A stretch of DNA of 64,000 nt from Opitutaceae bacterium. Its GTDB lineage: Bacteria > Verrucomicrobiota > Verrucomicrobiia > Opitutales > Opitutaceae. The notes below the pieces were generated by a model. The model was not told where the DNA came from. It ran no database searches and worked only from the letters and a program-made list of their open reading frames with translations. The translations under genes and the position numbers were made by a program. The DNA lies in contig JAUSID010000177.1 in the NCBI GenBank assembly GCA_030648295.1, positions 1 to 64,000 of the forward strand. Direction: 5' to 3'. Shown here piece after piece: positions 1-64,000 of the stretch; position 1 is the stretch's first letter; every line of letters starts with the position of its first letter.

Positions 1-59
1 GCGCGTTGAACGGCCGAAGCTCTTCGGGGCAAGGCCCTGAAGACAGAAAGGACAACGAC

Positions 60-155
60 ATGATCGCTGTTGCCCTCGTGATCGCCTGGTTCGCCGTGGT
101 CGGTCTCGTGCTCATCGCACGAGGTGACTACCGCCAACGCCGGTCGATCCGCTAA
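60..155 (+). CDS. 31-residue single-span membrane peptide
   Basis: A short reading frame starts at ATG 60 behind a good ribosome binding site (AGAAAGGA, 45-52, 7 nt spacing). Residues 2-20 are almost entirely hydrophobic (a single membrane span) and the tail is strongly basic (RQRRSIR at the end), so the peptide should sit in the inner membrane with its C-terminus inside. A hairpin terminator follows 14 nt after the stop. No family is recognised. It resembles small phage or plasmid membrane peptides (holin-like, toxin-like or regulatory), but nothing in the sequence decides between these. Confidence 0.55.
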   Translation: MIAVALVIAWFAVVGLVLIARGDYRQRRSIR

Positions 156-169
156 TGACAGAAAACAAC

Positions 170-199
170 ACCGGCCCGGAGCGCGAACTCCGGGCCGGT
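170..199 (+). terminator. Hairpin between membrane peptide and tRNA array
   Basis: A perfect 11-bp GC-rich stem (170-180 with 189-199) and 8-nt loop are followed by the weak T-run TTCAATTT. It lies just before the first tRNA, so it either ends the upstream transcript or is a processing hairpin at the head of the array transcript. Confidence 0.65.
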
Positions 200-212
200 T
201 CAATTTCCACAT

Positions 213-289
213 CAGGGTGTGGTGCCAAATAGTCGGCGACTCCCCTCGGAAGGGAGATCATACAGGTGCAAGTCCTGTCACCCTGACCA
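213..289 (+). tRNA. tRNA-Pro(CGG), G55 type
   Basis: Acceptor 213-219 pairs fully with 279-285; C1:G72 as usual for Pro. Anticodon stem CTCCC/GGGAG with loop CTCGGAA (anticodon 247-249). T loop TGCAAGT has G55 in place of U55. The D loop carries A231-G232 where G18-G19 is expected. CCA encoded. Confidence 0.88.
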
Positions 290-295
290 ATTTTT

Positions 296-370
296 TGCGG
301 TGTCGTCTAACCAGTAGGACAGCGGACTTTGAATCCGTGAATGGAGGTGCGACTCCTCCTGCCGCAGCCA
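296..370 (+). tRNA. tRNA-Gln(TTG), G55 type
   Basis: Acceptor 296-302/360-366, U1:A72 as in other Gln tRNAs. D stem GTCT/GGAC, D loop AACCAGTA (A18 G19). Anticodon 329-331. T loop TGCGACT with G55. CCA encoded (368-370). Confidence 0.9.
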
Positions 371-376
371 TTTTTC

Positions 377-451
377 GGGTCGCAAGCTTTAACAGTGAAG
401 CCGCCGGCTCTTACCCGGCAGAACTCGGAGCATTACCGAGGCGTCCCACCA
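377..451 (+). tRNA. tRNA-Lys(CTT), G55 type, swapped 54/58
   Basis: Acceptor 377-383/441-447 with one T:T mismatch at 4:69. Anticodon stem GCCGG/CCGGC, anticodon 410-412. T loop AGCATTA: A54 and T58 replace the usual T54/A58, with G55 kept. D loop TAACAGTG holds A18 G19; position 8 is A and position 14 is T, the reverse of the usual U8/A14. CCA encoded. Confidence 0.82.
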
Positions 452-455
452 TTTT

Positions 456-531
456 GGCTCGATGGCGCAGCAGTCAGCGCAGCTCCCTCATAAGGAGAAG
501 GCCGCGGGTGCGAATCCCGCTCGAGCCCCCA
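456..531 (+). tRNA. tRNA-Met(CAT), elongator-like, G55 type
   Basis: Perfect acceptor GGCTCGA/TCGAGCC, so no C1:A72 mismatch, and no G-C run in the lower anticodon stem: not an initiator. D loop AGCAGTCA (A18 G19), T loop TGCGAAT (G55). Anticodon 489-491. An Ile2 role (CAT with lysidine) cannot be excluded. CCA encoded. Confidence 0.85.
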
Positions 532-538
532 TTTTTTT

Positions 539-625
539 CGAAGCGTGGCAGAGCAGCAATTGCGACGCGCTGTAAACGCGTTGTCCCTCCGGGCTACGAA
601 GGTGCGAGTCCTTCCGCTTCGACCA
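539..625 (+). tRNA. tRNA-Tyr(GTA), G55 type
   Basis: Acceptor CGAAGCG pairs fully. Anticodon 572-574, stem ACGCG/CGCGT. Long variable arm with a CCC/GGG stem (582-597), as bacterial Tyr requires. T loop TGCGAGT (G55); D loop AGCAGCAA (A18 G19). CCA 623-625. Confidence 0.9.
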
Positions 626-629
626 CTTT

Positions 630-704
630 GCATCCAACCCGTAGAAAGCGACGGACTGTCTTGGTAAGACAGAGAGCAGGGCGCACGTCCCTGTGGATGC
701 TCCA
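630..704 (+). tRNA. tRNA-Thr(GGT), G55 type, C54/C58
   Basis: Acceptor GCATCCA/TGGATGC perfect. Anticodon stem CTGTC/GACAG, anticodon 663-665. T loop CGCACGT: C54, G55, C58. D loop AGAAAGCG (A18 G19, G21), position 8 is A. Discriminator T, CCA encoded. Confidence 0.85.
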
Positions 705-712
705 GTTTTTTT

Positions 713-798
713 GCGGATGTGGCGAAACAGTATACGCGCCGGAGCGAGAATCCGGTGAGCGCAAGCTCGTGAGGGTGCGACTCCCTCTGTCCGCACCA
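713..798 (+). tRNA. tRNA-Leu(GAG), G55 type, C33
   Basis: Class II tRNA: acceptor GCGGATG closes with two G:T pairs at the end, variable stem GAGC/GCTC. Anticodon stem CCGGA/TCCGG is perfect and fixes loop GCGAGAA, so the base before the anticodon is C33, not the near-invariant U33. T loop TGCGACT (G55); D loop AAACAGTATA. CCA encoded. Confidence 0.85.
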
Positions 799-804
799 AT
801 TCAT

Positions 805-893
805 CGCGGCGTGGTGAAATTAGGAAACACGGCGGCCTCAAACCCCGCTGGGCGTGATTGCCCGTGCCGGTGCGACTCCGGCCGCCGCGACCA
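805..893 (+). tRNA. tRNA-Leu(CAA), G55 type
   Basis: Acceptor CGCGGCG perfect. Variable stem GGGC/GCCC. Anticodon 839-841; the innermost anticodon-stem pair is C:C. T loop TGCGACT (G55). D loop contains TTAGG, i.e. A18 G19. CCA 891-893. Confidence 0.83.
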
Positions 894-898
894 ATCAT

Positions 899-987
899 GC
901 GGCTGTGCGTGAAACAGTAGACCGGGCGGTCTTAAAAACCGCTGCGCCTTTTGGCGCGTGGGCGTGCAACTCGCCTCGGCCGCACCA
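899..987 (+). tRNA. tRNA-Leu(TAA), G55 type
   Basis: Acceptor GCGGCTG paired throughout (one T:G). Anticodon stem GCGGT/ACCGC, anticodon 933-935. Variable stem GCGCC/GGCGC with a TTTT loop. T loop TGCAACT (G55); D loop AAACAGTAGA. CCA encoded. Confidence 0.88.
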
Positions 988-994
988 ATTTTTT

Positions 995-1079
995 CGGCGA
1001 GTGGTGGAGTGTATACACACGAGTCTCAGAAACTCGTGGGCGGAAGCCCGTGCAGGTGCAAATCCTGTCTCGCCGACCA
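995..1079 (+). tRNA. tRNA-Leu(CAG), G55 type
   Basis: Acceptor CGGCGAG perfect; anticodon stem CGAGT/ACTCG, anticodon 1027-1029; variable stem GGGC/GCCC. T loop TGCAAAT (G55). The D loop GAGTGTATA is short on its 5' side; A1008-G1009 is the only AG and its assignment to 18-19 is uncertain. CCA encoded. Confidence 0.86.
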
Positions 1080-1086
1080 ATTTCAG

Positions 1087-1163
1087 CGCCTTGTCCTCTA
1101 ACGAGCACAGGAGACCCGCCTCTCAAGCGGGCAATACGGGTGCGAGTCCCGTCGAGGCGACCA
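1087..1163 (+). tRNA. tRNA-Glu(CTC), G55 type
   Basis: Acceptor CGCCTTG paired throughout (one T:G). Anticodon stem CCCGC/GCGGG, anticodon 1122-1124. T loop TGCGAGT (G55); D loop AACGAGCACA (A18 G19). CCA 1161-1163. Confidence 0.88.
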
Positions 1164-1167
1164 ATTT

Positions 1168-1259
1168 CGCCGTGTAGTTCAAAGTGAACCGTCCGCCTTA
1201 TAAACGGTATCGCGCTAGATGAGCGCCAGGCCCGGGAGCGTTACCCGGCGCGGCGACCA
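1168..1259 (+). tRNA. Class II-shaped tRNA, probable anticodon TAT (Ile-like)
   Basis: Acceptor CGCCGTG/CGCGGCG, D stem GTTC/GAAC with a very short loop AAAGT, and T arm CCGGG/CCCGG with loop AGCGTTA (A54, G55, T58) are all clear. The anticodon stem is weak (three pairs CCG/CGG flanked by mismatches); the best 7-base loop CTTATAA gives anticodon TAT (1199-1201). A long variable stem GCGCT/AGCGC follows, which normal Ile tRNAs lack. Isotype is therefore uncertain. CCA encoded. Confidence 0.6.
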
Positions 1260-1261
1260 AT

Positions 1262-1337
1262 GCCCGTCAGACGTAGCGAGCGACGTGCCGACCTTGTAAG
1301 TCGGACAAGGCCGGTGCGACTCCGGCGGCGGGCTCCA
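1262..1337 (+). tRNA. tRNA-Thr(TGT), G55 type
   Basis: Acceptor GCCCGTC paired throughout (one T:G). Anticodon stem CCGAC/GTCGG, anticodon 1295-1297. T loop TGCGACT (G55); D loop AGCGAGCG (A18 G19), position 8 is A. Discriminator T; CCA encoded. Only 2 nt after the previous tRNA. Confidence 0.88.
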
Positions 1338-1342
1338 TTTTC

Positions 1343-1417
1343 CCCTTCATCGTCCAAGAGACAGGACGCGAGTCCGCGAAGCTCGAGATCGAGGTGCAAG
1401 TCCTCGTGAAGGGACCA
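1343..1417 (+). tRNA. tRNA-Arg(GCG), G55 type, C33
   Basis: Acceptor CCCTTCA/TGAAGGG perfect. Anticodon stem CGAGT/GCTCG with loop CCGCGAA: anticodon GCG, C33 instead of U33. Bacteria normally read CGN with Arg(ACG) deaminated to inosine by TadA; this one needs no deamination. T loop TGCAAGT (G55); D loop AAGAGACA. CCA encoded. Confidence 0.83.
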
Positions 1418-1424
1418 TTTTTTT

Positions 1425-1499
1425 CCTCGCGTGGTGAAATTACAATCATGCGGCGCTTCGAACGCCGTGTTGTGGGTGGGAGTCCCGCCGCGAGGTCCA
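1425..1499 (+). tRNA. tRNA-Arg(TCG), G55 with C19/G56 swap
   Basis: Acceptor CCTCGCG perfect; anticodon stem CGGCG/CGCCG, anticodon 1458-1460. T loop TGGGAGT carries G55 and G56, while the D loop AATTACAA carries A18 and C19: the universal G19:C56 pair is inverted to C19:G56. CCA encoded, discriminator T. Confidence 0.87.
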
Positions 1500-1572
1500 C
1501 TCCCCGTGGCCGAGAAGCTCAGGCCTCCGCCTTCTAAGCGGATCGACGCAGGTGCAAATCCTGCCGGGGGGA
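1500..1572 (+). tRNA. tRNA-Arg(TCT), G55 type, no encoded CCA
   Basis: Starts on the base after the CCA of the previous tRNA (zero spacer). Acceptor 1500-1506/1565-1571 is fully paired with one T:G. Anticodon stem TCCGC/GCGGA, anticodon 1533-1535. T loop TGCAAAT (G55). The only tRNA of the array without an encoded CCA (discriminator A followed by CTTTT), so CCA must be added. Confidence 0.78.
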
Positions 1573-1578
1573 CTTTTC

Positions 1579-1668
1579 GGAGGCGAAACCGGCCGAGGCG
1601 CCGGCACCCGTTTGAAGCGGATTGGGCGGCCGCGCGCCGCTGGGGAGCATGACCTCTCGCCTCCGCCA
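1579..1668 (+). tRNA. tRNA-Ser(TGA), G55 type, swapped 54/58
   Basis: Acceptor GGAGGCG/CGCCTCC perfect, discriminator G as in Ser. Variable stem GCGGC/GCCGC. Anticodon 1613-1615; one C:A mismatch in the anticodon stem. T loop AGCATGA (A54, G55, T58). D stem CCGG/CCGG, loop CCGAGGCG (A18 G19). CCA encoded. Confidence 0.8.
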
Positions 1669-1675
1669 TTTTTTC

Positions 1676-1761
1676 GGAGAGTAAAACCGCGAAGTGCGGT
1701 GATCGGTTGGAAGCCGTTTCGGGCCGCGAGGCCTGTGGGGCAGGACCACTGCTCTCCGCCA
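1676..1761 (+). tRNA. tRNA-Ser(GGA), G55 type, G54/G58
   Basis: Acceptor GGAGAGT/GCTCTCC. Anticodon 1709-1711, three inner pairs CGG/CCG then a T:T mismatch. Variable stem GGCC/GGCC. T loop GGCAGGA (G54, G55, G58). Five-base D loop GAAGT contains A18 G19. Discriminator G; CCA encoded. Confidence 0.8.
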
Positions 1762-1765
1762 CTTT

Positions 1766-1855
1766 GGAGAGTGAACCCGCCGAGGTGCGGGCGCTGTTTC
1801 GAAAACAGATGGATCGGCACTGCCGGTTGAGGCGCAAATCCTCCGCTCTCCGCCA
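1766..1855 (+). tRNA. tRNA-Ser(CGA), G55 type
   Basis: Same acceptor as Ser(GGA). Loop TTCGAAA gives anticodon 1800-1802. T loop CGCAAAT (C54, G55). D loop CGAGGT holds A18 G19. Discriminator G; CCA encoded. Confidence 0.8.
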
Positions 1856-1860
1856 ATTTT

Positions 1861-1934
1861 CCTCGTGTAGCTCAAAAGCAGAGCAATCGGCTGATAACCG
1901 ATCGACCCCGGAGCGTTACCGTGCGCGAGGACCA
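1861..1934 (+). tRNA. tRNA-Ile(GAT), G55 type, swapped 54/58
   Basis: Acceptor CCTCGTG paired throughout; anticodon stem ATCGG/CCGAT, anticodon 1893-1895. T loop AGCGTTA (A54, G55, T58) on a stem with one C:T mismatch. D stem GCTC/GAGC, loop AAAAGCA (A18 G19). CCA encoded. Confidence 0.85.
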
Positions 1935-1941
1935 ATTTCAC

Positions 1942-2029
1942 GGAGGGCTAATTCCGAGAGTCGGGAGCCGCGGTGCTAACGCGTGCGGCGATTTGTTTCG
2001 CTGAGGGGCAGGACCTCAGCCCTCCGCCA
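1942..2029 (+). tRNA. tRNA-Ser(GCT), G55 type, G54/G58
   Basis: Acceptor GGAGGGC/GCCCTCC perfect, discriminator G. Anticodon 1975-1977 in stem CGCG/CGCG. Long variable arm (1984-2001). T stem TGAGG/CCTCA, loop GGCAGGA, the same as Ser(GGA). D loop AGAGT holds A18 G19. CCA encoded. Confidence 0.82.
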
Positions 2030-2030
2030 T

Positions 2031-2104
2031 TGCCGGGTCGTCTAACAGCAGGACAGCGGTCTCTGAAACCGTGGGTGCATGTGCGACTCATGCCCCGGCA
2101 GCCA
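2031..2104 (+). tRNA. tRNA-Gln(CTG), G55 type
   Basis: Acceptor TGCCGGG perfect with U1:A72. Anticodon stem GCGGT/ACCGT, anticodon 2063-2065. T stem GCATG/CATGC, loop TGCGACT (G55). D loop AACAGCA (A18 G19). CCA encoded; one base after the previous tRNA. Confidence 0.9.
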
Positions 2105-2140
2105 TTCGACGCGCTTCGCTTGCTCATGGCCTGCCGGCCG

Positions 2141-2162
2141 GCCCTGAGCCTGCCGAAGGGCC
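2141..2162. repeat. Palindromic repeat inside the array spacer
   Basis: A 22-bp imperfect palindrome of the type CCCTGAGCNTGYCGAAGGG sits in the only long spacer of the array (2105-2169). Related sequence, in the other orientation, occurs at 2349-2371 and again near 31191-31229, so it is dispersed in this genome. Confidence 0.6.
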
Positions 2163-2169
2163 ATTTCAT

Positions 2170-2244
2170 TCTCTGCAAGCATTGGTAGCGATGCAGCGGT
2201 TTCGTAAACCGCAGAGGCCGGCGCACGCCCGGCGCGGAGATCCA
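2170..2244 (+). tRNA. tRNA-Thr(CGT), G55 type, C54/C58
   Basis: Acceptor TCTCTGC/GCGGAGA (one T:G). Anticodon stem GCGGT/ACCGC, anticodon 2203-2205. T loop CGCACGC (C54, G55, C58), close to Thr(GGT). D stem GCAT/ATGC, loop TGGTAGCG; A8 with T14, again the reverse of U8/A14. CCA encoded. Last tRNA of the array. Confidence 0.87.
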
Positions 2245-2329
2245 TTTCTTTTCGCAAAGAAGAACACACACCGACGTGGGGCGGGCTGTGCCCGGCGTGA
2301 GCTGTTTCGTTTTCAAACCAACTCTTCTC

Positions 2330-2995
2330 ATGAACACCGATGTTCTCACCCATTCGACGGGCTCAGGGTCCATTCTGGACAAGCCCATCGTCCTCTCGCT
2401 CAACCGCGCGTGGCAGGTCATTGGCCATCGCACCGTCAAGCAGGCGCTCATTGCGCTCAATGGCGGTGCGGCCGGCCTGCCGCCGGCGCTCGGCGTGGAC
2501 ATCGCTTACCCGAAGGTCGAGGACGGCTCCTGGAACTTTGACCGCCCGCTCTACTTGAACCCACTCGCGTGGGACGAGTGGGTGAAGCTCCCGGTGCGTG
2601 ACTTCGACTTCTCGATCTCGACGCCGAAGCTCCACATCCGCGTGCCGACCGTAATCGTCTCGACGCAGTTCGACCGCATGCCGCTGCGCATTCCGCGCGT
2701 CACACGTTCGGCGATCTTCGACCGTGACCGGGGCGTCTGCCAATACACCGGCGAATTCGTCGGCAAGAATGGCGGCAACCTGGACCATGTCGTGCCGCGC
2801 GATCGCGGTGGCCGTGATTCGTTCGAGAACCTCGTTTGGTCGAAGAAGGAAATCAATTCCCTCAAGGCCAACCGCCTCCCGCACGAAGCCGGCCTGCGTC
2901 TGATGCGGAAACCGAAGGCGCCCAAACCGCTTCCGGTTTCCGCGACCGTGCGCGACGTCCGCCACCCCGACTGGCGGCACTTCCTGCATCTCTGA
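2330..2995 (+). CDS. HNH endonuclease of the tRNA-array type
   Basis: 221 residues from ATG 2330; no strong ribosome binding site is visible, and an in-frame upstream extension to 2276 lacks support. The N-terminal half (residues 19-110) is a family-specific region starting IVLSLNRAWQVIG. The HNH fold lies at about 130-185: C137 in CQYTG, D152-H153 in LDHVVPR, N167 in ENLVW, N176 and N181 at the end. The catalytic His and Asn residues are present, but the usual zinc knuckle (two CxxC pairs) is reduced to one Cys. HNH proteins like this are known next to tRNA clusters in phages and plasmids, where they are thought to be homing or nicking enzymes. Residues 7-14 are encoded by a copy of the palindromic repeat (2349-2371). 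Position right after the array suggests co-transcription; the target is unknown. Confidence 0.88.
   Translation: MNTDVLTHSTGSGSILDKPIVLSLNRAWQVIGHRTVKQALIALNGGAAGLPPALGVDIAYPKVEDGSWNFDRPLYLNPLAWDEWVKLPVRDFDFSISTPKLHIRVPTVIVSTQFDRMPLRIPRVTRSAIFDRDRGVCQYTGEFVGKNGGNLDHVVPRDRGGRDSFENLVWSKKEINSLKANRLPHEAGLRLMRKPKAPKPLPVSATVRDVRHPDWRHFLHL
2349..2371. repeat. Palindromic repeat copy within the HNH start
   Basis: Copy of the TCGACGGGCTCAGGG-type repeat, in opposite orientation to the copy at 2141-2162. It encodes the low-complexity residues near the N-terminus of the HNH protein. Confidence 0.5.
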
Positions 2996-3000
2996 TCCAC

Positions 3001-3030
3001 AGCAGCGCGGCGCCAACGCGCCGCGCTGCT
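3001..3030 (+). terminator. Hairpin between HNH gene and sigma factor
   Basis: Perfect 12-bp stem (3001-3012 with 3019-3030) around a 6-nt loop, 5 nt after the HNH stop. No T-run follows, so it may be a stabilising or processing hairpin, or a terminator without a U tract. Confidence 0.6.
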
Positions 3031-3092
3031 CACCGGAGCCGCCACTTCCTCCCATCTCTCCATGCAATTTCAACCGGGCTTTCCCGCCCACC

Positions 3093-3821
3093 ATGACTAT
3101 CTCCGTCCAACACACACCTTCCGTCTCGCTCGCCGACACGCTCAGTGTCGTCGACGCGGTGCTCGGCGCTCTCGACCGCCGGCTGCCGGCCCACGTTTCG
3201 CGTGATGATCTTGCGAGCGCCGGCAAGCTCGCCCTGGTCGAGGCGCTCCTCCGCTTCGACGGTCCGCCTGAGCAGGCTCGCGCGTATTGCTACGTGCGCG
3301 TCCGCGGCGCCGTCCTCGACGAACTTCGCCGGCTCGACCCGCTCTCGCGGCACACTCGCACGCAGGTCACGCTGATCCGTCGGGCGGCCGAGGCGCTCGA
3401 GCGGGAGCTCGGTCGCGCACCTCTCGCCAGCGAGATCACCGCGCTGACCGGCCTGTCGCCCGCTACCGTCTCGCAACTCGAGCAGCTCGCGACTGCCGCC
3501 CAAGCGTGCTCGGTTGACGAAACTGACGCCAACGGCGAGCGGCTCTACGCACTGGTCGATAGCAATGCCGCGTGCCCGGCGCGTTCCGCCGAGACCGTAG
3601 ACACCTACGCTTCGCTCCACATCGCGCTCGATCAGCTCCCGCCAAATCACGCGCGTGTGCTCCGCCGCTACTATCTGGAAGACGCGACGCTCGACGACAT
3701 CGCTAACGAACTCGGCATCTCGAAAGAGCGCGTCCGCCAAATCCGCGAGGCCGCCGAGAAGAAGCTTCGTGAGGAGTTCGTTGTCCTCGCCCTGTGGCAG
3801 AGCGTCCTCTCCGCCCGTTGA
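3093..3821 (+). CDS. FliA/WhiG-like RNA polymerase sigma factor
   Basis: 242 residues. Sigma region 2 spans about 35-90 (YCYVRVRGAVLDELRRLD, the FliA/SigB-like core-binding and -10 recognition helices), region 3 follows at about 95-140 (SEITALTGLSPATVSQLE), and region 4 lies at about 168-230 with the helix-turn-helix LDDIANELGISKERVRQIRE for -35 recognition. Length and order match the flagellar/sporulation sigma-28 group, but no flagellar gene is nearby. It is in the same orientation as the tRNA array and HNH gene and belongs to the island, so it probably directs RNA polymerase to element promoters, possibly including the array. That role is inference. A chromosomal-type sigma is less likely from the context. 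Confidence 0.88.
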   Translation: MTISVQHTPSVSLADTLSVVDAVLGALDRRLPAHVSRDDLASAGKLALVEALLRFDGPPEQARAYCYVRVRGAVLDELRRLDPLSRHTRTQVTLIRRAAEALERELGRAPLASEITALTGLSPATVSQLEQLATAAQACSVDETDANGERLYALVDSNAACPARSAETVDTYASLHIALDQLPPNHARVLRRYYLEDATLDDIANELGISKERVRQIREAAEKKLREEFVVLALWQSVLSAR

Positions 3822-3847
3822 ACCCCTCACCCGATCTCATCCCTCAA

Positions 3848-3949
3848 TCATCCACTCTCATGCCAGTGAAAACTCCGCTCTTCGGCCGCATCCGTCGGCC
3901 ACTTCGTCTCACGTCTGTTTTCATTCATTCTCATGAACTCTTCCGTCAT
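3848..3949 (-). CDS. Possible 33-residue ORF, convergent with sigma gene
   Basis: Starts at ATG 3949 inside the end of the 53-residue frame below and stops 26 nt from the sigma gene stop. Charged peptide (TEEFMRMNENRRETKW) with no recognised family. A strong AAGGAGGTG lies about 15 nt upstream but is inside the preceding frame. Could be spurious. Confidence 0.2.
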   Translation of the reverse strand: MTEEFMRMNENRRETKWPTDAAEERSFHWHESG

Positions 3950-4082
3950 CACTTCCCATCTCCACACCTCCTTCCGCAAGATTGGCGCGTTCGTGCAGGC
4001 GCGCGACCGATGACGTGTAGGCGTCCTTTGCCGTTTCCCTCTGCTCCAAAGCAACCGCATAAGCCTCCAGCCACGAAGCCAT
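3921..4082 (-). CDS. Small Ala/Glu-rich helical protein
   Basis: 53 residues from ATG 4082, reading towards the sigma gene. The first 35 residues (from ASWLEAYAVALEQRETAK on) form a plausible charged amphipathic helix. The frame has plausible codon use, unlike the + strand frames across it, one of which (3933-4013, 26 residues) overlaps it antisense. It starts directly at the presumed island edge, 37 nt from the decapitated TonB gene. No family recognised; it may be the last gene of the island or a remnant. Confidence 0.35.
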   Translation of the reverse strand: MASWLEAYAVALEQRETAKDAYTSSVARLHERANLAEGGVEMGSDDGRVHENE

Positions 4083-4118
4083 GGTGTGTCGGGGACTCGG
4101 CCATGCTCGGCGGCTAGC

Positions 4119-4469
4119 TTCACCGGCTACATCCCACGCAAGGCGAGCGTGGGCGTCAGCCTCGGGCGCGAGAAATTCAACCTGCGGGTGAACTTCAACT
4201 ATCAGGGTCGCGCGCGGAATGCGCCGGTCGCGGCTGGTGCGAGCATCGAGCCCGGCACCTACGACTGGTTCGCGAAACGGGGTTTCGTCGATATCCTCGG
4301 TGAATACCAGCTCACCCGGCGCATCGCTTTCTATTTCAACATGCGGAACGTCGCCGACACTCCGGAGGATCGCCACGCGATCGGGCCGAGCACTCCGGAG
4401 CATGCACAGTTCCGCAGTCGCGAATCGGCCGGCTCCCTTTGGACCTTCGGGCTCAAAGGCAGGTTCTGA
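4119..4469 (+). pseudogene. 3' remnant of a TonB-dependent receptor
   Basis: About 117 codons of outer-membrane beta-barrel: alternating strands (ASVGVSLGREKFNLRVNFNY, GEYQLTRRIAFYFNMRNVAD) and a C-terminus ending in GLKGRF with the terminal Phe required for outer-membrane insertion. This matches the last strands of Opitutaceae TonB receptors, which are normally 800-1100 residues. The plug and most of the barrel are missing; upstream there is only island sequence. It is therefore a truncated gene whose 5' part was removed by the island or an associated rearrangement. It lies 98 nt before a glycoside-hydrolase-like gene that it may once have shared an operon with. Confidence 0.8.
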
Positions 4470-4567
4470 GCCGTCGGCCTGACGGTGGCGCGGCACGTCA
4501 AATTCTTCGAGCCCCCGCGGCCCATCGTGCGTCAGGCTGCCGACCCCATGTTTCCGCGGATTCCCTC

Positions 4568-5773
4568 ATGACGACACTTCCCGTTCGCCCCTGTTCTGCC
4601 GGGTTCCGGTATTGGTCCGCACTTGCGGCATTTGCGGGTGGCCTCATCGGAGGCGCCTCGGTTCAGGCCGAATCGCGCCCTCCGACCGCGACGGCCAGGT
4701 CTGAAGCGAACGCGACGAAGGCCCTTCGGGTCGTTCGCTTCGAAGACAACCCCGTTATCCGGCCGGACATGGTGCCGGGCGAGGACGGCGCCAATATTTG
4801 TTATCCGTCAGTCATTCGCGTGCCGGACTGGCTGCCGAATCCGCTGGGCGAATACTACATGTATTTCGCGGACCACAAGGGCGCCTACGTCAGGCTCGCC
4901 TATGCCAACCGCGTGGAGGGGCCGTGGACGGTCTACCGGCCTGGGACGCTGAAGCTCGAAACCGCCGTCGACGCCGCCAGGAAGGCTGTCGCGGCCAGCG
5001 GGCAGGATTCCGCGGAGGTGAAGGGCGGGCACATTGGTTCGCCCGACGTCCACGTCGACGACGAGCGAAAAGAGATCCGGATGTATTTTCATTTCAAAAT
5101 CCAACCGAACGAATCATGGGGCCACCGCTCCGCGGTCGCACTGGCGAAGGACGGCCGGCAATTCCGCATCGTCAGCACGAAGCCAATCGGCGAACCGTAT
5201 TTCCGCGTGTTCAAGTGGGAGGGCCAATATTTCGCCGTGACCCGCAGTGCCTCGCTCGCGCGGTCGCGCGATGGCTTGCAGGATTTCGTGGTGGGCAACC
5301 AGCGTTTTGCCGAAGCGATCGGTAACAAGGTCCTCGACCGGCCACCCGTGCCTGAAGTTCTCAAAAAGGCGACCCAGCGCGCGGGCAAGGATGACGAGGA
5401 GGTGGCCGCCGGGCAAATTCGCCACACCGCGTTGAAGCTCGATGGCAATGTCCTGACGGTCTTCTACAGCCGCGGCGGCGAGTTGCCGGAGCAGTTGTAT
5501 TGCTCCACCGCAAAATTGGAGGGCGATTGGACTACCTGGCGTTTGTCGGCGCCGGTGCCGGTGCTGCGGCCGGAGACGGACTACGAAGGCGCGAATGTCC
5601 CGCCGAAATCTCCTTCGCACCCGGAGCTCCGCAAGATTCCGCGTCCGATGTTCAACGAGGTGCGCGATCCCTGCATCTTTCGCGATGACGGAAGAACGTA
5701 TCTCTTCTACTCCGTCGCCGGCGAACGCGGCATCGCGGGCGCCGAGATTTTCGACCAAGCGGCCACGCGGTAA
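4568..5773 (+). CDS. Exported GH43-like five-bladed propeller protein
   Basis: 401 residues from ATG 4568, chosen because an Ala/Gly-rich signal peptide follows (hydrophobic about 14-33, cleavage near VQA). The mature part has the short blades of the GH43/GH32-type five-bladed propeller: [58 protein letters not shown] and a final [20 protein letters not shown]. Such proteins hydrolyse or bind arabinan, xylan or related glycans outside the cytoplasm. I cannot assign catalytic acids with certainty, so substrate and activity are open. It follows the TonB receptor remnant and precedes a sulfatase remnant, a typical polysaccharide-use neighbourhood. Confidence 0.75.
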
Positions 5774-5781
5774 CCACGTCG

Positions 5782-5949
5782 ATGCCAGCGCGCACCTCTC
5801 TTCTGCGCAACATGATCGCCGCGGCGCCGACGCAGGAGGAGCAGATCGAATATGCCCGCTCGCTCCGGTCGCACTACGAGGAGTCGTTGCGCGTGCCGCT
5901 CGTCGTCTACGATCCCCGTGTGCCGAAGGCGCAACGCGGTCGCGTGGGG
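5782..5949 (+). pseudogene. Internal fragment of a sulfatase
   Basis: Only about 50 codons resemble anything: [20 protein letters not shown] followed by QRGRV is the conserved segment of type I sulfatases just before the LNIDLAPTLL region. The catalytic Cys/Ser region that should lie N-terminal and the rest of the C-terminus are missing; homology ends close to 5949, 16 bases before the stop of the convergent permease gene. A remnant, not a functional gene. Confidence 0.6.
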
Positions 5950-5965
5950 CACAGCGCCCTCCACC

Positions 5966-7465
5966 TCACACCAGCGGCAACAATCTCGACGCCACCAGCG
6001 TCACGATCAGCCCAATCGCCGACGTTACGGTCAGGAGCACCGACCAGCTCTTCAGCGTTTCCTTTTCGGTGAGGCCGCCGAGTTTGCTCACGACCCAAAA
6101 GCCGCTGTCGTTCATCCACGAGCCGCCGAACGCGCCGAAGCCAATCGCGAGAAAGACATACATCGGGTGAAACGGCAGCACGGCGTTCGTCGCACGGTCA
6201 ATCATCGGCCAGATGATGGCCGATGTCGTGATCATCGAGACCGTGGCCGAGCCTTGCGCGATGCGCAGCACGATGGCCGTGAGCCAGCAGAGAAAGATCA
6301 GGTTGAGATTGTAGCTCTGCGCAGCCGACTTGATCGCGTCGCCCACGCCCGCGTTGCGCAGCATGCCGCCAAACGCACCGCCCGCCGAGGTAATCAGGAT
6401 AATCACGGCAGCGGTGCCAAGCGGCGCTTCGATTAACGGTTCGAGCTGGCCAAGGGAGAGGCCGCGTTGCCGCGCGAGGACGCCCATCGCGATCGCGGCG
6501 CCAATGATGAGTGCGATGTTCTTGTTGCCGATGAACGACGCGATGCGCGAGAGCTGCGCAAACGCCTCCGCCCCGCCGAGAATTTCGACCGCAGCGGGAT
6601 AACCGTTCAATATCTTCAGAAACGACGCCAACGCGATGAGCGCGATCGGCAGAACCACGGGCGTGATACTCCAGAAGAACGACGGCAGTTCGCTTTCGGG
6701 CTGGTGCGCGATGCCGTGCAATTCTTCGAGCGTGGCGCCGGGCGTCTCGCGCAACGGCACCTCGCCGCGGCGGTTTATCCACACCGCGACGAAGTAACCG
6801 AGGAGGCACGGAATGATCCCAGCCGTCACGCCCCAGAAAAGCGATTGACCGGGATCCACGCGAAGGTTGTCGACCATCGCGAGCGGGCCAGGGTGCGGCA
6901 CGGTCAGGCTGTGCGTAAGGATCGCCGCGACACAGATCGCCATCAGGTAGAGTAAATAGTCCTTGCCCGTGCGCAGCCGCAGCGCCTTTGCCAGCGGCAC
7001 CATCAACATGAACATCGTGTCGAAAAAAATCGGGATCGACAAAATGTAGGTGCTCGCGAGCAGCGCGAGTGCCGCGCGTTTCTCGCCGAAGACGGCGAGA
7101 AACCGCCGCACGACTTTGTCCGCCCCACCGCTCTCCATCAGACAGAGCCCGATAATCGAGGCGAGTCCGATGGAAATCGCGATTGTGCCGGCCGCACCGC
7201 CGAATTCCAGGGCGGTCAGTTCGACCGCCGCGACCCAGGTATTCGACCTCGCGTCCTCCCGCATCGCAGCGGGCAAGCGGTCAATCGCCCCCGCGGGAAA
7301 CTGCCTCGTCAGAAATCCCGCCAGAAACGCCGCCAGAATCAGCGCGATAAACGCGTGCATCCGCAGCCGCGTGATCGCGAGAATGATGAATACGACCGAA
7401 ATGCCGAGGATCGCGAAAGGCCACAGGTTGATCGAGGCGTGAACGGCGGCGAACGGCGGGTTCAT
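5966..7465 (-). CDS. GntP-family gluconate-type permease
   Basis: 499 residues from ATG 7465 (AGAAAGG 9 nt upstream on the minus strand). About 12 or more hydrophobic spans throughout; features of the GntP/IdnT/DsdX family such as [42 protein letters not shown] and [13 protein letters not shown] are all present. Inner-membrane proton symporter for gluconate or a related sugar acid. The divergence between family members does not allow the substrate to be read from sequence, but the next gene downstream of its transcript neighbourhood, a four-carbon-acid sugar kinase on the same strand 63 nt upstream, suggests a tetronate or similar acid. Full length, intact. Confidence 0.9.
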
Positions 7466-7528
7466 GGAAAGCAACCTTTCTGTTTTATGGGCGGGAGCCC
7501 ACATGGGCCCGGATTTTCGACTGTCGCA

Positions 7529-8926
7529 TCATGCGCTCAGAATCCGCCGCACATCCGTGAGCGCATCAGGTCCGCCGACATTGCCGGGGAAAACGATGTA
7601 GCACAGCCCCGGGAACCGCGTCTCCATGCCGGTTTCCCACACGGGCACACCGGGCAGAATTTGACCGCGCACCATCGCACGACGCACGCCCAGCCCCCGG
7701 GTCGCGACATCGCTCGAAGTAATTCCACCTTTGGCCACGATATAGCGAGGACGCACCTCCAAGTCGCGTACCAGTGTGATCAGGGCCTCGGAAACGCTGC
7801 GGCCTATTTTCAGGTTTTCCGCCGCATCGCCGCGCGTAATCAACCGGCGGCTCGTGTAGAGCACGACATCGCGCCCGGCCCGCAGCGCGACCTGCAGTGC
7901 GGCGCGAGCACGGCCGAGCTCCGCTTCACGCCGAGCGGCGTCGAGCAGCAGATCGACGGACAATTCGATGACACCCAGGTCCACGGCGGCAAACAGCAGC
8001 CTCTGTAGCTGCTCCGTCGTCGTCGGAACGTGGGAGCCCACGATGATCAATCCGCCGCCCTGACGCGGCAAATTGAGAGCGCGCGGCGAGAGCAACCGCC
8101 GCGGCGCGAGACCGAGTCGCGCACTTACGAACTGCGCCGCGGTTCGAAACAGAAAGCGTCGGCCGGCTCGTTCCGCCGACAGAATGGCAAGGGCGAATTG
8201 CTCGATATCGCGTGGATGACAGGCGTTCACCACGCAATACGCGCCTTTCGGCAGCGCGAGGAGCCGCTCCACCACCAGATTCGGCCCGGCTCGCAGTTCA
8301 CCGATTGAGAGCGAGTGCACCTCGGCCGCGCGCACGCGTTGGGCAGATTTTTCTTCAATCCACGCGCGCAGATTGGAGTTCGCATAACCGAAACTCGCAT
8401 CGCGCGCAAACGGCGTTTCGCCGGCCGGCACCAGGTTGTCGCCTTCGGCGACATAGTGAACGTCGTCGAGCGTGTAACGGCCGCCAGCTTCGAAGTAAGG
8501 TATGACAAACGTCGCATCGAAGGGACCGAGAATTTCACCCAGCGCGTCGGTTTCGGCCGGAAAATGTCCGCGCAGCGTCGAATCGCTGCGGCTGATCACC
8601 GTAAACGTGCAATCGCCCGCCGCGAGGCGCAGATTGCGCGCGATCTCGACGTTGAGCGCGCGGGCCGCAGCGGGTGGCAGACTGCGGCTATTCGTGAGGA
8701 CATAGAAACACGCCGGCTTGCGCGCAAATTCGGCCTTCAGCGCGGCAACGTTCCATGTCGTGAGCACGGGTACGTCGTAAACCGTCTGCGTGCCGGTCGG
8801 ATCGTCGTCGAGGACGACGATTTTGTGCGACGGGTTCGCGGCGACGGCCGCGCGGATTGCGTCGCCGGCACCTTCCGCCGGCAGCGGTGGAAGTTCGGCG
8901 AGGGTGGCCGCGAGCGAACGGATCAT
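7529..8926 (-). CDS. Four-carbon acid sugar kinase family protein
   Basis: 465 residues from ATG 8926; a TTG start at 8965 would add 13 residues without better support. N-terminal domain begins IVVLDDDPTGTQTVYDVPVL, the substrate-binding signature of the DUF1537/OtnK family, and the C-terminal nucleotide-binding domain has IVAKGGITSSDVATRGLGV. Family members phosphorylate 3-oxo-tetronates or D-threonate/erythronate in the cytoplasm. The gene sits between a GntP permease (downstream, same strand) and the large dehydrogenase gene (upstream), consistent with uptake then phosphorylation of a sugar acid. The dehydrogenase and aldolase partners usual for this pathway are not adjacent, so the exact substrate is unknown. 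Confidence 0.88.
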   Translation of the reverse strand: MIRSLAATLAELPPLPAEGAGDAIRAAVAANPSHKIVVLDDDPTGTQTVYDVPVLTTWNVAALKAEFARKPACFYVLTNSRSLPPAAARALNVEIARNLRLAAGDCTFTVISRSDSTLRGHFPAETDALGEILGPFDATFVIPYFEAGGRYTLDDVHYVAEGDNLVPAGETPFARDASFGYANSNLRAWIEEKSAQRVRAAEVHSLSIGELRAGPNLVVERLLALPKGAYCVVNACHPRDIEQFALAILSAERAGRRFLFRTAAQFVSARLGLAPRRLLSPRALNLPRQGGGLIIVGSHVPTTTEQLQRLLFAAVDLGVIELSVDLLLDAARREAELGRARAALQVALRAGRDVVLYTSRRLITRGDAAENLKIGRSVSEALITLVRDLEVRPRYIVAKGGITSSDVATRGLGVRRAMVRGQILPGVPVWETGMETRFPGLCYIVFPGNVGGPDALTDVRRILSA

Positions 8927-9013
8927 CGCGGTATGCCGTTCAGGGACTCCCCGCCGTCCGGGCAAGCTCGCCGGTTCGTTTCAGATAGACCGCGATCTCG
9001 TCCCACAAGCGTG

Positions 9014-12000
9014 TCATTTCGGCAGCGGCACCTGCTGGCTCGTCCGGAGATACGCGATGAGATCGCGCACTTCCGCCTGTGAAAGTGTCTTCAAGAGTCC
9101 CTCGGGCATCATCGACACGTTGGATCTCTCCCGCGAGAGAATCTCCGGTTTCGCGACCACGCTGTCCTGACCGATCAGCCGCAGCGTAACCTGCTGATCG
9201 TCTTCCGCGACGACGTTGCCGGCGAGCGTGCGACCATCGCGTGTGTTGATCGTCACGAGGTGATAACCCTCCTGGATGACCTCGCCCGGGTTGATGATTT
9301 CGGTGAGGATGTAATCGAGATTCGCGCGGTTCGAACCGGTGATATCGGGGCCGATCTTGCCGCCCTGGCCGTAGAGAGTGTGGCAGGCAAAGCAGGTGCG
9401 CTCGAAAATCGCACGGCCGTTCGACGGGTTCGCGCGGGCGAGCGCATCGTCGGTCAGGAGTCGCCTGAATTTCGCGATGTCCGCCTGTTTGTCTTCCGCC
9501 GGCTGCGCGAGGGGGCCCCAGAAATCGACGAACGAGGGCCCGACGACGCGCTGGAGTTGACGCGCGACAAACGCCGAAATGTCGCGCTTCGGAATCGTTC
9601 CTTTCTTCAGGGCGGCGACGAGTGGGTCCGCGGTGGATTTGCGCGCTGAAAGCGTGAGCACGGCTTCGGCCTTGTCGGCAGCCGGCCAGCCCGTGTAACG
9701 ACGCAGCAACTCCTCCGCCACGCGGGGACTGTCGTAGGCGCCAAGCGCCCGAATCGCGTCGCGACGCAGTGCGGCTTCGTCGAGCAGCGTGACCGTCGGC
9801 CCGAGCGCGGGCGCGTAGGCGTCGCGCGCGAACGACTGCAGGATTTCACGCCGCCGCTCGACGGGCAGGGAGGCGTCTTGCAGCGAAACCAGTTGCGCCG
9901 CCGCGGCCCTGGCGTCGCCGAATAATTGTCCGATTCGCGTCAAGAGATCGCGCAAAGCGGGGCCGGCGTCCGCCCGCAGCCTGGCTTCGGCGGCCGCCCA
10001 GTTCCCCGGCGCCGAGACCTCCCTGCGACCGAGCGAAGTGAGTCCATCGCGCAATCCCTCGAGCAGAGCCTGCCGCGTCGCCGCCCTGGCGGTCCCGACC
10101 ACATCAATGATTGCCTCGAGTTGTTTCGCCGCGGTTGCCCGGCGGGCGACGAACTGCGTGATCACCGAAAGTTCGCTCCGCGTCGCGAGTGCGAGCGCCC
10201 TGGTCGCGTTGGCCGCGACGAGCGGCTCCACGCCAAACCAGATCATGTTCGGCAAATTATGATCGTTCGCGTCCTCGCCATGCCCCACGAGCGCCTCGGC
10301 GATTGGCCAGCGCTGCTCGCCGGGAATCCGCTGCAGCGCCGCCGCCAGATAAAGCCGGACGACGGCCGAACGATCGCTTTTCGCCATCGTGGCGAATTTT
10401 TGGAGCGTGGAGGCCGCAGGCGCTGAATCCTCGCACAGCAACTGCACCGCCCAGGCGCGAATGTAGGGCTCGGTGTGATCGAGCATCGGCGCGAGCCGGT
10501 CGGCCGGGAGGTTCTTCGTCACGTGGAGCGCCCAGAGCGCGCGGAGCTTGGTCGCGGCGGCCGGCGACTTCGAAAACAAGTTCCAGAGCTTCTGCGCGAC
10601 CCGCGCATCGAGCCTGCCGCCAGCCGCGCGTTGCTGGAGCTGCAGCCGGGCGCGCCGGACATACCAGTCGTTGCGATGCGACTGCAGCTCGACGAGCTCG
10701 AGATCGCTTTTCGCCGCGATATCGATGCCGGTTTTGCCGGGCAGACCTTTCGGGGCGAAGCGAAAGATGCGTCCCGTGTCCTTGTGGTTCACCATCGTGC
10801 CGCAGATGTCGGCGTCGTGCCAGTCGAGGATGTAGACGGCGCCGTCGGGGCCGATTTCGATGCTGAACCCGACCCACTGCGGATCGTTGGCGAGCACCGT
10901 GTCGTCGCCGTGGTGGCCGACAAACCCGGAGCCTTTCGGTTCGAGGATGTCGGTCAGCAGCGCGCGCTCGTGGAGGTTGGCCATGAAAATCCGGCCGCGG
11001 TAATCCTGGGGAAATTCCTCCGCGAGATAGACTCGCGCGCCACCGTGCGCCGAACGATGACGATGATCTGCGATCGTCTTGATGTCGGAGTAAACGTAAG
11101 GGTTGATGTGCTTGCCGCCCTGCCGGTGATAGATCCCGCCGGGAATCACGTGCCACAGGTGCGGAATCACGCACGCGGTGATGAACATCTGCCCGTGGTC
11201 GTCGAAATCGAGGCCCCACGGATTGCTGAACCCGTGCGCGACGACCTCGAACCGATCCTTCGTGGGATGATAGCGCCACACGCCGCCATCGAGGAACTGG
11301 CCGTCCTTCACGGCGGTATTCTGCGGGAACGGTTCGCCGGGCTTGTAGATGCGGCCGGCATCCGCCGGCTTGCCGACCCGCGACGGCGTGGCGTACCCCT
11401 GGCACCCATACAACCAGCCATCCGGCCCCCACGACAGGCTGTTCAGCGTCTCATGCCGATCGGTGATGCCCCATCCCGTCAGCCGGATCTCGATGGCGTC
11501 GCGGTCGGCTTTGTCGTCGTGATCGCGATCAGGTACGAAAAGCAGATTGGGCGGCGCACCGAGCCAGAGACCGTTGAAACCCCACGCAATCGCGGCGGGA
11601 AACGGAATGCCATCGAGGAACACTTTGCGCGTGTCCATCTTTCCGTCGCCATCGGTGTCCTCGAGAATGAGAATGCGGCTGTCGCCCGAGCCGGAGAAAC
11701 CGCTGCGGCGCGTCTCGTAATCGCGGTTCTCCGCGACCCATAACCGTCCGCGATCATCCCAGCAGAAGGCCATGGGCTGCGTGATCGCGGGCTCGGAGGC
11801 GTAGAGTTTCACCTCGTAGCCGGCGGGCACGGTCATCTTGGCGACGGCCTGTTCGCCCGTGAGCAGCCCGGCCTTCTTGCCCTCGGCGCGGGCCAGATTC
11901 CACAGCACGCTGTCGGAACGCTCGCCCGTGTAGGCACGCCAATCCTCGTTGATCTGCACATCGTTCAGCGTCCCTGTGTAGACAACGAACTGGTGCCGGT

Positions 12001-12814
12001 AAATCGCCGGCTTGTCGCGCGCGAGCTTCCATTCACCCAGCGTCGCGCGGCTGGGGCCGACGCCGAGCTGGCTGTCGACGCGCCATGGGAGTGGATAGCC
12101 GTTGTTGAGCGGGTGATCGAAAAGCGCGATGTGCGCGGGGTCGTCGCGACCGTCGATCTTCATTCCGACGTCGACCCACACGGCGCGCTGGCCATTGGCC
12201 CGCTCGTTGCGCTGCCGGTTGCTGTTGATGACGGAGCCTTCAATCCCCTGCCGCCACGGCATCCGCACAAACAAGCCGCCATACTCATACTCGCCGATCG
12301 TGAGGTCGGTCAGCGCCTGACCCGTCCACTCGACATCGAGCAGGTAACGATTGCCGGAATCGCGCATCGACCACACCTGCGTTTCGAGCATCAGCGGCTT
12401 TCCGTCGGCATCCAGCAAATGATACACGGTCGACCACTTCACCTCTTCGCCCTGCGCGATCAGAACGCTGGTGGAGACGCGCTTCCAATAACCCGGGCCG
12501 GGATGGTGGAAGAAGTCGCGGCCGTTGAGGCGCGTGATGCCCCAGTAGATTCCCGTCTGATGCTGGTGGTGCGACGGGCTGAACTCCGTGAGCACGCCCT
12601 TGCCGTCGGGCGCGACGAGCGGATGCAGATAAGGCCGGTGTTCAAGACCCGCGTTCTGGACGAGGATCGGTTTGGCCTCGCCTGCGCGCAAGACGGAGAG
12701 AGTGCCGTTCGCGACGTCCTCGCGCAACGTGAGGGGCCTCGCCGCCAATGGCATAGTCGAGCCGGAGCAGACCAGAACACAGAAGAGGAGTGGCGATGAA
12801 AGTCGGGTGGGCAT
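9014..12814 (-). CDS. DUF6807 / PVC dehydrogenase / HEAT / cytochrome c fusion
   Basis: 1266 residues with a signal peptide (MPTRLSSPLLFCVLVCSGST). Domains in order: about 25-300 a PmoA-like DUF6807 domain (SPSHHQHQTGIYWG); about 320-720 the PVC-type membrane-bound dehydrogenase six-bladed propeller (TVPAGYEVKLYASEPAITQP, WGLDFDDHGQMFITACVIPH); about 730-1050 HEAT-like helical repeats; about 1130-1266 a c-type heme domain with CFACH near residue 1140 and a distal Met in SMMPEGLL. Exported, presumably periplasmic, electron-transferring sugar oxidation. PVC dehydrogenases with heme domains are typical of Planctomycetes and Verrucomicrobia; DUF6807 is usually a separate protein, so the fusion is notable. 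No frameshift is seen. Confidence 0.87.
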   Translation of the reverse strand: MPTRLSSPLLFCVLVCSGSTMPLAARPLTLREDVANGTLSVLRAGEAKPILVQNAGLEHRPYLHPLVAPDGKGVLTEFSPSHHQHQTGIYWGITRLNGRDFFHHPGPGYWKRVSTSVLIAQGEEVKWSTVYHLLDADGKPLMLETQVWSMRDSGNRYLLDVEWTGQALTDLTIGEYEYGGLFVRMPWRQGIEGSVINSNRQRNERANGQRAVWVDVGMKIDGRDDPAHIALFDHPLNNGYPLPWRVDSQLGVGPSRATLGEWKLARDKPAIYRHQFVVYTGTLNDVQINEDWRAYTGERSDSVLWNLARAEGKKAGLLTGEQAVAKMTVPAGYEVKLYASEPAITQPMAFCWDDRGRLWVAENRDYETRRSGFSGSGDSRILILEDTDGDGKMDTRKVFLDGIPFPAAIAWGFNGLWLGAPPNLLFVPDRDHDDKADRDAIEIRLTGWGITDRHETLNSLSWGPDGWLYGCQGYATPSRVGKPADAGRIYKPGEPFPQNTAVKDGQFLDGGVWRYHPTKDRFEVVAHGFSNPWGLDFDDHGQMFITACVIPHLWHVIPGGIYHRQGGKHINPYVYSDIKTIADHRHRSAHGGARVYLAEEFPQDYRGRIFMANLHERALLTDILEPKGSGFVGHHGDDTVLANDPQWVGFSIEIGPDGAVYILDWHDADICGTMVNHKDTGRIFRFAPKGLPGKTGIDIAAKSDLELVELQSHRNDWYVRRARLQLQQRAAGGRLDARVAQKLWNLFSKSPAAATKLRALWALHVTKNLPADRLAPMLDHTEPYIRAWAVQLLCEDSAPAASTLQKFATMAKSDRSAVVRLYLAAALQRIPGEQRWPIAEALVGHGEDANDHNLPNMIWFGVEPLVAANATRALALATRSELSVITQFVARRATAAKQLEAIIDVVGTARAATRQALLEGLRDGLTSLGRREVSAPGNWAAAEARLRADAGPALRDLLTRIGQLFGDARAAAAQLVSLQDASLPVERRREILQSFARDAYAPALGPTVTLLDEAALRRDAIRALGAYDSPRVAEELLRRYTGWPAADKAEAVLTLSARKSTADPLVAALKKGTIPKRDISAFVARQLQRVVGPSFVDFWGPLAQPAEDKQADIAKFRRLLTDDALARANPSNGRAIFERTCFACHTLYGQGGKIGPDITGSNRANLDYILTEIINPGEVIQEGYHLVTINTRDGRTLAGNVVAEDDQQVTLRLIGQDSVVAKPEILSRERSNVSMMPEGLLKTLSQAEVRDLIAYLRTSQQVPLPK

Positions 12815-13150
12815 GACGAATCAGGGGGTGATCAGCAATCTAGCCACGCGAGAGCGCCGTGTTCGGCAACCCGAATCCGCATGGCAATTGTTCGGGCAAG
12901 CCTCGTTGGCAGGACGACGCGGAGCAATGGTGATTGGGAACGGACGGGATTTCCCGGTCTGAGATTCTCGCTCCGCCGCGCCGCCGCCGCACGTCACGAT
13001 CAAAGACAACGACTGAGTCGTAGTTATGCAGTCGAGGTGGAGCGGCTTCGGCCGCGGAAAGTTCGCGCAAATTCCGGGAAAAACTGTGCACCGGCCTTAC
13101 TTCGCTCGCAAACTTTCGCGGGCACGTGCTATGTCACCCTGCATCCTGCC
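12815..13150. other. Divergent intergenic region
   Basis: 336 bp between the fusion gene and the sigma gene. It must hold the promoter of the fusion gene. A copy of the AGGTGGAG..hairpin repeat (13035-13058) lies in it. I see no convincing gene or RNA. Confidence 0.5.
13035..13058. repeat. AGGTGGAG hairpin repeat
   Basis: AGGTGGAGCGGCTTCGGCCG: short GC-rich palindrome after an AGGTGGAG lead. Related copies at 31336-31360 and 52811-52890 make it a dispersed intergenic repeat. Confidence 0.5.
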
Positions 13151-13541
13151 ATGTCCGAGAACGCGCGTCATGAAGAGTTCATGCGGCTGTTTCTGAGCTG
13201 CGAGCCGCGCATTTTTGCGTTCATCCGCTCGCTGGTGTTTTCGCGCGCGGACGCGGACGATGGGTTGCAGGAGACGGCGCTCGTGCTCTGGGGGAAATTC
13301 GACCAATTCGAGCCCGGCACGCGTTTCGACTGCTGGGCGTTTCGGATCGCGCATTTTCAAGTGATGTATCACCGCCAGAGGAAGGCGCGCGATCGGCTGC
13401 GGTTCAGCGACACGCTCGTCGAGCAACTCGGCAACGACATGCTGACCGATAGCGATCAACTCGAGGAAACGCAGGATGTACTCGCACAGTGCCTCGGGAA
13501 GCTCCCGGAAGCAGATCACAATCTGATTCGTCAGCGATATC
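13151..13541 (+). pseudogene. Truncated ECF sigma factor
   Basis: From ATG 13151 about 130 codons of an ECF sigma factor of the planctomycete/verrucomicrobial type: region 2 at FMRLFLSCEPRIFAFIRSLV through DGLQETALVLWGKFDQF, linker, and the start of region 4 (LGKLPEADHNLIRQRY). The sequence then loses similarity exactly where the DNA-binding helix-turn-helix should begin, and a FecR-like frame begins in the +1 frame. The original frame runs on to 13705 as basic, low-complexity sequence. The region-4 HTH is missing, so it should not work as a normal sigma factor. Confidence 0.75.
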
Positions 13542-14162
13542 GTGGTGACGCAACTCGCGGTCAGCGCGCTCGCGGAAAGCACCCGCGTCGCCGTGACCTC
13601 AGGTCGCGTGCGCGTCACCGCGCGCGACAGCCGGCAAAGCGTCGAAACACCGGCCGGCTTTGCCGCGCAGCTCACGCCGACGACGGCCAGGCTGGTGAGA
13701 CTTGATCCGGCCGAGCCGACGTGCGTCACGAGCTTCACGCTCATCGACGCCGACACCAACGCGCCGATCGCCGGTTTCGAATCGCTGGCCGAAGGTGTCG
13801 TGCTCGACCTCGCCGCGCTGCCGACGCGCCAGCTGAACATCAAGGCCAACTGCGAACCGCAGCAGGTCGGCATGGTGCGGTTTGAACTTTCGGGCACGGA
13901 TCCGAACCGCACGCCGCTGACGCTCGTGCAGCCGATCTCCAACGGCTTCCCGAATCAAATCGAAATCTACTACCCGTATATGCTGGCCGGAGATCCTTCG
14001 GTGGAGGGCGAGCAGTTGCCACATCACTCGTATTCGTGGACGCCAGCCGTGGGCAGATACACGCTCACCGCCACGCCGTATGCGGCGAAGAAACAATGGG
14101 GTGCACGCGGCGAAGCGTTGACGGTGCACTTCGAAGTGGTGGATGGCGTGGCGCGCAGGTGA
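13542..14162 (+). pseudogene. 3' remnant of a FecR-type anti-sigma gene
   Basis: A 206-codon frame directly joined, out of frame, to the truncated sigma gene. It starts in the second half of a FecR domain (TRVAVTSGRVRVTAR, then VETPAGFAAQLTP) and continues into an exported Opitutaceae-type beta-sandwich module (TSFTLIDADTNAPIAGFESL, WTPAVGRYTLTATPYA). The cytoplasmic sigma-binding part, the membrane span and the front of the FecR domain are absent. The arrangement is what a deletion across a normal sigma-FecR operon would leave. It could still be translated from an internal start but would have no signal peptide. Confidence 0.65.
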
Positions 14163-14208
14163 CACTCGATCCTTCGCGTGAAGGCCGGTTTTCGCATCGC
14201 GCGAAAAC

Positions 14209-15546
14209 CTACTGCATCACACCGATGCGCTGCGTGGGCAGGGCTCCGCCGCGTTGCGCGCGGAGCAATTCGCGGCGCAGCCAATCCAGCGCCGCATTCA
14301 CCGCCCGCGTTTTCACCGTCCGACGCGGGCCCGGGTAGCTCAGCTTCTTCGACCACACGCCCATGGGCGAAAACAGCGCGACGAAAATCGTCCCAACGAC
14401 ATTGCCGCCATTGCCCGTTGCCGCCGCCCCCGCGAAGCCCGTGACCGCCAGCGCGTAATCGGCGCCGAGTGTTTCCGCCGCGCCGGTGGCCATCGCGACC
14501 GCCGCCTCGTCGCTGACCGCGCCGTGCTGCAGGAGCAGGCACTCTGGCACGTCGAGCAGCTGCGTCTTTATGTCGTTCGAGCAGCACACCACGCCGCCGG
14601 CGAAAAATTTGCACGCGCCGCAGGATTCGCTGAACGCGTTCGCCAGCAGTCCGCCCGTCGCCGTCTCCGCCACCGCAAGTTTTTTCTCCTGCACGCGCAG
14701 GAGCTCGGCGCAGACGCGCGCGAGCGAATCGTGACCGTAGCACACGAAATCGTCACCGAGCAGATGCGCGCACTCGCCGGCGACCGACTCGAGCTTCGCG
14801 TGCGACAACGCGGCGGTCGGCGAACTCACCCGGCAGTCGACGCGGCCTTCATGCGCACAGAACGCGACGCTCAGGCCCGGGCCGGCGCGATCAAAAATTG
14901 GCTGCAGCTTCGTCTCGAGCGCGGACTCACCCACTCCGGCCGTGCGGATCTGCACATACGCCTCGCGGTCGAGCACGAGATGGCGCGCAGCGAGCCGCGG
15001 CAGCACCTTTTCGGTGAACATCGGCTGCATCTCGTTCGGCGGGCCCGGCAGCATGATAAGCACCTTGCCATCCTGCTCGGCCCACAGACCGGGTGCCGTG
15101 CCGTTCGCATTTTCCAAGACCTCGCCGCGCTCGAACACGTACGCCTGCTTCAGGTTGTTCGCCGTCATCTTCCGGCCAAAGCGCGCGAACCGTTCCGCGA
15201 TGGCTCGTGCCAGCACCGGGTCGAAAATCAGTTTCTGCCCGAGAACTTCCGCGACCACTTCGCGCGTCCGATCATCGCACGTCGGACCAAGCCCGCCGGT
15301 GGTTATAACCACATCCGCGCGCGCCCAACTTTCGCGAAACTGCGCCGCGATCGCCTCGGCTTCGTCCGTGATCGTCACGTTGCGCTGCAACAGCGCGCCC
15401 CGACGGCCCAGCTGCGCACCAATGAACGTGAGGTGCCCGTTGGCGGTCAGACCGAGCAGCAGCTCGTCTCCCAGCGTCAGCAGCTCATAACGAGGCTTCC
15501 TGGCTGCAGACGCGATATCTCCCCCGGAATTGTGGGCTGAAACCAT
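14209..15546 (-). CDS. cinA: CinA family protein (NMN amidohydrolase / competence-damage)
   Basis: 445 residues, start ATG 15546. The N-terminal molybdopterin-binding-like domain (about 18-190) has LLTLGDELLLGL, VVITTGGLGPTCDDRTREVV and VLIMLPGPPNEMQPMF; the C-terminal CinA domain (about 285-440) has LAVAETATGGLLAN, NDIKTQLLDVP and YALAVTGFAGAA. CinA cleaves nicotinamide mononucleotide amide in pyridine nucleotide salvage and is linked to competence. Length and domain order are those of full-length CinA. One oddity is the C-terminal motif ESCGACKFFAGGVVCC with a Cys cluster where other members have few. Divergent from uvrC. Confidence 0.93.
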   Translation of the reverse strand: MVSAHNSGGDIASAARKPRYELLTLGDELLLGLTANGHLTFIGAQLGRRGALLQRNVTITDEAEAIAAQFRESWARADVVITTGGLGPTCDDRTREVVAEVLGQKLIFDPVLARAIAERFARFGRKMTANNLKQAYVFERGEVLENANGTAPGLWAEQDGKVLIMLPGPPNEMQPMFTEKVLPRLAARHLVLDREAYVQIRTAGVGESALETKLQPIFDRAGPGLSVAFCAHEGRVDCRVSSPTAALSHAKLESVAGECAHLLGDDFVCYGHDSLARVCAELLRVQEKKLAVAETATGGLLANAFSESCGACKFFAGGVVCCSNDIKTQLLDVPECLLLQHGAVSDEAAVAMATGAAETLGADYALAVTGFAGAAATGNGGNVVGTIFVALFSPMGVWSKKLSYPGPRRTVKTRAVNAALDWLRRELLRAQRGGALPTQRIGVMQ

Positions 15547-15865
15547 ACTTGCGAGGCTGGAAATTAGGCGGATTCTGCCAAAACGCCAGCGACGATAGCG
15601 CCGCGCCTGTGACCGTCACGAATCCAATCTTCGCCAAACTCAACGCGCCCAACGACGATGGCTGGGGCGCGGCGCGTCGACCTGGAGTTCACCGACGCGC
15701 GAATTTCTTGGCGGCGAGTGGGAGGGGGCGGAATTCGGCCCGCTCACTCATGCTCGTCGCTCCGCTGCCGCGGCGGTGGCACCGCGGCTCCAGAAGTTGC
15801 GGGCGGGACGCCCGCGCTCCCAGGACGAACCATCCGAATGCGCCCCGGCACCGTGCGCTCGCCGG
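15547..15865. other. Intergenic region between cinA and uvrC
   Basis: 319 bp; divergent promoters are expected here. The only recognisable feature is one hairpin repeat (15797-15825) about 40 bp before the uvrC start. No gene is seen. Confidence 0.5.
15797..15825. repeat. GCGGGCG..CGCCCGC hairpin repeat
   Basis: TTGCGGGCGGGACGCCCGCG followed by CTCCCAGGA. Copies of the same unit occur at 17467-17487, 17551-17578, 31249-31277 and (inverted) 32994-33020; it is the commonest dispersed repeat of the window. Confidence 0.8.
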
Positions 15866-17491
15866 ATGAACGAAAACCAGCCAGTCACGCTGAAGGAAAA
15901 GGTCCGGCAACTGCCAGACAAACCGGGCGTTTACCTGATGAAGGACCGGCTTGGCCGGATCATCTACGTCGGCAAGGCGCGCAGCCTGAAGAAACGCGTG
16001 GCCTCGTATTTTCAGCGCGGCCGGGCGCTCACGATCGATCAGCCGAAAATTCGCGCCTTGATCGATCTCATCACGGACTTCGACATCATCGAGGTGAAAT
16101 CGGAGCCGGAGGCGATGCTCCTGGAGGGGAAACTGATCAAGCAGTGGCGCCCGCGCTACAACACCGACTTCGTCGACGACAAACGTTTCCTGCTCGTGCG
16201 CGTTGATCTCGCCGAGGAACTGCCGCGCTTCCGGCTGACGCGGCTGAAGAAGGACGATCGCTCGCGGTACTTCGGTCCTTTCGCGCACAGCGGACTGCTG
16301 CGGAAAACGCTGGGGCAGATGCGGCGGCAATTCGGCATCCTGCTCGGCGACAGCAATCCGCAGCCACTGCCCGACGGCCGCTGGCGGCTCTACGACGACG
16401 TGCGCGAGGAATTATACGGCACCGAGAACATCGTCACGGCGGCGGGCTACCGCCGGCGCGTCGAGGATGCGTGCACGTTTCTAGAGGGAAAATCGCGCGA
16501 GTGGCTGGAAACTCTGCGCGCCGAGATGACGGCGGCGGCGGCGAAGATGGAATTCGAGAAGGCGGCGGAACTGCGCGATGTGGTGTTCGCGCTCGAACAG
16601 ACGCTGCGCAAGACGCGACGATTCGAGCGGCATGATCCGACGCGGCTCGCCGCCGACGACGAAGCGGTGGAGTCGCTGCAGAAGGCGCTGCAGCTGCCGT
16701 CGCCCCCGCGGACGATGGAATGCTTCGACATTTCGCACATCTCCGGAACGTTCGTCGTCGCGTCGATGGTTCATTTCGCGGACGGACGGCCGGACAAGAA
16801 CAACTACCGGCGATTCCAGATCAAGAGCTTCATCGGCAACGACGATTGCCGCGCCATGCAGGAAGTGGTTGGCCGGCGTTACCGCCGGCTCGCCGAGGAG
16901 CGAAAACCGTTTCCCGACCTCGTGGTAATCGATGGCGGCCGCGGGCAGATCGGCGCCGCGCTGAAGGCGTTTGTCGCACTCGGGCTCACGCCGCCCGCGC
17001 TCATCGGCCTGGCGAAGCAGCATGAGACGATTATTTTTCCGGACGAACGGCCGCCGCTGAACCTGCCGCTGAATCATCATGGGCTGAACCTGCTGCAGCG
17101 GCTGCGCGACGAGGCGCACCGGTTTGCGAATACCTACAATGCAACGCTGCGCTCGAAGAAGATTCGCGAGAGCGTGCTCGATGACCTGATGGGCCTCGGC
17201 GCGAAACGCCGTGCCGGGCTGCTGGCGCACTTCCACAGCATCGAGCGACTGCGCGCGGCGACGGTCCAGGAGATTGCCGAGGTGGAGGGGTTCGGTCCGA
17301 TCCTCGCCGCGGAAGTGCATGATTTTCTGATGCGTCCGCCCACGGCGGATACGGAGCGCGAAACGGACGCTGCGGGTGACGCAGCGGCAAAGGGCGGAGG
17401 GCTGGGGGCGGACCAGAATGACGACGATGTCGTCGCGGAGGACGACGAAGGCATCGAGGGACCGGGGAACGCGGGCGTCCCGCCCGCCTGA
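15866..17491 (+). CDS. uvrC: UvrABC excinuclease subunit C
   Basis: 541 residues from ATG 15866 (an in-frame extension upstream runs through a repeat and is rejected). GIY-YIG nuclease at 10-95 (PGVYLMKDRLGRIIYVGKAR), UVR motif for UvrB contact at about 205-245 (EKAAELRDVVFALEQTLRK), UvrC RNase H-like nuclease domain at about 280-430 (MECFDISHISGT, LVVIDGGRGQIGAALKA, NTYNATLRSKKI with its His/Asp set) and helix-hairpin-helix at the end (EVEGFGPILAAEV). Makes the dual incisions in nucleotide excision repair. Slightly shorter than the usual 600. The stop codon and the last residues (GNAGVPPA) lie in a hairpin repeat, so the C-terminal tail is repeat-derived. Confidence 0.95.
   Translation: MNENQPVTLKEKVRQLPDKPGVYLMKDRLGRIIYVGKARSLKKRVASYFQRGRALTIDQPKIRALIDLITDFDIIEVKSEPEAMLLEGKLIKQWRPRYNTDFVDDKRFLLVRVDLAEELPRFRLTRLKKDDRSRYFGPFAHSGLLRKTLGQMRRQFGILLGDSNPQPLPDGRWRLYDDVREELYGTENIVTAAGYRRRVEDACTFLEGKSREWLETLRAEMTAAAAKMEFEKAAELRDVVFALEQTLRKTRRFERHDPTRLAADDEAVESLQKALQLPSPPRTMECFDISHISGTFVVASMVHFADGRPDKNNYRRFQIKSFIGNDDCRAMQEVVGRRYRRLAEERKPFPDLVVIDGGRGQIGAALKAFVALGLTPPALIGLAKQHETIIFPDERPPLNLPLNHHGLNLLQRLRDEAHRFANTYNATLRSKKIRESVLDDLMGLGAKRRAGLLAHFHSIERLRAATVQEIAEVEGFGPILAAEVHDFLMRPPTADTERETDAAGDAAAKGGGLGADQNDDDVVAEDDEGIEGPGNAGVPPA
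17467..17487. repeat. Hairpin repeat overlapping the uvrC 3' end
   Basis: GAACGCGGGCGTCCCGCCCGC; encodes the last residues of UvrC and may serve as its terminator hairpin. Confidence 0.75.
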
Positions 17492-17550
17492 TGGAGCGAC
17501 AGCGCCAGCAAGTGAAGCAGCCGGACGTACGCCGACTGCGGTACCAGACA

Positions 17551-17578
17551 TTGCGGGCGAGACGCCCGCGCTCCCAGG
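17551..17578. repeat. GCGGGCG hairpin repeat
   Basis: TTGCGGGCGAGACGCCCGCG then CTCCCAGG. Second copy after uvrC, opposite in orientation to 17467-17487. Confidence 0.8.
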
Positions 17579-17720
17579 GAAGCCCGGCTCCGCGCCTTTG
17601 GTGAGTTCGCTTGATGGAGCGACGAACGCCAGACCCGGGTGGCCGCTCGCGTTTCACGCCGAAGGTCGTTACTTGGTCCGTAGCGCGCACCCACCACGCG
17701 GGCCGCGCAGAAAGGATATC

Positions 17721-17924
17721 ATGAACTCCACCGCACTTGGTCTCCGCGTCGCCGCCACGATCTTCGGCCTTGTCTGCCTCGCCCAGCTTTTCCGGCTGCT
17801 GCTCAAAGTGGACATCGCGATCGGGAGCTTCCACGTCCCGCTCTGGCCCAGCGGCATCGCCGTCCTCGTCACTGCGGCGCTCTGTGTTTGGCTCTGGCGA
17901 CTCTCGACGCGACCGGTTGCGTGA
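17721..17924 (+). CDS. Small two-span membrane protein
   Basis: 67 residues from ATG 17721 with AGAAAGGA just upstream. Two hydrophobic spans (about 8-29 and 42-62: LWPSGIAVLVTAALCVWLW) separated by a short loop. No family name recognised; the compact two-span layout and terminal basic residues suggest an inner-membrane hypothetical protein. It stands alone between repeats and the convergent CE15 gene. Confidence 0.7.
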   Translation: MNSTALGLRVAATIFGLVCLAQLFRLLLKVDIAIGSFHVPLWPSGIAVLVTAALCVWLWRLSTRPVA

Positions 17925-17964
17925 ATTCGCGGTTTGCCACCGGATCGATTCCAGTTCGGCCCGG

Positions 17965-19260
17965 CTATTTCTGCATCATTCGATCCGCGAAATCCAGATA
18001 CTGCGCCCAGTCGTAAGCGGTAATCGCGTGCGGGCCGGTCCGGATATGATAGGCGAGCCCGTCACCGAGGACGGGAAAATCGACGCGGGGCATGTCAGCC
18101 ACGCCGAGGCCTTTCTTGCCAAACAGCGCGTAGACCGGCTCGGCGTGTTTCGCGCCGAGGAATTCGCCGCGCGGATCCGCCCATGGATCGCCCTCGGCGC
18201 TCGCCACGTGCAGGGGCCGCGGAGCGGCGAGCGCGATGAGTTCATGCTGGTCGACGGGCAGTGCCTCCTCATGCGCGTTGTAGCGCCGGAAGTTTTTTGC
18301 GAACCAGTGGGGAAACGACACGTTGATGCGTTCCACCGTCTCGCCGAACCGGCGCAGGCTGAGCGCCGCTCCGCCGCAACCGGAGTCATTCGAAATCACC
18401 ATCGCGAAACGTTCGTCCTGCGCGCCGGCCCATAATGCCGTTTTGCCGAGCCGCGAGTGGCCGTGCACCGCGACGCGTTTCCCGTCGATTTCGGGATCGC
18501 TCTGCAAGTAATCGAGCGCGCGGCTCAGTCCCCACGCCCAGATCCCGATGGCGCCCCACGCGTCTGGACGGCGCTCCTCCACTGAGCCCGTGTTGAATAG
18601 CGGGGCCACGTCGCGGCTGAACCCTTCCACGCGATCCTCGCACAGATCACCATAGTACACGGTTGCGGTGGCGTAACCGCGCGCCACGACGGTTTCGACG
18701 TCCCAAGCCCGCGCACTGAGCCCCCGCGACTCTTTCGTCACGCGGTTGTTCACGACTTTCTGGGCCGCGTTGGTCCGGACCCACCGGTCGCTGATCGTAA
18801 TGCCGGGGTCGGCGCTGACGCATTGGTTGCCATTGAAATTGAGTCCGAGAAATGCGGGCACCGGCGCCTGACGTGTTGCTCGCACGGGCTGATACATCAA
18901 CAGGCGCATCTGCGGTCCGTCTTTTTTCTCCGTGAACCAGATTGTGACCTCCTTGCGCACGGCTTTGCCGCCGAGCGCCGCGCGATCGGTTGAAGTCACG
19001 GCCCAATGCATCTTCGCCGGGCGCCCGGCCGGCGTGCGGCCATACACCTCGCGCGAGAAAAGTTCCAGCAGCTCCGGCCGCCGCTGGTTGCGCCAGGTGG
19101 CCGCGTCCCGCACCGCCGTGCCGTCGGCGCATACAAGCGGGTTGGGCAGGGTGTAGGGTGGAACTCTCGTCTCGTCGTAATTGGGCACGAATTTTTCGGC
19201 GGCGAGACCGGCGGCAGTCGCGGTGATCGAGCACAGGACCAAGGCAATGCGCTTGAGCAT
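17965..19260 (-). CDS. Exported CE15-type (glucuronoyl esterase-like) hydrolase
   Basis: 431 residues from ATG 19260, chosen because a signal peptide follows ([20 protein letters not shown]). Alpha/beta hydrolase with the CE15 nucleophile motif in the form [11 protein letters not shown] (classic GCSRNGK), then [20 protein letters not shown] with the family Arg and Glu, and a C-terminal [14 protein letters not shown] supplying the catalytic His. CE15 enzymes split ester bonds between glucuronate of xylan and lignin alcohols outside the cell; some bacterial members act on other uronate esters. Length fits the family. Stands apart from other glycan genes except the sialate esterase at 22 kb. Confidence 0.85.
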
Positions 19261-19358
19261 GCGGCAGTGTGGCTTCGGACCGCCGCGACACGCAAGCCGC
19301 CGGTGCAGCGGAAAATCGCCATCGACACGCGCTGCTCCCACGGCAAAGGGATTAACGG

Positions 19359-21953
19359 ATGGAGCTTACCCACGAGAATCGCCGCACCCGCTGGTTGTGG
19401 CTCGTTGGTGCCTGGATGTTGCTCGCGGCGATCGTTGCCGTGCACTCGGTCCAGGTGCGCGACTACATCGCGCTGCTCGATTCGATGGGGCGAACGGGCG
19501 GCGCGGTCCCGGCAACGCCGCTCCAGCGGCCGTGCCCCACCATGTTTGCCGATGTGCAAACCTGGGTGCGGCATGCATTGACGTTGCTTGAAACCGATGC
19601 CTGGCGAATCCGCTACACTGCGATCGACAACGCCCCTTGGGGCCGCGAAGTCCACTGGAACTCGGCCTTCGCCTGGCTCATCGCGGGCAACGGCTGGATT
19701 CGGCACCTGTTCACGGGAGAGCCGGTCGCCTTGGCCACGGAGCGAGCCCTGGCTTGGTTCAACGTACCACTGCTCCTCGGCACGGTCATGGTGTTTTCCG
19801 CGTGGACGGCGCGCCGGGCCGGAGCGATGGCAGGGGTTTTCGTCGGCGTCGCGATCGTGTGCATGTCCGACTTTTACGCTGGGTACGCTCCGAACTATGC
19901 CGACCACCACAGCGTGCTTTCGGCGGCCAACTTCGGGGTGGTGCTCGGGGCGCTGTTCATGGGCGCAGGATGGTGGCGCACGTCGCCGGCTGGCAGTGTA
20001 CTCCTTCCCTCGTCACGCGAGGCGGCGCGAGGCGCGGCAATTTTTTCCGCCCTGTCGGGCGCTTTCGGTATTTGGGTGAGTGCCGCGTCGGTCCTCCCAT
20101 CCATCGCATTCGTCGGCACGGCCGGACTGCTCGCGACCTGGTGGCAGGGTCGCGCGCTGTCGCAGCAGGATGCCGCGTTCGATTCCGGCCTGTGGCGGTT
20201 GTGGGGGCGGCTCGGCGCGGCGGCGTGTATCCTGTTTTACCTGCTGGAATACGCTCCATCCCACATGGGCTGGCGACTCGAGGTGAACCATCCGCTGTTC
20301 GCCCTGGCCTGGTGGGGCGGCGCCGAAATTGTCGCAGGCCTCGCGGATTGGCATTTGGGAACAAAGCCGCGACGGCCGCTCTGGAAACTCGCGCTGCCGC
20401 TCCTGGCCGTCGCGGCACCAGCTCTGCTGATTATCGCGGCCGGCACGAAGGTCTTCGTCTTTCGTGATCCGTTTCTGCAGGGAATTTCAGCGCGCGTGGT
20501 GGAGGGCCTGGCGCTGCCCGCCGCGATGCGAAGAATGGGACTGTGGACAATCCTGGAGTCCCGGCTGGCATGGATTCTCGCGGCGATGCTGCCGCCCGTG
20601 ATCCTGATATGCTGGGGGCGGCGCGCTGATCGGCTGCTGCTTGGATTTGTCGCGATTACCTGCGGTGCCTTCCTCTCGATGGCGTTCATCCAGGTGCGTT
20701 TTTTCGCCAACGCCGGCGGCGCGCAGATCGGTGCCATTCTCGCCGGGATGGTGGCGCTGACGCAGACGCGATCGCTGCGTTGGCGCTATGGCCTCGTCCT
20801 TGGTGCCGTCCTCATAATGCTCGTGCTGCGAATCGGCTTCCTCCGCGAAGCTCAGGCGCAATTGCAGCGCCGTGAGATTACCCGGGTCGACGCGTTGCAG
20901 CCACTGTACCGCGACCTCGCCGCGCGGTTGCGGGCCGACCAACCCGATGGCGACATCGTGTTGCTGACGAATCCGGACGCCTCGAACGGAATCGGGTACT
21001 ACGGACGATTGAATACGATTGGAACGTTGTACTGGGAATGCGTCGAAGGCGTGAGGGCGGCGGCAAAAATGTCGGCGGCCACGTCGATGGACGAAGCCCG
21101 CGGGTTATTGCAGGCGCGGCGCGTCACACATGTGGCCATCACCTCGGAGAACAATTTTATCCGCGAGTACTTCGAGATGACCAATCCCGAAGCCAAGCCA
21201 GACGAGTGGAAGACGTGCTTTGCCTTTCAGTTGTTTCTCGACCGCGGGACTCCACTCTGGCTCGAGCGCATCGAGTACAATTCCCCGCCGGATGTCTTGA
21301 TTCCCCAGTTGCGGGTCCTGATGTACAAGACTCGGTTCGCCAAACCCGAGGCGGAATCAGCCTATGAAATCGCGCGCGCCCGCCGGCAGGCTGGAAATCT
21401 GTCCGAGGCCGAGCAGGCGGTGGACAAGGCGCTGGCAATCGATCGGACTTCGGCGGAATTCTGGCTGATCAAGAGCGAAGCCCTGTTGAACCGCGGTGCA
21501 CTCAACGAGGCAGTCTCCGCCGTGGATGAATGCCTGGCTCGAGCGCCGATCGCGAATCGCGTGGAAATCGCGAAATCTGCCGGCACGGGGTTTTATCAAA
21601 AAGGCGGACATCGCGCCGCCGTGAAGTATTACCGCGCCAGCCTCGAGCTTCATTTCGATCCCATCGTGGCATCGAATCTGGCATGGATTCTCGCGACCAC
21701 GCGCGATGATTCCCTGCGCGACGCACCGGCGGCGCTCAGTCTCGCGCGACGCGCCGTCGCTGAGAACCCCCAATCGTATCACATCCTTAGCGCGCTCGCG
21801 GCGGCCCTCGCTGAAGCGGGTCAGTTCACGGACGCGGCAACTGCCGCATCCCAAACGCTCGAACTCGCGCGGGCGGCGGGGGATCAGAATCTGGTTCCGC
21901 GGGCGGAGGAACGATTGCGCGCGTATCAGGCTGGCCGGCCCTGGCGCCAGTGA
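19359..21953 (+). CDS. GT-C-like membrane protein with C-terminal TPR
   Basis: 864 residues. Residues 1-480 carry a dozen or so hydrophobic spans; the first large loop holds [20 protein letters not shown] and a later loop [11 protein letters not shown], both resembling the periplasmic acidic and DHH-type loops of GT-C / STT3-like glycosyltransferases that use polyprenyl-linked sugars. Residues 480-690 form a soluble domain; about 690-860 contain TPR-like repeats ([38 protein letters not shown]). A role in protein or lipid glycosylation is likely but inferred; the acceptor is unknown. The gene is single, with the SGNH esterase gene 62 nt downstream. Confidence 0.7.
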
Positions 21954-22015
21954 GGCGGTGGGTCGATTCGCGCCGGCGTGCTGGCAAAATCCAATTGGCC
22001 CGCGATCATTCGGCC

Positions 22016-23542
22016 ATGCGTGTGTGCCTTCGTCTCGCCCTGCTGCTGTTTGCCGCCGTCATCCGGGCGGATGTCATCCCGGCGCCGTTGTTCACCGATG
22101 GAGCCGTACTCCAGCGCGACAAGCCGCTGCCCGTTTGGGGCCGTGCCGATGCGGGCGAGAAGGTCGCGGTCTCCTTCCGCGGCGAGACCGTCCACGCCAC
22201 GGCCGGACCCGACGGCCGCTGGATCGTTTTTCTCCAGGCCGCCCCTGCGTCGGCCGAGGGCACGGTGCTGACCCTGAGCGGGAAGAATCTGGTGACGCTC
22301 CGCGACATCGTCGTGGGCGACGTGTGGCTGGCGTCAGGACAGTCGAACATGGAGTGGCCGGTATCGCGCGCCGCCAATGCGGAGCAGGAGATCGCGTCGG
22401 CGCGGTATCCGCTCCTCCGGCAGATCAGAATCGAGCGCACGGTGGGCGAGGCGCCGGCGGACCTGGTCAAGACGACGGGATGGCAGCCGAGTACGCCGGC
22501 GACCGTCGGCGCGTTCAGCGCCGTGGCGTATTTTTTCGCGCGCGAACTTCACCAGAAGCTCGGCATTCCCTTTGGCATCATCAACAGCAGCTGGGGCGGC
22601 ACGCCGGTGGAAGCGTGGATGAGCCCGGCGGCGCTCGCCAGCGATCCGCGGTTCGCCGTCGTCCAGGAGCGGTGGCAAAAGGTTCTCGCCGACTTTCCGG
22701 CGGCCAACGCGGCGTTCGATCGCCGGCTGGCGGACTGGACGCAGGCGGAAGCCGCCGCGAAGGCCGGCAACGCGGCCGTACACGCGGACTGGATACGCAA
22801 GAACCCGCGGCCCCGCCCGCCCCGAGGCCCCGCCGATCCATGGTCGCCGGCGGGTTTGTTCAACGGCATGATCAATCCGCTGCTGCCGTGTGCACTGCGC
22901 GGCACGATCTGGTATCAGGGCGAGAACAACGTGGATCGCGCCGCGGAGTACCACGCGTTGTTCAGCGCGATGATCACCACCTGGCGGGCGCACTTCGCGC
23001 AGGGTGACTTCCCCTTCTACTGGGTCAACCTGGCGAACTTCAACGCGCCTGGTGACCCGACCGGTGTCGCCTACGCGTTCCTGCGCGAGGCGCAGACCAA
23101 AACGCTGGCACTGCCGAATACGGGCCAGGCGCTCGCGATCGATATCGGCCATGCGGACGACATCCATCCGACGAACAAGCAGGACGTCGGGCGGCGCCTC
23201 GCACTGCTCGCGAAGCGCCGCGTGTACGATCTGGTCGTCGACGACACGGGGCCGACGTTCGCGAGCATCACGCGCGAAGGCACCGCGCTGCGGGTGCGGT
23301 TCACCAACGCCGAAACCGGACTCATCGCGCGCGACAAGCCGGTGCAGTCGCTCGAGGTGGCCGGCGCCGACAAGGTTTTCCGGCCCGCGCTCGGGAAAAT
23401 CGATCGCGACATGCTGATCGTTTCATCACCGCAGGTGAAACAGCCGGTCGCGGTGCGTTACGCCTGGCGCAACGCGCCGGAGGCGAATCTCTACAACGGC
23501 GCCGGGCTGCCCGCGGTGCCTTTTCGCAGCGACGATTGGTGA
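22016..23542 (+). CDS. Exported sialate O-acetylesterase family protein
   Basis: 508 residues from ATG 22016 with a short signal peptide (RLALLLFAAVIRA). SGNH hydrolase: nucleophile in WLASGQSNMEWPVS at about 105, FGIINSSWGGTPVEAWMS at about 190, GTIWYQGENNVDRA at about 298 and the Asp/His motif in DDIHPTNKQDVGRRLA at about 380. An Ig-like domain precedes and a beta-sandwich follows, as in other PF03629 enzymes of polysaccharide-degrading bacteria. It removes acetyl groups from sialic acids or from other acetylated glycans; the families overlap, so the substrate is not fixed. Intact and full length. Confidence 0.9.
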   Translation: MRVCLRLALLLFAAVIRADVIPAPLFTDGAVLQRDKPLPVWGRADAGEKVAVSFRGETVHATAGPDGRWIVFLQAAPASAEGTVLTLSGKNLVTLRDIVVGDVWLASGQSNMEWPVSRAANAEQEIASARYPLLRQIRIERTVGEAPADLVKTTGWQPSTPATVGAFSAVAYFFARELHQKLGIPFGIINSSWGGTPVEAWMSPAALASDPRFAVVQERWQKVLADFPAANAAFDRRLADWTQAEAAAKAGNAAVHADWIRKNPRPRPPRGPADPWSPAGLFNGMINPLLPCALRGTIWYQGENNVDRAAEYHALFSAMITTWRAHFAQGDFPFYWVNLANFNAPGDPTGVAYAFLREAQTKTLALPNTGQALAIDIGHADDIHPTNKQDVGRRLALLAKRRVYDLVVDDTGPTFASITREGTALRVRFTNAETGLIARDKPVQSLEVAGADKVFRPALGKIDRDMLIVSSPQVKQPVAVRYAWRNAPEANLYNGAGLPAVPFRSDDW

Positions 23543-23709
23543 ACCGATTGGCCGAAGCAAATTAGCCGCGAATAGACGCGAAGCCGGATCGGGCACGACG
23601 ATTTCGCAGCCGCTGAGGTGACGAGGCTGGGTTTTCGATCGACAACGCTCCCGCCTCGTTACCCCGGCTGCTGCGCGACCGGCCTTCGTTCGAGCCGGAG
23701 CTCACCCCA

Positions 23710-23943
23710 TCACGCCACCCGCGGCGGCGCCACGATCCGCGTGCGTAAAATCCCGACCCGCTCGATCTCGAGCTCCACCACATCGCCGGGCTTGAGCCAG
23801 CCGCCGGTCTTCTCCGGCCCGAGCTCGAGTCGCGGCACGGGCCGACCGGTCAGCGCCGCGAGTTCAATCCAGGTTCCGTCCGGCGATGCCGCCACCGGAA
23901 CAGGTTCGACGCTGGCCCGAGGTCGGATCGTCGCAACGCGCAT
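23710..23943 (-). pseudogene. Internally deleted fumarylacetoacetase-family gene
   Basis: A 77-codon frame from ATG 23943. Residues 1-33 look like the N-terminus of FAH-family proteins (MRVATIRPRASVEPVPVAAS, then WIELAALTG) and residues 49-77 are the canonical C-terminus (GGWLKPGDVVELEIERVG). The 180-200 residue catalytic core with the metal ligands is missing in between although the frame is open. An in-frame internal deletion of a once normal gene is the simplest reading; activity is not possible. Confidence 0.6.
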
Positions 23944-24107
23944 AATTCCTGTCGCTGAGCAAAACCGCCCTGCCACCGATGGTCGAATCTTAACCGTGCG
24001 CGGAGAGGCCAACTACCCGCGTAGCCCTCATGCTTTCCCGCTGCGCCTATCCACCGCCGGGTTCCCGCCACAACTCCGCCGGCAAAAAGTGGAGACAGGA
24101 AACGGCG

Positions 24108-25358
24108 TTACGGCTGCCGCGGAACTCGCGGCGACGGAGGCTGAGCCGTCTTCGTCGCGGTCGTATCGATCACCGCCGGCGCGTTGGGGTCGAAAGCGGG
24201 CGCATCCGGATCCATACGCTGCGGCAGGTCAGCGGACGCCGGGGGTGCGTTTGGATCAACCGCCGGCGCATTCGGATCAGCCCCACCGGCTCCCACGGGA
24301 ACCGCGGGCCGATCGGCGAGCGGATCAATCGCCGGAGTATTCGCGTCGAGGGCGGGAAGATTCGCGAGCGCAGGATCGACGAGCGGCACGCCGACGGCTT
24401 CCGCGTCGGCCGATTTTTGCACTTCCTTCGCCACGGCGATGACATAGGCGCGGGCCAGCACGGTACGGCGGCGAATGTCGGCAAAGGTGCTCGCGCTGCC
24501 AAAAACCAGATGAGGTGCGGCCGCGTAGCGCTCGATCGTGGCGCCGTCGAAGGTGCGATCGCTGCTGCGCAGCGCGAGTTGCGCCGGCTCGATCCGCCAA
24601 TGCCACCCGAAGCGATGGGCTTCGAACGGAACCCGCACGACCAGCTTCTCCCCGGCGCGATGCGAAATCTGAATCAGGAGCGGCAGCTCGGGAAACCCGG
24701 GCCCGTCCTTGCCCTCGAACAGCTTCAACTTGAGATCCAGGTCCCGCGCCGCCTGCGCGCTTTGTTGCATCTGCCGGTAGAGGGCCGTGCCATTGGTGAT
24801 GGCGGGGACATACAGCGGTTGCTCGAGCCGCAATGTCACCTCGGCTGCGTATCGTATCCGGCTCGAGCTTACACGATCGGTCATTGCCATGGTCACGCCG
24901 CCAAGCCGCAGCGGCTGGAGCGTGCCCGAGTGCAGCGGCAACACCGTCCGCCCGAGGACGGCGGCATAAGCCTGCAACGCCGCCGCAGTTGGCGCGCGAT
25001 AGAAAAAACGGGTGGTGGCAAAATGGACCACGACGAGCGCCACGAGCGCGACCACGCCGCGCCCGAGCCAGCGTCGCCGCGCCTGCGAGCGCAGCTCGCG
25101 CGTTACCGCCTCGCGCTGCATCATGGTGATGAATGGCGCGGCCGTGGTGCCGGTCAGATCGCCCGTCGCGGCAGCGACCGCGGCCGCGAGTTCATCCGAG
25201 AGGTCTGGTTTCGCCGGCGCGGGCCGATCGGGTTTGTTCGAGCCGGCGGGCGTGGGCGCTGGAACCGGACGAACAAGATCGGCGATCCCCGGCCGCGAAA
25301 CGCCCCGCTGCGAATAGTATTTGGACCATGGATGCTTCTTGTGCGGCGAGTCGCTCAA
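24108..25358 (-). CDS. Membrane-anchored protein with DPNAP-rich tail
   Basis: About 416 residues if started at TTG 25358 (a TTG at 25397 adds 13 residues; no ATG is available near the front). A soluble N-terminal part rich in Pro/Ala, one membrane span at about residues 95-115 (VVALVALVVVHFATTRFF), a soluble domain (about 120-330) with no family I recognise, and a C-terminal low-complexity tail in which DPNAPA/DPDAPAFD-like units recur. It could be a periplasmic envelope protein. Orientation and codon use support it as a real gene. Function unknown. Confidence 0.6.
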   Translation of the reverse strand: MSDSPHKKHPWSKYYSQRGVSRPGIADLVRPVPAPTPAGSNKPDRPAPAKPDLSDELAAAVAAATGDLTGTTAAPFITMMQREAVTRELRSQARRRWLGRGVVALVALVVVHFATTRFFYRAPTAAALQAYAAVLGRTVLPLHSGTLQPLRLGGVTMAMTDRVSSSRIRYAAEVTLRLEQPLYVPAITNGTALYRQMQQSAQAARDLDLKLKLFEGKDGPGFPELPLLIQISHRAGEKLVVRVPFEAHRFGWHWRIEPAQLALRSSDRTFDGATIERYAAAPHLVFGSASTFADIRRRTVLARAYVIAVAKEVQKSADAEAVGVPLVDPALANLPALDANTPAIDPLADRPAVPVGAGGADPNAPAVDPNAPPASADLPQRMDPDAPAFDPNAPAVIDTTATKTAQPPSPRVPRQP

Positions 25359-25662
25359 TCTGCGACGATCTCGACCTCTAACGGCGCTTGCACACAAACA
25401 AAAACCGGTAATCCGGGCATGGGGCGGCCGCGTCTCCAGATCCTGCCGTGGCCGCGAGCGTCAGCGAGCCAACGGATTACCACTCGCCGTGCTCGCGGCG
25501 GCACCGCCGGAAAAAGCCCAAATGTTTCTGCCGATTGGTATTACAAGGCACTCCAAACCCCGTTTCGGGAAAGAGACTTGGCGGAACGCCGGAGGGTTTC
25601 GCCTGAGCATCAAGAACCTCACGGCCGGGACAGTCGCCGACGGCTGCGAGGACACATTCGGA
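25359..25662. other. Intergenic region with nothing recognised
   Basis: About 300 bp. I see no gene, RNA family or clear repeat; scattered frames here lack similarity and bias. Confidence 0.4.
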
Positions 25663-25795
25663 TCACAGCGGCGCAACGCCGATTACAAAGCCAACCACGG
25701 TCCCGTAGACCACGTGACCCACGAGATGGCTGAGTCCAATCGCCAGCCCCGCCTCGTTGAAGGGATTGCCAATGTCGTGGCAATAACTGTGCTCG
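25663..25795 (-). pseudogene. C-terminal fragment of a membrane protein
   Basis: Read on the minus strand, about 40 codons up to a TGA at 25663 give a clearly transmembrane end: EAGLAIGLSHLVGHVVYGTV and GFVIGVAPL. No start exists; the segment is cut at about 25795 by the divergent gene. A remnant of unknown family. Confidence 0.4.
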
Positions 25796-25799
25796 ACCC

Positions 25800-26168
25800 G
25801 TGCTCACGCTGCTCCTCTTCGCGCCGCTGTTCCTCGTCTTCGAGGTATGGCAGCTGGTGTTGAGCGAACGTTATCTCGGCATCAAACAAATCGCGCGCGG
25901 TGCCGATCCGCGGACCCTGGGGCTCGGCGAACTGACCGCGTTCTTCTGGACGCTCGCGCTTTTCAGCTACTGGTCGTGGATGCTGCTGCTGATGACCACG
26001 CCCCTCGGCCGCGTCCATGGGCTCGGATTGATTCTGGTTTCGGGGGTCGGACTCGCGCTGCGCCGCGGCACGCCGTTGAAATGGATCCTCGTCATCCTGA
26101 CTTTCGAGGGCGCGGTTCGTGTCGGACTGCTTTTCTCAATGTGCGCGATCGTGTGGCGACGGCTGTAG
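25800..26168 (+). CDS. Hypothetical integral membrane protein
   Basis: 122 residues from GTG 25800. Four hydrophobic segments (about 3-18, 48-67, 72-86, 92-118) with a short cytoplasmic loop SERYLGIKQIARGADPRTLG. No family recognised. The start overlaps the edge of the convergently placed remnant on the other strand, so the N-terminus may not be the original one. Confidence 0.6.
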   Translation: MLTLLLFAPLFLVFEVWQLVLSERYLGIKQIARGADPRTLGLGELTAFFWTLALFSYWSWMLLLMTTPLGRVHGLGLILVSGVGLALRRGTPLKWILVILTFEGAVRVGLLFSMCAIVWRRL

Positions 26169-26238
26169 CCGCGCCATAATCGCGTGCCGCCGCGATTCCA
26201 TTCCGTGCGGACTGAGGCACCGCCCCACGAGCCGCCAG

Positions 26239-26712
26239 CTATTCCTTTCGGATATCCAGCAGCTCGATTTCAAACACCAGCGTCGCGCGGCGCGGAATCT
26301 TCGGCGGCTGTCCGCGCGTGCCGTAGGCGAGCTCGGGCGGAATGATCACGAGGCGTTTCTCACCGCGCTTCATCAGTTGCAGCGTCTGCTCCCAGCCCTC
26401 GATGACCATCTCGCGCCGGACCCGAAATGTGAACGGGTTTTCCTTGTCCTGATTCTGATCGAAGACCTTTCCGTCCAGCAGCCGGCCGACGTAAAGCACG
26501 CCCACCTTGTCGCCCGGCTTCGGCATGTCGCCCTGGCCCTCGCGCATGACGATGTAGCGAATGCCCGTGTTGGTTTTTTTTGCCTCCGGCCAGGTCTTCT
26601 CGACGAAGGCCAGATCCTCGGGCGGCAGCTTTTCGCGCTGGGCGTGGACGGCGGGGACGGCGAAGAGGCCGACCATCCACAGGCCGAAAAATAATTTAAC
26701 CAGCGTTTTCAT
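26239..26712 (-). CDS. Exported FKBP-type peptidyl-prolyl isomerase
   Basis: 157 residues from ATG 26712 with a signal peptide (LFFGLWMVGLFAVPAVHA). FKBP domain from about 55 to the end: PKPGDKVGVLYVGRLLDGKV (YVG.L.DG), FDQN, VIEGWEQTLQLMKRGEKRLV and the closing IPPELAYGTRGQ with FEIELLDI. The usual FKBP pocket residues are there. It should assist folding of exported proteins in the periplasm. A short N-terminal region (PPEDLAFVEKTWPEAKKTNT) is a common lead in this subgroup. Divergent from the dehydrogenase gene. Confidence 0.92.
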   Translation of the reverse strand: MKTLVKLFFGLWMVGLFAVPAVHAQREKLPPEDLAFVEKTWPEAKKTNTGIRYIVMREGQGDMPKPGDKVGVLYVGRLLDGKVFDQNQDKENPFTFRVRREMVIEGWEQTLQLMKRGEKRLVIIPPELAYGTRGQPPKIPRRATLVFEIELLDIRKE

Positions 26713-26778
26713 GGGGAACACGGATAAGTCTTCCGTGCATGCGTGGCATCCGTGTAATCGGTGGTCAAAGCCAAATCC

Positions 26779-27753
26779 ATGAACCGCCGCCCCAGCGTTG
26801 TGATTCTCTGCCCCCAGGAATTCAAATTCACCGATCACGAGGCGACCGTCGAACGGCCGTTCCTTCGCGACGTCGCCGATCTCAAGACCGTGTGGCTCGG
26901 CTACAATGCGCCGTTTCCCGACGAAGTGCTCGATGCCGACGCATTGATTCTCTGGCACGGGCCGCAGGTGACCGAGCAGGTCGTCGCGCGGATGAAGAAC
27001 TGCCGCGCCATCATCCGCAACGGAGTCGGTTTTGACAGCGTCGACATCGCCGCCGCCGCGCGGGCCGGAATCCCGGTCTGCAACGTGCCGGATTACGGCA
27101 CGGAGGAAGTGGCCGACCATGCCATGGCCCTGACGCTCGCGCTTTACCGGCAGCTGTTTCCGCTCGACGCGGAGGCGAAGCAGCTCGGCTGGAAAATCAA
27201 CGTCGCGGCGAAAATGCGCCGGTTGCGGGGACAGACCTTCGGCATCGTCGGGCTCGGCCGCATCGGAACGGCGGCGGCGCTGCGTGCGAAGGCGTTCGGG
27301 TTTCGCGTGGTTTTCCACGATCCCTACGTGCCCGTCGGCACGCACAAGGCCGTCGGCGTCGAGCGCATGGCCAGCCTCGAGGAGCTGCTGCGGACAGCCG
27401 ACACCGTTTCGATCCACTGTCCGCTGAACGATGAGACGCGCGGGATGATTGGGGCGCCGCAGGTCGCGCAGATGAAGCGTGGTTCGTTTCTGGTGAACAC
27501 CGCGCGCGGAGACGTGGTGCAGAAGCAACCCGTGTTCGAGGCGCTGCGCTCCGGCCACCTCGGCGGCGCCGGGCTCGACGTCGTGGAAGCGGAGCCGCTG
27601 CGCACGGCGGAGGAAGCGGCGACGCCAAATCTGATCGTGACCTGCCACGCCGCGTTCTGCAGCCCGGAAGGCATGGTCGAGATGCGCAGCACCTCCGCGA
27701 GCATTGCCCGCGCCGCCGTGCTGGGGCAGCCGGTCTGGAACCGGGTGAATTGA
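26779..27753 (+). CDS. D-isomer-specific 2-hydroxyacid dehydrogenase (CtBP-like)
   Basis: 324 residues from ATG 26779. NAD-binding GLGRIG at about 158-163, the catalytic Arg in FLVNTARGDVV at about 240, Glu at about 270 and His in CHAAFCSPEG at about 297. The C-terminal-binding-protein/YoaD-like subgroup is indicated by RNGVGFDSVDIAAAARAGIP and the CxxAFCS end. It reduces 2-keto acids to D-2-hydroxyacids; which acid is unknown. Its stop codon lies in the first of the 20-bp tandem repeats. Single gene. Confidence 0.9.
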   Translation: MNRRPSVVILCPQEFKFTDHEATVERPFLRDVADLKTVWLGYNAPFPDEVLDADALILWHGPQVTEQVVARMKNCRAIIRNGVGFDSVDIAAAARAGIPVCNVPDYGTEEVADHAMALTLALYRQLFPLDAEAKQLGWKINVAAKMRRLRGQTFGIVGLGRIGTAAALRAKAFGFRVVFHDPYVPVGTHKAVGVERMASLEELLRTADTVSIHCPLNDETRGMIGAPQVAQMKRGSFLVNTARGDVVQKQPVFEALRSGHLGGAGLDVVEAEPLRTAEEAATPNLIVTCHAAFCSPEGMVEMRSTSASIARAAVLGQPVWNRVN

Positions 27754-27833
27754 GGAAGTGACAAGTGAATTGAGGAAGTGACGAGTGAATTGAGGAAGTG
27801 ACGAGTGACCAGTGACCAGTGACCAGTGACGAG
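27746..27833. repeat. Tandem repeat, 3 x 20 bp plus 4 x 7 bp
   Basis: Three near-identical 20-bp units (TGAATTGAGGAAGTGACRAG) run from 27746 to 27805, then TGACCAG three times and TGACGAG once to 27833. The first unit contains the stop of the dehydrogenase gene. The reverse complement of the core recurs at 27871-27924. Confidence 0.85.
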
Positions 27834-27870
27834 CCCGGACTTATCATTTCAGCGCTCGTCACCCGTCACC

Positions 27871-27924
27871 CATCACTCGTCACTTCCTGATCGCACTCAT
27901 CACTTGTCACTTCCTGATCGCCGG
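27871..27924. repeat. Inverted copies of the tandem repeat
   Basis: CACTCGTCACTTCCTGATCG and CACTTGTCACTTCCTGATCG, reverse complements of the left block, giving a large stem-loop between two convergent genes. It encodes the last residues (AIRK) and stop of the uracil-DNA glycosylase gene, and may act as a bidirectional terminator. Confidence 0.75.
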
Positions 27925-28509
27925 GTGCCTCGCGATCAACGCGAGCGCCTTGTTCAAGAGTGTCTTTCCCGGCTCCATCCGGTGCCACGGTGAAGCGCCG
28001 GACGGGTGCGGGAGCGGGATGCAGTCGACGTCATGGCCACGGTAATTCACCCGGAATTTTCTTCCGATCGTCTCGATGAGTGGTCGCTCGCCGAGGAACT
28101 GCGCGATCGCGAGCTTGCCGACTGGAAGCACCAGTTCCGGCTCAAGCAGCTTGAACTCGCGCACCAGCCAGTCGCCGCACGCGGCGATTTCATCCGGCGC
28201 GGGCACACGGTCGCCGCCTTCCGGCCGCTTGCCCGGAAAGCAGCGACAAACCGCCGCGAAATAAATCCGCCCACGCGTTTGGTCCTCGTTCCATCCGAGC
28301 GCGCCTTCGAACCACTTGAACAGGGTCTTCCCGGCCGTCCAGGCGAACGGCCGGCCCATTTTCGGTTCCTTGTCGCCTGGGGCCTGTCCCACGAGGAGCA
28401 CCTTGCTCGCGACCGGCCGGCCATGGACCACCGGCCCGATCATTCGAGGGCAGCGCGTGCAGGCACGAAGCGCGGTGAAGTGTTTTTCGATGGCGGCGAC
28501 AGTGGGCAT
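27907..28509 (-). CDS. Uracil-DNA glycosylase family protein (Fe-S type)
   Basis: 200 residues from ATG 28509. Motif A VLLVGQAPGDKEPKMGRPF (about 40-58) and the catalytic C-terminal HPSGASPWHR (about 172-181) are those of bacterial family 4/5-like UDGs. Cysteines in ACTRCPRM, VCRCFPGK and AACGDW fit the 4Fe-4S ligands of the thermostable-UDG group. Removes uracil from DNA in base excision repair. Length is normal for this class. The last codons come from the inverted repeat. An upstream in-frame extension lacks support. Confidence 0.87.
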   Translation of the reverse strand: MPTVAAIEKHFTALRACTRCPRMIGPVVHGRPVASKVLLVGQAPGDKEPKMGRPFAWTAGKTLFKWFEGALGWNEDQTRGRIYFAAVCRCFPGKRPEGGDRVPAPDEIAACGDWLVREFKLLEPELVLPVGKLAIAQFLGERPLIETIGRKFRVNYRGHDVDCIPLPHPSGASPWHRMEPGKTLLNKALALIARHPAIRK

Positions 28510-28793
28510 GAAGAAAGCGCGGAATTTCCGCCTGCAGCGGGAATCAATTACCGCATGGTGAACCGAACAATCCAGCCTCGTCACCTCGGCTGCTGCGAAA
28601 TTCGGAGGGGGCGCGGCTTTCCAGCCACAGTTCCGATCGAACGATCATCCAAGCACGAACTGCAGCTGGACTCCGCAGTCACTCGCCAGACCGTTCCATC
28701 CCCTGGCTCGATGTTTGCCGTGGCACGGGCATCTTGCCCATGATGGCGCGCAGCGCCGTCCGAATGCGACTGGAAGCCGCAGCCCACTCGCAA
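28510..28793. other. Repeat-rich spacer
   Basis: 284 bp between two genes on the minus strand. It contains two degenerate repeat motifs, CCTCGTCACCTCGGCTGCTG (28577-28596; inverted relative near 23616) and GTGGCACGGGCATCTTGCCC (28720-28739), both of types often dispersed in this group. No gene seen. Confidence 0.45.
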
Positions 28794-30137
28794 TCAGCGC
28801 CGGCCCCAGAAGGCGCGTTTGCGCTGCTCGGGGGTTGCGCCACCGGCACCACCGGCGTGCGCCGGCGCGTGCGGACCACGCGCTTCACCCGTCGAGCTGC
28901 CACTCGCGTGCCGTCGCCCGCCATTGCCACCACCGTGTCGGTGCTGGGCATGCTGGCCGCCCTGGCGTCCGCCGGAATGACCGCCACGCGGCTGCTTCGG
29001 CCGCGGCGCACCCAAGGGCATGTATTCGAAACCCTCGAGCCGCAGTTCCGGGATCTTCTGGCCAATGAACCGCTGGATGTCGCGGATCTCAGCCGCGTTT
29101 TCCGGCGTCACGAGCGTGAAGGCGTCGCCGACCGCCTGGGCGCGACCGGTGCGGCCGATTCGGTGAACGTAATCCTCGGGAGCCTCCGGCACGTCGTAGT
29201 TGATAACATGGGACACGCCGGCGACGTCGATGCCGCGCGAGGCGATGTCCGTCGCCACCATGATTTCGTATTTGCCGCTCTTGAACCCGGCGAGCGCCTC
29301 GATCCGCTGGTTCTGGGAGCGGTTCGCGTGCAGGACGGCCACGCTGTGGTTCGCCGCCTTGAGCCGGCGCGCGATCTTGTCGGCGCCATGCTTGGTGCGC
29401 GAAAACACGAGCACGCTGTCGAAATCGGTTTTCTCGAGCAAGGCGACCAGGAGGTCGAACTTCTGCTCGAGGGCCACGGGGTACAGCGCATGAGTCACCG
29501 TCGCTGTGACGGAGCGACTGACGCCAACCTCGATTCGCGTCGGATTGCGGAGGGCGAACGAGGCGACTTCGGCGATTTCGGGCGGCACGGTGGCGGAGAA
29601 AAACAGTGTCTGCCGCTGTTTCGGGCAGCGGGCGATGATGTCCTTCACCACCGGGAGGAAACCCATGTCGAGCATCCGATCGACCTCGTCGAGCACGAGG
29701 ATGGAGATGTCACGCAGGCTGATGGTGCCCTCCTGGAGGTAATCCATGAGCCGGCCTGGAGTGGCGACAATGATGTCGACGCCGCGCTTCAGTTCCTGGC
29801 GCTGGTAGCCGTAGCCGACGCCGCCAAAGATCGCGACGGGGCGTAGATCGGTGAAGCGGGCGAAATCGCGGAAGGCGGTCTCGACCTGCGCCGCGAGTTC
29901 GCGCGTGGGTTCGAGCACGAGGACGCGCGGGGCGCGGCCGTGGGCGCCGAGCCGCGTGAGGATGGGCAGCGCGAAGGCGGCGGTTTTGCCCGTGCCCGTC
30001 TGGGCCGAGCCAATGAGATCGCCACCACCGAGCACGACCGGAATCGCGCGCAGTTGGATGGGAGTGGGATCGGTGTAACCGGCGGCTTGGACGCCGCGGA
30101 GTACCGAATCGGAAAGTTTAAGAGCTTTGAAAGGCAT
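28794..30137 (-). CDS. DEAD-box RNA helicase with DEVD motif II
   Basis: 447 residues, ATG 30137. Helicase core 1-365: Q motif with PTPIQLRAIP, Walker A AQTGTGKT, PTRELAAQ, motif II LVLDEVDRMLDMGF, SATVPPEI, and HRIGRTGRAQ. RhlE-like subgroup by MLDMGF and overall length. Motif II is DEVD rather than DEAD, which keeps the two catalytic acids. The C-terminal 80 residues are a low-complexity Gly/His/Arg-rich tail (RQGGQHAQHRHGGG) that likely binds RNA. Upstream lies the RRM gene on the same strand with a large inverted repeat between them. Likely roles: RNA remodelling, cold adaptation, ribosome assembly. Confidence 0.93.
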   Translation of the reverse strand: MPFKALKLSDSVLRGVQAAGYTDPTPIQLRAIPVVLGGGDLIGSAQTGTGKTAAFALPILTRLGAHGRAPRVLVLEPTRELAAQVETAFRDFARFTDLRPVAIFGGVGYGYQRQELKRGVDIIVATPGRLMDYLQEGTISLRDISILVLDEVDRMLDMGFLPVVKDIIARCPKQRQTLFFSATVPPEIAEVASFALRNPTRIEVGVSRSVTATVTHALYPVALEQKFDLLVALLEKTDFDSVLVFSRTKHGADKIARRLKAANHSVAVLHANRSQNQRIEALAGFKSGKYEIMVATDIASRGIDVAGVSHVINYDVPEAPEDYVHRIGRTGRAQAVGDAFTLVTPENAAEIRDIQRFIGQKIPELRLEGFEYMPLGAPRPKQPRGGHSGGRQGGQHAQHRHGGGNGGRRHASGSSTGEARGPHAPAHAGGAGGATPEQRKRAFWGRR

Positions 30138-30151
30138 GACTTGCTTCTGTT

Positions 30152-30246
30152 GTCATTCTGAGCGCAGCGAAGAATCCAATTGGACACTCGTTGCTTTTGT
30201 GGAGGAGAGATCCTCCAGTTGGATTCTTCGCTTCGCTCAGAATGAC
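30152..30246. repeat. Large inverted repeat upstream of helicase gene
   Basis: GTCATTCTGAGCGCAGCGAA (arm from 30152) and its complement ending at 30246 (TTCGCTTCGCTCAGAATGAC) form a stem of about 28 bp. This GTCATTCTGAGCG..AAGAATCC unit is a widely dispersed bacterial repeat. It lies in the helicase leader and behind the RRM gene, so it may be a terminator or mRNA stabiliser. Confidence 0.8.
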
Positions 30247-30347
30247 AGGCGAAGGAAAGCCGCCCACGTTCGGGCGGATTTAAAAAAAAAGGACGAAGCC
30301 CCGAAGGAGCTCCGTCCCGCGAAAACCGTTACTTTGGAAAAAACGGA

Positions 30348-30713
30348 TTAATACCGACGGTCGCCGCGATCGCGATCGCGACCGCCGCCGAAACCGCCAC
30401 GGCCACCGCCGCCGCCGCCGAAGCCGCGACCGCCGCCACCGAAGCCGCCACCCGGGCGCTCTTCTTTCGGACGGGCCTCATTGACCGTCAGCTGACGGCC
30501 GCCGAGATCGACGCCGTTCATTTTTTCAGCCGCGACCTTGGCCTCTTCGGCCGTGCCCATGGTGACGAACGCGAAGCCACGGGGGCGACCGGTCATCTTG
30601 TCCATGGCGACGTAGACGTCGGTGACGGCGCCGAATTGGCCGAACGCATTGCGCAGTTCATCCTCGGTCGTCTTGAAAGACAGGTTACCGACGTACAGTT
30701 TGGAGTTACTCAT
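30348..30713 (-). CDS. RRM RNA-binding protein with Gly/Arg tail
   Basis: 121 residues. One RRM (residues 3-80): RNP2 KLYVGNLSF and RNP1 RGFAFVTM are perfect matches, and the remaining segment ([20 protein letters not shown]) closes the fold. The C-terminal 40 residues are a GGGGRG..DRDRGD tail. Same architecture as cyanobacterial/bacterial cold-induced RNA-binding proteins that bind mRNA. It is transcribed towards the helicase gene on the same strand, which fits a cold-stress pair. An approximately 200-nt leader upstream (30714-30910) could hold a thermosensor; I see no definite structure. Confidence 0.93.
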
Positions 30714-30933
30714 GTGATGTCTCGTAGATCCACCGTCTGCTGGCAGTCCGTTCCCAACTTGGGTTTCGAAATCATCACTTAAGCCAAACGCTCAGCCAAC
30801 GACTCACCAGAAACTGTCATCTCAACGCTTTCTCTAACGAAGTAGTGTGAAGGTGCACGGGAGCCTTTCCAAAGCAAGCGGATTCCCGGAATGGCTGCAT
30901 TCGTAACCGGTTGACATTAAGAGAGCGGCGGAT

Positions 30934-31083
30934 TCAAGCCCCCATGCCGTAAAACCTTTCCATCTGCTCGAAACGCGCGGCGAGCACGTAATCCAGATAA
31001 CGCGTGCTGTGCACGTGCTGGTAAAGGTCGATATCGTCGGGTCGGACGGCGAGCTCGGTTTCGAATTTCGAGTAATCGTTCAT
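30934..31083 (-). pseudogene. N-terminal fragment of an acyl-CoA thioesterase
   Basis: 49 codons from ATG 31083: MNDYSKFETELAVRPDDIDL then YQHVHSTRYLDYVLAARFEQ are the first two strands and helix of a 4HBT hotdog thioesterase (the H and nearby D being the active-site region). Normal proteins have 130-140 residues; here the frame stops after FYGMGA and the rest is gone. Repeats flank it upstream, so it is a truncated remnant. Confidence 0.6.
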
Positions 31084-31134
31084 CGCTGCTCCAGCCCAAC
31101 AGCGAGACCGGGGCACGTCGAGCCGCAGGCTTGT

Positions 31135-31280
31135 AGTGGCTGCGGCAACCTTGCCGCAGATGATTCGAATTCGCTTTGAGAACGGCGGCTGCCCCTCGGC
31201 AGGCTCGGGGTCCTGAGCTTGTCGAACGGAGAAGCCGCCGCCACTCCATTGCGGGCGAGGACGCCCGCGCTCCCAGGACT
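31135..31280. repeat. Composite of three dispersed repeats
   Basis: Three unrelated palindromic units stand side by side: GGCTGCGGCAACCTTGCCGC (31139-31158), the CCTCGGCAGGCTCGGGG/TGAGCTTGTCGAAC unit (31193-31227), and the GCGGGCG hairpin (31249-31277). This patch separates the thioesterase fragment from the Hsp15 gene; no gene is seen in it. Confidence 0.7.
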
Positions 31281-31335
31281 GAGCCGTAACAATGCAGTGG
31301 AAGCCATTCCGTATTGGAATAACCTCACCACTAAA

Positions 31336-31360
31336 AGGTGGAGCGCGCTGCTGCGCGCTA
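31336..31360. repeat. AGGTGGAG hairpin repeat
   Basis: AGGTGGAGCGCGCTGCTGCG: palindrome just behind the Hsp15 stop (31358), possibly its terminator. Confidence 0.5.
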
Positions 31361-31747
31361 GCCTAGCAATCGATCGAGCAATCTTCGGTCGCGCTTGGTC
31401 GGCCGGCCGGAACCCTTTTCCCGCTCCAGCAGCTGCTGCACGCGATTTTGCCGCGCCTTCTCGAATTCCTCCGGGGGCGTGAGATCGTCACAAAAATTCG
31501 GGACCAGTTTCGGCCCCACGCGCGACCGCGGCACATCGACGACGCGCAGCGTACGTTTCACCAGGCCCTGGCGCACCGTGATCCGTTCACCGGGCCGGAC
31601 CTCGCGTGCCGGCTTGGCCGGCTGATCGTTCACCGCGACACTGCCCGCACGGCACGCGTCACTGGCAAGACTGCGACTCTTGAAGAGACGAACCGCCCAC
31701 AGCCACTTGTCGAGCCGGGCGGCGGAAACAACGAGGGTGGTGCTCAA
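31358..31747 (-). CDS. hslR: Hsp15-type S4 RNA-binding protein
   Basis: 129 residues, ATG 31747. S4 domain 10-75: RLDKWLWAVRLFKSRSLASD, then ACRAGSVAVN and KPAREVRPGERITVRQGLVK, as in Hsp15. The C-terminal basic, charged tail (EKGSGRPTKRDRRLLDRLLG) is the usual rRNA-binding extension. Hsp15 recycles free 50S subunits carrying nascent chain after heat shock. Length is right for the family. Its stop runs into the AGGTGGAG hairpin. Confidence 0.9.
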   Translation of the reverse strand: MSTTLVVSAARLDKWLWAVRLFKSRSLASDACRAGSVAVNDQPAKPAREVRPGERITVRQGLVKRTLRVVDVPRSRVGPKLVPNFCDDLTPPEEFEKARQNRVQQLLEREKGSGRPTKRDRRLLDRLLG

Positions 31748-31832
31748 TTAAATAAATACAAAACGGCCGCGAGTCAGCGCGCCCAGCGGCCGTCGAACAA
31801 ATCCGGGGAGGATGCGTTGATCGGATGGACCA

Positions 31833-32354
31833 TCACTTCTTGCGCGGACGCGGAAACTCGGCGCGGAACCAGTCGTCGAGCAAGGCTTTTTCGTGACGGA
31901 GCGAATCGCTTTGGAACGACATCGAGATTTTCATCAGGAACGCCATGTCGCGGAGTTCGCGCTTGCCTTCCTTGACGACGTTGCCCTCGGGATCCGTGAG
32001 ACGAAACGCAATGTTCAGACGCGGAGGATAGATATCCTTCACGACGCGAACGTCGTCCCATTGCGGCCCGCGCCACGGCTCGAAGTCGCCGGCCATGTCG
32101 ATGTCGGTGAAGGTCACCGCAAGGTGGTAACCCTGCGGCACGTGGGAACGAGCCCGGTCGATGATATGATCGCGCAGTTGATCGAGATACGTCGTGCGCT
32201 TCACATCCGAATTCATGTAACTGTCGCGGACGTCGGTGAACTTTTCGGGTTCGAGAAAAGCCACTTCCGCCCGCACGTCGGTCGCCGGTGCGGCAAACCC
32301 CGCCATCGGAGCCAGCCCCAGCAACACGCCAAGGAGGAATCGGTTCGTTTTCAT
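31833..32354 (-). CDS. DUF3016 exported protein
   Basis: 173 residues from ATG 32354; an upstream extension (start near 32381) is less likely because a signal peptide begins here (KTNRFLLGVLLGLAPMAGFA). The mature part has VAFLEPEKFTDVRDSYMNSD, HLAVTFTDIDMAGDFEPWRG and PPRLNIAFRLTD, the DUF3016 pattern. Probably periplasmic or lipid-facing; function unknown. Preceding gene is Hsp15 on the same strand 85 nt downstream. Confidence 0.85.
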   Translation of the reverse strand: MKTNRFLLGVLLGLAPMAGFAAPATDVRAEVAFLEPEKFTDVRDSYMNSDVKRTTYLDQLRDHIIDRARSHVPQGYHLAVTFTDIDMAGDFEPWRGPQWDDVRVVKDIYPPRLNIAFRLTDPEGNVVKEGKRELRDMAFLMKISMSFQSDSLRHEKALLDDWFRAEFPRPRKK

Positions 32355-32506
32355 AGGTAATTTTATGACGAACCGTAGCACAAAAATGTTCCAGCGCGAG
32401 GCTGGTTCCGCCCTTTTTCAGCGAAGAATTCGCCGGGCACCGCGTCATGGTCTCGGCGCCTGAAGCCGCCATAAATTCGGAGACGGTCGGATTTTCCGCA
32501 CCCCCG

Positions 32507-32798
32507 TCATGGGCGCTTGATGCTCATGCGATTCTCCACGGCCGCCACCCCGTTCACGGCGCGCGCGAGCCGGGTCACCAACTCCCGCTGGGCTTCGGTG
32601 TTAGCCGTCACGGACGTGGCCATTGAGCGTGGCGACGCCATCGCGAACCTTCAGGTCGATTTCGTTGCCCAGCACACGCCGGAACGTATAGGAGGTTTTC
32701 GCCGCCTCCTCGATGTGCCGATCCCTTTTTTCGTCGGCGAACAGCGTGAACGGGACGGCGGCGAGCAGTGCGAGGCGGAGAAACTTCGGAGTGCGCAT
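32507..32798 (-). pseudogene. BON-domain gene with a frameshift
   Basis: From ATG 32798 a signal peptide (FLRLALLAAVPFTLFA) and the first part of a BON domain (YTFRRVLGNEIDLKVRDGVA, TLNG) are read, then a stop at 32601. The second half (VTANTEAQRELVTRLARAVN, GVAAVENRMSIK) is in the next frame and ends at 32507. Removing one C of the GGCC at about 32618-32621 restores a continuous BON domain of about 96 residues. Either a real recent mutation or a sequencing error. Confidence 0.7.
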
Positions 32799-32993
32799 GA
32801 CGGGATAACCGGACCGACCGCCTAGAAGCGCTCGCGGTGCCATCTAATCCAATTTCTCGCAAGGCTCCCGTCGCCAGACGAATAATTTTTCCGGGCCCTC
32901 CCCTCGCACCCTCGAACTCCTCGCGCTCCTGCATTCTGCAAACCCGGGACTGGCGAAGCGCGCGAAATGCAACGCGGCGAACCCAATGTTTTT

Positions 32994-33020
32994 CTGGGAG
33001 CGCGGGCGTCTCGCCCGCAT
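32994..33020. repeat. GCGGGCG hairpin repeat, inverted copy
   Basis: CTGGGAGCGCGGGCGTCTCG followed by CCCGCA, between the BON gene and the oxidoreductase gene; it lies just behind the oxidoreductase stop. Confidence 0.75.
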
Positions 33021-33055
33021 TGGCCCCCACTCGGCGAAACGCCTCACGCGTTCCG

Positions 33056-35473
33056 CTACGGCGGAGTCGCTGAAGCCACCGCATTCGCCGGCGCAATCCG
33101 CACGAGGACAAACTTGCTCGTCGGCGTGTTGCTGCGGGCGGCCACGGTATCGACGGGCACGAGCACGTTTGCTTCGGGAAAATAGGTGGCCACACAGCCG
33201 CGCGGGATCCGGTAGGGCGCCACCATGAAACTGCGGGCGACGCGTTCCGCGCCGCCGTGGCGGTTGACGAGATCGACGAGCTGCCCGGGCTGGAGTCCCG
33301 CGGCCGCGATGTCCTCGTCATTCACGAACACCACGCGACGGCCGCCAAACACTCCGCGATAGCGATCATCCAACCCGTAAATCGTGGTGTTGAACTGGTC
33401 GTGCGTCCGAATGGTCATCATCACGAACTCGTCCGGCTCCGGCCCACCGCGGCGATCCCGCTCGAGCCAGAAAGTGGGAATCGGCGCGACGATGAACCGG
33501 GCACGACCGGTGACGGTGCGCCACTCGCGGCGATCGCGGGCGGGATTCGGCAGGTAGAAAGGCCCGGACTCGATTCGTCGCTCGTAGTCAGCGAATCCCA
33601 GCACGACGCGCGCGATTCGTTCGCGAATCAGCCGGTAGTCGGCGGCGAAATTCTCCCACGGGATTTCGCCCGCCACGCTCGCCCCGGGTTGGGTGCGACT
33701 ATTTTCTGCGGAATTTTTCGCCGGAGCCGCGCCGAATACCGCGCGCGCCAGCCCGCAGACAATCGCCACTTCACTCCGCAGCTGCGGCGATGCCGGCGGC
33801 AGCCGGCCGCGGGACGCGTTGATGATGCCCATCGAGTCCTCGGTGGTGACGAACTGTTCGCCGCCACCGCGCAGGTCGCGTTCGCTGCGGCCGAGGCATG
33901 GCAGCAGCAGCGCGGCACGTCCGGATACGAGATGCGAACGGTTGAGTTTGGTCGCGACGTGCGCGGTGAGCGTGCACTTTCGCAGCGCCGCCGCGGTGAA
34001 CTCCGTATCCGGCGTGGCCGACAGAAAATTTCCGCCCAGCGCCACAAACACCCGCACCCGCCCCTCGTGCATGGCGTGAATCGCTGCGACCGTATCCAGC
34101 CCGGCCGCACGCGGCACGGCGACGGCGAATTCCGCCTCGAGCCGCTCGAGCCACGCGGCCGGCATCCGCGGGCTGATGCCCATGGTGCGATCGCCCTGGA
34201 CGTTCGAGTGGCCGCGCACCGGGCAGGCGCCGGCGCCCGCCCGGCCGAGGTTGCCGCGCAGCAGCAGGAAGTTCGCGATCTGCTGGATGGTCGCGACCGA
34301 GTCCGGCTGCTGCGTCAGCCCCATGGCCCAGCAGCAGATGAGGGCGCGCGCTTGAATCGCGATGTCCGCGACGGCCCGGATTTTCTCCCGTGACACGCCG
34401 CTGCCGCTGACGATGTCGTCCCAGGGGGTCGCGCGCAAATCCGCCGCCAACGCGTCAAAACCATCCGTGTGTTCGCGAATAAACGCGTGATCGAGGACCG
34501 CGCCCGGCTGCCGCTCCTCGGCCTCGAGCATCTCCTTCATCAGCCCTTTCAACAACGCGAGATCGCCGGCGATCCGCGGCTGAAGCCACCGATCGGAAAG
34601 AGCGGTGCCTTCGCCCGCGAGCGTCTGGAGCACCTTCAGCGGATGGAGAAAATCCTGCGGGTTCTTGAACCGCTCGAGTCCCACTTCCGGCAGCGGATTG
34701 ATGGAAACGATTTTCGCTCCGCGTCGCTTCGCCGACTCGAGCGCCGTGAGCATCCGCGGGTGGTTGGTGCCGGGATTCTGGCCAATGACGAAAATCGCGT
34801 CGGCGAGTTCAAAGTCCTCCAGCTTCACCGTGCCTTTGCCCACGCCGATCGACTCCGCCAGCGCCACGCCGCTCGATTCGTGGCACAGGTTGGAACAGTC
34901 CGGCAGGTTGTTGGTGCCGAATGCGCGCGCGAACAACTGCCAGAGAAACGCGGCCTCGTTGCTCGTGCGCCCGGAGGTGTAGAACGCGGCGGCATCCGGC
35001 GAGGGCAGCGCGACAAGCTCGCGCGCGATCAGCGCAAAGGCGTCGTCCCACTCGACCGGCGCGTAGTGGGTCGCGTCCGGCCGCAGCACCATCGGCTCGG
35101 CCAGCCGGCCTTGGGCGTTCAGCCAGTGATCGGTCTGCGCCGCGAGTTCGGCCACGGAGTGCGCCGCAAAAAATTCCCGACCGGCGCGCCGCTTGGTCGC
35201 TTCGTCCGCGACTGCCTTGGCGCCGTTTTCGCAGAACTCGAAAACGTGACGATTCTCATCCGGGCTCGGCCACGCGCACGACTGGCAGTCAAATCCGTCC
35301 TGCTGGTTAACGCTGAGCAGCGCCCGCGTGCCGCGGACCAGGCCCATTTCACCGACAAGTTTCGCGGTGACACCGACCGCTGTCAGCCCGGCCGCGGTCG
35401 CACTCGGGGCCCCCAGCCGGGCCGGCGTTTGTTCAAGCGGAGACTGCGCCGCGGGGATGTGGGCATCGGCCAT
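33056..35473 (-). CDS. FdhF/YdeP-like molybdopterin oxidoreductase
   Basis: 805 residues. Start MADAHIP with CDCQSCAW-type N-terminus: DCQSCAWPSPDENRHVFEFC gives two or three of the cysteines found in YdeP proteins rather than the four of formate dehydrogenase. Molybdopterin-guanine-dinucleotide binding follows in FYTSGRTSNEAAFLWQL, SNLCHESSGVALAESIGVGK, NPGTNHPRMLTALESAKRRG and a C-terminal MTIRTHDQFNTTIYGLDDRY domain. Cytoplasmic, with uncertain substrate; YdeP members are linked to acid tolerance. No separate delta/accessory subunit genes are nearby. Neighbour genes are unrelated, so it may act alone. Confidence 0.88.
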   Translation of the reverse strand: MADAHIPAAQSPLEQTPARLGAPSATAAGLTAVGVTAKLVGEMGLVRGTRALLSVNQQDGFDCQSCAWPSPDENRHVFEFCENGAKAVADEATKRRAGREFFAAHSVAELAAQTDHWLNAQGRLAEPMVLRPDATHYAPVEWDDAFALIARELVALPSPDAAAFYTSGRTSNEAAFLWQLFARAFGTNNLPDCSNLCHESSGVALAESIGVGKGTVKLEDFELADAIFVIGQNPGTNHPRMLTALESAKRRGAKIVSINPLPEVGLERFKNPQDFLHPLKVLQTLAGEGTALSDRWLQPRIAGDLALLKGLMKEMLEAEERQPGAVLDHAFIREHTDGFDALAADLRATPWDDIVSGSGVSREKIRAVADIAIQARALICCWAMGLTQQPDSVATIQQIANFLLLRGNLGRAGAGACPVRGHSNVQGDRTMGISPRMPAAWLERLEAEFAVAVPRAAGLDTVAAIHAMHEGRVRVFVALGGNFLSATPDTEFTAAALRKCTLTAHVATKLNRSHLVSGRAALLLPCLGRSERDLRGGGEQFVTTEDSMGIINASRGRLPPASPQLRSEVAIVCGLARAVFGAAPAKNSAENSRTQPGASVAGEIPWENFAADYRLIRERIARVVLGFADYERRIESGPFYLPNPARDRREWRTVTGRARFIVAPIPTFWLERDRRGGPEPDEFVMMTIRTHDQFNTTIYGLDDRYRGVFGGRRVVFVNDEDIAAAGLQPGQLVDLVNRHGGAERVARSFMVAPYRIPRGCVATYFPEANVLVPVDTVAARSNTPTSKFVLVRIAPANAVASATPP

Positions 35474-35650
35474 GCGCCAAGCGTGGACAGGCGCACGCCC
35501 GGCGCAAGGCGGGCCGTGTCCGGTGCCTCCTCACGTGCCCGGTTGACAAAGGCAGGAGGACGGCGTGAACCGATCAGTTCATGGTTTCCCGGTTACTTCG
35601 GAGGCAGATTTTACTTTTCGGGTTCACCGCCACACGTTCACGGCACCCAC

Positions 35651-35929
35651 ATGTTCGCGAACCTCGTCCAACTTGTCAGCGGCCGGCCGGCGTCGCCGGA
35701 AGTGGCGCGTTATGCATTCATCGAGGACGTGCGCGTCGAGCGGCGCGAGCCCCGCAGCCTGAAGGTGGAGCGGCTCATTCTCATCTGCTGGATCCTCATC
35801 GCCGTGAAACACATCGTGGTGATCTGGGCGTGCCATCACTACCCCGTTCCCTTTCACCAGCTCTGGATCAACTTCCCCACCTGGCTGCTCGCGACGCTCG
35901 CCACCGCGATCTACTACGGGCGGACGTGA
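35651..35929 (+). CDS. Small two-span membrane protein
   Basis: 92 residues from ATG 35651. A soluble N-terminal third (residues 1-38) with charge RVERREPRSLKVERL, then two hydrophobic spans (about 41-58, 76-90) around HHYPVPFHQLWINF. No family recognised. Close to the start of the oxidoreductase gene on the other strand. Confidence 0.6.
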   Translation: MFANLVQLVSGRPASPEVARYAFIEDVRVERREPRSLKVERLILICWILIAVKHIVVIWACHHYPVPFHQLWINFPTWLLATLATAIYYGRT

Positions 35930-36011
35930 GATGAGGAGTGCGGCTCCCGCAAACACGTCAGCCTCCGCGTTTTCAGTTTTGCGCTGCGGCGGAATCTGAT
36001 TTGTTGCCGGT

Positions 36012-36470
36012 ATGTCCATTGTCTCCGGTCTCCGCAGCCCCTACGTCAAAACCGGCCGGATCGTGTACTTCGCACGCATGCTCGACAAAATCCGGCTGCA
36101 ACACGCCGGCCGGCTGCCGGCCGCGGAATACGCGGCGAATCTGGGGCAGGGTTTCGACGCGCGGTGCTGCTCGCTCCTCCGGGTTGGCTACGACGATTTG
36201 AAGACGCGAACCCTCGCGGGCGATTTGTCCGACGCGCAACTGCTCGCCTGGGCCGAGGAGCGGGGCGGCCGGCGGACCGACGAGGAATGCGAAGTATGGA
36301 ACGGATTCATGATGAAACGCGGCTGGCGCGACGCCGCGGCCGATGTGCTCGCGCGCCGAATCCGGGAGAGCGCGCTCGAGGACAAGTCGATCTTCACGAT
36401 GTTCGATTACATCGACTTCGACGAGGGCCGCGACCCGGTGAGCGCCCGCGCATGGGAAATCCGCGACTGA
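36012..36470 (+). CDS. DUF5069 domain-containing protein
   Basis: 152 residues. DUF5069 is a family of planctomycete/verrucomicrobial proteins; here GLRSPYVKTGRIVYFARMLD and GRLPAAEYAANLGQGFDARC are the typical opening, ending with TMFDYIDFDEGRDP. Function unknown, presumably cytoplasmic. Four bases separate it from the gluconokinase start, so the two are probably co-transcribed. Confidence 0.88.
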   Translation: MSIVSGLRSPYVKTGRIVYFARMLDKIRLQHAGRLPAAEYAANLGQGFDARCCSLLRVGYDDLKTRTLAGDLSDAQLLAWAEERGGRRTDEECEVWNGFMMKRGWRDAAADVLARRIRESALEDKSIFTMFDYIDFDEGRDPVSARAWEIRD

Positions 36471-36473
36471 GCC

Positions 36474-37034
36474 GTGTGTCCTGGGAATTCCAATACGTCC
36501 GGCCGGCGCCCGCCCTGCGTCCTCGTCCTGATGGGCGTGGCGGGGTCGGGCAAGACCACGGTGGGCCAGGAACTCGCGGCCAGCCTGGGATGGAGCTTTC
36601 GTGATGCGGACGATTTTCATCCGCCGGAAAACGTGGCGAAAATGAGCGCGGGCATTCCATTGAACGATCGCGACCGCGCGCCCTGGCTCGCGGCCATCCG
36701 TTCCCACATCGAGGCGCTGCTGAACCGCGGCGAAAGCGGGATCGTCACGTGCTCGGCCCTGAAGGAGCGCTACCGCGACGTGCTCACCCGTGGCCTGTCC
36801 CAGGTGAAATTGGTACACCTGGCGGGGGACTTCGACCTTGTCCTCGGCCGGATGAATGCCCGGCAGGACCACTTCATGAAACCCGAGATGCTGCGCTCGC
36901 AATTCGAGGCGCTCGAAAAACCAGCCGGAGCGCTCACCGTCGACATCGCGCGGCCGCCCGCGGCCATCGCCGGTGAAATTCGCGCGAAACTGGGCCTCGA
37001 TCCGGCTGGTTCTCGCGTGCGTTCCACCTCCTGA
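36474..37034 (+). CDS. gntK: Gluconokinase
   Basis: 186 residues from GTG 36474. P-loop LVLMGVAGSGKTTVGQELA at about 16-34, the FRDADDFHPPENVAKMSAGI gluconate-binding motif at about 43-62, LNDRDRAPWLAAI, and the lid FDLVLGRMNARQDHFMKPEM. Phosphorylates D-gluconate to 6-phosphogluconate in the cytoplasm. GntK normally has about 170 residues. The GntP permease at 6 kb could feed it, but is far away. It sits directly after DUF5069 and 18 nt before the acylase. Confidence 0.92.
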   Translation: MCPGNSNTSGRRPPCVLVLMGVAGSGKTTVGQELAASLGWSFRDADDFHPPENVAKMSAGIPLNDRDRAPWLAAIRSHIEALLNRGESGIVTCSALKERYRDVLTRGLSQVKLVHLAGDFDLVLGRMNARQDHFMKPEMLRSQFEALEKPAGALTVDIARPPAAIAGEIRAKLGLDPAGSRVRSTS

Positions 37035-37052
37035 CACTCTGCCACCCAGCCA

Positions 37053-39644
37053 ATGAAACCTGAAGCGGCCAAACGGCTCCGTCTGCTCGCGAGTGCGCTC
37101 AGCGTGCTCGTGGTGATCGCGCTCCTGATGGTCGGATGGTTTTACTGGCGCATGCGGGCGAGCCTGCCGCAGCTGGACGGCGAGTCGCGCCTGGCCGGAC
37201 TCGACGCGACGGTAACGATCGAACGCGATGCACTCGGCGTCCCCACGATTCGCGGGCAAAATCGCCGGGAGGTGGCGCGGGGGCTCGGCTGGCTGCATGC
37301 GCAGGATCGCTATTTCCAGATGGATCTCCTTCGCCGCAGCGCCGCGGGCGAGCTGGCGGAGCTGTTCGGCAAGCGCGTGCTGCCACGCGATCGCGCCACC
37401 CGCATGCATGGGTTTCGCAAGCTGGCCGAACAAGTCGTGGCGCAATTGCCCGCGACCGACCGCGCGATCCTCGAAGCGTACGCGGCGGGCGTGAACGCGG
37501 GGCTCGCGGCGTCGCCGTCACGGCCTTTTGAATACCTGCTGCTGAGCGTCAAGCCGGAGCCGTGGCGGCCGGAAGACACGTTTCTCGTCACGTTCGCGAT
37601 GACGCTCGATCTCCAGGACGAGACCGGCCGCTATGAACGCACCCTGATGACGCTGCGGGATCACTACGGCATGGAGAGCGTCGCGTTTTTCAACCCGCTG
37701 ACCTCGCCGGCGGATGCCGCCCTCGACGGCACGACGGCGCCACTGCCGGCGGTTCCAAGCGCGAAGGTGGTGGACCTGCGCGGCCGGAAACTCGCTGCGC
37801 GCGACGTTGACCGGCTGGTCGGGCCGGCCCCGCACGAGGTTTCGCGGCTCGCCCCCGGGGGATCTTCCGATCGCCGCTGGTCATGGTCGGGCGGCGCAGC
37901 AAAATCCGAGCACGACCGCATCGACAACTTTCCCTTTCCGGCTCGCGCCGCCGAGGCCGTGCTGGGATCGAACGCCTTCGCCCTCGCCGGCAATCGCACA
38001 GCGAGCGGGGTCGCGCTGCTCGCGAACGACATGCACCTCGATCACGGCGTGCCGAACGTCTGGTACCGCGCCTCCTTCGAATATCCCGCGCCCGACGCCG
38101 CGGCCGGAGCCGCACCGCGCAAGGTCACCGGCGCCACGCTTCCGGGCACGCCGCTGGTGGTCGCGGGCAGCAACGGTCGGATCGCATGGGGATTCACCAA
38201 TGCCTGCGCCGACGTCGGTGACGTCGTAGTGGTGGAAACACTACCGGGAATCTCGACCTGGTACACGGCGCCAGGTCACCCCGAGGGACTGAAACTGGTC
38301 AACCGCAAGGAGAAGATTCGCGTCAAGGGCGGCGCTGACGTCGACGTCGACTATACCTGGACGATCTGGGGGCCGATTGTCGGCCAGAACGATCGCGGGC
38401 TGCCGCTCGCCCTGCGCTGGACGGCGCACGATCCCGCCGCGACGAATCTGCGGCTGCGCGAGCTGGAGGATGCCAACGATGTCAGCGAGGCGGTAAAGGT
38501 CGCGCATGTCGCCGGAATGCCGGTGCAGAACTTCAACGTCGCGGACAGCGCGGGCGACATTGCCTGGACGATTGCGGGACGTTTGCCGCAGCGAGTCGGC
38601 TACGACGGCCGGCTGCCGGTGAGCTGGGCGTTCGGCGACCGGAAGTGGGAGGGATTTCTTCCGCCCGAGCGCGTGCCGGTGGTCACCACCAAACCGCCCG
38701 CGGGACCCGCCGGCGGCGAGGGTCCGGCATCGGCCAACGAGATTCGGGCCGGCAGCGGCGCCATCTGGTCGGCCAACCAGCGCCATGTGGGCGGTGATTC
38801 GCTCAAGCTGATCGGTGATGGCGATTACTCGCGGCCGTATCGCGCGGCGCAGATTCGCGACGACCTCGCGGCATTGCAGCAGGCGAGCCCGCGCGATCTG
38901 CTCGGCGTACAGCTCGATGACCGCGCGCTTTTTCTGGCGCCGTGGCACAAGCTGCTCATGGACACGCTCACGCCGGTCGCGACGAATCAAAATCGCGCCC
39001 GGACGACGCTGCGATCGTTTGCGGAAAAATGGGAGGGCCGCGCCAGCGTCGACGCGGTCAGCTACCGGCTCGTGCGCGAATTCCGAAGCACGCTCTACGC
39101 GCGGGTCTTTGGCGCGATTTTCGCACCGTGCATCGAAAGCAACCCGAACTTCCAGTGGGCCGACCTCTACCTCGAACCAGCGATATGGGCGCTGGTGCGC
39201 GAACGGCCGGCACATTTGTTGAACCCCGAATTCAGCAGCTGGGATGCGGTGCTGCTCGCCGCCGTCGATGACCTGATCACGCAGCTGGACAAACAGGGCG
39301 TGAAGCTGCCGCAGGCGAACTGGGGCTGGCGCAACACTGCCCGGATCCGCCATCCATTTGGCAATCTCATCCCGGAGTGGGCGTCGTACTGGCTCAACAT
39401 GCCGGCGGATCCGCTGCCCGGGGATACGGACATGCCACGGGTGCAGGGTCCGACCCACGGCGCGAGCGAGCGGTTGATTGTTTCGCCGGGCCGCGAGCAC
39501 GAGGGAATTTTCCACATGCCTTGCGGCCAGAGTGCGCACCCACTGTCGCCGTACTATCGCGCCGGCCACTCCGCGTGGGTTCGCGGCGAGCCTTCGCCAT
39601 TTCTTCCGGGACCCATGCAGCATACGTTGCGCCTCGTGCCGTAG
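37053..39644 (+). CDS. Penicillin acylase family protein
   Basis: 863 residues. One N-terminal membrane span (about 12-32) instead of a cleavable signal, then the alpha chain region (IRGQNRREVARGLGWLHAQD, RRSAAGELAELFG). The self-cleavage site is AVLGSNAFALAGNRTASG near residue 306; Ser in GSNAF becomes the N-terminal nucleophile of the beta chain. Further family residues: ANDMHLDHGVPNVWYRASFE and RIAWGFTNACADVGDVVVVE. Periplasmic amidase that removes acyl groups from N-acyl compounds, e.g. acyl-homoserine lactones or beta-lactams; specificity cannot be predicted. Intact. Confidence 0.9.
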   Translation: MKPEAAKRLRLLASALSVLVVIALLMVGWFYWRMRASLPQLDGESRLAGLDATVTIERDALGVPTIRGQNRREVARGLGWLHAQDRYFQMDLLRRSAAGELAELFGKRVLPRDRATRMHGFRKLAEQVVAQLPATDRAILEAYAAGVNAGLAASPSRPFEYLLLSVKPEPWRPEDTFLVTFAMTLDLQDETGRYERTLMTLRDHYGMESVAFFNPLTSPADAALDGTTAPLPAVPSAKVVDLRGRKLAARDVDRLVGPAPHEVSRLAPGGSSDRRWSWSGGAAKSEHDRIDNFPFPARAAEAVLGSNAFALAGNRTASGVALLANDMHLDHGVPNVWYRASFEYPAPDAAAGAAPRKVTGATLPGTPLVVAGSNGRIAWGFTNACADVGDVVVVETLPGISTWYTAPGHPEGLKLVNRKEKIRVKGGADVDVDYTWTIWGPIVGQNDRGLPLALRWTAHDPAATNLRLRELEDANDVSEAVKVAHVAGMPVQNFNVADSAGDIAWTIAGRLPQRVGYDGRLPVSWAFGDRKWEGFLPPERVPVVTTKPPAGPAGGEGPASANEIRAGSGAIWSANQRHVGGDSLKLIGDGDYSRPYRAAQIRDDLAALQQASPRDLLGVQLDDRALFLAPWHKLLMDTLTPVATNQNRARTTLRSFAEKWEGRASVDAVSYRLVREFRSTLYARVFGAIFAPCIESNPNFQWADLYLEPAIWALVRERPAHLLNPEFSSWDAVLLAAVDDLITQLDKQGVKLPQANWGWRNTARIRHPFGNLIPEWASYWLNMPADPLPGDTDMPRVQGPTHGASERLIVSPGREHEGIFHMPCGQSAHPLSPYYRAGHSAWVRGEPSPFLPGPMQHTLRLVP

Positions 39645-39685
39645 GCGCGCGGACACGCGGCGCGCAGCGCGCAGACGCGCGCGGT

Positions 39686-39879
39686 TCCGAGTCTTGAGTT
39701 CTGAGTTCTGAGTTCTGAGTTCTGGGTTCTGGGTTCTGGGTTTCGAGTTTCGGGTTTCGCGTTTCGTTTGGGAATGCGAGTTTCGAGTTGGAGTCAGCCC
39801 AGTCCGGGTATCATCTCTTGAAACTGCCGTCTGCGCTGGGAACTCAGAACTCAGAACCCAAAACTCAAAACCCGAAACG
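39686..39879. repeat. Heptad GAGTTCT repeats forming a hairpin
   Basis: GAGTTCT/GGGTTCT/GGGTTTC units run from about 39691 to 39790, and complementary AACTCAGAACTCAGAACCCA and similar units lie at 39840-39879. Together they can form a long stem-loop directly before upp. A similar block structure (tandem repeats then their complement) occurs at 27746-27924. Confidence 0.8.
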
Positions 39880-39907
39880 GCGGCCGCCGGCCGCCGGCCG
39901 CGCCGCC

Positions 39908-40528
39908 ATGCCCCTTCACGTCCTGGAACATCCGCTCGCCGCGCACATCATCACGCACCTGCGTGACAAGACCACGAAGCCGGCGACGTTCCGCACCCTC
40001 GCTTACCAGATCAGCCTGCTGCTCGCGATCGAGGCGACGGCGGAGATTGAAACCGAGCCGAAGGACATCGACACGCCGCTCGAGCGCGTCAGCGGACGAA
40101 TCCTCGCGCATGAGTCCCTCGTCGTCGTGCCCATCCTTCGCGCCGGGCTCGGCATGGTGCAGCCGTTCACCGACCTGTTTCCCGACGTGAGTGTCGGCTA
40201 TGTCGGGCTCGAACGGGATCACGAGACGGCGCGACCGCGAAGCTATTACTGCAAGCTGCCGCCGCTCGCCGGCCGGCACGTGGTTGTCGTCGACCCGATG
40301 CTCGCGACAGGGGGATCCGCCGTGGCTGCTCTCACCGTGGTGAAACAGGCGGGGGCCGTGGACCCCGTGCTCGTGTCAATTGTCAGCGCCCCCGAGGGCG
40401 TGGCCGAGGTCGAGAAGCACCACCCCGGAACCGTCATTCATACCGCCGCCCTCGATCGGGAGCTGAACGCGCGGAAATACATTCTGCCCGGCCTCGGGGA
40501 TTTCGGGGATAGACTTTACGGGACTTGA
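39908..40528 (+). CDS. upp: Uracil phosphoribosyltransferase
   Basis: 206 residues from ATG 39908; an in-frame extension into the heptad repeats is rejected. HVLEHPLAAHIITHLRDKTT is the usual start; PILRAGLGMVQPFTDL, the PRPP loop VVVVDPMLATGGSAVAAL (PMLATGGS) and the uracil-binding GLGDFGDRLYGT end are all intact. Converts uracil and PRPP to UMP in pyrimidine salvage. Length normal (208 in E. coli). Single gene behind the repeat hairpin. Confidence 0.95.
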   Translation: MPLHVLEHPLAAHIITHLRDKTTKPATFRTLAYQISLLLAIEATAEIETEPKDIDTPLERVSGRILAHESLVVVPILRAGLGMVQPFTDLFPDVSVGYVGLERDHETARPRSYYCKLPPLAGRHVVVVDPMLATGGSAVAALTVVKQAGAVDPVLVSIVSAPEGVAEVEKHHPGTVIHTAALDRELNARKYILPGLGDFGDRLYGT

Positions 40529-40604
40529 CGCCTTTGCCATGGCTTGGCGCAGCTGCTGAAACAGTCACAGTGAATCCGGCCGCGTCCGCCACGCCGGCCA
40601 GCGA

Positions 40605-41339
40605 ATGACCTCCCCAACGCCTGCCCTGCCCGCTTTTGCGCGGACGACGATGCGCGCGGTAACCGACGCGGCCGGTTATGATCACCTGATTTCGCTGCCG
40701 CCTGCCGCCGCCACGCAGGCGGAGACCACCTGGCCGGTCATGATGTTTTTGCATGGCGCCGGCGAACGGGGCCACGACGTGTGGGCGGTGGCCAGACAGG
40801 GCGTGCCGCGGTTGCTCGCGTTCGCGGACGATCTCACCGCGGCGGAGCGCCGTGTCGCCGAACGCGTGCGCGACACGTGCGTCATGATCGCGCCGCAATG
40901 CCCGCAATACGAAGTTTGGAATGAACACCGTCTGCTGGAACTCCTCGATTCGGTGTTGGCGAGTCATCGCGTCGATCCGCGGCGGGTGTATCTGACCGGT
41001 CTGAGCATGGGCGGCTTTGGCACCTGGACACTCGGCCTCCGCCACCCCCACCGGTTTGCGGCGCTGCTGCCGATTTGTGGCGGCGGCCGGATCGCCGACG
41101 TGCTGCTCGCGTCCGATCGCCATGGCGACGCGCTACGCCGCCTCGGCATCTGGGCCTTCCACGGTGCCAACGACCGGGTCGTGCCGGTGGAGGAATCGGA
41201 CCGCATGGTCCGCGCGCTCGAAGCCGCGCACGTGCGCGACGTAAAGCTGACGGTGTATCCGGAAGCCGAGCACGACGTGTGGACTCCCACCTATGCGAAC
41301 GCCGCAGTCTACGACTGGCTGTTCGGCCACCAGCGCTAG
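40605..41339 (+). CDS. Alpha/beta hydrolase (phospholipase/carboxylesterase type)
   Basis: 244 residues. Oxyanion motif MMFLHGAGERGHD, nucleophile RVYLTGLSMGGFGTWTLGLR at about 130, acid in AFHGANDRVVP and His in EAEHDVWTP. No signal peptide, so cytoplasmic unless the start is elsewhere. Related to the PHB depolymerase/prolyl oligopeptidase-like esterases common in polysaccharide clusters. Converges on the GntR regulator, so it may belong to the region-4 cluster. Confidence 0.82.
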   Translation: MTSPTPALPAFARTTMRAVTDAAGYDHLISLPPAAATQAETTWPVMMFLHGAGERGHDVWAVARQGVPRLLAFADDLTAAERRVAERVRDTCVMIAPQCPQYEVWNEHRLLELLDSVLASHRVDPRRVYLTGLSMGGFGTWTLGLRHPHRFAALLPICGGGRIADVLLASDRHGDALRRLGIWAFHGANDRVVPVEESDRMVRALEAAHVRDVKLTVYPEAEHDVWTPTYANAAVYDWLFGHQR

Positions 41340-41364
41340 GCTGCCCGGATTTTTCAGCCGCGGC

Positions 41365-42111
41365 TCAACTCTTCGCGACTGCCTCCGTGCGCTCCTTGGC
41401 GAGCTGGCTTTTCACGAGATCGCGATGCACGCGGTTGCTCAGGCCGGCGAGGTGCAGGCGCATCGCCTCGACCACGCCATTGGTGTCGCGCGCGGCAATC
41501 AGCTTCCCGATTTGGCGGTGCGCATCGACGACGCCGTGCACGAGCGTCGCCAGCAGCGGATTCTCCCGGCTTGTCGCCGGGATCATCGTGTCCGGCAGCC
41601 GGTAGAACACGTAGTTGCACTCGATCATCAGCAGGTCGAAATCGTTGATGAACCTCTCGTTTCCGCTCGCCTCGACAATCGTCTGGTGAAACTGCCAGTC
41701 CAACTCGAGCCAGCGGGGTGAGGGGGCGTTCGGCGCCTCGCGCGCCATCTCGTCGCAAATGAGATCGAGCTGCACCAAAACGGTGGCGGAGCGGTTGTGG
41801 CACGCGGCGCGCGCCGCAGCCAGCTCGATGGCTTCGCGGTACTCGTGGAGATGGGTGACTTCGGCCGGGCCATAATCACGAAGGCGCAGTCCACGATTCA
41901 CCTCGTCCCTGAGCAGAATGCCCTTGGACACGAGTTTTTGCAGGCCCTCGCGCACGGGAATCCGGCTGAGCTTCAGCTTCGCCGCCAAGTCGCGTTCCAC
42001 GAGCCGGTCGCCGGGGAGATAATCCTCGGAGAAGATGAGCCGAACCAGCTTCTGCAGGTTGGGCGGCGTGCGATCGATCTTCGGCTCAAAGACGCGGCGG
42101 CGTTTGGGCAT
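41365..42111 (-). CDS. FadR-subfamily GntR transcriptional regulator
   Basis: 248 residues from ATG 42111. N-terminal winged helix (about 12-78): IFSEDYLPGDRLVERDLAAK and LKLSRIPVREGLQKLVSKGI; the RIPVREGL segment is the recognition helix of FadR-type GntR proteins. C-terminal all-helical FCD ligand domain (about 85-235) with metal-type residues in LHEYREAIE, ELDWQFHQTIVEASGNERF and HRQIGKLIAARD. FCD regulators usually bind sugar acids such as uronates or keto-deoxy acids. It is divergent from the TonB receptor gene, and a TGGTATACCT palindrome lies 167 bp from its start. It probably represses the receptor and the cluster at 59 kb. Confidence 0.9.
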   Translation of the reverse strand: MPKRRRVFEPKIDRTPPNLQKLVRLIFSEDYLPGDRLVERDLAAKLKLSRIPVREGLQKLVSKGILLRDEVNRGLRLRDYGPAEVTHLHEYREAIELAAARAACHNRSATVLVQLDLICDEMAREAPNAPSPRWLELDWQFHQTIVEASGNERFINDFDLLMIECNYVFYRLPDTMIPATSRENPLLATLVHGVVDAHRQIGKLIAARDTNGVVEAMRLHLAGLSNRVHRDLVKSQLAKERTEAVAKS

Positions 42112-42277
42112 GGCAGCATCCAACAGTAAGGGCCGACCGCTGGAAAGCCGGAATCGCCACCGGCGGCTCAAAGTTGGTATGCCATGGCGGTCGGCCGCAC
42201 TCCCGTTGCCCTCCCACAGCGGATGGCGGCTCCGCAGGCCACCAAAATACTTGACAGGCCGCACCGTTTCGGCGGTC

Positions 42278-42287
42278 TGGTATACCT
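42278..42287. promoter_or_regulatory. Candidate GntR operator (TGGTATACCT)
   Basis: Palindromic core GGTATACC (42279-42286) in the divergent region between the GntR regulator and the TonB receptor. FadR-type regulators bind TNGTNNNACNA sites, which this matches. A TTGACA (42251-42256) lies upstream, but 24 nt from the nearest TATACC, too far for a standard promoter. Confidence 0.6.
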
Positions 42288-42368
42288 AAATTCTCGGTCC
42301 CGCGAGGTCCGGCCCGTGTAGCCCTCCGGGCTTCTCCCCCCAGTTCAACCCCACTCCTCCCCACGCCA

Positions 42369-44573
42369 ATGACCTCATCACCGAAACATCCGTCGTGCGC
42401 CCCGGGCGGTCTGCTTGCGGTCTGCCTGCTCGGACTCCCGGCTGCACTCTGCGCCCAAGCCGCCCCCGCCGTCACCTCGACCTCCACCAGTGGCAGTTCG
42501 CCGGCCGGCGACATCGTTCAGCTATCGGCATTCGAAGTCAGCAGCGATCGGGAAAAGGGTTATTCCAGTTCGCAGTCAGTTGGCGCCACCCGCATGGGCA
42601 TGGCGCTGAAGGAGATTCCCCAGAACATAGCGGTAATTAATGAGAATCTTATTCGCGATGTGTCGGCCCGCAGTATTTCCGACGTCGCGCGCTATATCTC
42701 CGGTGTTACTCAGACGAGCGGTTCCGCGACTGACACGGTCACTATCCGCGGGGTGAACGTCAACAATCCCAATAGCAACGGACTGCCGGATGTCGGCTCG
42801 AGCCAGGGCACTGGCCTGGACATGGCGCTCTTTGATCGCATTGAAATCCTCAAAGGACCTTCGGCTGTCATCTATGGCTCTACCTCCTCGGGCGGGGTGG
42901 TGAATCGCACGATGAAGAAACCGAACTTTAACAGAGCGGGCGGGTATATCGATCTCGAGATGGGTTCATTTGCGGACTATCGTGGGGTGCTGGACGTCAA
43001 CCACGCCTTTGGCGCGAACAAACAGTTTGCCGCGCGACTGATCGGCACATATTGGACGCGCGAAACCCAGCAGGATTTCAGCTACGGGCGCCGGCGGTTT
43101 ATCGCCCCGGAATTCAGCTGGCGGATTACACCCGATACCGTGGTCACAGTGATTTTTAGCGATTTCTATGATAAAGTCGCCAAGACTTGGACGACCTTCT
43201 ATACGTTGCCGCCCTACACCACCGCAGCCCGGCCATTTCCGATCTCGATCAACCTGAATATTCCCCATTCCAGGGCTTACGCCGAACCCTATTCGACCCA
43301 ATGGGAGGAGGCCACCCGCTATAACCTTGAGGCGACCCACCGTTTTAGCGATGCGTGGTCTATCCGGCTTTCCGGTTTTACGGGCAACTATGGCTACTAC
43401 GAAGATCCGACGACCATCCCTCGCGATTTAGTGCTCGTGAATGGCCGGTATTTCATGCAGCGCAGCTGGCGGAATTCGGCGAACCCGAGCGATTCTTCGG
43501 TCATCGCGTTCGATTCCGCTTGGAGTTTTGATCTTGGTCCGACGAAGCACAAATTGGTCGCCTTGGCTCAATACTCGGAGGGCACAGGCGAAACCGTGCA
43601 GTATCTAGGGCGGGGGCCGACTGGCAGCACGACCAACGTTCTGCCGCTGTTGGATATCGAAAACCCGGTCTATGGTGGCCAGCCGGTTTCCACCTTTCTT
43701 AGCAGTAGCACCCACTCAGAAGGTAACAACCTGGCTTTCGCGGTGCAGGAGCAGGCATATTTCTTCAACGAAAAGCTTATTTTGCAGGCCGGCCTCCGGC
43801 ATGATCGCAACAGTAGGGCCGGTCTTAACCGGATGACGTCGGTCGCAACCACTCCTCCTGCGGCCACCCATTGGACTCCCCGTTATGGCGCAGTGTATCG
43901 CTTTACGGACAAGATTTCAGCTTACTACAGTCGGTCTGAGACATTCACACCGGTCTTTACCGCCAACGTCGATGGCACAACCTTCACTCCACCGACTTCC
44001 GAACAGGATGAGGTTGGTGTGAAACTGGAGGCGTTCGAGGGGAAGATATCCGCCGTGGTTTCCTATTATGATCGCACCGACTTGAATACGATTATCAGCG
44101 ACCCGGATCCGGCTCGCGCAAGTCTCGGTTACAGAATCCAAGTTCCCGGCGACAATCAGAAGGGCTACGAAATGGACCTCCTGCTCAGTCCGATCGAAGG
44201 CATGCAGTTGATGTTTGGCGGCGCGCGGATTGAAGCAAATTCGCTATCCGGCCTGCGGTCCCGTAATGTTCCCACTCGCCAATATACGTTTCTGGGATCT
44301 TACACGGTTCCCCGTGGCATGCTTAAGAATTTCAAGGTCGGCCTCGCCTACCGGAACTATAACGATCGTCCGGGTGATAGCGGAAACACTTTCTTCTTGC
44401 CTGGCTTTGACGTGTGGGACGGTTTTGCGGGATATTCTTGGGGCGAAAATGACGTTCACTTGTCAGTGCGCAATCTGACCAACAAGTGGTATGCCGATTC
44501 CGCGGTGAATCGCAATGTCGGGAAGACTGGCGATCCCCGGACGGTCCAGCTTCGCTACACGCGCCGGTTTTGA
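42369..44573 (+). CDS. TonB-dependent receptor, FhuA/FecA-like
   Basis: 734 residues with a signal peptide (cleavage near LCAQA). Plug domain about 45-170: DIVQLSAFEVSSDREKGYSS, MALKEIPQNIAVINENLIRD, VARYISGVTQTSGSATDTVT and IEILKGPSAVIYGSTSSGGV are classic siderophore-type plug motifs. The rest is a 22-strand barrel ending in VQLRYTRRF. Outer-membrane transport of an unknown ligand; here, given the sialidase gene next to it, possibly a glycan, though plugs of this type are usual in siderophore receptors. Codon use is clearly AT-richer (e.g. many TAT, AAT, TTT) than in flanking genes, suggesting recent acquisition. Confidence 0.88.
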   Translation: MTSSPKHPSCAPGGLLAVCLLGLPAALCAQAAPAVTSTSTSGSSPAGDIVQLSAFEVSSDREKGYSSSQSVGATRMGMALKEIPQNIAVINENLIRDVSARSISDVARYISGVTQTSGSATDTVTIRGVNVNNPNSNGLPDVGSSQGTGLDMALFDRIEILKGPSAVIYGSTSSGGVVNRTMKKPNFNRAGGYIDLEMGSFADYRGVLDVNHAFGANKQFAARLIGTYWTRETQQDFSYGRRRFIAPEFSWRITPDTVVTVIFSDFYDKVAKTWTTFYTLPPYTTAARPFPISINLNIPHSRAYAEPYSTQWEEATRYNLEATHRFSDAWSIRLSGFTGNYGYYEDPTTIPRDLVLVNGRYFMQRSWRNSANPSDSSVIAFDSAWSFDLGPTKHKLVALAQYSEGTGETVQYLGRGPTGSTTNVLPLLDIENPVYGGQPVSTFLSSSTHSEGNNLAFAVQEQAYFFNEKLILQAGLRHDRNSRAGLNRMTSVATTPPAATHWTPRYGAVYRFTDKISAYYSRSETFTPVFTANVDGTTFTPPTSEQDEVGVKLEAFEGKISAVVSYYDRTDLNTIISDPDPARASLGYRIQVPGDNQKGYEMDLLLSPIEGMQLMFGGARIEANSLSGLRSRNVPTRQYTFLGSYTVPRGMLKNFKVGLAYRNYNDRPGDSGNTFFLPGFDVWDGFAGYSWGENDVHLSVRNLTNKWYADSAVNRNVGKTGDPRTVQLRYTRRF

Positions 44574-44602
44574 CCGACGGCATTCCCGGGCTGATTACAC
44601 GG

Positions 44603-44634
44603 TTAACGGTGGAAAGTTTACTTTCCTCCGTTAA
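44603..44634 (+). terminator. Hairpin between receptor and sialidase genes
   Basis: TTAACGGTGGAAAGT pairs with ACTTTCCTCCGTTAA (one T:T mismatch) around a 2-nt loop. It ends 43 nt before the sialidase start. Without a T-run it may attenuate rather than end transcription. Confidence 0.55.
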
Positions 44635-44677
44635 TACCCACAGATCCCTTGGTCAGCTGATTTAGGGAAGAATCAAC

Positions 44678-45823
44678 ATGAGAAAATTGGCACTGTCGGC
44701 GCTGAACTCTATCGTCATTTTGCTTGGGGCTCCTGCGGCAACGCTGGCGGTGGGGCCAAGCCTCGATCCACCGCCCCCAGTTGTCGCGGGGGCAGAGCAT
44801 ACCACACTCTATAGTGGCCGGTATGTCCTGGGGTTTAGGTTCTATCGGTTGGGTGATGGCTCCTGGTATGTGAGATTCGAATCCCAGGAGTCATCGAGTC
44901 ACATGGATCCGAGAAAGCGCACCCATGCGCTTATCTCGAAGGATGACGGGCGCACCTGGCGGGAAACAGAGCTCATGGCGGAGAATCCGCAATATCGATC
45001 CAGTCCCAGCAGGCTGGTGAGCGTGAACAGTTACGACTGGCGTTATGACATGCCCGACCGGCGCTCGTATTACGAAGCGCGAGGTTTGGAAGTGCGTAAC
45101 ACTCCTGACGGCCGGATCGCCTACTCGCAAGGGGCCTACGTTGCGATGAGCAATGACAACGGAGCTACCTGGACGCAGCGGGATATTGAAGTCCCGGATC
45201 AGGCGCTGATGGCAGGATATCGGGATGACCGGGCTTTCCTCAGGCTCGATTCGCGTACCATCATCCGTGCGCTCTATGGCAAACCTGTGGCCCGCGTCCG
45301 TTATTATGAAGCGTGGTTCCTGCGCAGCGAAGACGATGGGGAAACCTGGTCTTTCGGCACGCTGGCGGCTAACGTCTTGGAGGACGCCAGCCACGGTGAA
45401 ACCGCCATCGCCCAGGCGGCCAACGGGAACATCGTCGCGATGATGCGGAGCGAGCCGGCATTGGGCACCAGCATGTGGGTTTGCCACTCAGCGGATCGCG
45501 GCAAGACCTGGAGCAAGGCGGTGGAGACGCCGCTGCATGGCCATCCCGCCCACCTGCTGCTCCTGCAGGACGGTCGGCTGCTTTGCAGTTACGGGATGCG
45601 AGACCAGCCCGTCGGGATCCGGGTGTGCATCAGCGCCGACAACGGCCAGACTTGGCGTGCGGAGCATATCAGGGTTCTCCGTACCGGCGAGGACTTCAAA
45701 CGTGATAGCGGATATCCCATCACGTTACAGGCCGATGGCGGCACGCTGCTCACGGTCTATTACCTCACACGAGGAGACAGAACTAGCGTTGAACTGACCC
45801 GTTGGCGGCTGCCGAAGAAATGA
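44678..45823 (+). CDS. Exported sialidase-family propeller protein
   Basis: 381 residues, signal peptide (LALSALNSIVILLGAPAATL). Six-bladed sialidase-type propeller with five Asp boxes: SKDDGRTW, SNDNGATW, SEDDGETW, SADRGKTW and SADNGQTW. Catalytic sialidase residues: an Arg triad is plausible (RFESQ, RDDRAF, RDQP), but the FRIP motif typical of GH33 is absent, so it may act on another sugar. Probably released to the periplasm or cell surface. AT-richer than later genes. Its stop overlaps the next start as ATGA. Confidence 0.8.
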   Translation: MRKLALSALNSIVILLGAPAATLAVGPSLDPPPPVVAGAEHTTLYSGRYVLGFRFYRLGDGSWYVRFESQESSSHMDPRKRTHALISKDDGRTWRETELMAENPQYRSSPSRLVSVNSYDWRYDMPDRRSYYEARGLEVRNTPDGRIAYSQGAYVAMSNDNGATWTQRDIEVPDQALMAGYRDDRAFLRLDSRTIIRALYGKPVARVRYYEAWFLRSEDDGETWSFGTLAANVLEDASHGETAIAQAANGNIVAMMRSEPALGTSMWVCHSADRGKTWSKAVETPLHGHPAHLLLLQDGRLLCSYGMRDQPVGIRVCISADNGQTWRAEHIRVLRTGEDFKRDSGYPITLQADGGTLLTVYYLTRGDRTSVELTRWRLPKK

Positions 45824-48747
45824 ACATTCACTCGAACAGACTGCTCCCCGCCTGGAGCTTGGCCCTGCTGCTGACCGTGGCGTCCGGGGCGGAAAACACG
45901 AAGGACAAGGTTGTCTTCTCCCACGCCGGCTTCGCCCAACTCTCGCGCGGCGAACTCGGCAACGCCGGCCAGAACCTCTTCGTCTCCGTGCGCGGCGAAC
46001 TGAAACTCATCAACTGGTTCGACCTCGATCGCGATGGTTACCCGGAGATCGTGATCAACAACGAGCACAATCCCAACGAGAGCGTCGATGGGCTCATCTA
46101 TTTCCAGCATCCGACCGAGGGCTTTCGGTCGCTCCTGCCGATCCAGGGCGCCGACGGCGGCGAATTCGACCGCCTGCTCGCGCTGCGCGCGGCCGCGGCG
46201 CACACGCAGTTTCTCCCCGCGCTCGGCGCCGGCCACAGCCTGATCGCCGATCTCAACGCCGACGGCTACGCCGACATCGCGTTCGTCAACTTCATCCACG
46301 GATCCACACACGATCATTTTGCGCTGTTCGTCTATTGGGGCGGTGCCGACGGCTTTTCCGCGCGGCGGCGCTCCGAGTTTCCCACCGATACCGCCGCCGG
46401 CCTCACCGCCGCCGATCTCGATGGTGACAGCCGCCTCGATCTCGTGATCGCCAACATGGGCAGCGAGGATGGGATCGTCGCCGCGGTCAACGGCCCCCGC
46501 CGCGCCGGGCCGGCGCCCGCCAACTCCACCTCGCGCATCTACTGGCAGCGGGTCGACGGCTACTCCGCCGAGCATGTGACCGACTTGCCGACGCGCTTCG
46601 CCGTCGACGTGAAGGCCGCCGATCTCGACGGCGACGGCCGGCTCGATCTCATTTTCCTCGAGGGCGGCGACGCGCCGGCCCTGCGCGTGTTCTACGGCGA
46701 TGCGCGCGGCTTCTCGGCCGACCGCACCGAGCAGGTCGCCGTGGAGGGCCGCGGCTTCATCGAGGAGCAGGCCGGCGAAATCAACGTCGCCGATCTCAAC
46801 GCCGACTCCCGGCCCGATCTCATCGTGACGGCGGGCGGCGACGTAGCGCAGGTTTTCTGGAATCGTTTCTGGACTGGCCGCGGCAACCTCCGCGACTGGC
46901 CGCGCACCGCGCTGCCCGCGAATTCGCCGATGTCCGCCGCGGTCGGCGATTTCAATCGCGACGGCCTGCTCGACGTCGCCGTCGGCGGATTCGCCGCACT
47001 CGGCGCCGACGGCAATAAGATTTACGTGACCGAGGCGTGCATCTACTGGGGTGCGGCCTCGCGCACGCTCGTCACCGCGCCGCCCACGCCGCTCCCGGTG
47101 CTCGGCAACACCACGCTCCGCGCCGCCGATCTCAACGGCGACGGCTTTCTCGATCTCGCGTGTGCCAACAGCCGCGACAACGGAACCTTCGACGTGCCGT
47201 CCTTCATCTACTGGGGCGGCCCTGGCGGCTTCGCGCCCGCGCACCGCACCGAGCTCACGGGTTTCGGTCCCGCCTCGCTGGCCCTTGGCGATCTCAACCG
47301 CGACGGCCGCCCCGATTTGTTTCTCGCCAACCGCGACAGCGGCCTCACCAAGGAGGCGGCCGCGCTCAACTCCTACGTTTACTGGGGCAACCCGGACCGC
47401 AGCTTCAGCTCCGCGGTGCTCACGAAGGTGCCGCTGCTCGGCGGCTACAGTTGCAACGCCGCCGATTTTTTCGACGAGGGCCGCGCCGCCATCGCCTACA
47501 CCGACGATCAGGGCGTGGTGCTCGTGCGCTTCAATGCGCGCCGCCAGATCGCCGGCCGCGTGCGCGTCGCGCTGCCGTTTCAGGGCATGACCTCGACCGT
47601 CGCCGATTTCAATCGCGACGGCCGGCTCGATCTGATCGTAGGCAGCATCGGCGGCGGGGGCAGCCTCGCGCTGCTGCGCGGCACAGAAAACGGCTTCGCT
47701 GCCCCGCAACTCCTGCAATCCGGCATGCAGGTGCTCGCCTCCGCCGTCGCCGATCTCGGTGGCACGGGAAAACTCGAGCTCATCCTCGGCGGGCGCGGCG
47801 GCTGGCTGCGCTGCCCGATTCTGCCCGACGGCACGCCAGACCTCCCGCACGCCATGCGCGTGAGTGGCGATTTTCAAATCCAGCACCTCACCGTGGCCGA
47901 TTTGAACAACGACGGTTTTCCAGAAATCGTCGCCGCACAATACCGCGTGATGTCCACCCGTCGCAACGCCATCGACTCGGCGATCTACTGGAACCGCGCC
48001 GGAAAATTTGCCCTCGACGATCACACGCCGCTCGCGACGTTTGGCGCGCACTGGGTGTCCGTCGCCGACACGGAAAACAAAGGCCGGCTCGACGCCGTGT
48101 TCAGCAACTACCACGGCGAGACGACGCGCGTCGTGCCGCTTTTCGTTTACCAACCCGATGCATCCGGCGCGTATCGATCCGAACAGCGCCGCACGCTGTT
48201 CGCCTACTCGTCGTCGTCCCACTTCATCGCCGATATCGATGGTGACGGCTTCAACGACATCGTCGCGATCAACCACACCGGTCCGGTCGCCGACGCCGGC
48301 CTGCGCCCGAAAAGCGGTCAGCACAGTGTCGGCTCGTTTGTCTACTGGGGCGCGCGCGAAGGCTTCGACGAAACGCGCCGCACGTGGCTCGCTTCCTACG
48401 GCCCGCATGCGACGATCAACGCCGAGGTCGGCGACGTGCTGCGCCGCCGGCCGTTCGAGACCTACACCTCGCCGTGGATCGAAGCGCCGCTCGCTACGGG
48501 CGAATATCAGCTTGCCATCAGCGGCACGTTTGTCGGCCGCGCCTCGTGCGGCGCGAGCTTTCAGACCGACGGCGCGACCGCGTGGAGCGAAACCGCCGCG
48601 GCGACCGCTCCGTTAAGCAACGCGGAGAAACGCTTCACCCTGAGTATCCCCGCCGCCATCACGCGCCTTCGCTACCGGCTGGAACTTCGCACCGCCGGCG
48701 CCGGCACCGGCCCGACCCTCACCGCCATCGAACTGCGCAAACCCTGA
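45820..48747 (+). CDS. Exported VCBS/FG-GAP repeat protein
   Basis: 975 residues from ATG 45820, overlapping the sialidase stop. About eleven VCBS/FG-GAP calcium-binding repeats along the chain: DLDRDGYPEIVINNE, DLNADGYADIAFVNF, DLDGDGRLDLIFLEG, DFNRDGLLDVAVGGF, DLNRDGRPDLFLANR, DFNRDGRLDLIVGSI, DIDGDGFNDIVAINH. This gives a large beta-propeller, presumably outside the cell or on the surface, binding glycans or proteins. Start chosen because a signal-like segment (LLPAWSLALLLTVASGAE) follows. G+C content is higher than in the sialidase gene. The start overlap suggests translational coupling. Confidence 0.82.
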   Translation: MNIHSNRLLPAWSLALLLTVASGAENTKDKVVFSHAGFAQLSRGELGNAGQNLFVSVRGELKLINWFDLDRDGYPEIVINNEHNPNESVDGLIYFQHPTEGFRSLLPIQGADGGEFDRLLALRAAAAHTQFLPALGAGHSLIADLNADGYADIAFVNFIHGSTHDHFALFVYWGGADGFSARRRSEFPTDTAAGLTAADLDGDSRLDLVIANMGSEDGIVAAVNGPRRAGPAPANSTSRIYWQRVDGYSAEHVTDLPTRFAVDVKAADLDGDGRLDLIFLEGGDAPALRVFYGDARGFSADRTEQVAVEGRGFIEEQAGEINVADLNADSRPDLIVTAGGDVAQVFWNRFWTGRGNLRDWPRTALPANSPMSAAVGDFNRDGLLDVAVGGFAALGADGNKIYVTEACIYWGAASRTLVTAPPTPLPVLGNTTLRAADLNGDGFLDLACANSRDNGTFDVPSFIYWGGPGGFAPAHRTELTGFGPASLALGDLNRDGRPDLFLANRDSGLTKEAAALNSYVYWGNPDRSFSSAVLTKVPLLGGYSCNAADFFDEGRAAIAYTDDQGVVLVRFNARRQIAGRVRVALPFQGMTSTVADFNRDGRLDLIVGSIGGGGSLALLRGTENGFAAPQLLQSGMQVLASAVADLGGTGKLELILGGRGGWLRCPILPDGTPDLPHAMRVSGDFQIQHLTVADLNNDGFPEIVAAQYRVMSTRRNAIDSAIYWNRAGKFALDDHTPLATFGAHWVSVADTENKGRLDAVFSNYHGETTRVVPLFVYQPDASGAYRSEQRRTLFAYSSSSHFIADIDGDGFNDIVAINHTGPVADAGLRPKSGQHSVGSFVYWGAREGFDETRRTWLASYGPHATINAEVGDVLRRRPFETYTSPWIEAPLATGEYQLAISGTFVGRASCGASFQTDGATAWSETAAATAPLSNAEKRFTLSIPAAITRLRYRLELRTAGAGTGPTLTAIELRKP

Positions 48748-48765
48748 ACCGCGCCCTTCACCGCC

Positions 48766-51700
48766 ATGCCATCGATCCAACACCTCCGCCGCGGCGCGAC
48801 CGCCTTGACTGCGCTCGCTCTCACGTGCCTCGCCTCGCTTCCGCTCGCTGCGCAGTCGGTCAACACGGGTGTCATCGAAGGCCGTGTTTCCAATTCCGCC
48901 GCCGGCACCAACCTCAAGCAGGTGCGCATCGCCATCGAGGGCACGGCGTTCGAGACGCTCACGAATGAAGCGGGCGAGTTCCGCGTCGCCGGCGTGCCGG
49001 CGGGCGAGGTTACCCTGCGCGCGACGGTCGCGGGACTTGCGCCGCAGTCCGCCCGCGTGCGCGTGGCCGCCGGCCAGACCGCGCGCCAGGACTTCGATCT
49101 CGGCGTGCGCGACACTTCCGGCTCCGCCGCGCGCGAGCAGGTGATCACGCTCGACCCGTTCACGGTCGCCGAGCGCGAACTCAGCGCGCAGTCCGCCGCG
49201 CTCCAGGAGCAGCGCACCGCGCCCAACATCAAAAACGTGGTCGCCTTCGAGGAGTTCGGCGATCTCGGCGACGGCAACCCGGGCGAGTTCCTGAAGTTCG
49301 TCCCCGGCATCCAGGTCTCGATGAATCCGGCGATTCCCGGCGAAGCCACCATCCGCGGCATGCCGGGCAGCGGCACGATTCTGACGGTGGACGGCGTCGA
49401 GCTTTCGACCGATTCGCCCACGTCGCGTGGCGCCGTCTTCTCCGCCTCCAACGTCGCCAACATGGATCGCATCGAGGTCACCAAGGTTCCCACGCCCGAC
49501 ATGCCCGCCAACGCCGTCGGCGGCATGATCAATGTCGTCGGCAAGAGCGGGTTCGCCCGCCGCAATCCGCAGTTCAATTACAGCGTGTTCGGCCTGCTCA
49601 CCACCATCGAGCCGCTCACGATGCTCGGCCGCGAGTTGTTCCGCAGCGGCGGCGCCGACAAGGGCACGGGCGGCCCGCACCTCCGCCCCGGCTTCGACGT
49701 CACCTACATCCGCCCCTTCACCCCGGAGTTCGCGCTCACCCTCAGCCTGGGCCACAACGCCCGCTGGGAGGACAAGGACAACCTCGTGCCGACCTGGAAC
49801 CGCGTCACGCTCATCCAGACGCAGAGCGCCATCGCCGCGCAGATTGCCGTGCGCGATCGCAACGTTGCCTCCGTGCGCGCCGACTGGCGGCCCCGGCGCG
49901 GGCACTCGTTCTTCGCCACTTTTCAATACACCAGCGACGACGTCCACACGCGCATCGGCACCTTCACGCAGGCCTACGGCGCCAACGCGACCGGGGGCGA
50001 GAACTTCACCCAGGGCGCGCCCGCCAAAACGCGGCGGGTCTCGGCGCCGGCACCGCCACGCTCTCCAACACCTACCGCGAGCAGTTGAAGTCCACCCGCC
50101 ACGGCGCGCTCGGTCACCGCGGGGAATTCGCCGGTTGGAAAACCGAGGCCACCCTCGCGCATTCCCACTCGCGTCGCGAGACCCTCAGCGCGCAGGACGG
50201 CCACGACTATTTCGGCACCGTCAGCGCCAATCTCACCGGCCTCGTGCTCCGCGCCGACAATTTCGGCCAGCAGCGCCTCGGCACCCCGCCGACCGTGCGC
50301 GGCACCCGCCTCGGCCAGCCGGTCGATCTCACCGACGGCCGGTTCTACAACCTCAACAGCGTCGGCTCCCCGCAGGAACCGCTCATGACGAGCGACCTCA
50401 CCACCCTGAAACTCAACGCCAGCCGCCCGCTCGGTTTTGGCGTGCCCGTGGTGCTGAAGGCGGGCTTCGACTATTCGCGCGCCGAACGCGACATCCGCGC
50501 CGAGACCCGCACGTGGAACTTCCGCCCCACGTTTGCCGCCAACTCCCCCGAACGCCTGGTCGGCAGCTACGATCTCATCAATTGGGGCTACTCCGACGTC
50601 CGCTCCTTTCGCAACGGCGACCGCGTGAAGTGGATCGACCCGCGCAAGGTCTACGACCTCTACCGGGCCAACCCGTCCTACTTCGTGCTCAACGAAGCGT
50701 CCTACCACACTTCGCGCGTCAACGGCTCGCGGGAACTCGAGGAGACGGTCACCGCCGGCTACCTGCGCGCCGACGCCAAACTGTTTGAAAACCGCCTCTG
50801 GCTCGTCGCCGGCGCGCGCTACGAACGCACCGACGACAAGGGCGCCGGCGCCCTCAACGACGTCCGCGCCATCTACCAGCAGGACGCCAACGGCAATCTC
50901 CTGCGCAACGCCGCCGGCCAGCTCATCCGCGTTTCCACCGACGCCCTGACCACTGCCCGGCTCCAATATAAGGAGCGCGCCTCGTTCGCCAAGAAACACT
51001 ACGGCGACACCTACCCGAGCCTCAACGCGAGCTATTCGTTCACCGAAAACTTCGTCGCCCGCGCCGCCTTCGCGCAGACCATCGGCCGTCCGGATTTGAG
51101 CTTCATCATTCCGACGCGCACGGTCGCCGATCCCGCCACGGCCGAGAACAACCGCGTCATCAACACCACCAACGCCGGCCTCGAGCCCTGGACCGCCAAC
51201 AACTACGATCTCAGCTTCGAATCCTACAGCGTGAAGGGCGCCACCGTGGCCGTGAGCCTCTTTCGCAAGGACATCAGCGGGTTCTTCGTGACCTCACGCA
51301 GCGACGCCACGCCCGAACTCCTCGCTGAGATGGGGCTGTCCGACGACTACCTCGACTACGACGTGATCACGCGGAACAACTCGTCGAACTCCGTCGCGCT
51401 CACCGGCCTGGAGTGGAGCTGGCGGCAATCGCTCAAGCCGTTCGACGCCCTGCCGAAATGGACGCGCGGCATCCAGGTCTGGGCCAACGGCACGCACCTC
51501 AGCATCGATGGCGACGGCAAGGATGAATTCTCCGGCTACTCGCCGCGCATCATCAACTGGGGCGCCAGCTTCGCCTCCGCCAGGTTCCTCGTACGCTACA
51601 ACGTGTCGCGCATCAGCCGCCAGCGCTCCGCGCTCGTCGCCGTGAGCGGGACCGTGCCCGCCGGCACTTATCAGGCGCAGGACACCCGCATGGTCCAGGA

Positions 51701-51878
51701 TGCCAACATCGAGTATCGCTTCCACCGGCGCTTCGCCCTCTACGCCTCGGTCCGCAACCTCGCCAACGAGCCGCGTCCGCTCATCACCTATTCGCCCAAC
51801 GCTCCCGCCTACACCCGCCCCCGCACCTACACCTACTACGGCGCCCTCTGGACGATGGGCGTGAAGGGGACGTTTTAA
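48766..51878 (+). pseudogene. Frameshifted TonB-dependent receptor
   Basis: Two frames, 48766-50088 and 50085-51878, give one receptor of about 1037 residues. Signal peptide, then a carboxypeptidase-regulatory-like domain (VIEGRVSNSAAGTNLKQVRI), a plug (FLKFVPGIQVSMNPAIPGEA, TIRGMPGSGTILTVDGVE, DRIEVTKVPTPDMPANAVGG) and a barrel ending in WTMGVKGTF. At about 50023-50029 (CCGCCAAAAC) the frame breaks: the first frame runs out after 15-20 codons and the continuation (GLGAGTATLSNTYREQLKST) is in a neighbouring frame. A single missing base would restore it. Either a real mutation or an error at the A-run. The family is the oligosaccharide receptor type of Opitutaceae. Confidence 0.8.
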
Positions 51879-51973
51879 TGCGTTGCTCGTAATCGTTCCA
51901 GCGCGGGCCGCCTCCGCCTCGCTCGTACCGTGGCTGCGTTCAACATCCGCCCCGTTGGTGTAATGAAAAACCT

Positions 51974-52735
51974 ATGACGCCCTCCTTCGTCCGAGCGAAA
52001 CTCGCCACCAGCGAGCCCATCCTCACCGCCAAGGCCTGTTACGCCGACCCCGAACTCGTCGAGCTGATGGCTTCCGCGGGATTCGACGCCGTGTGGCTCT
52101 GCCTCGAACACCGCCGGCTCGATCCGGCCGTGGTGTATTCGCTCATCCAGGCATGCCGGCTGGGCGGGGCGGACACGCTCGTGCGCATCAAGCCGGCCAA
52201 CCACGCCGATGTGCTCTGGCTCCTCGAATCGGGCACGCGCGGCATCATGCTGCCGCGCGTGCGGCACCCGGACGAGGTGCGGTCGGTCGTGGCGGCGATG
52301 AAGTTTTTCCCGGAGGGAAATCGCGGCAGTGACGTAATCCATGCGGATTCCTCGTTCGGCCGGGTGAAGCTTGGGGATTATGTCGCGGCGGCCAACCGCG
52401 AGACGTTTCTCGTCGTGCAGATCGAGGAGCCGGAGGTCGTGCCGCACCTCGATGCGATCGCGGCGATGCCGGGCGTCGACGTGCTTTTCGTCGGACCGGG
52501 CGATCTCACGCTCGGACTGGGGCAGACCGGGCCGCTCGATGGACCCGAGGTCATGAAGATTGTCAGCGCGGTGGCCGACGCGTGCCGGCGCCACGGGAAA
52601 CGCGCGGGCATTCCCTGCGCCGCGGATCAGGTCGCGAAATACCGCGCCCTCGGCTACTCGTTTTTCAACGTGGTCAGCGATTATCGCTGCGTGGTGAATG
52701 GATTGAAGTCCGCGCTCGCCGCCGCCCGCGCATGA
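51974..52735 (+). CDS. HpcH/HpaI aldolase family protein
   Basis: 253 residues, ATG 51974. TIM-barrel of the class II pyruvate aldolases: GFDAVWLCLEHRRLD, TLVRIKPANHADVLWLLESG (active-site Arg), RGIMLPRVRHPDEV, VVQIEEPEVV with the metal-ligand Glu, and GVDVLFVGPGDLTLGLG with the Asp ligand. Such enzymes cleave 2-keto-3-deoxy acids to pyruvate and an aldehyde. Its stop overlaps the next start (ATGA), so it belongs to the following glycan operon. Substrate unknown; 2-keto-3-deoxy-rhamnonate or similar are typical. Confidence 0.9.
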   Translation: MTPSFVRAKLATSEPILTAKACYADPELVELMASAGFDAVWLCLEHRRLDPAVVYSLIQACRLGGADTLVRIKPANHADVLWLLESGTRGIMLPRVRHPDEVRSVVAAMKFFPEGNRGSDVIHADSSFGRVKLGDYVAAANRETFLVVQIEEPEVVPHLDAIAAMPGVDVLFVGPGDLTLGLGQTGPLDGPEVMKIVSAVADACRRHGKRAGIPCAADQVAKYRALGYSFFNVVSDYRCVVNGLKSALAAARA

Positions 52736-55632
52736 ACACCTGGCTTCATCCATGTAGCCGCGAGCGGGAACCGGGCAGGGCACCCCGCCGTATCCGTATC
52801 GATGCATTGGAGGTGGAGCCGCTTGACCCCAAGCGGCTGAATGCGAGAGCGAACGCACGGCAACGCGTTGAGGACAACGCGTTCCACCTTTCAGCGGTTC
52901 GAATTTGGGAGGCAGATCGAGGCTCGACTGCAGGGACGCGGCTGAGGGCACCGCGCCGCTCGCGCCGTCTCGCCGCGATCGCGGCAATCGTCACGTCCGT
53001 CGCGGCTGGCGCCGCGCCACCAATCGCGGACTACACGATTCAACTCGATGTGATTCGTGAAGGCTACGACGGCGTGCATTGCTGGGTGCATCCGCGCGCG
53101 GGAATCGTGCCGGCGTCGAACGGCGCGGCACCGTCCGTTGTGCTCACGCTGCAAAAGCTCTGGCTGCGCGGGAGCGACGTGTTCGGGCCGCTGCACGAGC
53201 TGCGCACCGACGACCTCGGCCGCACGTGGAACGGCCCGGTCGAGCATGCGGCGACCCTCGGCCAGCGGGCCGAACCAAACGGCGTGACGGTCGGCGCGTG
53301 CGATTTCTGGCCGAAATGGCATGCCGCGTCGGGCCGGTTGCTCGGCATCGGCCATACGGTCCGTTACCGCGACAACGCCGTCATTCGCGAGCGGCCGCGC
53401 GAAACTTATTTTTCCATCTACGATCCGGCGGCGCGCACGTGGACGGCCTGCCGCACGCTCGCGATGCCGGACGAGCCGCGGTTCTACAACGCCGGAGCGG
53501 GGTGCGCGCAGCGGGTCGATCTGCCCGGCGGCGACATCCTGCTGCCGTTCTATTTCAAGGCACGTGGCGCGTCGGACTACCGGGTCGCTGTGGCGCGGTG
53601 CGCCTTCGACGGCAGCACGCTCAGCGTACGCACGGTCGGCCCCGAACTCGCGCTGGCCGGCGGACGCGGGCTCTACGAGCCGTCGCTCGCGCACGTGGGC
53701 GGCCGGTTCTTCCTTACGCTGCGCAACGATCAGGCGGCCTATGTCGCGACTTCGCGCGACGGGTTGAACTTCGATGCGCCCCGCCGCTGGACGTGTGACG
53801 ATGGCACCGACCTCGGCAGCTACAACACGCAGGCGCACTGGGTCACGCACGGCGACGCGTTGTTTCTCGTCTACACGCGGCGCGGGGCGGGCAACGACCA
53901 CGTGACGCGGCATCGCGCGCCGCTGTTCATCGCGCAAATCGATCCGGAGCGATTGGTGGTCCTGCGGGCGACCGAGCGAATCCTCGTGCCCGAGCACGGC
54001 GCGCGGCTGGGGAACTTCGGCATCACGGAGATCACCGCGAGCGAGACCTGGGTGACCGTGGCGGAGTGGATGCAGGGCAATCCGCCGATGCGCATCATCC
54101 CGCCGGACAATCCCTGGGGCGCCAACAACCGCGTCTATGCCGCGCGGATACGTTTCGACCGGCCATTGCCGCCGGCGGCGGCGATGCGCGCTGCGGCGCG
54201 CGAGCGTCCGCGCCGGCTGCTGTTCAACGACGACGGCGGCGAGACGCGCGTGCCGCCGCGACCGCTGCCGAAGCCGGCAGATTTCCTGCCGGCGCGGATT
54301 GCGCCGCTCGCGGGCACGCAGGTCGACACGATCGTGTTCGACACGACGAGCGGCACCTTCAACCGGTTCGCCCACCGCACGCAGGTAGCGGAGATGTTTT
54401 TCCAGCGCGAGGGCCGCTACCAGCACAACATCCTCCCCGATCTCGCGCCGCTCGGCACGGATTCGCTGCGCGTCGTCACGGAGCACTGCCGCAAGGTCGG
54501 ACACGAGGTGTTCTGGACGATGCGGATGAACGACACGCACGACGCGTCGAATCCGCTGCTCATCCCGAAGCTCAAGGCCGCGCATCCCGACTGGCTGATG
54601 GGCACGAAGGAAAAGCCGCCGAAGCGCGGCACGTGGAGCGCGGTCGATTATGCGCGCCCGGAGATCCGCGATCTGGCGCGGCGCACGATCGCCGAGGTCG
54701 CGGCGAATTTCGATATCGATGGGATCGAACTCGATTTCTGGCGGCACCCGGTGTTCTTCCGGCAGACGGCCGCCGAGCTGCCGGTCGGCGACGAGGAGCG
54801 GGCGTTGATGACGGCCCTGCTGCGCGACATCCGGCGCGATCTTGATGCGGCGGCGCGCCGCCGCGGTCACGCCATCCTGCTCGCCATTAAAACGCCCGAT
54901 TCGGTGAGCTACTGCCGTGAACTCGGGCTGGATCTCGAGCACTGGCTCGCAGACGGACTGGTGGATTTTCTGGTGCCGGGCGGCTATTTTCAACTGAACC
55001 ACTGGACCGAGAGCGTGGCGCTCGCCCGGCGGCACGGCGTGAAGATCTACGCCTGCCTGCCGGAGAGCCGCGTGCGCGACGAGGCGGGCAAACGCGAGCG
55101 CGCGTCGCTCGAGACGTTGCGTGGTCGCGCGCTGGCGGCGTGGGCGGCGGGCGTGGATGGCATCGAGATGTTCAACCACTCCAACCCCCAGTCGCCACTC
55201 TGGCGCGAACTCGGCGATCCCGCCCTGCTGCGAACGCTGCCGAAGATCTACTTTGCGAGTGTGCAGGGGGCGTCGAACTCCCGCAGTTATTATCCGGCGC
55301 AGAAACACACGGTCGTGCCGACGCTCACACCCGACGCGCCAGCGAAACTCGCGGCGAACGAAGCGCGGACGATCGAGGTCTTGATCGGTGACGACCTCCG
55401 CACGACGGAGCGCCTTGGCGCGAGGCTGACGTTGCGCGTGGCCCGGACCGATGCCGCGCCGCGTGTCGAGTGGGACGGCGTCCCGATTGCGTTGGCGGCG
55501 GTCGATGCGCACACGTGGTCGGGCGCGATCGAGCGGGCGCGGGTGACGCCGGGCGTCCGGCGCATCGCGATTCGCGCCGCACGGACGATGGAACTCCAGG
55601 ATCTTGCCGTGCGGATCGAGGCGGCCCCGTAG
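52732..55632 (+). CDS. Sialidase-like propeller fused to TIM-barrel domain
   Basis: 966 residues if started at ATG 52732, which overlaps the aldolase stop. The first 70 residues are encoded by hairpin repeats (52811-52890) and lack protein-like character; a signal peptide (RRLAAIAAIVTSVAAGAAPP) follows at about 80-100, so the real start may be further in. Then a sialidase-type propeller (about 105-500: VLTLQKLWLRGSDVFG, RTDDLGRTWNGP Asp box, YATSRDGLNF) joined to a C-terminal TIM-barrel (about 520-860: VFWTMRMNDTHDASNPLLIP, IAEVAANFDIDGIELDFWRH, HAILLAIKTPDSVSYCRELG, KIYACLPESRV) and a beta domain. Resembles GH-like domains of unknown family. The fusion is unusual. Confidence 0.72.
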   Translation: MNTWLHPCSREREPGRAPRRIRIDALEVEPLDPKRLNARANARQRVEDNAFHLSAVRIWEADRGSTAGTRLRAPRRSRRLAAIAAIVTSVAAGAAPPIADYTIQLDVIREGYDGVHCWVHPRAGIVPASNGAAPSVVLTLQKLWLRGSDVFGPLHELRTDDLGRTWNGPVEHAATLGQRAEPNGVTVGACDFWPKWHAASGRLLGIGHTVRYRDNAVIRERPRETYFSIYDPAARTWTACRTLAMPDEPRFYNAGAGCAQRVDLPGGDILLPFYFKARGASDYRVAVARCAFDGSTLSVRTVGPELALAGGRGLYEPSLAHVGGRFFLTLRNDQAAYVATSRDGLNFDAPRRWTCDDGTDLGSYNTQAHWVTHGDALFLVYTRRGAGNDHVTRHRAPLFIAQIDPERLVVLRATERILVPEHGARLGNFGITEITASETWVTVAEWMQGNPPMRIIPPDNPWGANNRVYAARIRFDRPLPPAAAMRAAARERPRRLLFNDDGGETRVPPRPLPKPADFLPARIAPLAGTQVDTIVFDTTSGTFNRFAHRTQVAEMFFQREGRYQHNILPDLAPLGTDSLRVVTEHCRKVGHEVFWTMRMNDTHDASNPLLIPKLKAAHPDWLMGTKEKPPKRGTWSAVDYARPEIRDLARRTIAEVAANFDIDGIELDFWRHPVFFRQTAAELPVGDEERALMTALLRDIRRDLDAAARRRGHAILLAIKTPDSVSYCRELGLDLEHWLADGLVDFLVPGGYFQLNHWTESVALARRHGVKIYACLPESRVRDEAGKRERASLETLRGRALAAWAAGVDGIEMFNHSNPQSPLWRELGDPALLRTLPKIYFASVQGASNSRSYYPAQKHTVVPTLTPDAPAKLAANEARTIEVLIGDDLRTTERLGARLTLRVARTDAAPRVEWDGVPIALAAVDAHTWSGAIERARVTPGVRRIAIRAARTMELQDLAVRIEAAP
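52811..52890. repeat. Double hairpin repeat in the fusion gene start
   Basis: AGGTGGAGCCGCTTGACCCC and its palindromic partner AAGCGG, then CAACGCGTTGAGGACAACGC with GTTCCACCTT closing back. The unit begins AGGTGGAG and ends CCACCT, and could fold as one long hairpin with two arms. Confidence 0.6.
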
Positions 55633-55653
55633 CAGAGAGCGTCAGCCCGCGCT

Positions 55654-56934
55654 TCACAAACGCGAGGGGGCAACCGCGGATGGCGCCGCGCTCGCCGCGC
55701 GCGCCCGCTCGATGTCGCGCGCCGCCCAGAGCCGATACGCCACGACGAGCGCCACGCCGGCGATGACGAACAGCAGCGAGATGCCGGCGAAGATGGCATT
55801 CAGCCCGAACGCGCGCTTCAGCACGCCGGTGAGCAGCACGCCGAGACCGCCGGCCGCGGTGGCGGCGGTGTTCATGATGCCGATGGCGGTGGAGCGCAGC
55901 CGCTCCGGCATCACTTCGCAGAGGATCGGGTTTTCGTTGGCCTGGCCGAGACCGCGGAACAGCGAGAAGGCGGAGACAGCGATGGCGACCATGGTGAAAC
56001 TGGGCCGCAGCAGGAACAGCAGCAGGAACGGCGCGGCGGCGAGATAACTGAGGCCCTGGACGAGCATCCGGTGGCGCGCGCTTTTCATTGCGGCGCGATC
56101 GGAAATCCAGCCGCCAAGCGCAATGCCGAGCACGGTCGAAATCTGCAGCATGAACGTGCCCGCGAAACCGGCCCCGCCGAGCGTCATGTTGAAGGCCTCG
56201 CGGAAATAGAGCGGCAGCCAGTTCAGAAATACCCAGATGCCGACGCCGGCGAGCATGGCCTTGGCCAGCAGCACGTGATACGACGGGACGTGGAGCAGGT
56301 AGGTCGCAGCCTCGCGCAACGTGGCTCGCGGGGCGGCCGCCGTGACCGGACGCGCCAGCGGTCCATCCGTCAGAATGAAATTGGCCGCCACCGCCAGCAC
56401 CACGCCGCCAAGCCCGAGCACCCAGAAACCGGAGCGCCAGCCAAAGTGATCGGCGAGATAGCCGGCGAACGCCCCGCCGAGCACGACGCCGAAGTTCAAC
56501 CCGACCGAATGCACGCTCATCGCGCGCCCGCGCGTTTCCGATCCATGATGGTCCGCGAGCAGTGCGGTTGCCGCCGGCAGATAGAGACACTCCGAAAAGC
56601 CCAGGGCCGCGCGCAGCAGGAGGAGCACGGCGAAACCATTCGCGAGACCCATGAACGCCGTGACGAGACTCCACAACGCGAGGCTCCACATCACGAGCTT
56701 GCGGCGCGACCAGCGATCGGCCACGAGCCCCGCCACGGGCGAGCCAAGCGCATACGCCCAGAGAAAGAGCGAGCCGAGCAGCCCGAGTTGCGCGTCAGAC
56801 AGCGAAAAATCCGTGCGCAGCGCGGGGAGCACCGACGACAGCGCCGCCCGATCGGCATAGTTGAGCGCCGCGGCCGCGGCCAGAAATCCCGCCACACGCC
56901 AGCGAGGTTCGGTAAGCCAGGCGACAGACTTCAT
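55654..56934 (-). CDS. MFS transporter (sugar-acid or sialate type)
   Basis: 426 residues from ATG 56934. Twelve hydrophobic spans; MFS loop motif GLVADRWSRRKLVMW between spans 2 and 3 (about residue 75) and AAALNYADRAALSSVLPALR at the front. The ADRAAL/ LNYADR start is that of the ACS/NanT-like sugar acid transporters. Imports a sugar acid with protons; sialic acid or a uronate is likely from the neighbours. Same strand as the kelch and lyase genes, with which it may form an operon in the order lyase, kelch, transporter. Confidence 0.85.
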   Translation of the reverse strand: MKSVAWLTEPRWRVAGFLAAAAALNYADRAALSSVLPALRTDFSLSDAQLGLLGSLFLWAYALGSPVAGLVADRWSRRKLVMWSLALWSLVTAFMGLANGFAVLLLLRAALGFSECLYLPAATALLADHHGSETRGRAMSVHSVGLNFGVVLGGAFAGYLADHFGWRSGFWVLGLGGVVLAVAANFILTDGPLARPVTAAAPRATLREAATYLLHVPSYHVLLAKAMLAGVGIWVFLNWLPLYFREAFNMTLGGAGFAGTFMLQISTVLGIALGGWISDRAAMKSARHRMLVQGLSYLAAAPFLLLFLLRPSFTMVAIAVSAFSLFRGLGQANENPILCEVMPERLRSTAIGIMNTAATAAGGLGVLLTGVLKRAFGLNAIFAGISLLFVIAGVALVVAYRLWAARDIERARAASAAPSAVAPSRL

Positions 56935-57043
56935 GGCGGAGTGACTCCGATGGCGCGAACGGTGGTTCGCCTTGATTGGTGCCGTTCGAGCGCAGTGCGC
57001 TCGATGCGCCTGGCTGCCGACGCGCAGAATGTCGCGGCGCGCG

Positions 57044-58060
57044 TCATGGAATCGTTCGTGTTTCCTGTCCACGCAGCGCCTTTGAGGTTTGCGCGGAAAG
57101 CGGCAATTGCCACACCACGGCGGAGCGGCCGCGCACCCGGTCCTCGCCGCCAAGCAGCAGGACGCGCTGGACGTCGCGAATCATCGCGGCGGCGAGCCTC
57201 GGCGCGGGCAGGGGTGGCGCGGGAGTGAATTTGCCATCGACGGAATCGTAGAGCCACGCGCCCGTGGAAATGCGCGTGGCGCCTTCGCGAAGCTCCACGC
57301 CGCCCGCCAGCAGCGCGTGGCGTCCGTCGAGTGCGACGCCGTTCAATCCTCGCGGCAGCGCGAATGGCAACGGGTGTCGTTTCCATTCGGCTGATGAGGC
57401 GGACAACACCCAAACTTCGCGCGGCGCCACGAGCCGTTTCTGTTCGGCCGACCATTCGCTGCCGGGCAGGATGTGCAACGCGCCGCCGAACGCGAGCACC
57501 ACGGGATTAATCCACGCCGGGCCGGCCGATGCGCCGGCGCGCACGTCTCCACTCGCCAGATCCACCCGCCATACCGCGGAACTCGTGCGGGTGAAGTCCC
57601 CATCGACCGGCGTGCCACCCACGATCCACAGCGCGCCATCGAGGAGCGCCGCGCCGCAATTGGCGCGCGGCTCCGGCAGCCGCGCGAAATCGTGGACGGC
57701 GCCGGTCGCGAAGTCGACGCTCCGGATGACGTCGAGCGGTCCCGACGCGCCGAGGCCGCCGGCGAGCCACAACGCACGCGCATCCGCGGCCGCGCCGCCG
57801 TGGGCAAAGCCGCCGCTGATCTCCGCGCTGGCGTGCCAGGTGGCTGCATCGGAGCGCCGGCGGTAAACCGTCGTGGCGATCCGTTTCGCGTCGCCCTCCC
57901 AATAACTGCCGCCGGCAATCCACAGATCGCCCGACGATGCGCCAGCCGCATGGCCCGCCAGCCCGCGCGGCAGTGGCGCCACCTCGGTCCAGGCCTCGGC
58001 CGCCAGCCCGGCCGAGAGCGCCGCGAGGGAGGGCAGAGTAAGAGCCAGCGTGCGCATCAT
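57044..58060 (-). CDS. Exported kelch-repeat (NanM-like) protein
   Basis: 338 residues, signal peptide (LALTLPSLAALSAGLAAEAW). Six kelch-like blades with double-Gly strands: GDLWIAGGSY, RALWLAGGLG, GALWIVGGTP, GALHILPGSE, RHALLAGGVE, QRVLLLGGED. This layout is that of N-acetylneuraminate epimerase (NanM), which converts alpha- to beta-sialic acid in the periplasm. The Arg/Glu active-site residues cannot be fixed by eye. Its ATG overlaps the lyase stop (TGATG), hence translational coupling. Confidence 0.78.
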   Translation of the reverse strand: MMRTLALTLPSLAALSAGLAAEAWTEVAPLPRGLAGHAAGASSGDLWIAGGSYWEGDAKRIATTVYRRRSDAATWHASAEISGGFAHGGAAADARALWLAGGLGASGPLDVIRSVDFATGAVHDFARLPEPRANCGAALLDGALWIVGGTPVDGDFTRTSSAVWRVDLASGDVRAGASAGPAWINPVVLAFGGALHILPGSEWSAEQKRLVAPREVWVLSASSAEWKRHPLPFALPRGLNGVALDGRHALLAGGVELREGATRISTGAWLYDSVDGKFTPAPPLPAPRLAAAMIRDVQRVLLLGGEDRVRGRSAVVWQLPLSAQTSKALRGQETRTIP

Positions 58061-59007
58061 CAGACGGCGCGCACAGCGGCGGCGGACTGAAGATGCTCGT
58101 GCATGAAATCCATGATCATCTGCTCGAACTCCGCCGAGAAGCGCACGCCGGGAACGGCCCCGGCAGTCGTGGCGATGACGCCGCGTTGCTGCAGCGGCAG
58201 TTTCAGCGTGTGCAGAAAATGGGCGAACGACTGCCTCACCCCGGGTCGGCCGAAGATTTCCCAGAGCGCGTTGATTTGCAGTTGCAGTTCCTCCGCGCGC
58301 GCCTGCTGGCCCGACCGCCAGGCGGTGAACAGCGCGCGAAAAAGCTGGGGCGCGATGCAGGCCTGCGCGACCACGCAGCCATGCCCGCCCGCGGCGAGGG
58401 TGGGGAGCACCAACTTCTCAACTCCTTGGAAGAACAGAAACTTTCGACCCGCCGTGGCCGCCAGCACCTCGGCACAGCGGTTGTGATCGCCGCCACTCGT
58501 GTCCTTCAACGCGATGATATTGGGGTGCTCCGCAAGGGTGGCCACCGTTGGAACGGCGATCGGCGTTGGCATCCGGAGATGGTGGTAAAGCGCGAGCGGC
58601 ACCGGGCTGGCATCGGCCACCGCGCGGGCATACGCCACGAGTTGCTCCTGGTCCAACGCGACGAAGAATGGTGTCATCAACACCGCGACGTCGGCGCCCG
58701 CGCGCGCGGCGTCGCCCGCGTTGCGGATCGCGTGGCGGTGCCCCAGGCCGCTGATCCCGGCATAAACGATCCCTCCTGGCGCGGCGGTCCGCACCGTTTC
58801 GATGATTGCGAGCCGATCCCGCTCATCGAGCAACGGTGCCTCGCCCGTCGACGCCACCGCGAAAAACTCGTCGATGCCCGCGCTGCGCAGGTGCGCCACC
58901 AGCCGGTGAAGGCTCGGCTGGTCGAGGTCGCCGCCGGCGGTAAAGGGTGTCACCAGCGCGGCAATTAGGCGCGGCGGGGACGGGGATTGGAGCCTGCTCA
59001 ATTGCAT
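58060..59007 (-). CDS. DHDPS/N-acetylneuraminate lyase family protein
   Basis: 315 residues from ATG 59007. TIM-barrel: LIAALVTPFTAGGDLD, FFAVASTGEAPLLDERDR (GTGE-type motif with Ser), ALYHHLRMP with the catalytic Tyr region and NIIALKDTSGGDHNRC with the Schiff-base Lys. NanA, KDG aldolases and DHDPS share this fold; the VASTGEA motif and the neighbouring NanM-like, transporter and sialidase genes favour a sialate- or keto-deoxy-acid lyase. Divergent from the 59.3-kb operon. A GGTATACC site lies 82 bp before its start. Confidence 0.82.
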   Translation of the reverse strand: MQLSRLQSPSPPRLIAALVTPFTAGGDLDQPSLHRLVAHLRSAGIDEFFAVASTGEAPLLDERDRLAIIETVRTAAPGGIVYAGISGLGHRHAIRNAGDAARAGADVAVLMTPFFVALDQEQLVAYARAVADASPVPLALYHHLRMPTPIAVPTVATLAEHPNIIALKDTSGGDHNRCAEVLAATAGRKFLFFQGVEKLVLPTLAAGGHGCVVAQACIAPQLFRALFTAWRSGQQARAEELQLQINALWEIFGRPGVRQSFAHFLHTLKLPLQQRGVIATTAGAVPGVRFSAEFEQMIMDFMHEHLQSAAAVRAV

Positions 59008-59087
59008 GACGGAAGGATGGAAGGGTGCACCGGCGGGGGCCCGGCGCCCGGGCGCGGAAAACCGAGTGCACGCCAGAAAAGGTCCGA

Positions 59088-59097
59088 TGGTATACCA
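59088..59097. promoter_or_regulatory. Candidate GntR operator (TGGTATACCA)
   Basis: Perfect 10-bp palindrome, 81 bp upstream of the lyase start. Same core as at 42279 and 59294. Confidence 0.65.
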
Positions 59098-59292
59098 AAG
59101 CAAGATTGTTTTCGAGCGGCCGGTGCGACCCGTGGTCGATCGAGGGTTTCCGGGAGGTGGCGCCGGTCGGCGGGGGCGCGCGCAGGCGGGAACGTTCGCG
59201 TCGAGGATAAGCACCGCCGCCGCGCCTGGCCGGCGGAGCCCGGCAAGTGGCCTGACGGCCGCGGCGGCCCCGGATACGGAGGGTTTGACTTT

Positions 59293-59302
59293 TGGTATAC
59301 CG
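59293..59302. promoter_or_regulatory. Candidate GntR operator (TGGTATACCG)
   Basis: Core GGTATACC (59294-59301), 26 bp before the ATG of the propeller gene, a position where a bound repressor would block the start of transcription or translation initiation. Confidence 0.65.
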
Positions 59303-59327
59303 AAGAGAGCCTCGCGCCAATTCCCCC

Positions 59328-60494
59328 ATGAGCTTTCCCCTTCGCACCGGCCTCGCGTGGATCTCGCGCATTCTCGCTCTGAAGCACCGCGCTTTCCCTG
59401 CCCTGCTCTGGCTGGCCGGCGCCGCACACGCCGCCGACCCGACGGTGCGGTCGGTCGCGCCGCAAAAGACCGTCGTCCTAGTTTCTTCCGCGGCGCAGCC
59501 GGAGGCGTTTCGCTACACGGCATTCCCGGCCGTGCTGCGCACCGGTCCCGATGAGGTGTGGGTCAGCTACAAGGCGGGGCGCAGCCACGCGACGGATCCG
59601 GGGGCCGCGCTGGAGGTCGTGCAGCACCGGCTTTCGAGCGGCGAGACGAAGCTGCTGCAGCGGCTCGTCGCGCCGGAGCCGAAGCTGTATCAGATGGGTG
59701 AATTCGCGCGGCTGGCGGACGGGTCGATCACGCTCAACGTCGACGTGCAGTCGATCGGCTGGGATGGGCGCCATTACCGCAGCGGCGCGGAGGTGTTTCG
59801 CTGGAGCGCGGCGCGGCGCGCGTTCGACCCGCCCGCGCGAATGGCGCCGGTGAGCGGGGTGCTCTATGGTTACCCGTTCGGTTTTATCACGGAGGGGGAG
59901 ACGACGTGGCAGTTGATCATGGCGTTTGGGTATCACCAGCCCGGAGGGCGCTGGAGTGTCGATGCGTTGCGCTCGACCGACGCGGGTCGCTCCTGGCAGT
60001 TCGTGCGGAACCTCACCGAGGAGTTCGGCGGCATCCGGGGGAACGAGAGCGGATTTGTCCGCCACGGCGATGGCTTTATCGTGACGACGCGCGGCTACGA
60101 CAAGATCGAGCGGCTGCACCGCGTGAACCGCGATTTCCGGGTGCAACACCAGGTGGACCTGACCGGAAAACATCCTTTTCTCAACAGCTACATCGGCCGG
60201 CCGCGGCTCTTCATCCGGGACGGACAGGGTTACCTGATTGGTCGCAACTGGACGAAGGCGACGGGACCGATGCAGCTTTGCCTCTTCCGGTTCGATCCGG
60301 AGACGCTCGCGTTGGTTTCGTGCGTGATCCTCGACAATGCCGAGCAAAAACAGGTCACGGATGGTTACTACGCGGTGCCGGTGTTTTCCGGCGAAGGCGA
60401 TGCGGCGCGGTTGCATGTGATCACCTACCGGGCGTTGAACAAACAGTTTCCGGACATCCTCCGTTTCGACTACCGGTGGGCGGACGTCAAATGA
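59328..60494 (+). CDS. Exported sialidase-superfamily propeller protein
   Basis: 388 residues from ATG 59328. Signal peptide (FPALLWLAGAAHAADP) at about 22-36. Propeller blades with EVWVSYKAGRSHATDP, an Asp box STDAGRSWQF and RPRLFIRDGQGYLIGRNW. Fold of sialidases/BNR proteins, but I see only one clear Asp box, so it may be a related glycan-binding or lyase-type propeller. The stop overlaps the esterase start as ATGA. First gene of the operon under the 59293 site. Confidence 0.75.
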   Translation: MSFPLRTGLAWISRILALKHRAFPALLWLAGAAHAADPTVRSVAPQKTVVLVSSAAQPEAFRYTAFPAVLRTGPDEVWVSYKAGRSHATDPGAALEVVQHRLSSGETKLLQRLVAPEPKLYQMGEFARLADGSITLNVDVQSIGWDGRHYRSGAEVFRWSAARRAFDPPARMAPVSGVLYGYPFGFITEGETTWQLIMAFGYHQPGGRWSVDALRSTDAGRSWQFVRNLTEEFGGIRGNESGFVRHGDGFIVTTRGYDKIERLHRVNRDFRVQHQVDLTGKHPFLNSYIGRPRLFIRDGQGYLIGRNWTKATGPMQLCLFRFDPETLALVSCVILDNAEQKQVTDGYYAVPVFSGEGDAARLHVITYRALNKQFPDILRFDYRWADVK

Positions 60495-61351
60495 GGATTG
60501 TGCGTGATGCGGCCCTCCTGTCCGTTTTGCTCAGCTGCCTGGGCGCGCAAGGCGCGGAGCGAATCACATTCGTCGAGGTGAGAACCACGGCACTCGGGCG
60601 TTCGCTTCCGCTCGCGGTTGTCGCACCGTCCCCGCGTCACAGTGGCAGGGATACACCAGTCCTGTTTTTCCTGCACGGCCGGGGCCGGCACCACCGATCA
60701 CTTCTGGAGTCGGAAAAGGCGCGCGCGGCATTGCTCGCGGCGCCGTTTTTTGTCGTGCTTCCACAGGGGGAGGACGGCTGGTATGTCGATGCGCCGGCGC
60801 GGCCTGCCGACCGCTACGAGGCGTACCTCGAAGAGGTGATCACCTGGACGCGAACAAACCTGCCGGTCGCGGCCGCGCGCGAGCGCCGCGGAATCGGCGG
60901 ATGGTCGATGGGCGGATATGGCGCCGTCCGCTTTGCACAGCGCCACGCCGACCAGTTCGGGTTTGTTTGTGCGGTCATCGGGCTGCTTGATTTTCCGCGG
61001 GCAGAGACGCTGCCCGAGGGGCAGAACTACCGCGTTCCGGTACCACGCTTCACCGCCGACCCCGCAATCTGGCAGCAGATGAATCCGATTCACGGCGTGA
61101 CGGCGCTGCGGAAGTTCAATATCACGCTCGTGCTCGCGACCCGCGGCTTCGAGCGAACCATGAACGAGAATTTCATCGCGGCGCTCGCGGCCGAGAAAAT
61201 CGCGGCCCGGGTACACCGGCTGGAAGGTGGTCACACCTTTGAACTGGTTGAGCAGGCATTGCCGCTCGTGTTGGCGGATGCCGCGAATGCATTCGATCGC
61301 GTCGCGACCGGTTTGCCGTCCCCGGGGGTGACGGGCGGGCGTGGGCCATGA
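60491..61351 (+). CDS. Exported esterase (CE1/esterase D-like)
   Basis: 286 residues from ATG 60491 with a signal peptide (LLSVLLSCLGAQGAE). Alpha/beta hydrolase: PVLFFLHGRGRHHRS oxyanion loop at about 58, nucleophile GIGGWSMGGYGAVRFAQ at about 138, His in GGHTFELVEQ near 255. Similar to tributyrin esterase/feruloyl-type enzymes; likely removes acyl or acetyl groups from the glycan in the periplasm. ATGA overlaps on both sides place it firmly in the operon. Confidence 0.85.
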   Translation: MRIVRDAALLSVLLSCLGAQGAERITFVEVRTTALGRSLPLAVVAPSPRHSGRDTPVLFFLHGRGRHHRSLLESEKARAALLAAPFFVVLPQGEDGWYVDAPARPADRYEAYLEEVITWTRTNLPVAAARERRGIGGWSMGGYGAVRFAQRHADQFGFVCAVIGLLDFPRAETLPEGQNYRVPVPRFTADPAIWQQMNPIHGVTALRKFNITLVLATRGFERTMNENFIAALAAEKIAARVHRLEGGHTFELVEQALPLVLADAANAFDRVATGLPSPGVTGGRGP

Positions 61352-63282
61352 GTGTCGTCACCGAGAATAACCTGGACTGCGAGCTTCTCGTGGCCGGAGG
61401 CGGGATGGCGGGCGTCTGCTGTGCACTGGCCGCCGCGCGACTCGGCGCCCGGGTGATTCTCTGCCAGGATCGTTCCGTACTGGGCGGAAACGCGTCGAGT
61501 GAAATCCGGATGCACATTGTCGGCGCCACCGGGTTGCACGCGGGTTTGCCGCTGTTGCTGGAGCCGCGCGAAGGCGGCTTGATCGAGGAGATCCGGCTGG
61601 AATCGGCGGTCCGGAATCCGCAGCGCTCGCCGGCAATGTTCGATCTCCTGCTGTACGAACTGTGTCGAGCGGAGCGGAACCTCACGCTGCTGCTCAGCAC
61701 GACCGTCGTGACGGCACGGCTCGCGGGTGATCGCATCACCGAGGTCACGGCCGAGCGGCCGTCGACCGAGGATCGCTTCACGATTGCCGCGCGGATGTTC
61801 GCCGATTGCACGGGCGACGGCCGGCTCGCCATGGAAGCGGGCGTCCCATTCATGCGCGGGCGCGAGGGCTGCAGTGCCTTCGGGGAAACGCTCGCTCCCG
61901 CGGAAGGCGACGCGAAGACACTGGGCTCCACGATCCTCTTCCAGGCGCGGCGGCACGATCGCGCGATGCCCTACGTTGCCCCGCCATGGGTGCGCCGGTT
62001 CAAGCCGGCCGATTTCGCGCTGCGGCCGTTCGGCAAGACCGGAACGGACCTCGGCCTCGAATACGGCTACTGGTGGATCGAGTGGGGCGGCTGTCTCGAC
62101 ACGATCAAGGACAACGAACGCATTCGCGACGAGCTGCTCGCGATCACGCTCGGGGTGTGGAATCACATCAAGAACGAGTCGGGCCTTAAGGTGGAGAACT
62201 GGGCGCTGGAGTGGATTGGTTTCGTCCCGGGCAAGCGGGAAAGCCGGCGCTTTGTCGGCCAGTACGTGTTGACGGAAGGTGATCTCTTCCGCTCCCGTCC
62301 GTTTTCGGATGCGATCGCGTTCGGGGGCTGGCCGATCGACACGCATCCGCCGGAGGGGGTGGACGCACCGGCCGAACCGCCCTGCACGCAGAATCACCTG
62401 CCGTGGCTCTACGACATTCCCTTGCGCTGCTGCGTCGCGGCTTCGCCGCGCAATCTGTTTTTTGCCGGTCGTAATATCTCGGCCACGCACCTTGCCTTCG
62501 CGTCAACCCGCGTGATGGCGACGTGTGCCGCGATTGGCCAGGGTGTCGGTACGGCCGCGGCGCTGGCGCTGCGAGCCGGGATCGAGCCTTCGGCCATCGC
62601 GGCGGACGGCGCGCTCATGCCGCGGATTCACCAACAACTGCTCCGGGACGACGCGTACCTTCTTGGCGTGAAGCATCAGGATCCGGGCGACGCGGCGCCG
62701 CGAGCCATCGTGCGCGGCTCGAGCGAACAGCCCGGAGGCGAGGCGAAGCTGGTGTTGTCGGGACTGACCCGCGCGGTTCACGGTCCGGCACCAGCGACGG
62801 CAAACGAATCAGAGAACCAGTGGAGCAGCGTGCTGAGGGAAATTGAGACCGGGGTGAGCCTCCCGCTCTACACGAGCGCGCCGCCTGACCGGGCGTTTCC
62901 GGGCACGCACCGATGGATGAGTGATCCGGCGGCAGGACTGCCGGCATGGCTGGAACTGCGCTGGGACGAGCGGGTGGCGATTCGCGAAGTTCAATTGATC
63001 TTCGACACCGGCCAGCACCGATTCCTCACCTTGTCGCAGGCCGACGGCTACACGCGGCGGATGCATTGGGGGGCGCCGCAACCCGAGACGGTTCGTGACT
63101 ACCGGATCGAAGTGGAGGCGAGCGGTGGTACCTGGACGATTTCACATCGCGAGCGGGGCAATTATCAGCGCCGGCGGGTACACCGGATGGGCCAGGTCAC
63201 GGCGAGCGCAATACGCGTGGTGATTGAGGCGACCAATGGATTGGACCACGCGCGCATCCTCGAAGTTCGGGTCTACGGCTGA
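61348..63282 (+). CDS. FAD-dependent oxidoreductase with C-terminal sandwich
   Basis: 644 residues from ATG 61348, overlapping the esterase stop. FAD-binding LLVAGGGMAGVCCALAAARL at about 14-33 and the FAD_oxidored signature RSVLGGNASSEIRMHIVGAT at about 42-61; AGRNISATHLAFASTRVMAT at about 380-400 closes the FAD fold. From about 525 a beta-sandwich (AWLELRWDERVAIREVQLIF, ARILEVRVYG), like galactose-binding F5/8 modules. No signal peptide, so probably cytoplasmic, which is odd with the sandwich domain. Oxidises an unknown sugar derivative. Confidence 0.85.
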   Translation: MSVVTENNLDCELLVAGGGMAGVCCALAAARLGARVILCQDRSVLGGNASSEIRMHIVGATGLHAGLPLLLEPREGGLIEEIRLESAVRNPQRSPAMFDLLLYELCRAERNLTLLLSTTVVTARLAGDRITEVTAERPSTEDRFTIAARMFADCTGDGRLAMEAGVPFMRGREGCSAFGETLAPAEGDAKTLGSTILFQARRHDRAMPYVAPPWVRRFKPADFALRPFGKTGTDLGLEYGYWWIEWGGCLDTIKDNERIRDELLAITLGVWNHIKNESGLKVENWALEWIGFVPGKRESRRFVGQYVLTEGDLFRSRPFSDAIAFGGWPIDTHPPEGVDAPAEPPCTQNHLPWLYDIPLRCCVAASPRNLFFAGRNISATHLAFASTRVMATCAAIGQGVGTAAALALRAGIEPSAIAADGALMPRIHQQLLRDDAYLLGVKHQDPGDAAPRAIVRGSSEQPGGEAKLVLSGLTRAVHGPAPATANESENQWSSVLREIETGVSLPLYTSAPPDRAFPGTHRWMSDPAAGLPAWLELRWDERVAIREVQLIFDTGQHRFLTLSQADGYTRRMHWGAPQPETVRDYRIEVEASGGTWTISHRERGNYQRRRVHRMGQVTASAIRVVIEATNGLDHARILEVRVYG

Positions 63283-63471
63283 TGGGCCCGGGGTTTGAGC
63301 GATTCGGGAGCAGGCGAAGCCGACCAGATACCGGCGCGCATTCAACGATGCGATGACCGATCGGCTAAAAACTTCGCCGATCGATGATGACAATGCCGTG
63401 CCATTCGACATTGCGCGCGCAACGCAGGGCCGGCACAGCTGGGCGCGCAGACTGCCCCCCACCCCACGCCG

Positions 63472-64000
63472 ATGCTGGATACCTCCCGAGCTTCGCAACC
63501 ACTCCGCACCCCGCCGCGACCCGAGCTGGTGCGCATCATGGGCCGGTGGGCGCTGACCGGGCTCGTGATCAACAGCACGATTGGGGTGGGTATATTCAAG
63601 CTGCCGGCGGATGTGGCGAGGCTGGTGGGCGATGCAGCGCCATGGAGCTACCTCGTCGCCGCCGTTTTTGTCGGGATGCTCGTCGCTGTCATCGCGGAGC
63701 TGGGCTCGCAGTTTACCCAAGCCGGCGGGCAATATCTGTATGCCCGCACCGCATTCGGACCACTCGCGGGCATTCAGACCGGATGGTTCGTCTGGCTCAC
63801 GCGGCTCGCCGCGACCTCCGCGATCATCAACGTTCTCGTCGCGTATCTCGGCGAATGGTGGCCGGGCATCGGACGGTTCGAGCGCGGCGCCGTCATCGTA
63901 GGGCTCGCGGGGATGCTTGCCGTCGTTAATTTTCGCGGCATCCGGACCGGCGTTGGATTTTCCAACGCGATCACGATCGCGAAGCTGGCCATGCTCGCGC
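63472..64000 (+). CDS. APC-family amino-acid/polyamine permease (partial)
   Basis: 176 residues are visible from ATG 63472; the gene runs off the window end. Spans with the APC start: GRWALTGLVINSTIGVGIFK (short segment GIFKLP is the classic binding motif), SYLVAAVFVGMLVAVIAELG, FTQAGGQYLYARTAFGPLAG and WFVWLTRLAATSAIINVLVA. Inner-membrane permease for an amino acid or amine. In this neighbourhood it could also import a product of the glycan pathway, which is only a guess. Confidence 0.85.
   Translation, partial: MLDTSRASQPLRTPPRPELVRIMGRWALTGLVINSTIGVGIFKLPADVARLVGDAAPWSYLVAAVFVGMLVAVIAELGSQFTQAGGQYLYARTAFGPLAGIQTGWFVWLTRLAATSAIINVLVAYLGEWWPGIGRFERGAVIVGLAGMLAVVNFRGIRTGVGFSNAITIAKLAMLA

What the first reader, a model, noticed from the sequence alone, without database searches (positions are those of the whole stretch)
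1425..1499. Arg(TCG) inverts the 19:56 tertiary pair (C19/G56)
In this single tRNA T loop TGGGAGT has G56 instead of C56, and its D loop AATTACAA has C19 instead of G19. The two changes restore a Watson-Crick pair in the opposite orientation. This compensation shows that the elbow contact is under selection and supports the 18/55 assignment in the other members.
Basis: seen in the sequence. Interest (0 to 1): 0.8.

Follow-up and report, generated by a model that had tools for sequence, protein, structure and literature searches.

The report
Backup tRNAs with a rewired elbow
A bacterial chromosome carries a second set of transfer RNAs whose bend is held together by different base pairs from those of ordinary tRNAs, and relatives show the partners changing together, so the altered bend is real and maintained.

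Summary
Confirmed and extended. Arg(TCG) at 1425-1499 is the only one of 23 packed tRNA units (213-2244) with G56; its D loop AATTACAA has no G and its only C is C19. Among 16 same-family Arg(TCG) units 7 have C19/G56, 6 U19/A56, 2 G19/C56 and one (U19.G56) is broken by an insertion. Of 786 parsed units 28 lack C56; 25 of these (two doubtful) carry the complement at D-loop nt 5/6, against 8.3 expected (shuffle maximum 17).

The wider feature is A18.G55 replacing G18.U55: A18G19/G55 versus G18G19/U55 gives 335:3 (2 discordant), 38:9 (1) and 159:67 (2) in same-family arrays, other-order arrays and other contigs. The T loop becomes UGCRA, a consensus known from T-boxes and riboswitches.

Neighbouring genes include LysR, HNH, sigma factor and RtcB, sometimes TROVE, RlaP and SPFH; this window's copy has no RtcB. 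Best reading: a stress-induced backup tRNA set that enzymes reading the canonical elbow may not recognise. The structure is well supported; induction, charging and nuclease escape are inferred. My literature searches found no earlier description.

The parts
1425..1499 (+). tRNA-Arg(TCG) with A18 C19 / G55 G56 (the finding)
1438..1445 (+). D loop AATTACAA; A18 = 1442, C19 = 1443
   Evidence: D stem 1434-1437/1446-1449
1477..1483 (+). T loop TGGGAGT; G55 = 1478, G56 = 1479
   Evidence: T stem 1472-1476/1484-1488
213..2244 (+). tRNA array of 23 units, all with G55 and 22 with C56; where the D loop is clear mostly A18 G19
   Evidence: two units missed by the programs read by hand
213..289 (+). tRNA-Pro(CGG)
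296..370 (+). tRNA-Gln(TTG)
377..451 (+). tRNA-Lys(CTT), T loop AGCATTA
456..531 (+). tRNA with CAT anticodon (Met or Ile2)
539..625 (+). tRNA-Tyr(GTA)
630..704 (+). tRNA-Thr(GGT), T loop CGCACGT
   Evidence: read by hand; T loop
713..798 (+). tRNA-Leu(GAG)
805..893 (+). tRNA-Leu(CAA)
899..987 (+). tRNA-Leu(TAA)
995..1079 (+). tRNA-Leu(CAG), D loop AGTGTATA without A18
1087..1163 (+). tRNA-Glu(CTC)
1168..1259 (+). tRNA-Ile(TAT) with a 23-nt variable arm, T loop AGCGTTA
1262..1337 (+). tRNA-Thr(TGT)
1343..1417 (+). tRNA-Arg(GCG)
1500..1575 (+). tRNA-Arg(TCT), CCA not encoded
1579..1668 (+). tRNA-Ser(TGA), T loop AGCATGA
1676..1761 (+). tRNA-Ser(GGA), T loop GGCAGGA
1766..1855 (+). tRNA-Ser(CGA), T loop CGCAAAT
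1861..1934 (+). tRNA-Ile(GAT), T loop AGCGTTA
1942..2029 (+). tRNA-Ser(GCT), T loop GGCAGGA
2031..2104 (+). tRNA-Gln(CTG)
2170..2244 (+). tRNA-Thr(CGT), T loop CGCACGC
   Evidence: read by hand; T loop
2330..2995 (+). HNH endonuclease (PF13395); a relative lies in 29 of 37 array-related sources
3093..3821 (+). sigma-70 family factor, regions 2-4; a relative lies in 18 of 37 array-related sources

Best explanation
The unit belongs to a chromosomal tRNA array whose relatives lie in an RNA-repair-like island (LysR-type regulator, broad tRNA set, HNH endonuclease, sigma factor, often RtcB RNA ligase, sometimes TROVE/Ro, RlaP and SPFH proteins). SHOWN by comparison: these tRNAs keep the D-loop/T-loop elbow but build it differently. 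G18.U55 (Psi55 in mature tRNA) is replaced by A18.G55, turning the commonest T loop into the UGNRA form used by T-boxes and riboswitches, and the outer 19:56 pair is kept as a Watson-Crick pair of any kind (G-C usually; C-G here; U-A and A-U elsewhere). INFERRED: the elbow needs its shape and the flat outer pair for RNase P and ribosome stacking, not its letters; G55 cannot be made Psi55 by TruB; the set is switched on by translation stress or tRNA damage together with RNA repair, and keeps translation going because enzymes and tRNases that read the canonical elbow or T loop do not act on it.
For: 19:56 covariation; 18:55 coupling in same-family arrays, other-order arrays and other contigs, 17 of 21 'other' sources holding both forms. 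Own-genome control: 46 of 47 non-array tRNAs in the fetched stretches have U55 C56 and 46 of 47 have GG in the D loop. Repair genes: RtcB PF01139 in the second copy, TROVE, RlaP, Band_7, AAA and LysR; tblastn counts over 37 sources. Discriminator bases of array units agree with the host's for 12 isotypes, as expected of chargeable tRNAs. TruB is encoded by the host. Parallels: the Anabaena trn operon is induced by translational stress, and its repressor also represses rtcB (PMC10272220, passages); phage tRNAs proposed to evade tRNases (PMC10264068, abstract and passages); a CDI toxin cleaves tRNA-Arg in the T loop between the conserved T and Psi (PMC9086364, one passage); UGxRA T-loops (PMC7583486, passages) and U-GNR-A T-loops (PMC2258182, passages). 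Phage T5 tRNA-Ile(GAU), which has A19/U56, becomes a suppressor when its anticodon is changed, by the record's note.
Against: No expression, charging, modification or cleavage data. The window copy has no RtcB anywhere in the 64 kb, 16 of 37 array-related sources show none in the stretch held, and 0 of 6 viral records tested have one. Five tRNA-rich named records (T5, Stubby, Cp1R7A-A1, DLP_6, an Acidiphilium plasmid; 133 tRNAs) show no G55 at all, so tRNA sets of this kind do not generally need this elbow. 19:56 exchange also occurs in an ordinary host tRNA (Ala CGC, A19/U56) and in phage tRNAs, so it need not mark the island. Discriminators depart from the host's for His (A for C), Arg(TCG) (U), and partly Glu and Met. 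A18.G55 is not the only non-canonical form: C, U or no clear 18 occurs in some units. A neutral switch would give the same covariation.
Confidence: 0.55

Rival explanations
1. Neutral alternative elbow: A18.G55 and the 19:56 variants are equivalent solutions that drift in little-used array tRNAs. The tRNAs work in translation or codon supply, with no nuclease evasion.
For: The covariation needs only preserved function; canonical and A18.G55 units stand on the same contig in 17 of 21 other sources; 19:56 exchange also occurs in one host tRNA and in phage tRNAs.
Against: Whole sets have switched (335 A18.G55 against 3 canonical among classified same-family units), and RNA-repair genes lie beside many arrays. 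Drift alone does not explain why a rare double change swept nearly all isoacceptors.
Confidence: 0.3
2. The units are not translational tRNAs but processed decoys or ligands (for example for the TROVE/Ro protein or a tRNase).
For: TROVE genes lie between array units in 7 of 37 sources; some discriminators are off (His, Arg TCG).
Against: Wide isoacceptor coverage, encoded CCA in 411 of 450 hits and host-like discriminators for 12 isotypes point to charging and decoding.
Confidence: 0.1
3. Degenerating pseudogenes with chance loop changes.
For: Low Rfam scores (only 10 of 23 units over the gathering score); several homologues carry insertions in the T or anticodon loop.
Against: Compensated pairs at 19:56, 18:55 and in the anticodon stem; similar unit order in several genera; G at 19 nearly always goes with C56.
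Confidence: 0.03
4. Misaligned D loops create the pairing.
For: D-loop length varies, so 18/19 are ambiguous in some units (for example Leu CAG; 61 units 'ambiguous'). The complement was accepted at either of two positions.
Against: The no-G test needs no alignment: 17 of 28 non-C56 D loops lack G, against 2 of 758 C56 loops. Shuffling position 56, scored by the same two-position rule, never reaches the observed count in 10,000 trials.
Confidence: 0.02

Closest known systems
tRNA array units of mycobacteria, their phages and plasmids (PMC5966550, passages; PMC12803027, passages)
   Same: Dense clusters of 20 or more tRNA genes with broad isotype cover; HNH endonucleases nearby; proposed anti-defence role
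   Different: T-loop and D-loop are not mentioned in either text; mycobacteriophage Stubby tRNAs show no G55; ours lie on chromosomes with conserved neighbours including a sigma factor and often RtcB
Anabaena trn operon with repressor TrcR (PMC10272220, passages)
   Same: A silent second tRNA set induced by translational stress, co-regulated with rtcB
   Different: Plasmid-borne; T-loop and D-loop are not mentioned in that text. A Nostocales array met here (L259) is mostly canonical with two A18.G55 units
RNA-repair operons (RtcB with Rsr/TROVE, RlaP, SPFH; the grouping is partly recalled; RlaP by its Pfam title)
   Same: RtcB, TROVE, RlaP and SPFH genes beside some arrays
   Different: Built around a broad variant tRNA set with an HNH gene, a sigma factor and a LysR regulator
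UGxRA T-loops of T-box stem I and U-GNR-A T-loops of riboswitches (PMC7583486, PMC2258182, passages)
   Same: The commonest array T loop U54 G55 C56 R57 A58 fits UGNRA
   Different: Here it is inside a tRNA, with D-loop A18 as the presumed intercalated partner; other array T loops (AGCRU, CGCAC, GGCAG) do not fit
Phage T5 tRNA-Ile(GAU)
   Same: 19:56 exchanged to A-U
   Different: Keeps G18/U55; the only such unit of the 23 T5 tRNAs parsed

Membership tests
tRNA gene | Cloverleaf stems with a 7-nt anticodon loop and U33 | tested here: met
   Unit 1425-1499; MFE folding alone is rearranged
tRNA gene | Canonical elbow G18 G19 / U55 C56 | tested here: not met
   A18 C19 / G55 G56; compensated pair by pair in comparison
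tRNA gene | Transcribed, charged and used in translation | not testable with these tools
   Only indirect: discriminators and encoded CCA
tRNA array unit | 20 or more tRNA genes at high density | tested here: met
   23 units in 2.03 kb
tRNA array unit | Linked to a mobile element | tested here: inconclusive
   HNH gene adjacent; similar neighbours across genera suggest a stable island; no integrase was sought; only short matches to phage or plasmid records
RNA-repair island | RtcB ligase next to the array | tested here: inconclusive
   Present beside the second copy L001 and in 21 of 37 sources, but absent from the whole 64-kb window
RNA-repair island | Induced by RNA damage | not testable with these tools
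   -

The most novel reading that the evidence does not exclude
There is a second natural class of tRNA elbow, A18.G55 with a freely exchangeable 19:56 Watson-Crick pair. It makes up whole parallel tRNA sets in Verrucomicrobiota chromosomes and in large viral contigs, and it evolved so that these tRNAs escape enzymes (Psi55 synthase, elbow- or T-loop-reading tRNases) that act on the host set. The concentration of 19:56 exchanges in Arg tRNAs (18 of 28) would mark the target of such a nuclease.
Probability: 0.35. Interest if true: 0.92.

Novelty: new variant of a known kind. Interest (0 to 1): 0.8.

Why it matters
G18-Psi55 and G19-C56 are treated as near-universal. Several hundred natural tRNAs with 18:55 exchanged in concert, and about two dozen with 19:56 exchanged in concert, suggest that the elbow is constrained by contact geometry more than by letters, and give a ready natural series for testing RNase P, TruB, EF-Tu and ribosome contacts. 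Linkage to RtcB, TROVE and RlaP genes would make elbow-altered backup tRNAs a directly testable answer to why dense tRNA arrays exist. Annotation is affected too: only 10 of 23 units here pass Rfam's tRNA cut-off and ARAGORN reports 14.

Tried and rejected
MFE folding as proof of the cloverleaf: rearranged for 3 of 5 units, so it was not relied on. Scanning viral contigs with the HNH protein: no relative found. Direct DNA similarity to phages and plasmids: only short matches. My first stem scanner gave false units on the minus strand and was replaced by cmsearch hits. The HNH gene as an array marker: of 7 other genomes with an array-type HNH (69% identity or more) 4 (G014, G025, G028, G029) showed units in the fetched stretch; in G016, G017 and G036 (short contigs) none was found, and six of the 37 neighbourhood sources (L062, L063, L067, L068, L069, L089) hold no array unit, L089 only a lone canonical Met. 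ORF clustering was rechecked by tblastn, which changed HNH 28 to 29, SPFH 5 to 4 and RlaP 4 to 3. HNH proteins of a general kind (about 45% identity) occur in most relatives, so some of the 29 may be those. In one search, 3 of 22 non-C56 units were mis-parsed because of insertions; one search drops them (7 insertion-bearing units and 9 isolated or host tRNAs dropped; 57 of 859 not parsed). Two of the 28 non-C56 rows (L321, L255) are doubtful parses. An HNH tree mapped with Arg(TCG) states needs 6 changes in all but is weakly resolved; 7 of 24 HNH proteins were not recovered by the script and are not in it. In some searches array-level counts appeared only within the class; the pattern misses diverged arms. 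The literature check rests only; preprints and most subscription papers are not held.

Full report
WHAT IS THERE. The window starts at the first base of contig C17 of a 9.1-Mb genome. Bases 213-2244 hold 23 head-to-tail tRNA units; ARAGORN reports 14 in the window and Rfam 10. Unit 1425-1499 is tRNA-Arg(TCG): D loop AATTACAA (A18, C19), T loop TGGGAGT (G55, G56). All 23 units have G55 and the other 22 have C56; where the D loop is clear most read A18 G19. A second array copy, about 96-98% identical over the array, lies on contig C181 (L001), and the edge of C15 carries further units of the same type. In the fetched non-array stretches of the same genome, 46 of 47 tRNAs have U55 C56 and 46 of 47 have GG in the D loop; the exception, Ala(CGC), is G18 A19 / U55 U56.

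HOMOLOGUES. An array-type HNH gene (69% identity or more) was found in 7 other genomes of the family; in 4 of them (G014, G025, G028, G029) the fetched stretch showed array units, in 3 with short contigs it did not. G029 is a single 5,957,605-bp contig whose array covers all twenty amino acids when ARAGORN, my stem scan and the model hits are pooled. A covariance model R1 built from 20 units found 122 hits in the first set and clusters of hits in further genera of the family (the model also hits ordinary tRNAs); 450 hits from family loci were parsed. A pattern for the G55 T arm plus CCA gave array-level counts only within the class among 223 order and 387 phylum genomes, including other orders of the class (fetched).

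19:56. In the family, the 16 Arg(TCG) units are C19/G56 in 7, U19/A56 in 6, G19/C56 in 2 and U19.G56 in 1 broken by an insertion. Arg(ACG) and Glu(TTC) of L080 are A19/U56; Arg(TCT) of L088 is C19/G56; U19/A56 also appears in Lys, Met and possibly Thr units. Tests that do not use base 56 to place base 19: with the Watson-Crick complement of base 56 sought at D-loop nt 5 or 6, 25 of 28 non-C56 units match (two of the 25 doubtful), against a shuffle mean of 8.3 and maximum of 17 in 10,000; D loops lacking G from nt 3 on are 17 of 28 non-C56 but 2 of 758 C56 units. Shuffles ignore relatedness, but exchanges occur in at least five isoacceptor families, in viral contig L166 (Gln, A19/U56), in phage T5 tRNA-Ile and in phage DLP_6 tRNA-Gly. 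The exceptions are L088 Tyr (C.A), L090 Cys and L247 Arg(TCG), C19.A56. The last and L079's U19.G56 are the two single-step intermediates between C-G and U-A. On an HNH tree of 17 loci the Arg(TCG) states need 6 changes in all, with at least 2 forced for C-G; resolution is weak.

18:55. Among units with C56 and a callable D loop, the counts AG/G55: AG/U55: GG/G55: GG/U55 are 335:0:2:3 in family arrays, 38:0:1:9 in arrays of other orders and 159:1:1:67 in other bacterial and viral contigs, 17 of 21 sources of which hold both forms on the stretch read. Set aside by the rule in the last group: 61 ambiguous, 4 without G, and 20 with other 18-19 or 55 letters; in the family group: 7 CG, 4 TG, 8 ambiguous, 19 without G at the position. 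The other contigs were picked because they contain a G55 arm, which does not bias the link to 18. Three viral records of 131, 160 and 275 kb carry 34 of 39, 24 of 36 and 25 of 36 matches in the AG/G55 class. A terminase (PF03237) was found in 2 of 6 viral records, not in these three, and RtcB in 0 of 6. UGCRA is a generic T-loop form: T-box stem I T-loops have the consensus AGAGA and UGxRA (PMC7583486, passages), and riboswitch T-loops have a GNR triloop within a U-A pair (PMC2258182, passages). That A18 intercalates and meets G55 is inferred from this analogy and from the elbow anatomy in PMC4810234 (sections 2 and 6 read).

SURROUNDINGS. Over 37 sources (six without any array unit; several are contig fragments or pairs from one genome) tblastn at 1e-10 finds a relative of HNH in 29, RtcB in 21, sigma factor in 18, LysR regulator in 17, a 162-aa protein without Pfam match in 8, TROVE in 7, AAA in 5, SPFH in 4 and RlaP in 3 (Pfam; first clustering). 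The window copy keeps HNH and sigma but has no RtcB in the whole 64 kb; L001 has it. Pooled over family arrays, the commonest discriminator equals the host's for Ala, Cys, Asp, Phe, Lys, Leu, Asn, Pro, Gln, Thr, Trp and Tyr; it departs for His and Arg(TCG) and partly for Glu and Met (one host genome as yardstick). TruB is encoded, so host tRNAs are expected to carry Psi55 while G55 cannot.

HOW IT MOST LIKELY WORKS. Shown: the elbow contacts are conserved as pairs, not as letters. Inferred: a backup tRNA set, induced with RNA-repair functions, that the ribosome and RNase P accept through the flat 19:56 face but that enzymes needing U55/G18 do not read. The Anabaena trn operon, induced by translational stress and co-repressed with rtcB (PMC10272220, passages), is the nearest functional parallel; proposed tRNase evasion by phage tRNAs (PMC10264068, abstract and passages) gives the selective logic; a CDI toxin cutting tRNA-Arg within the T loop (PMC9086364, one passage) shows that T-loop tRNases exist. 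The bias of 19:56 exchange to Arg (18 of 28) is unexplained. Neutral exchange is the main rival.

KNOWN OR NEW. tRNA arrays are known; a coordinated elbow exchange was not found in the searches made. PMC7912444 (passages) treats U55, G18, C56 and G19 as conserved. 'C19-G56' was printed in one paper listed, PMC10944890, of an A-site tRNA on the ribosome (passage).

Noticed in passing
window 377-451, 630-704, 1168-1259, 1579-1855, 1861-2029, 2170-2244; all arrays: The intraloop pair 54:58 also varies in concert: in family arrays T-A 325, A-T 37, C-A 26, G-G 20, C-C 11, others 5, partly isotype-specific (Lys, Ile, Ala often A-T; some Ser and Asp G-G; Thr C-C or C-A).
   Followed up: partly
L073:8639-8713 and L082:5684-5758: Array units resembling the host initiator tRNA (by my reading) keep G18 G19 / U55 C56 while most units around them are A18/G55.
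   Followed up: partly
L001:6829-6972, L074:4452-4590, L076:412-546, L078:8336-8479, L079:5859-6000 (T loop); L079:5125-5261 (anticodon loop): GC-rich hairpin inserts of about 60-70 nt, mostly ending GAGTCAA(T), sit in the T loop or anticodon loop of array tRNAs. Whether they are mobile repeats or removable inserts is open.
   Followed up: partly
L006 (G000:C149, Ala CGC): A chromosomal host tRNA has D loop AGTTGATA and T loop TTTGATC, i.e. A19/U56 with canonical G18/U55.
   Followed up: no
window 1168-1259: Ile(TAT) unit with a class-II-sized variable arm of 23 nt, also in L001, L061, L065, L070 and L072.
   Followed up: no
viral records G695, G696, G697: Large viral contigs with 36-39 tRNA-model matches in the stretch read, covering 17-18 amino acids, most with the A18.G55 elbow.
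   Followed up: partly
L220, L269 (Adlerbacteria and Paceibacterota contigs): tRNA-Cys genes, and a His in L269, with A18/G55 outside large arrays.
   Followed up: no
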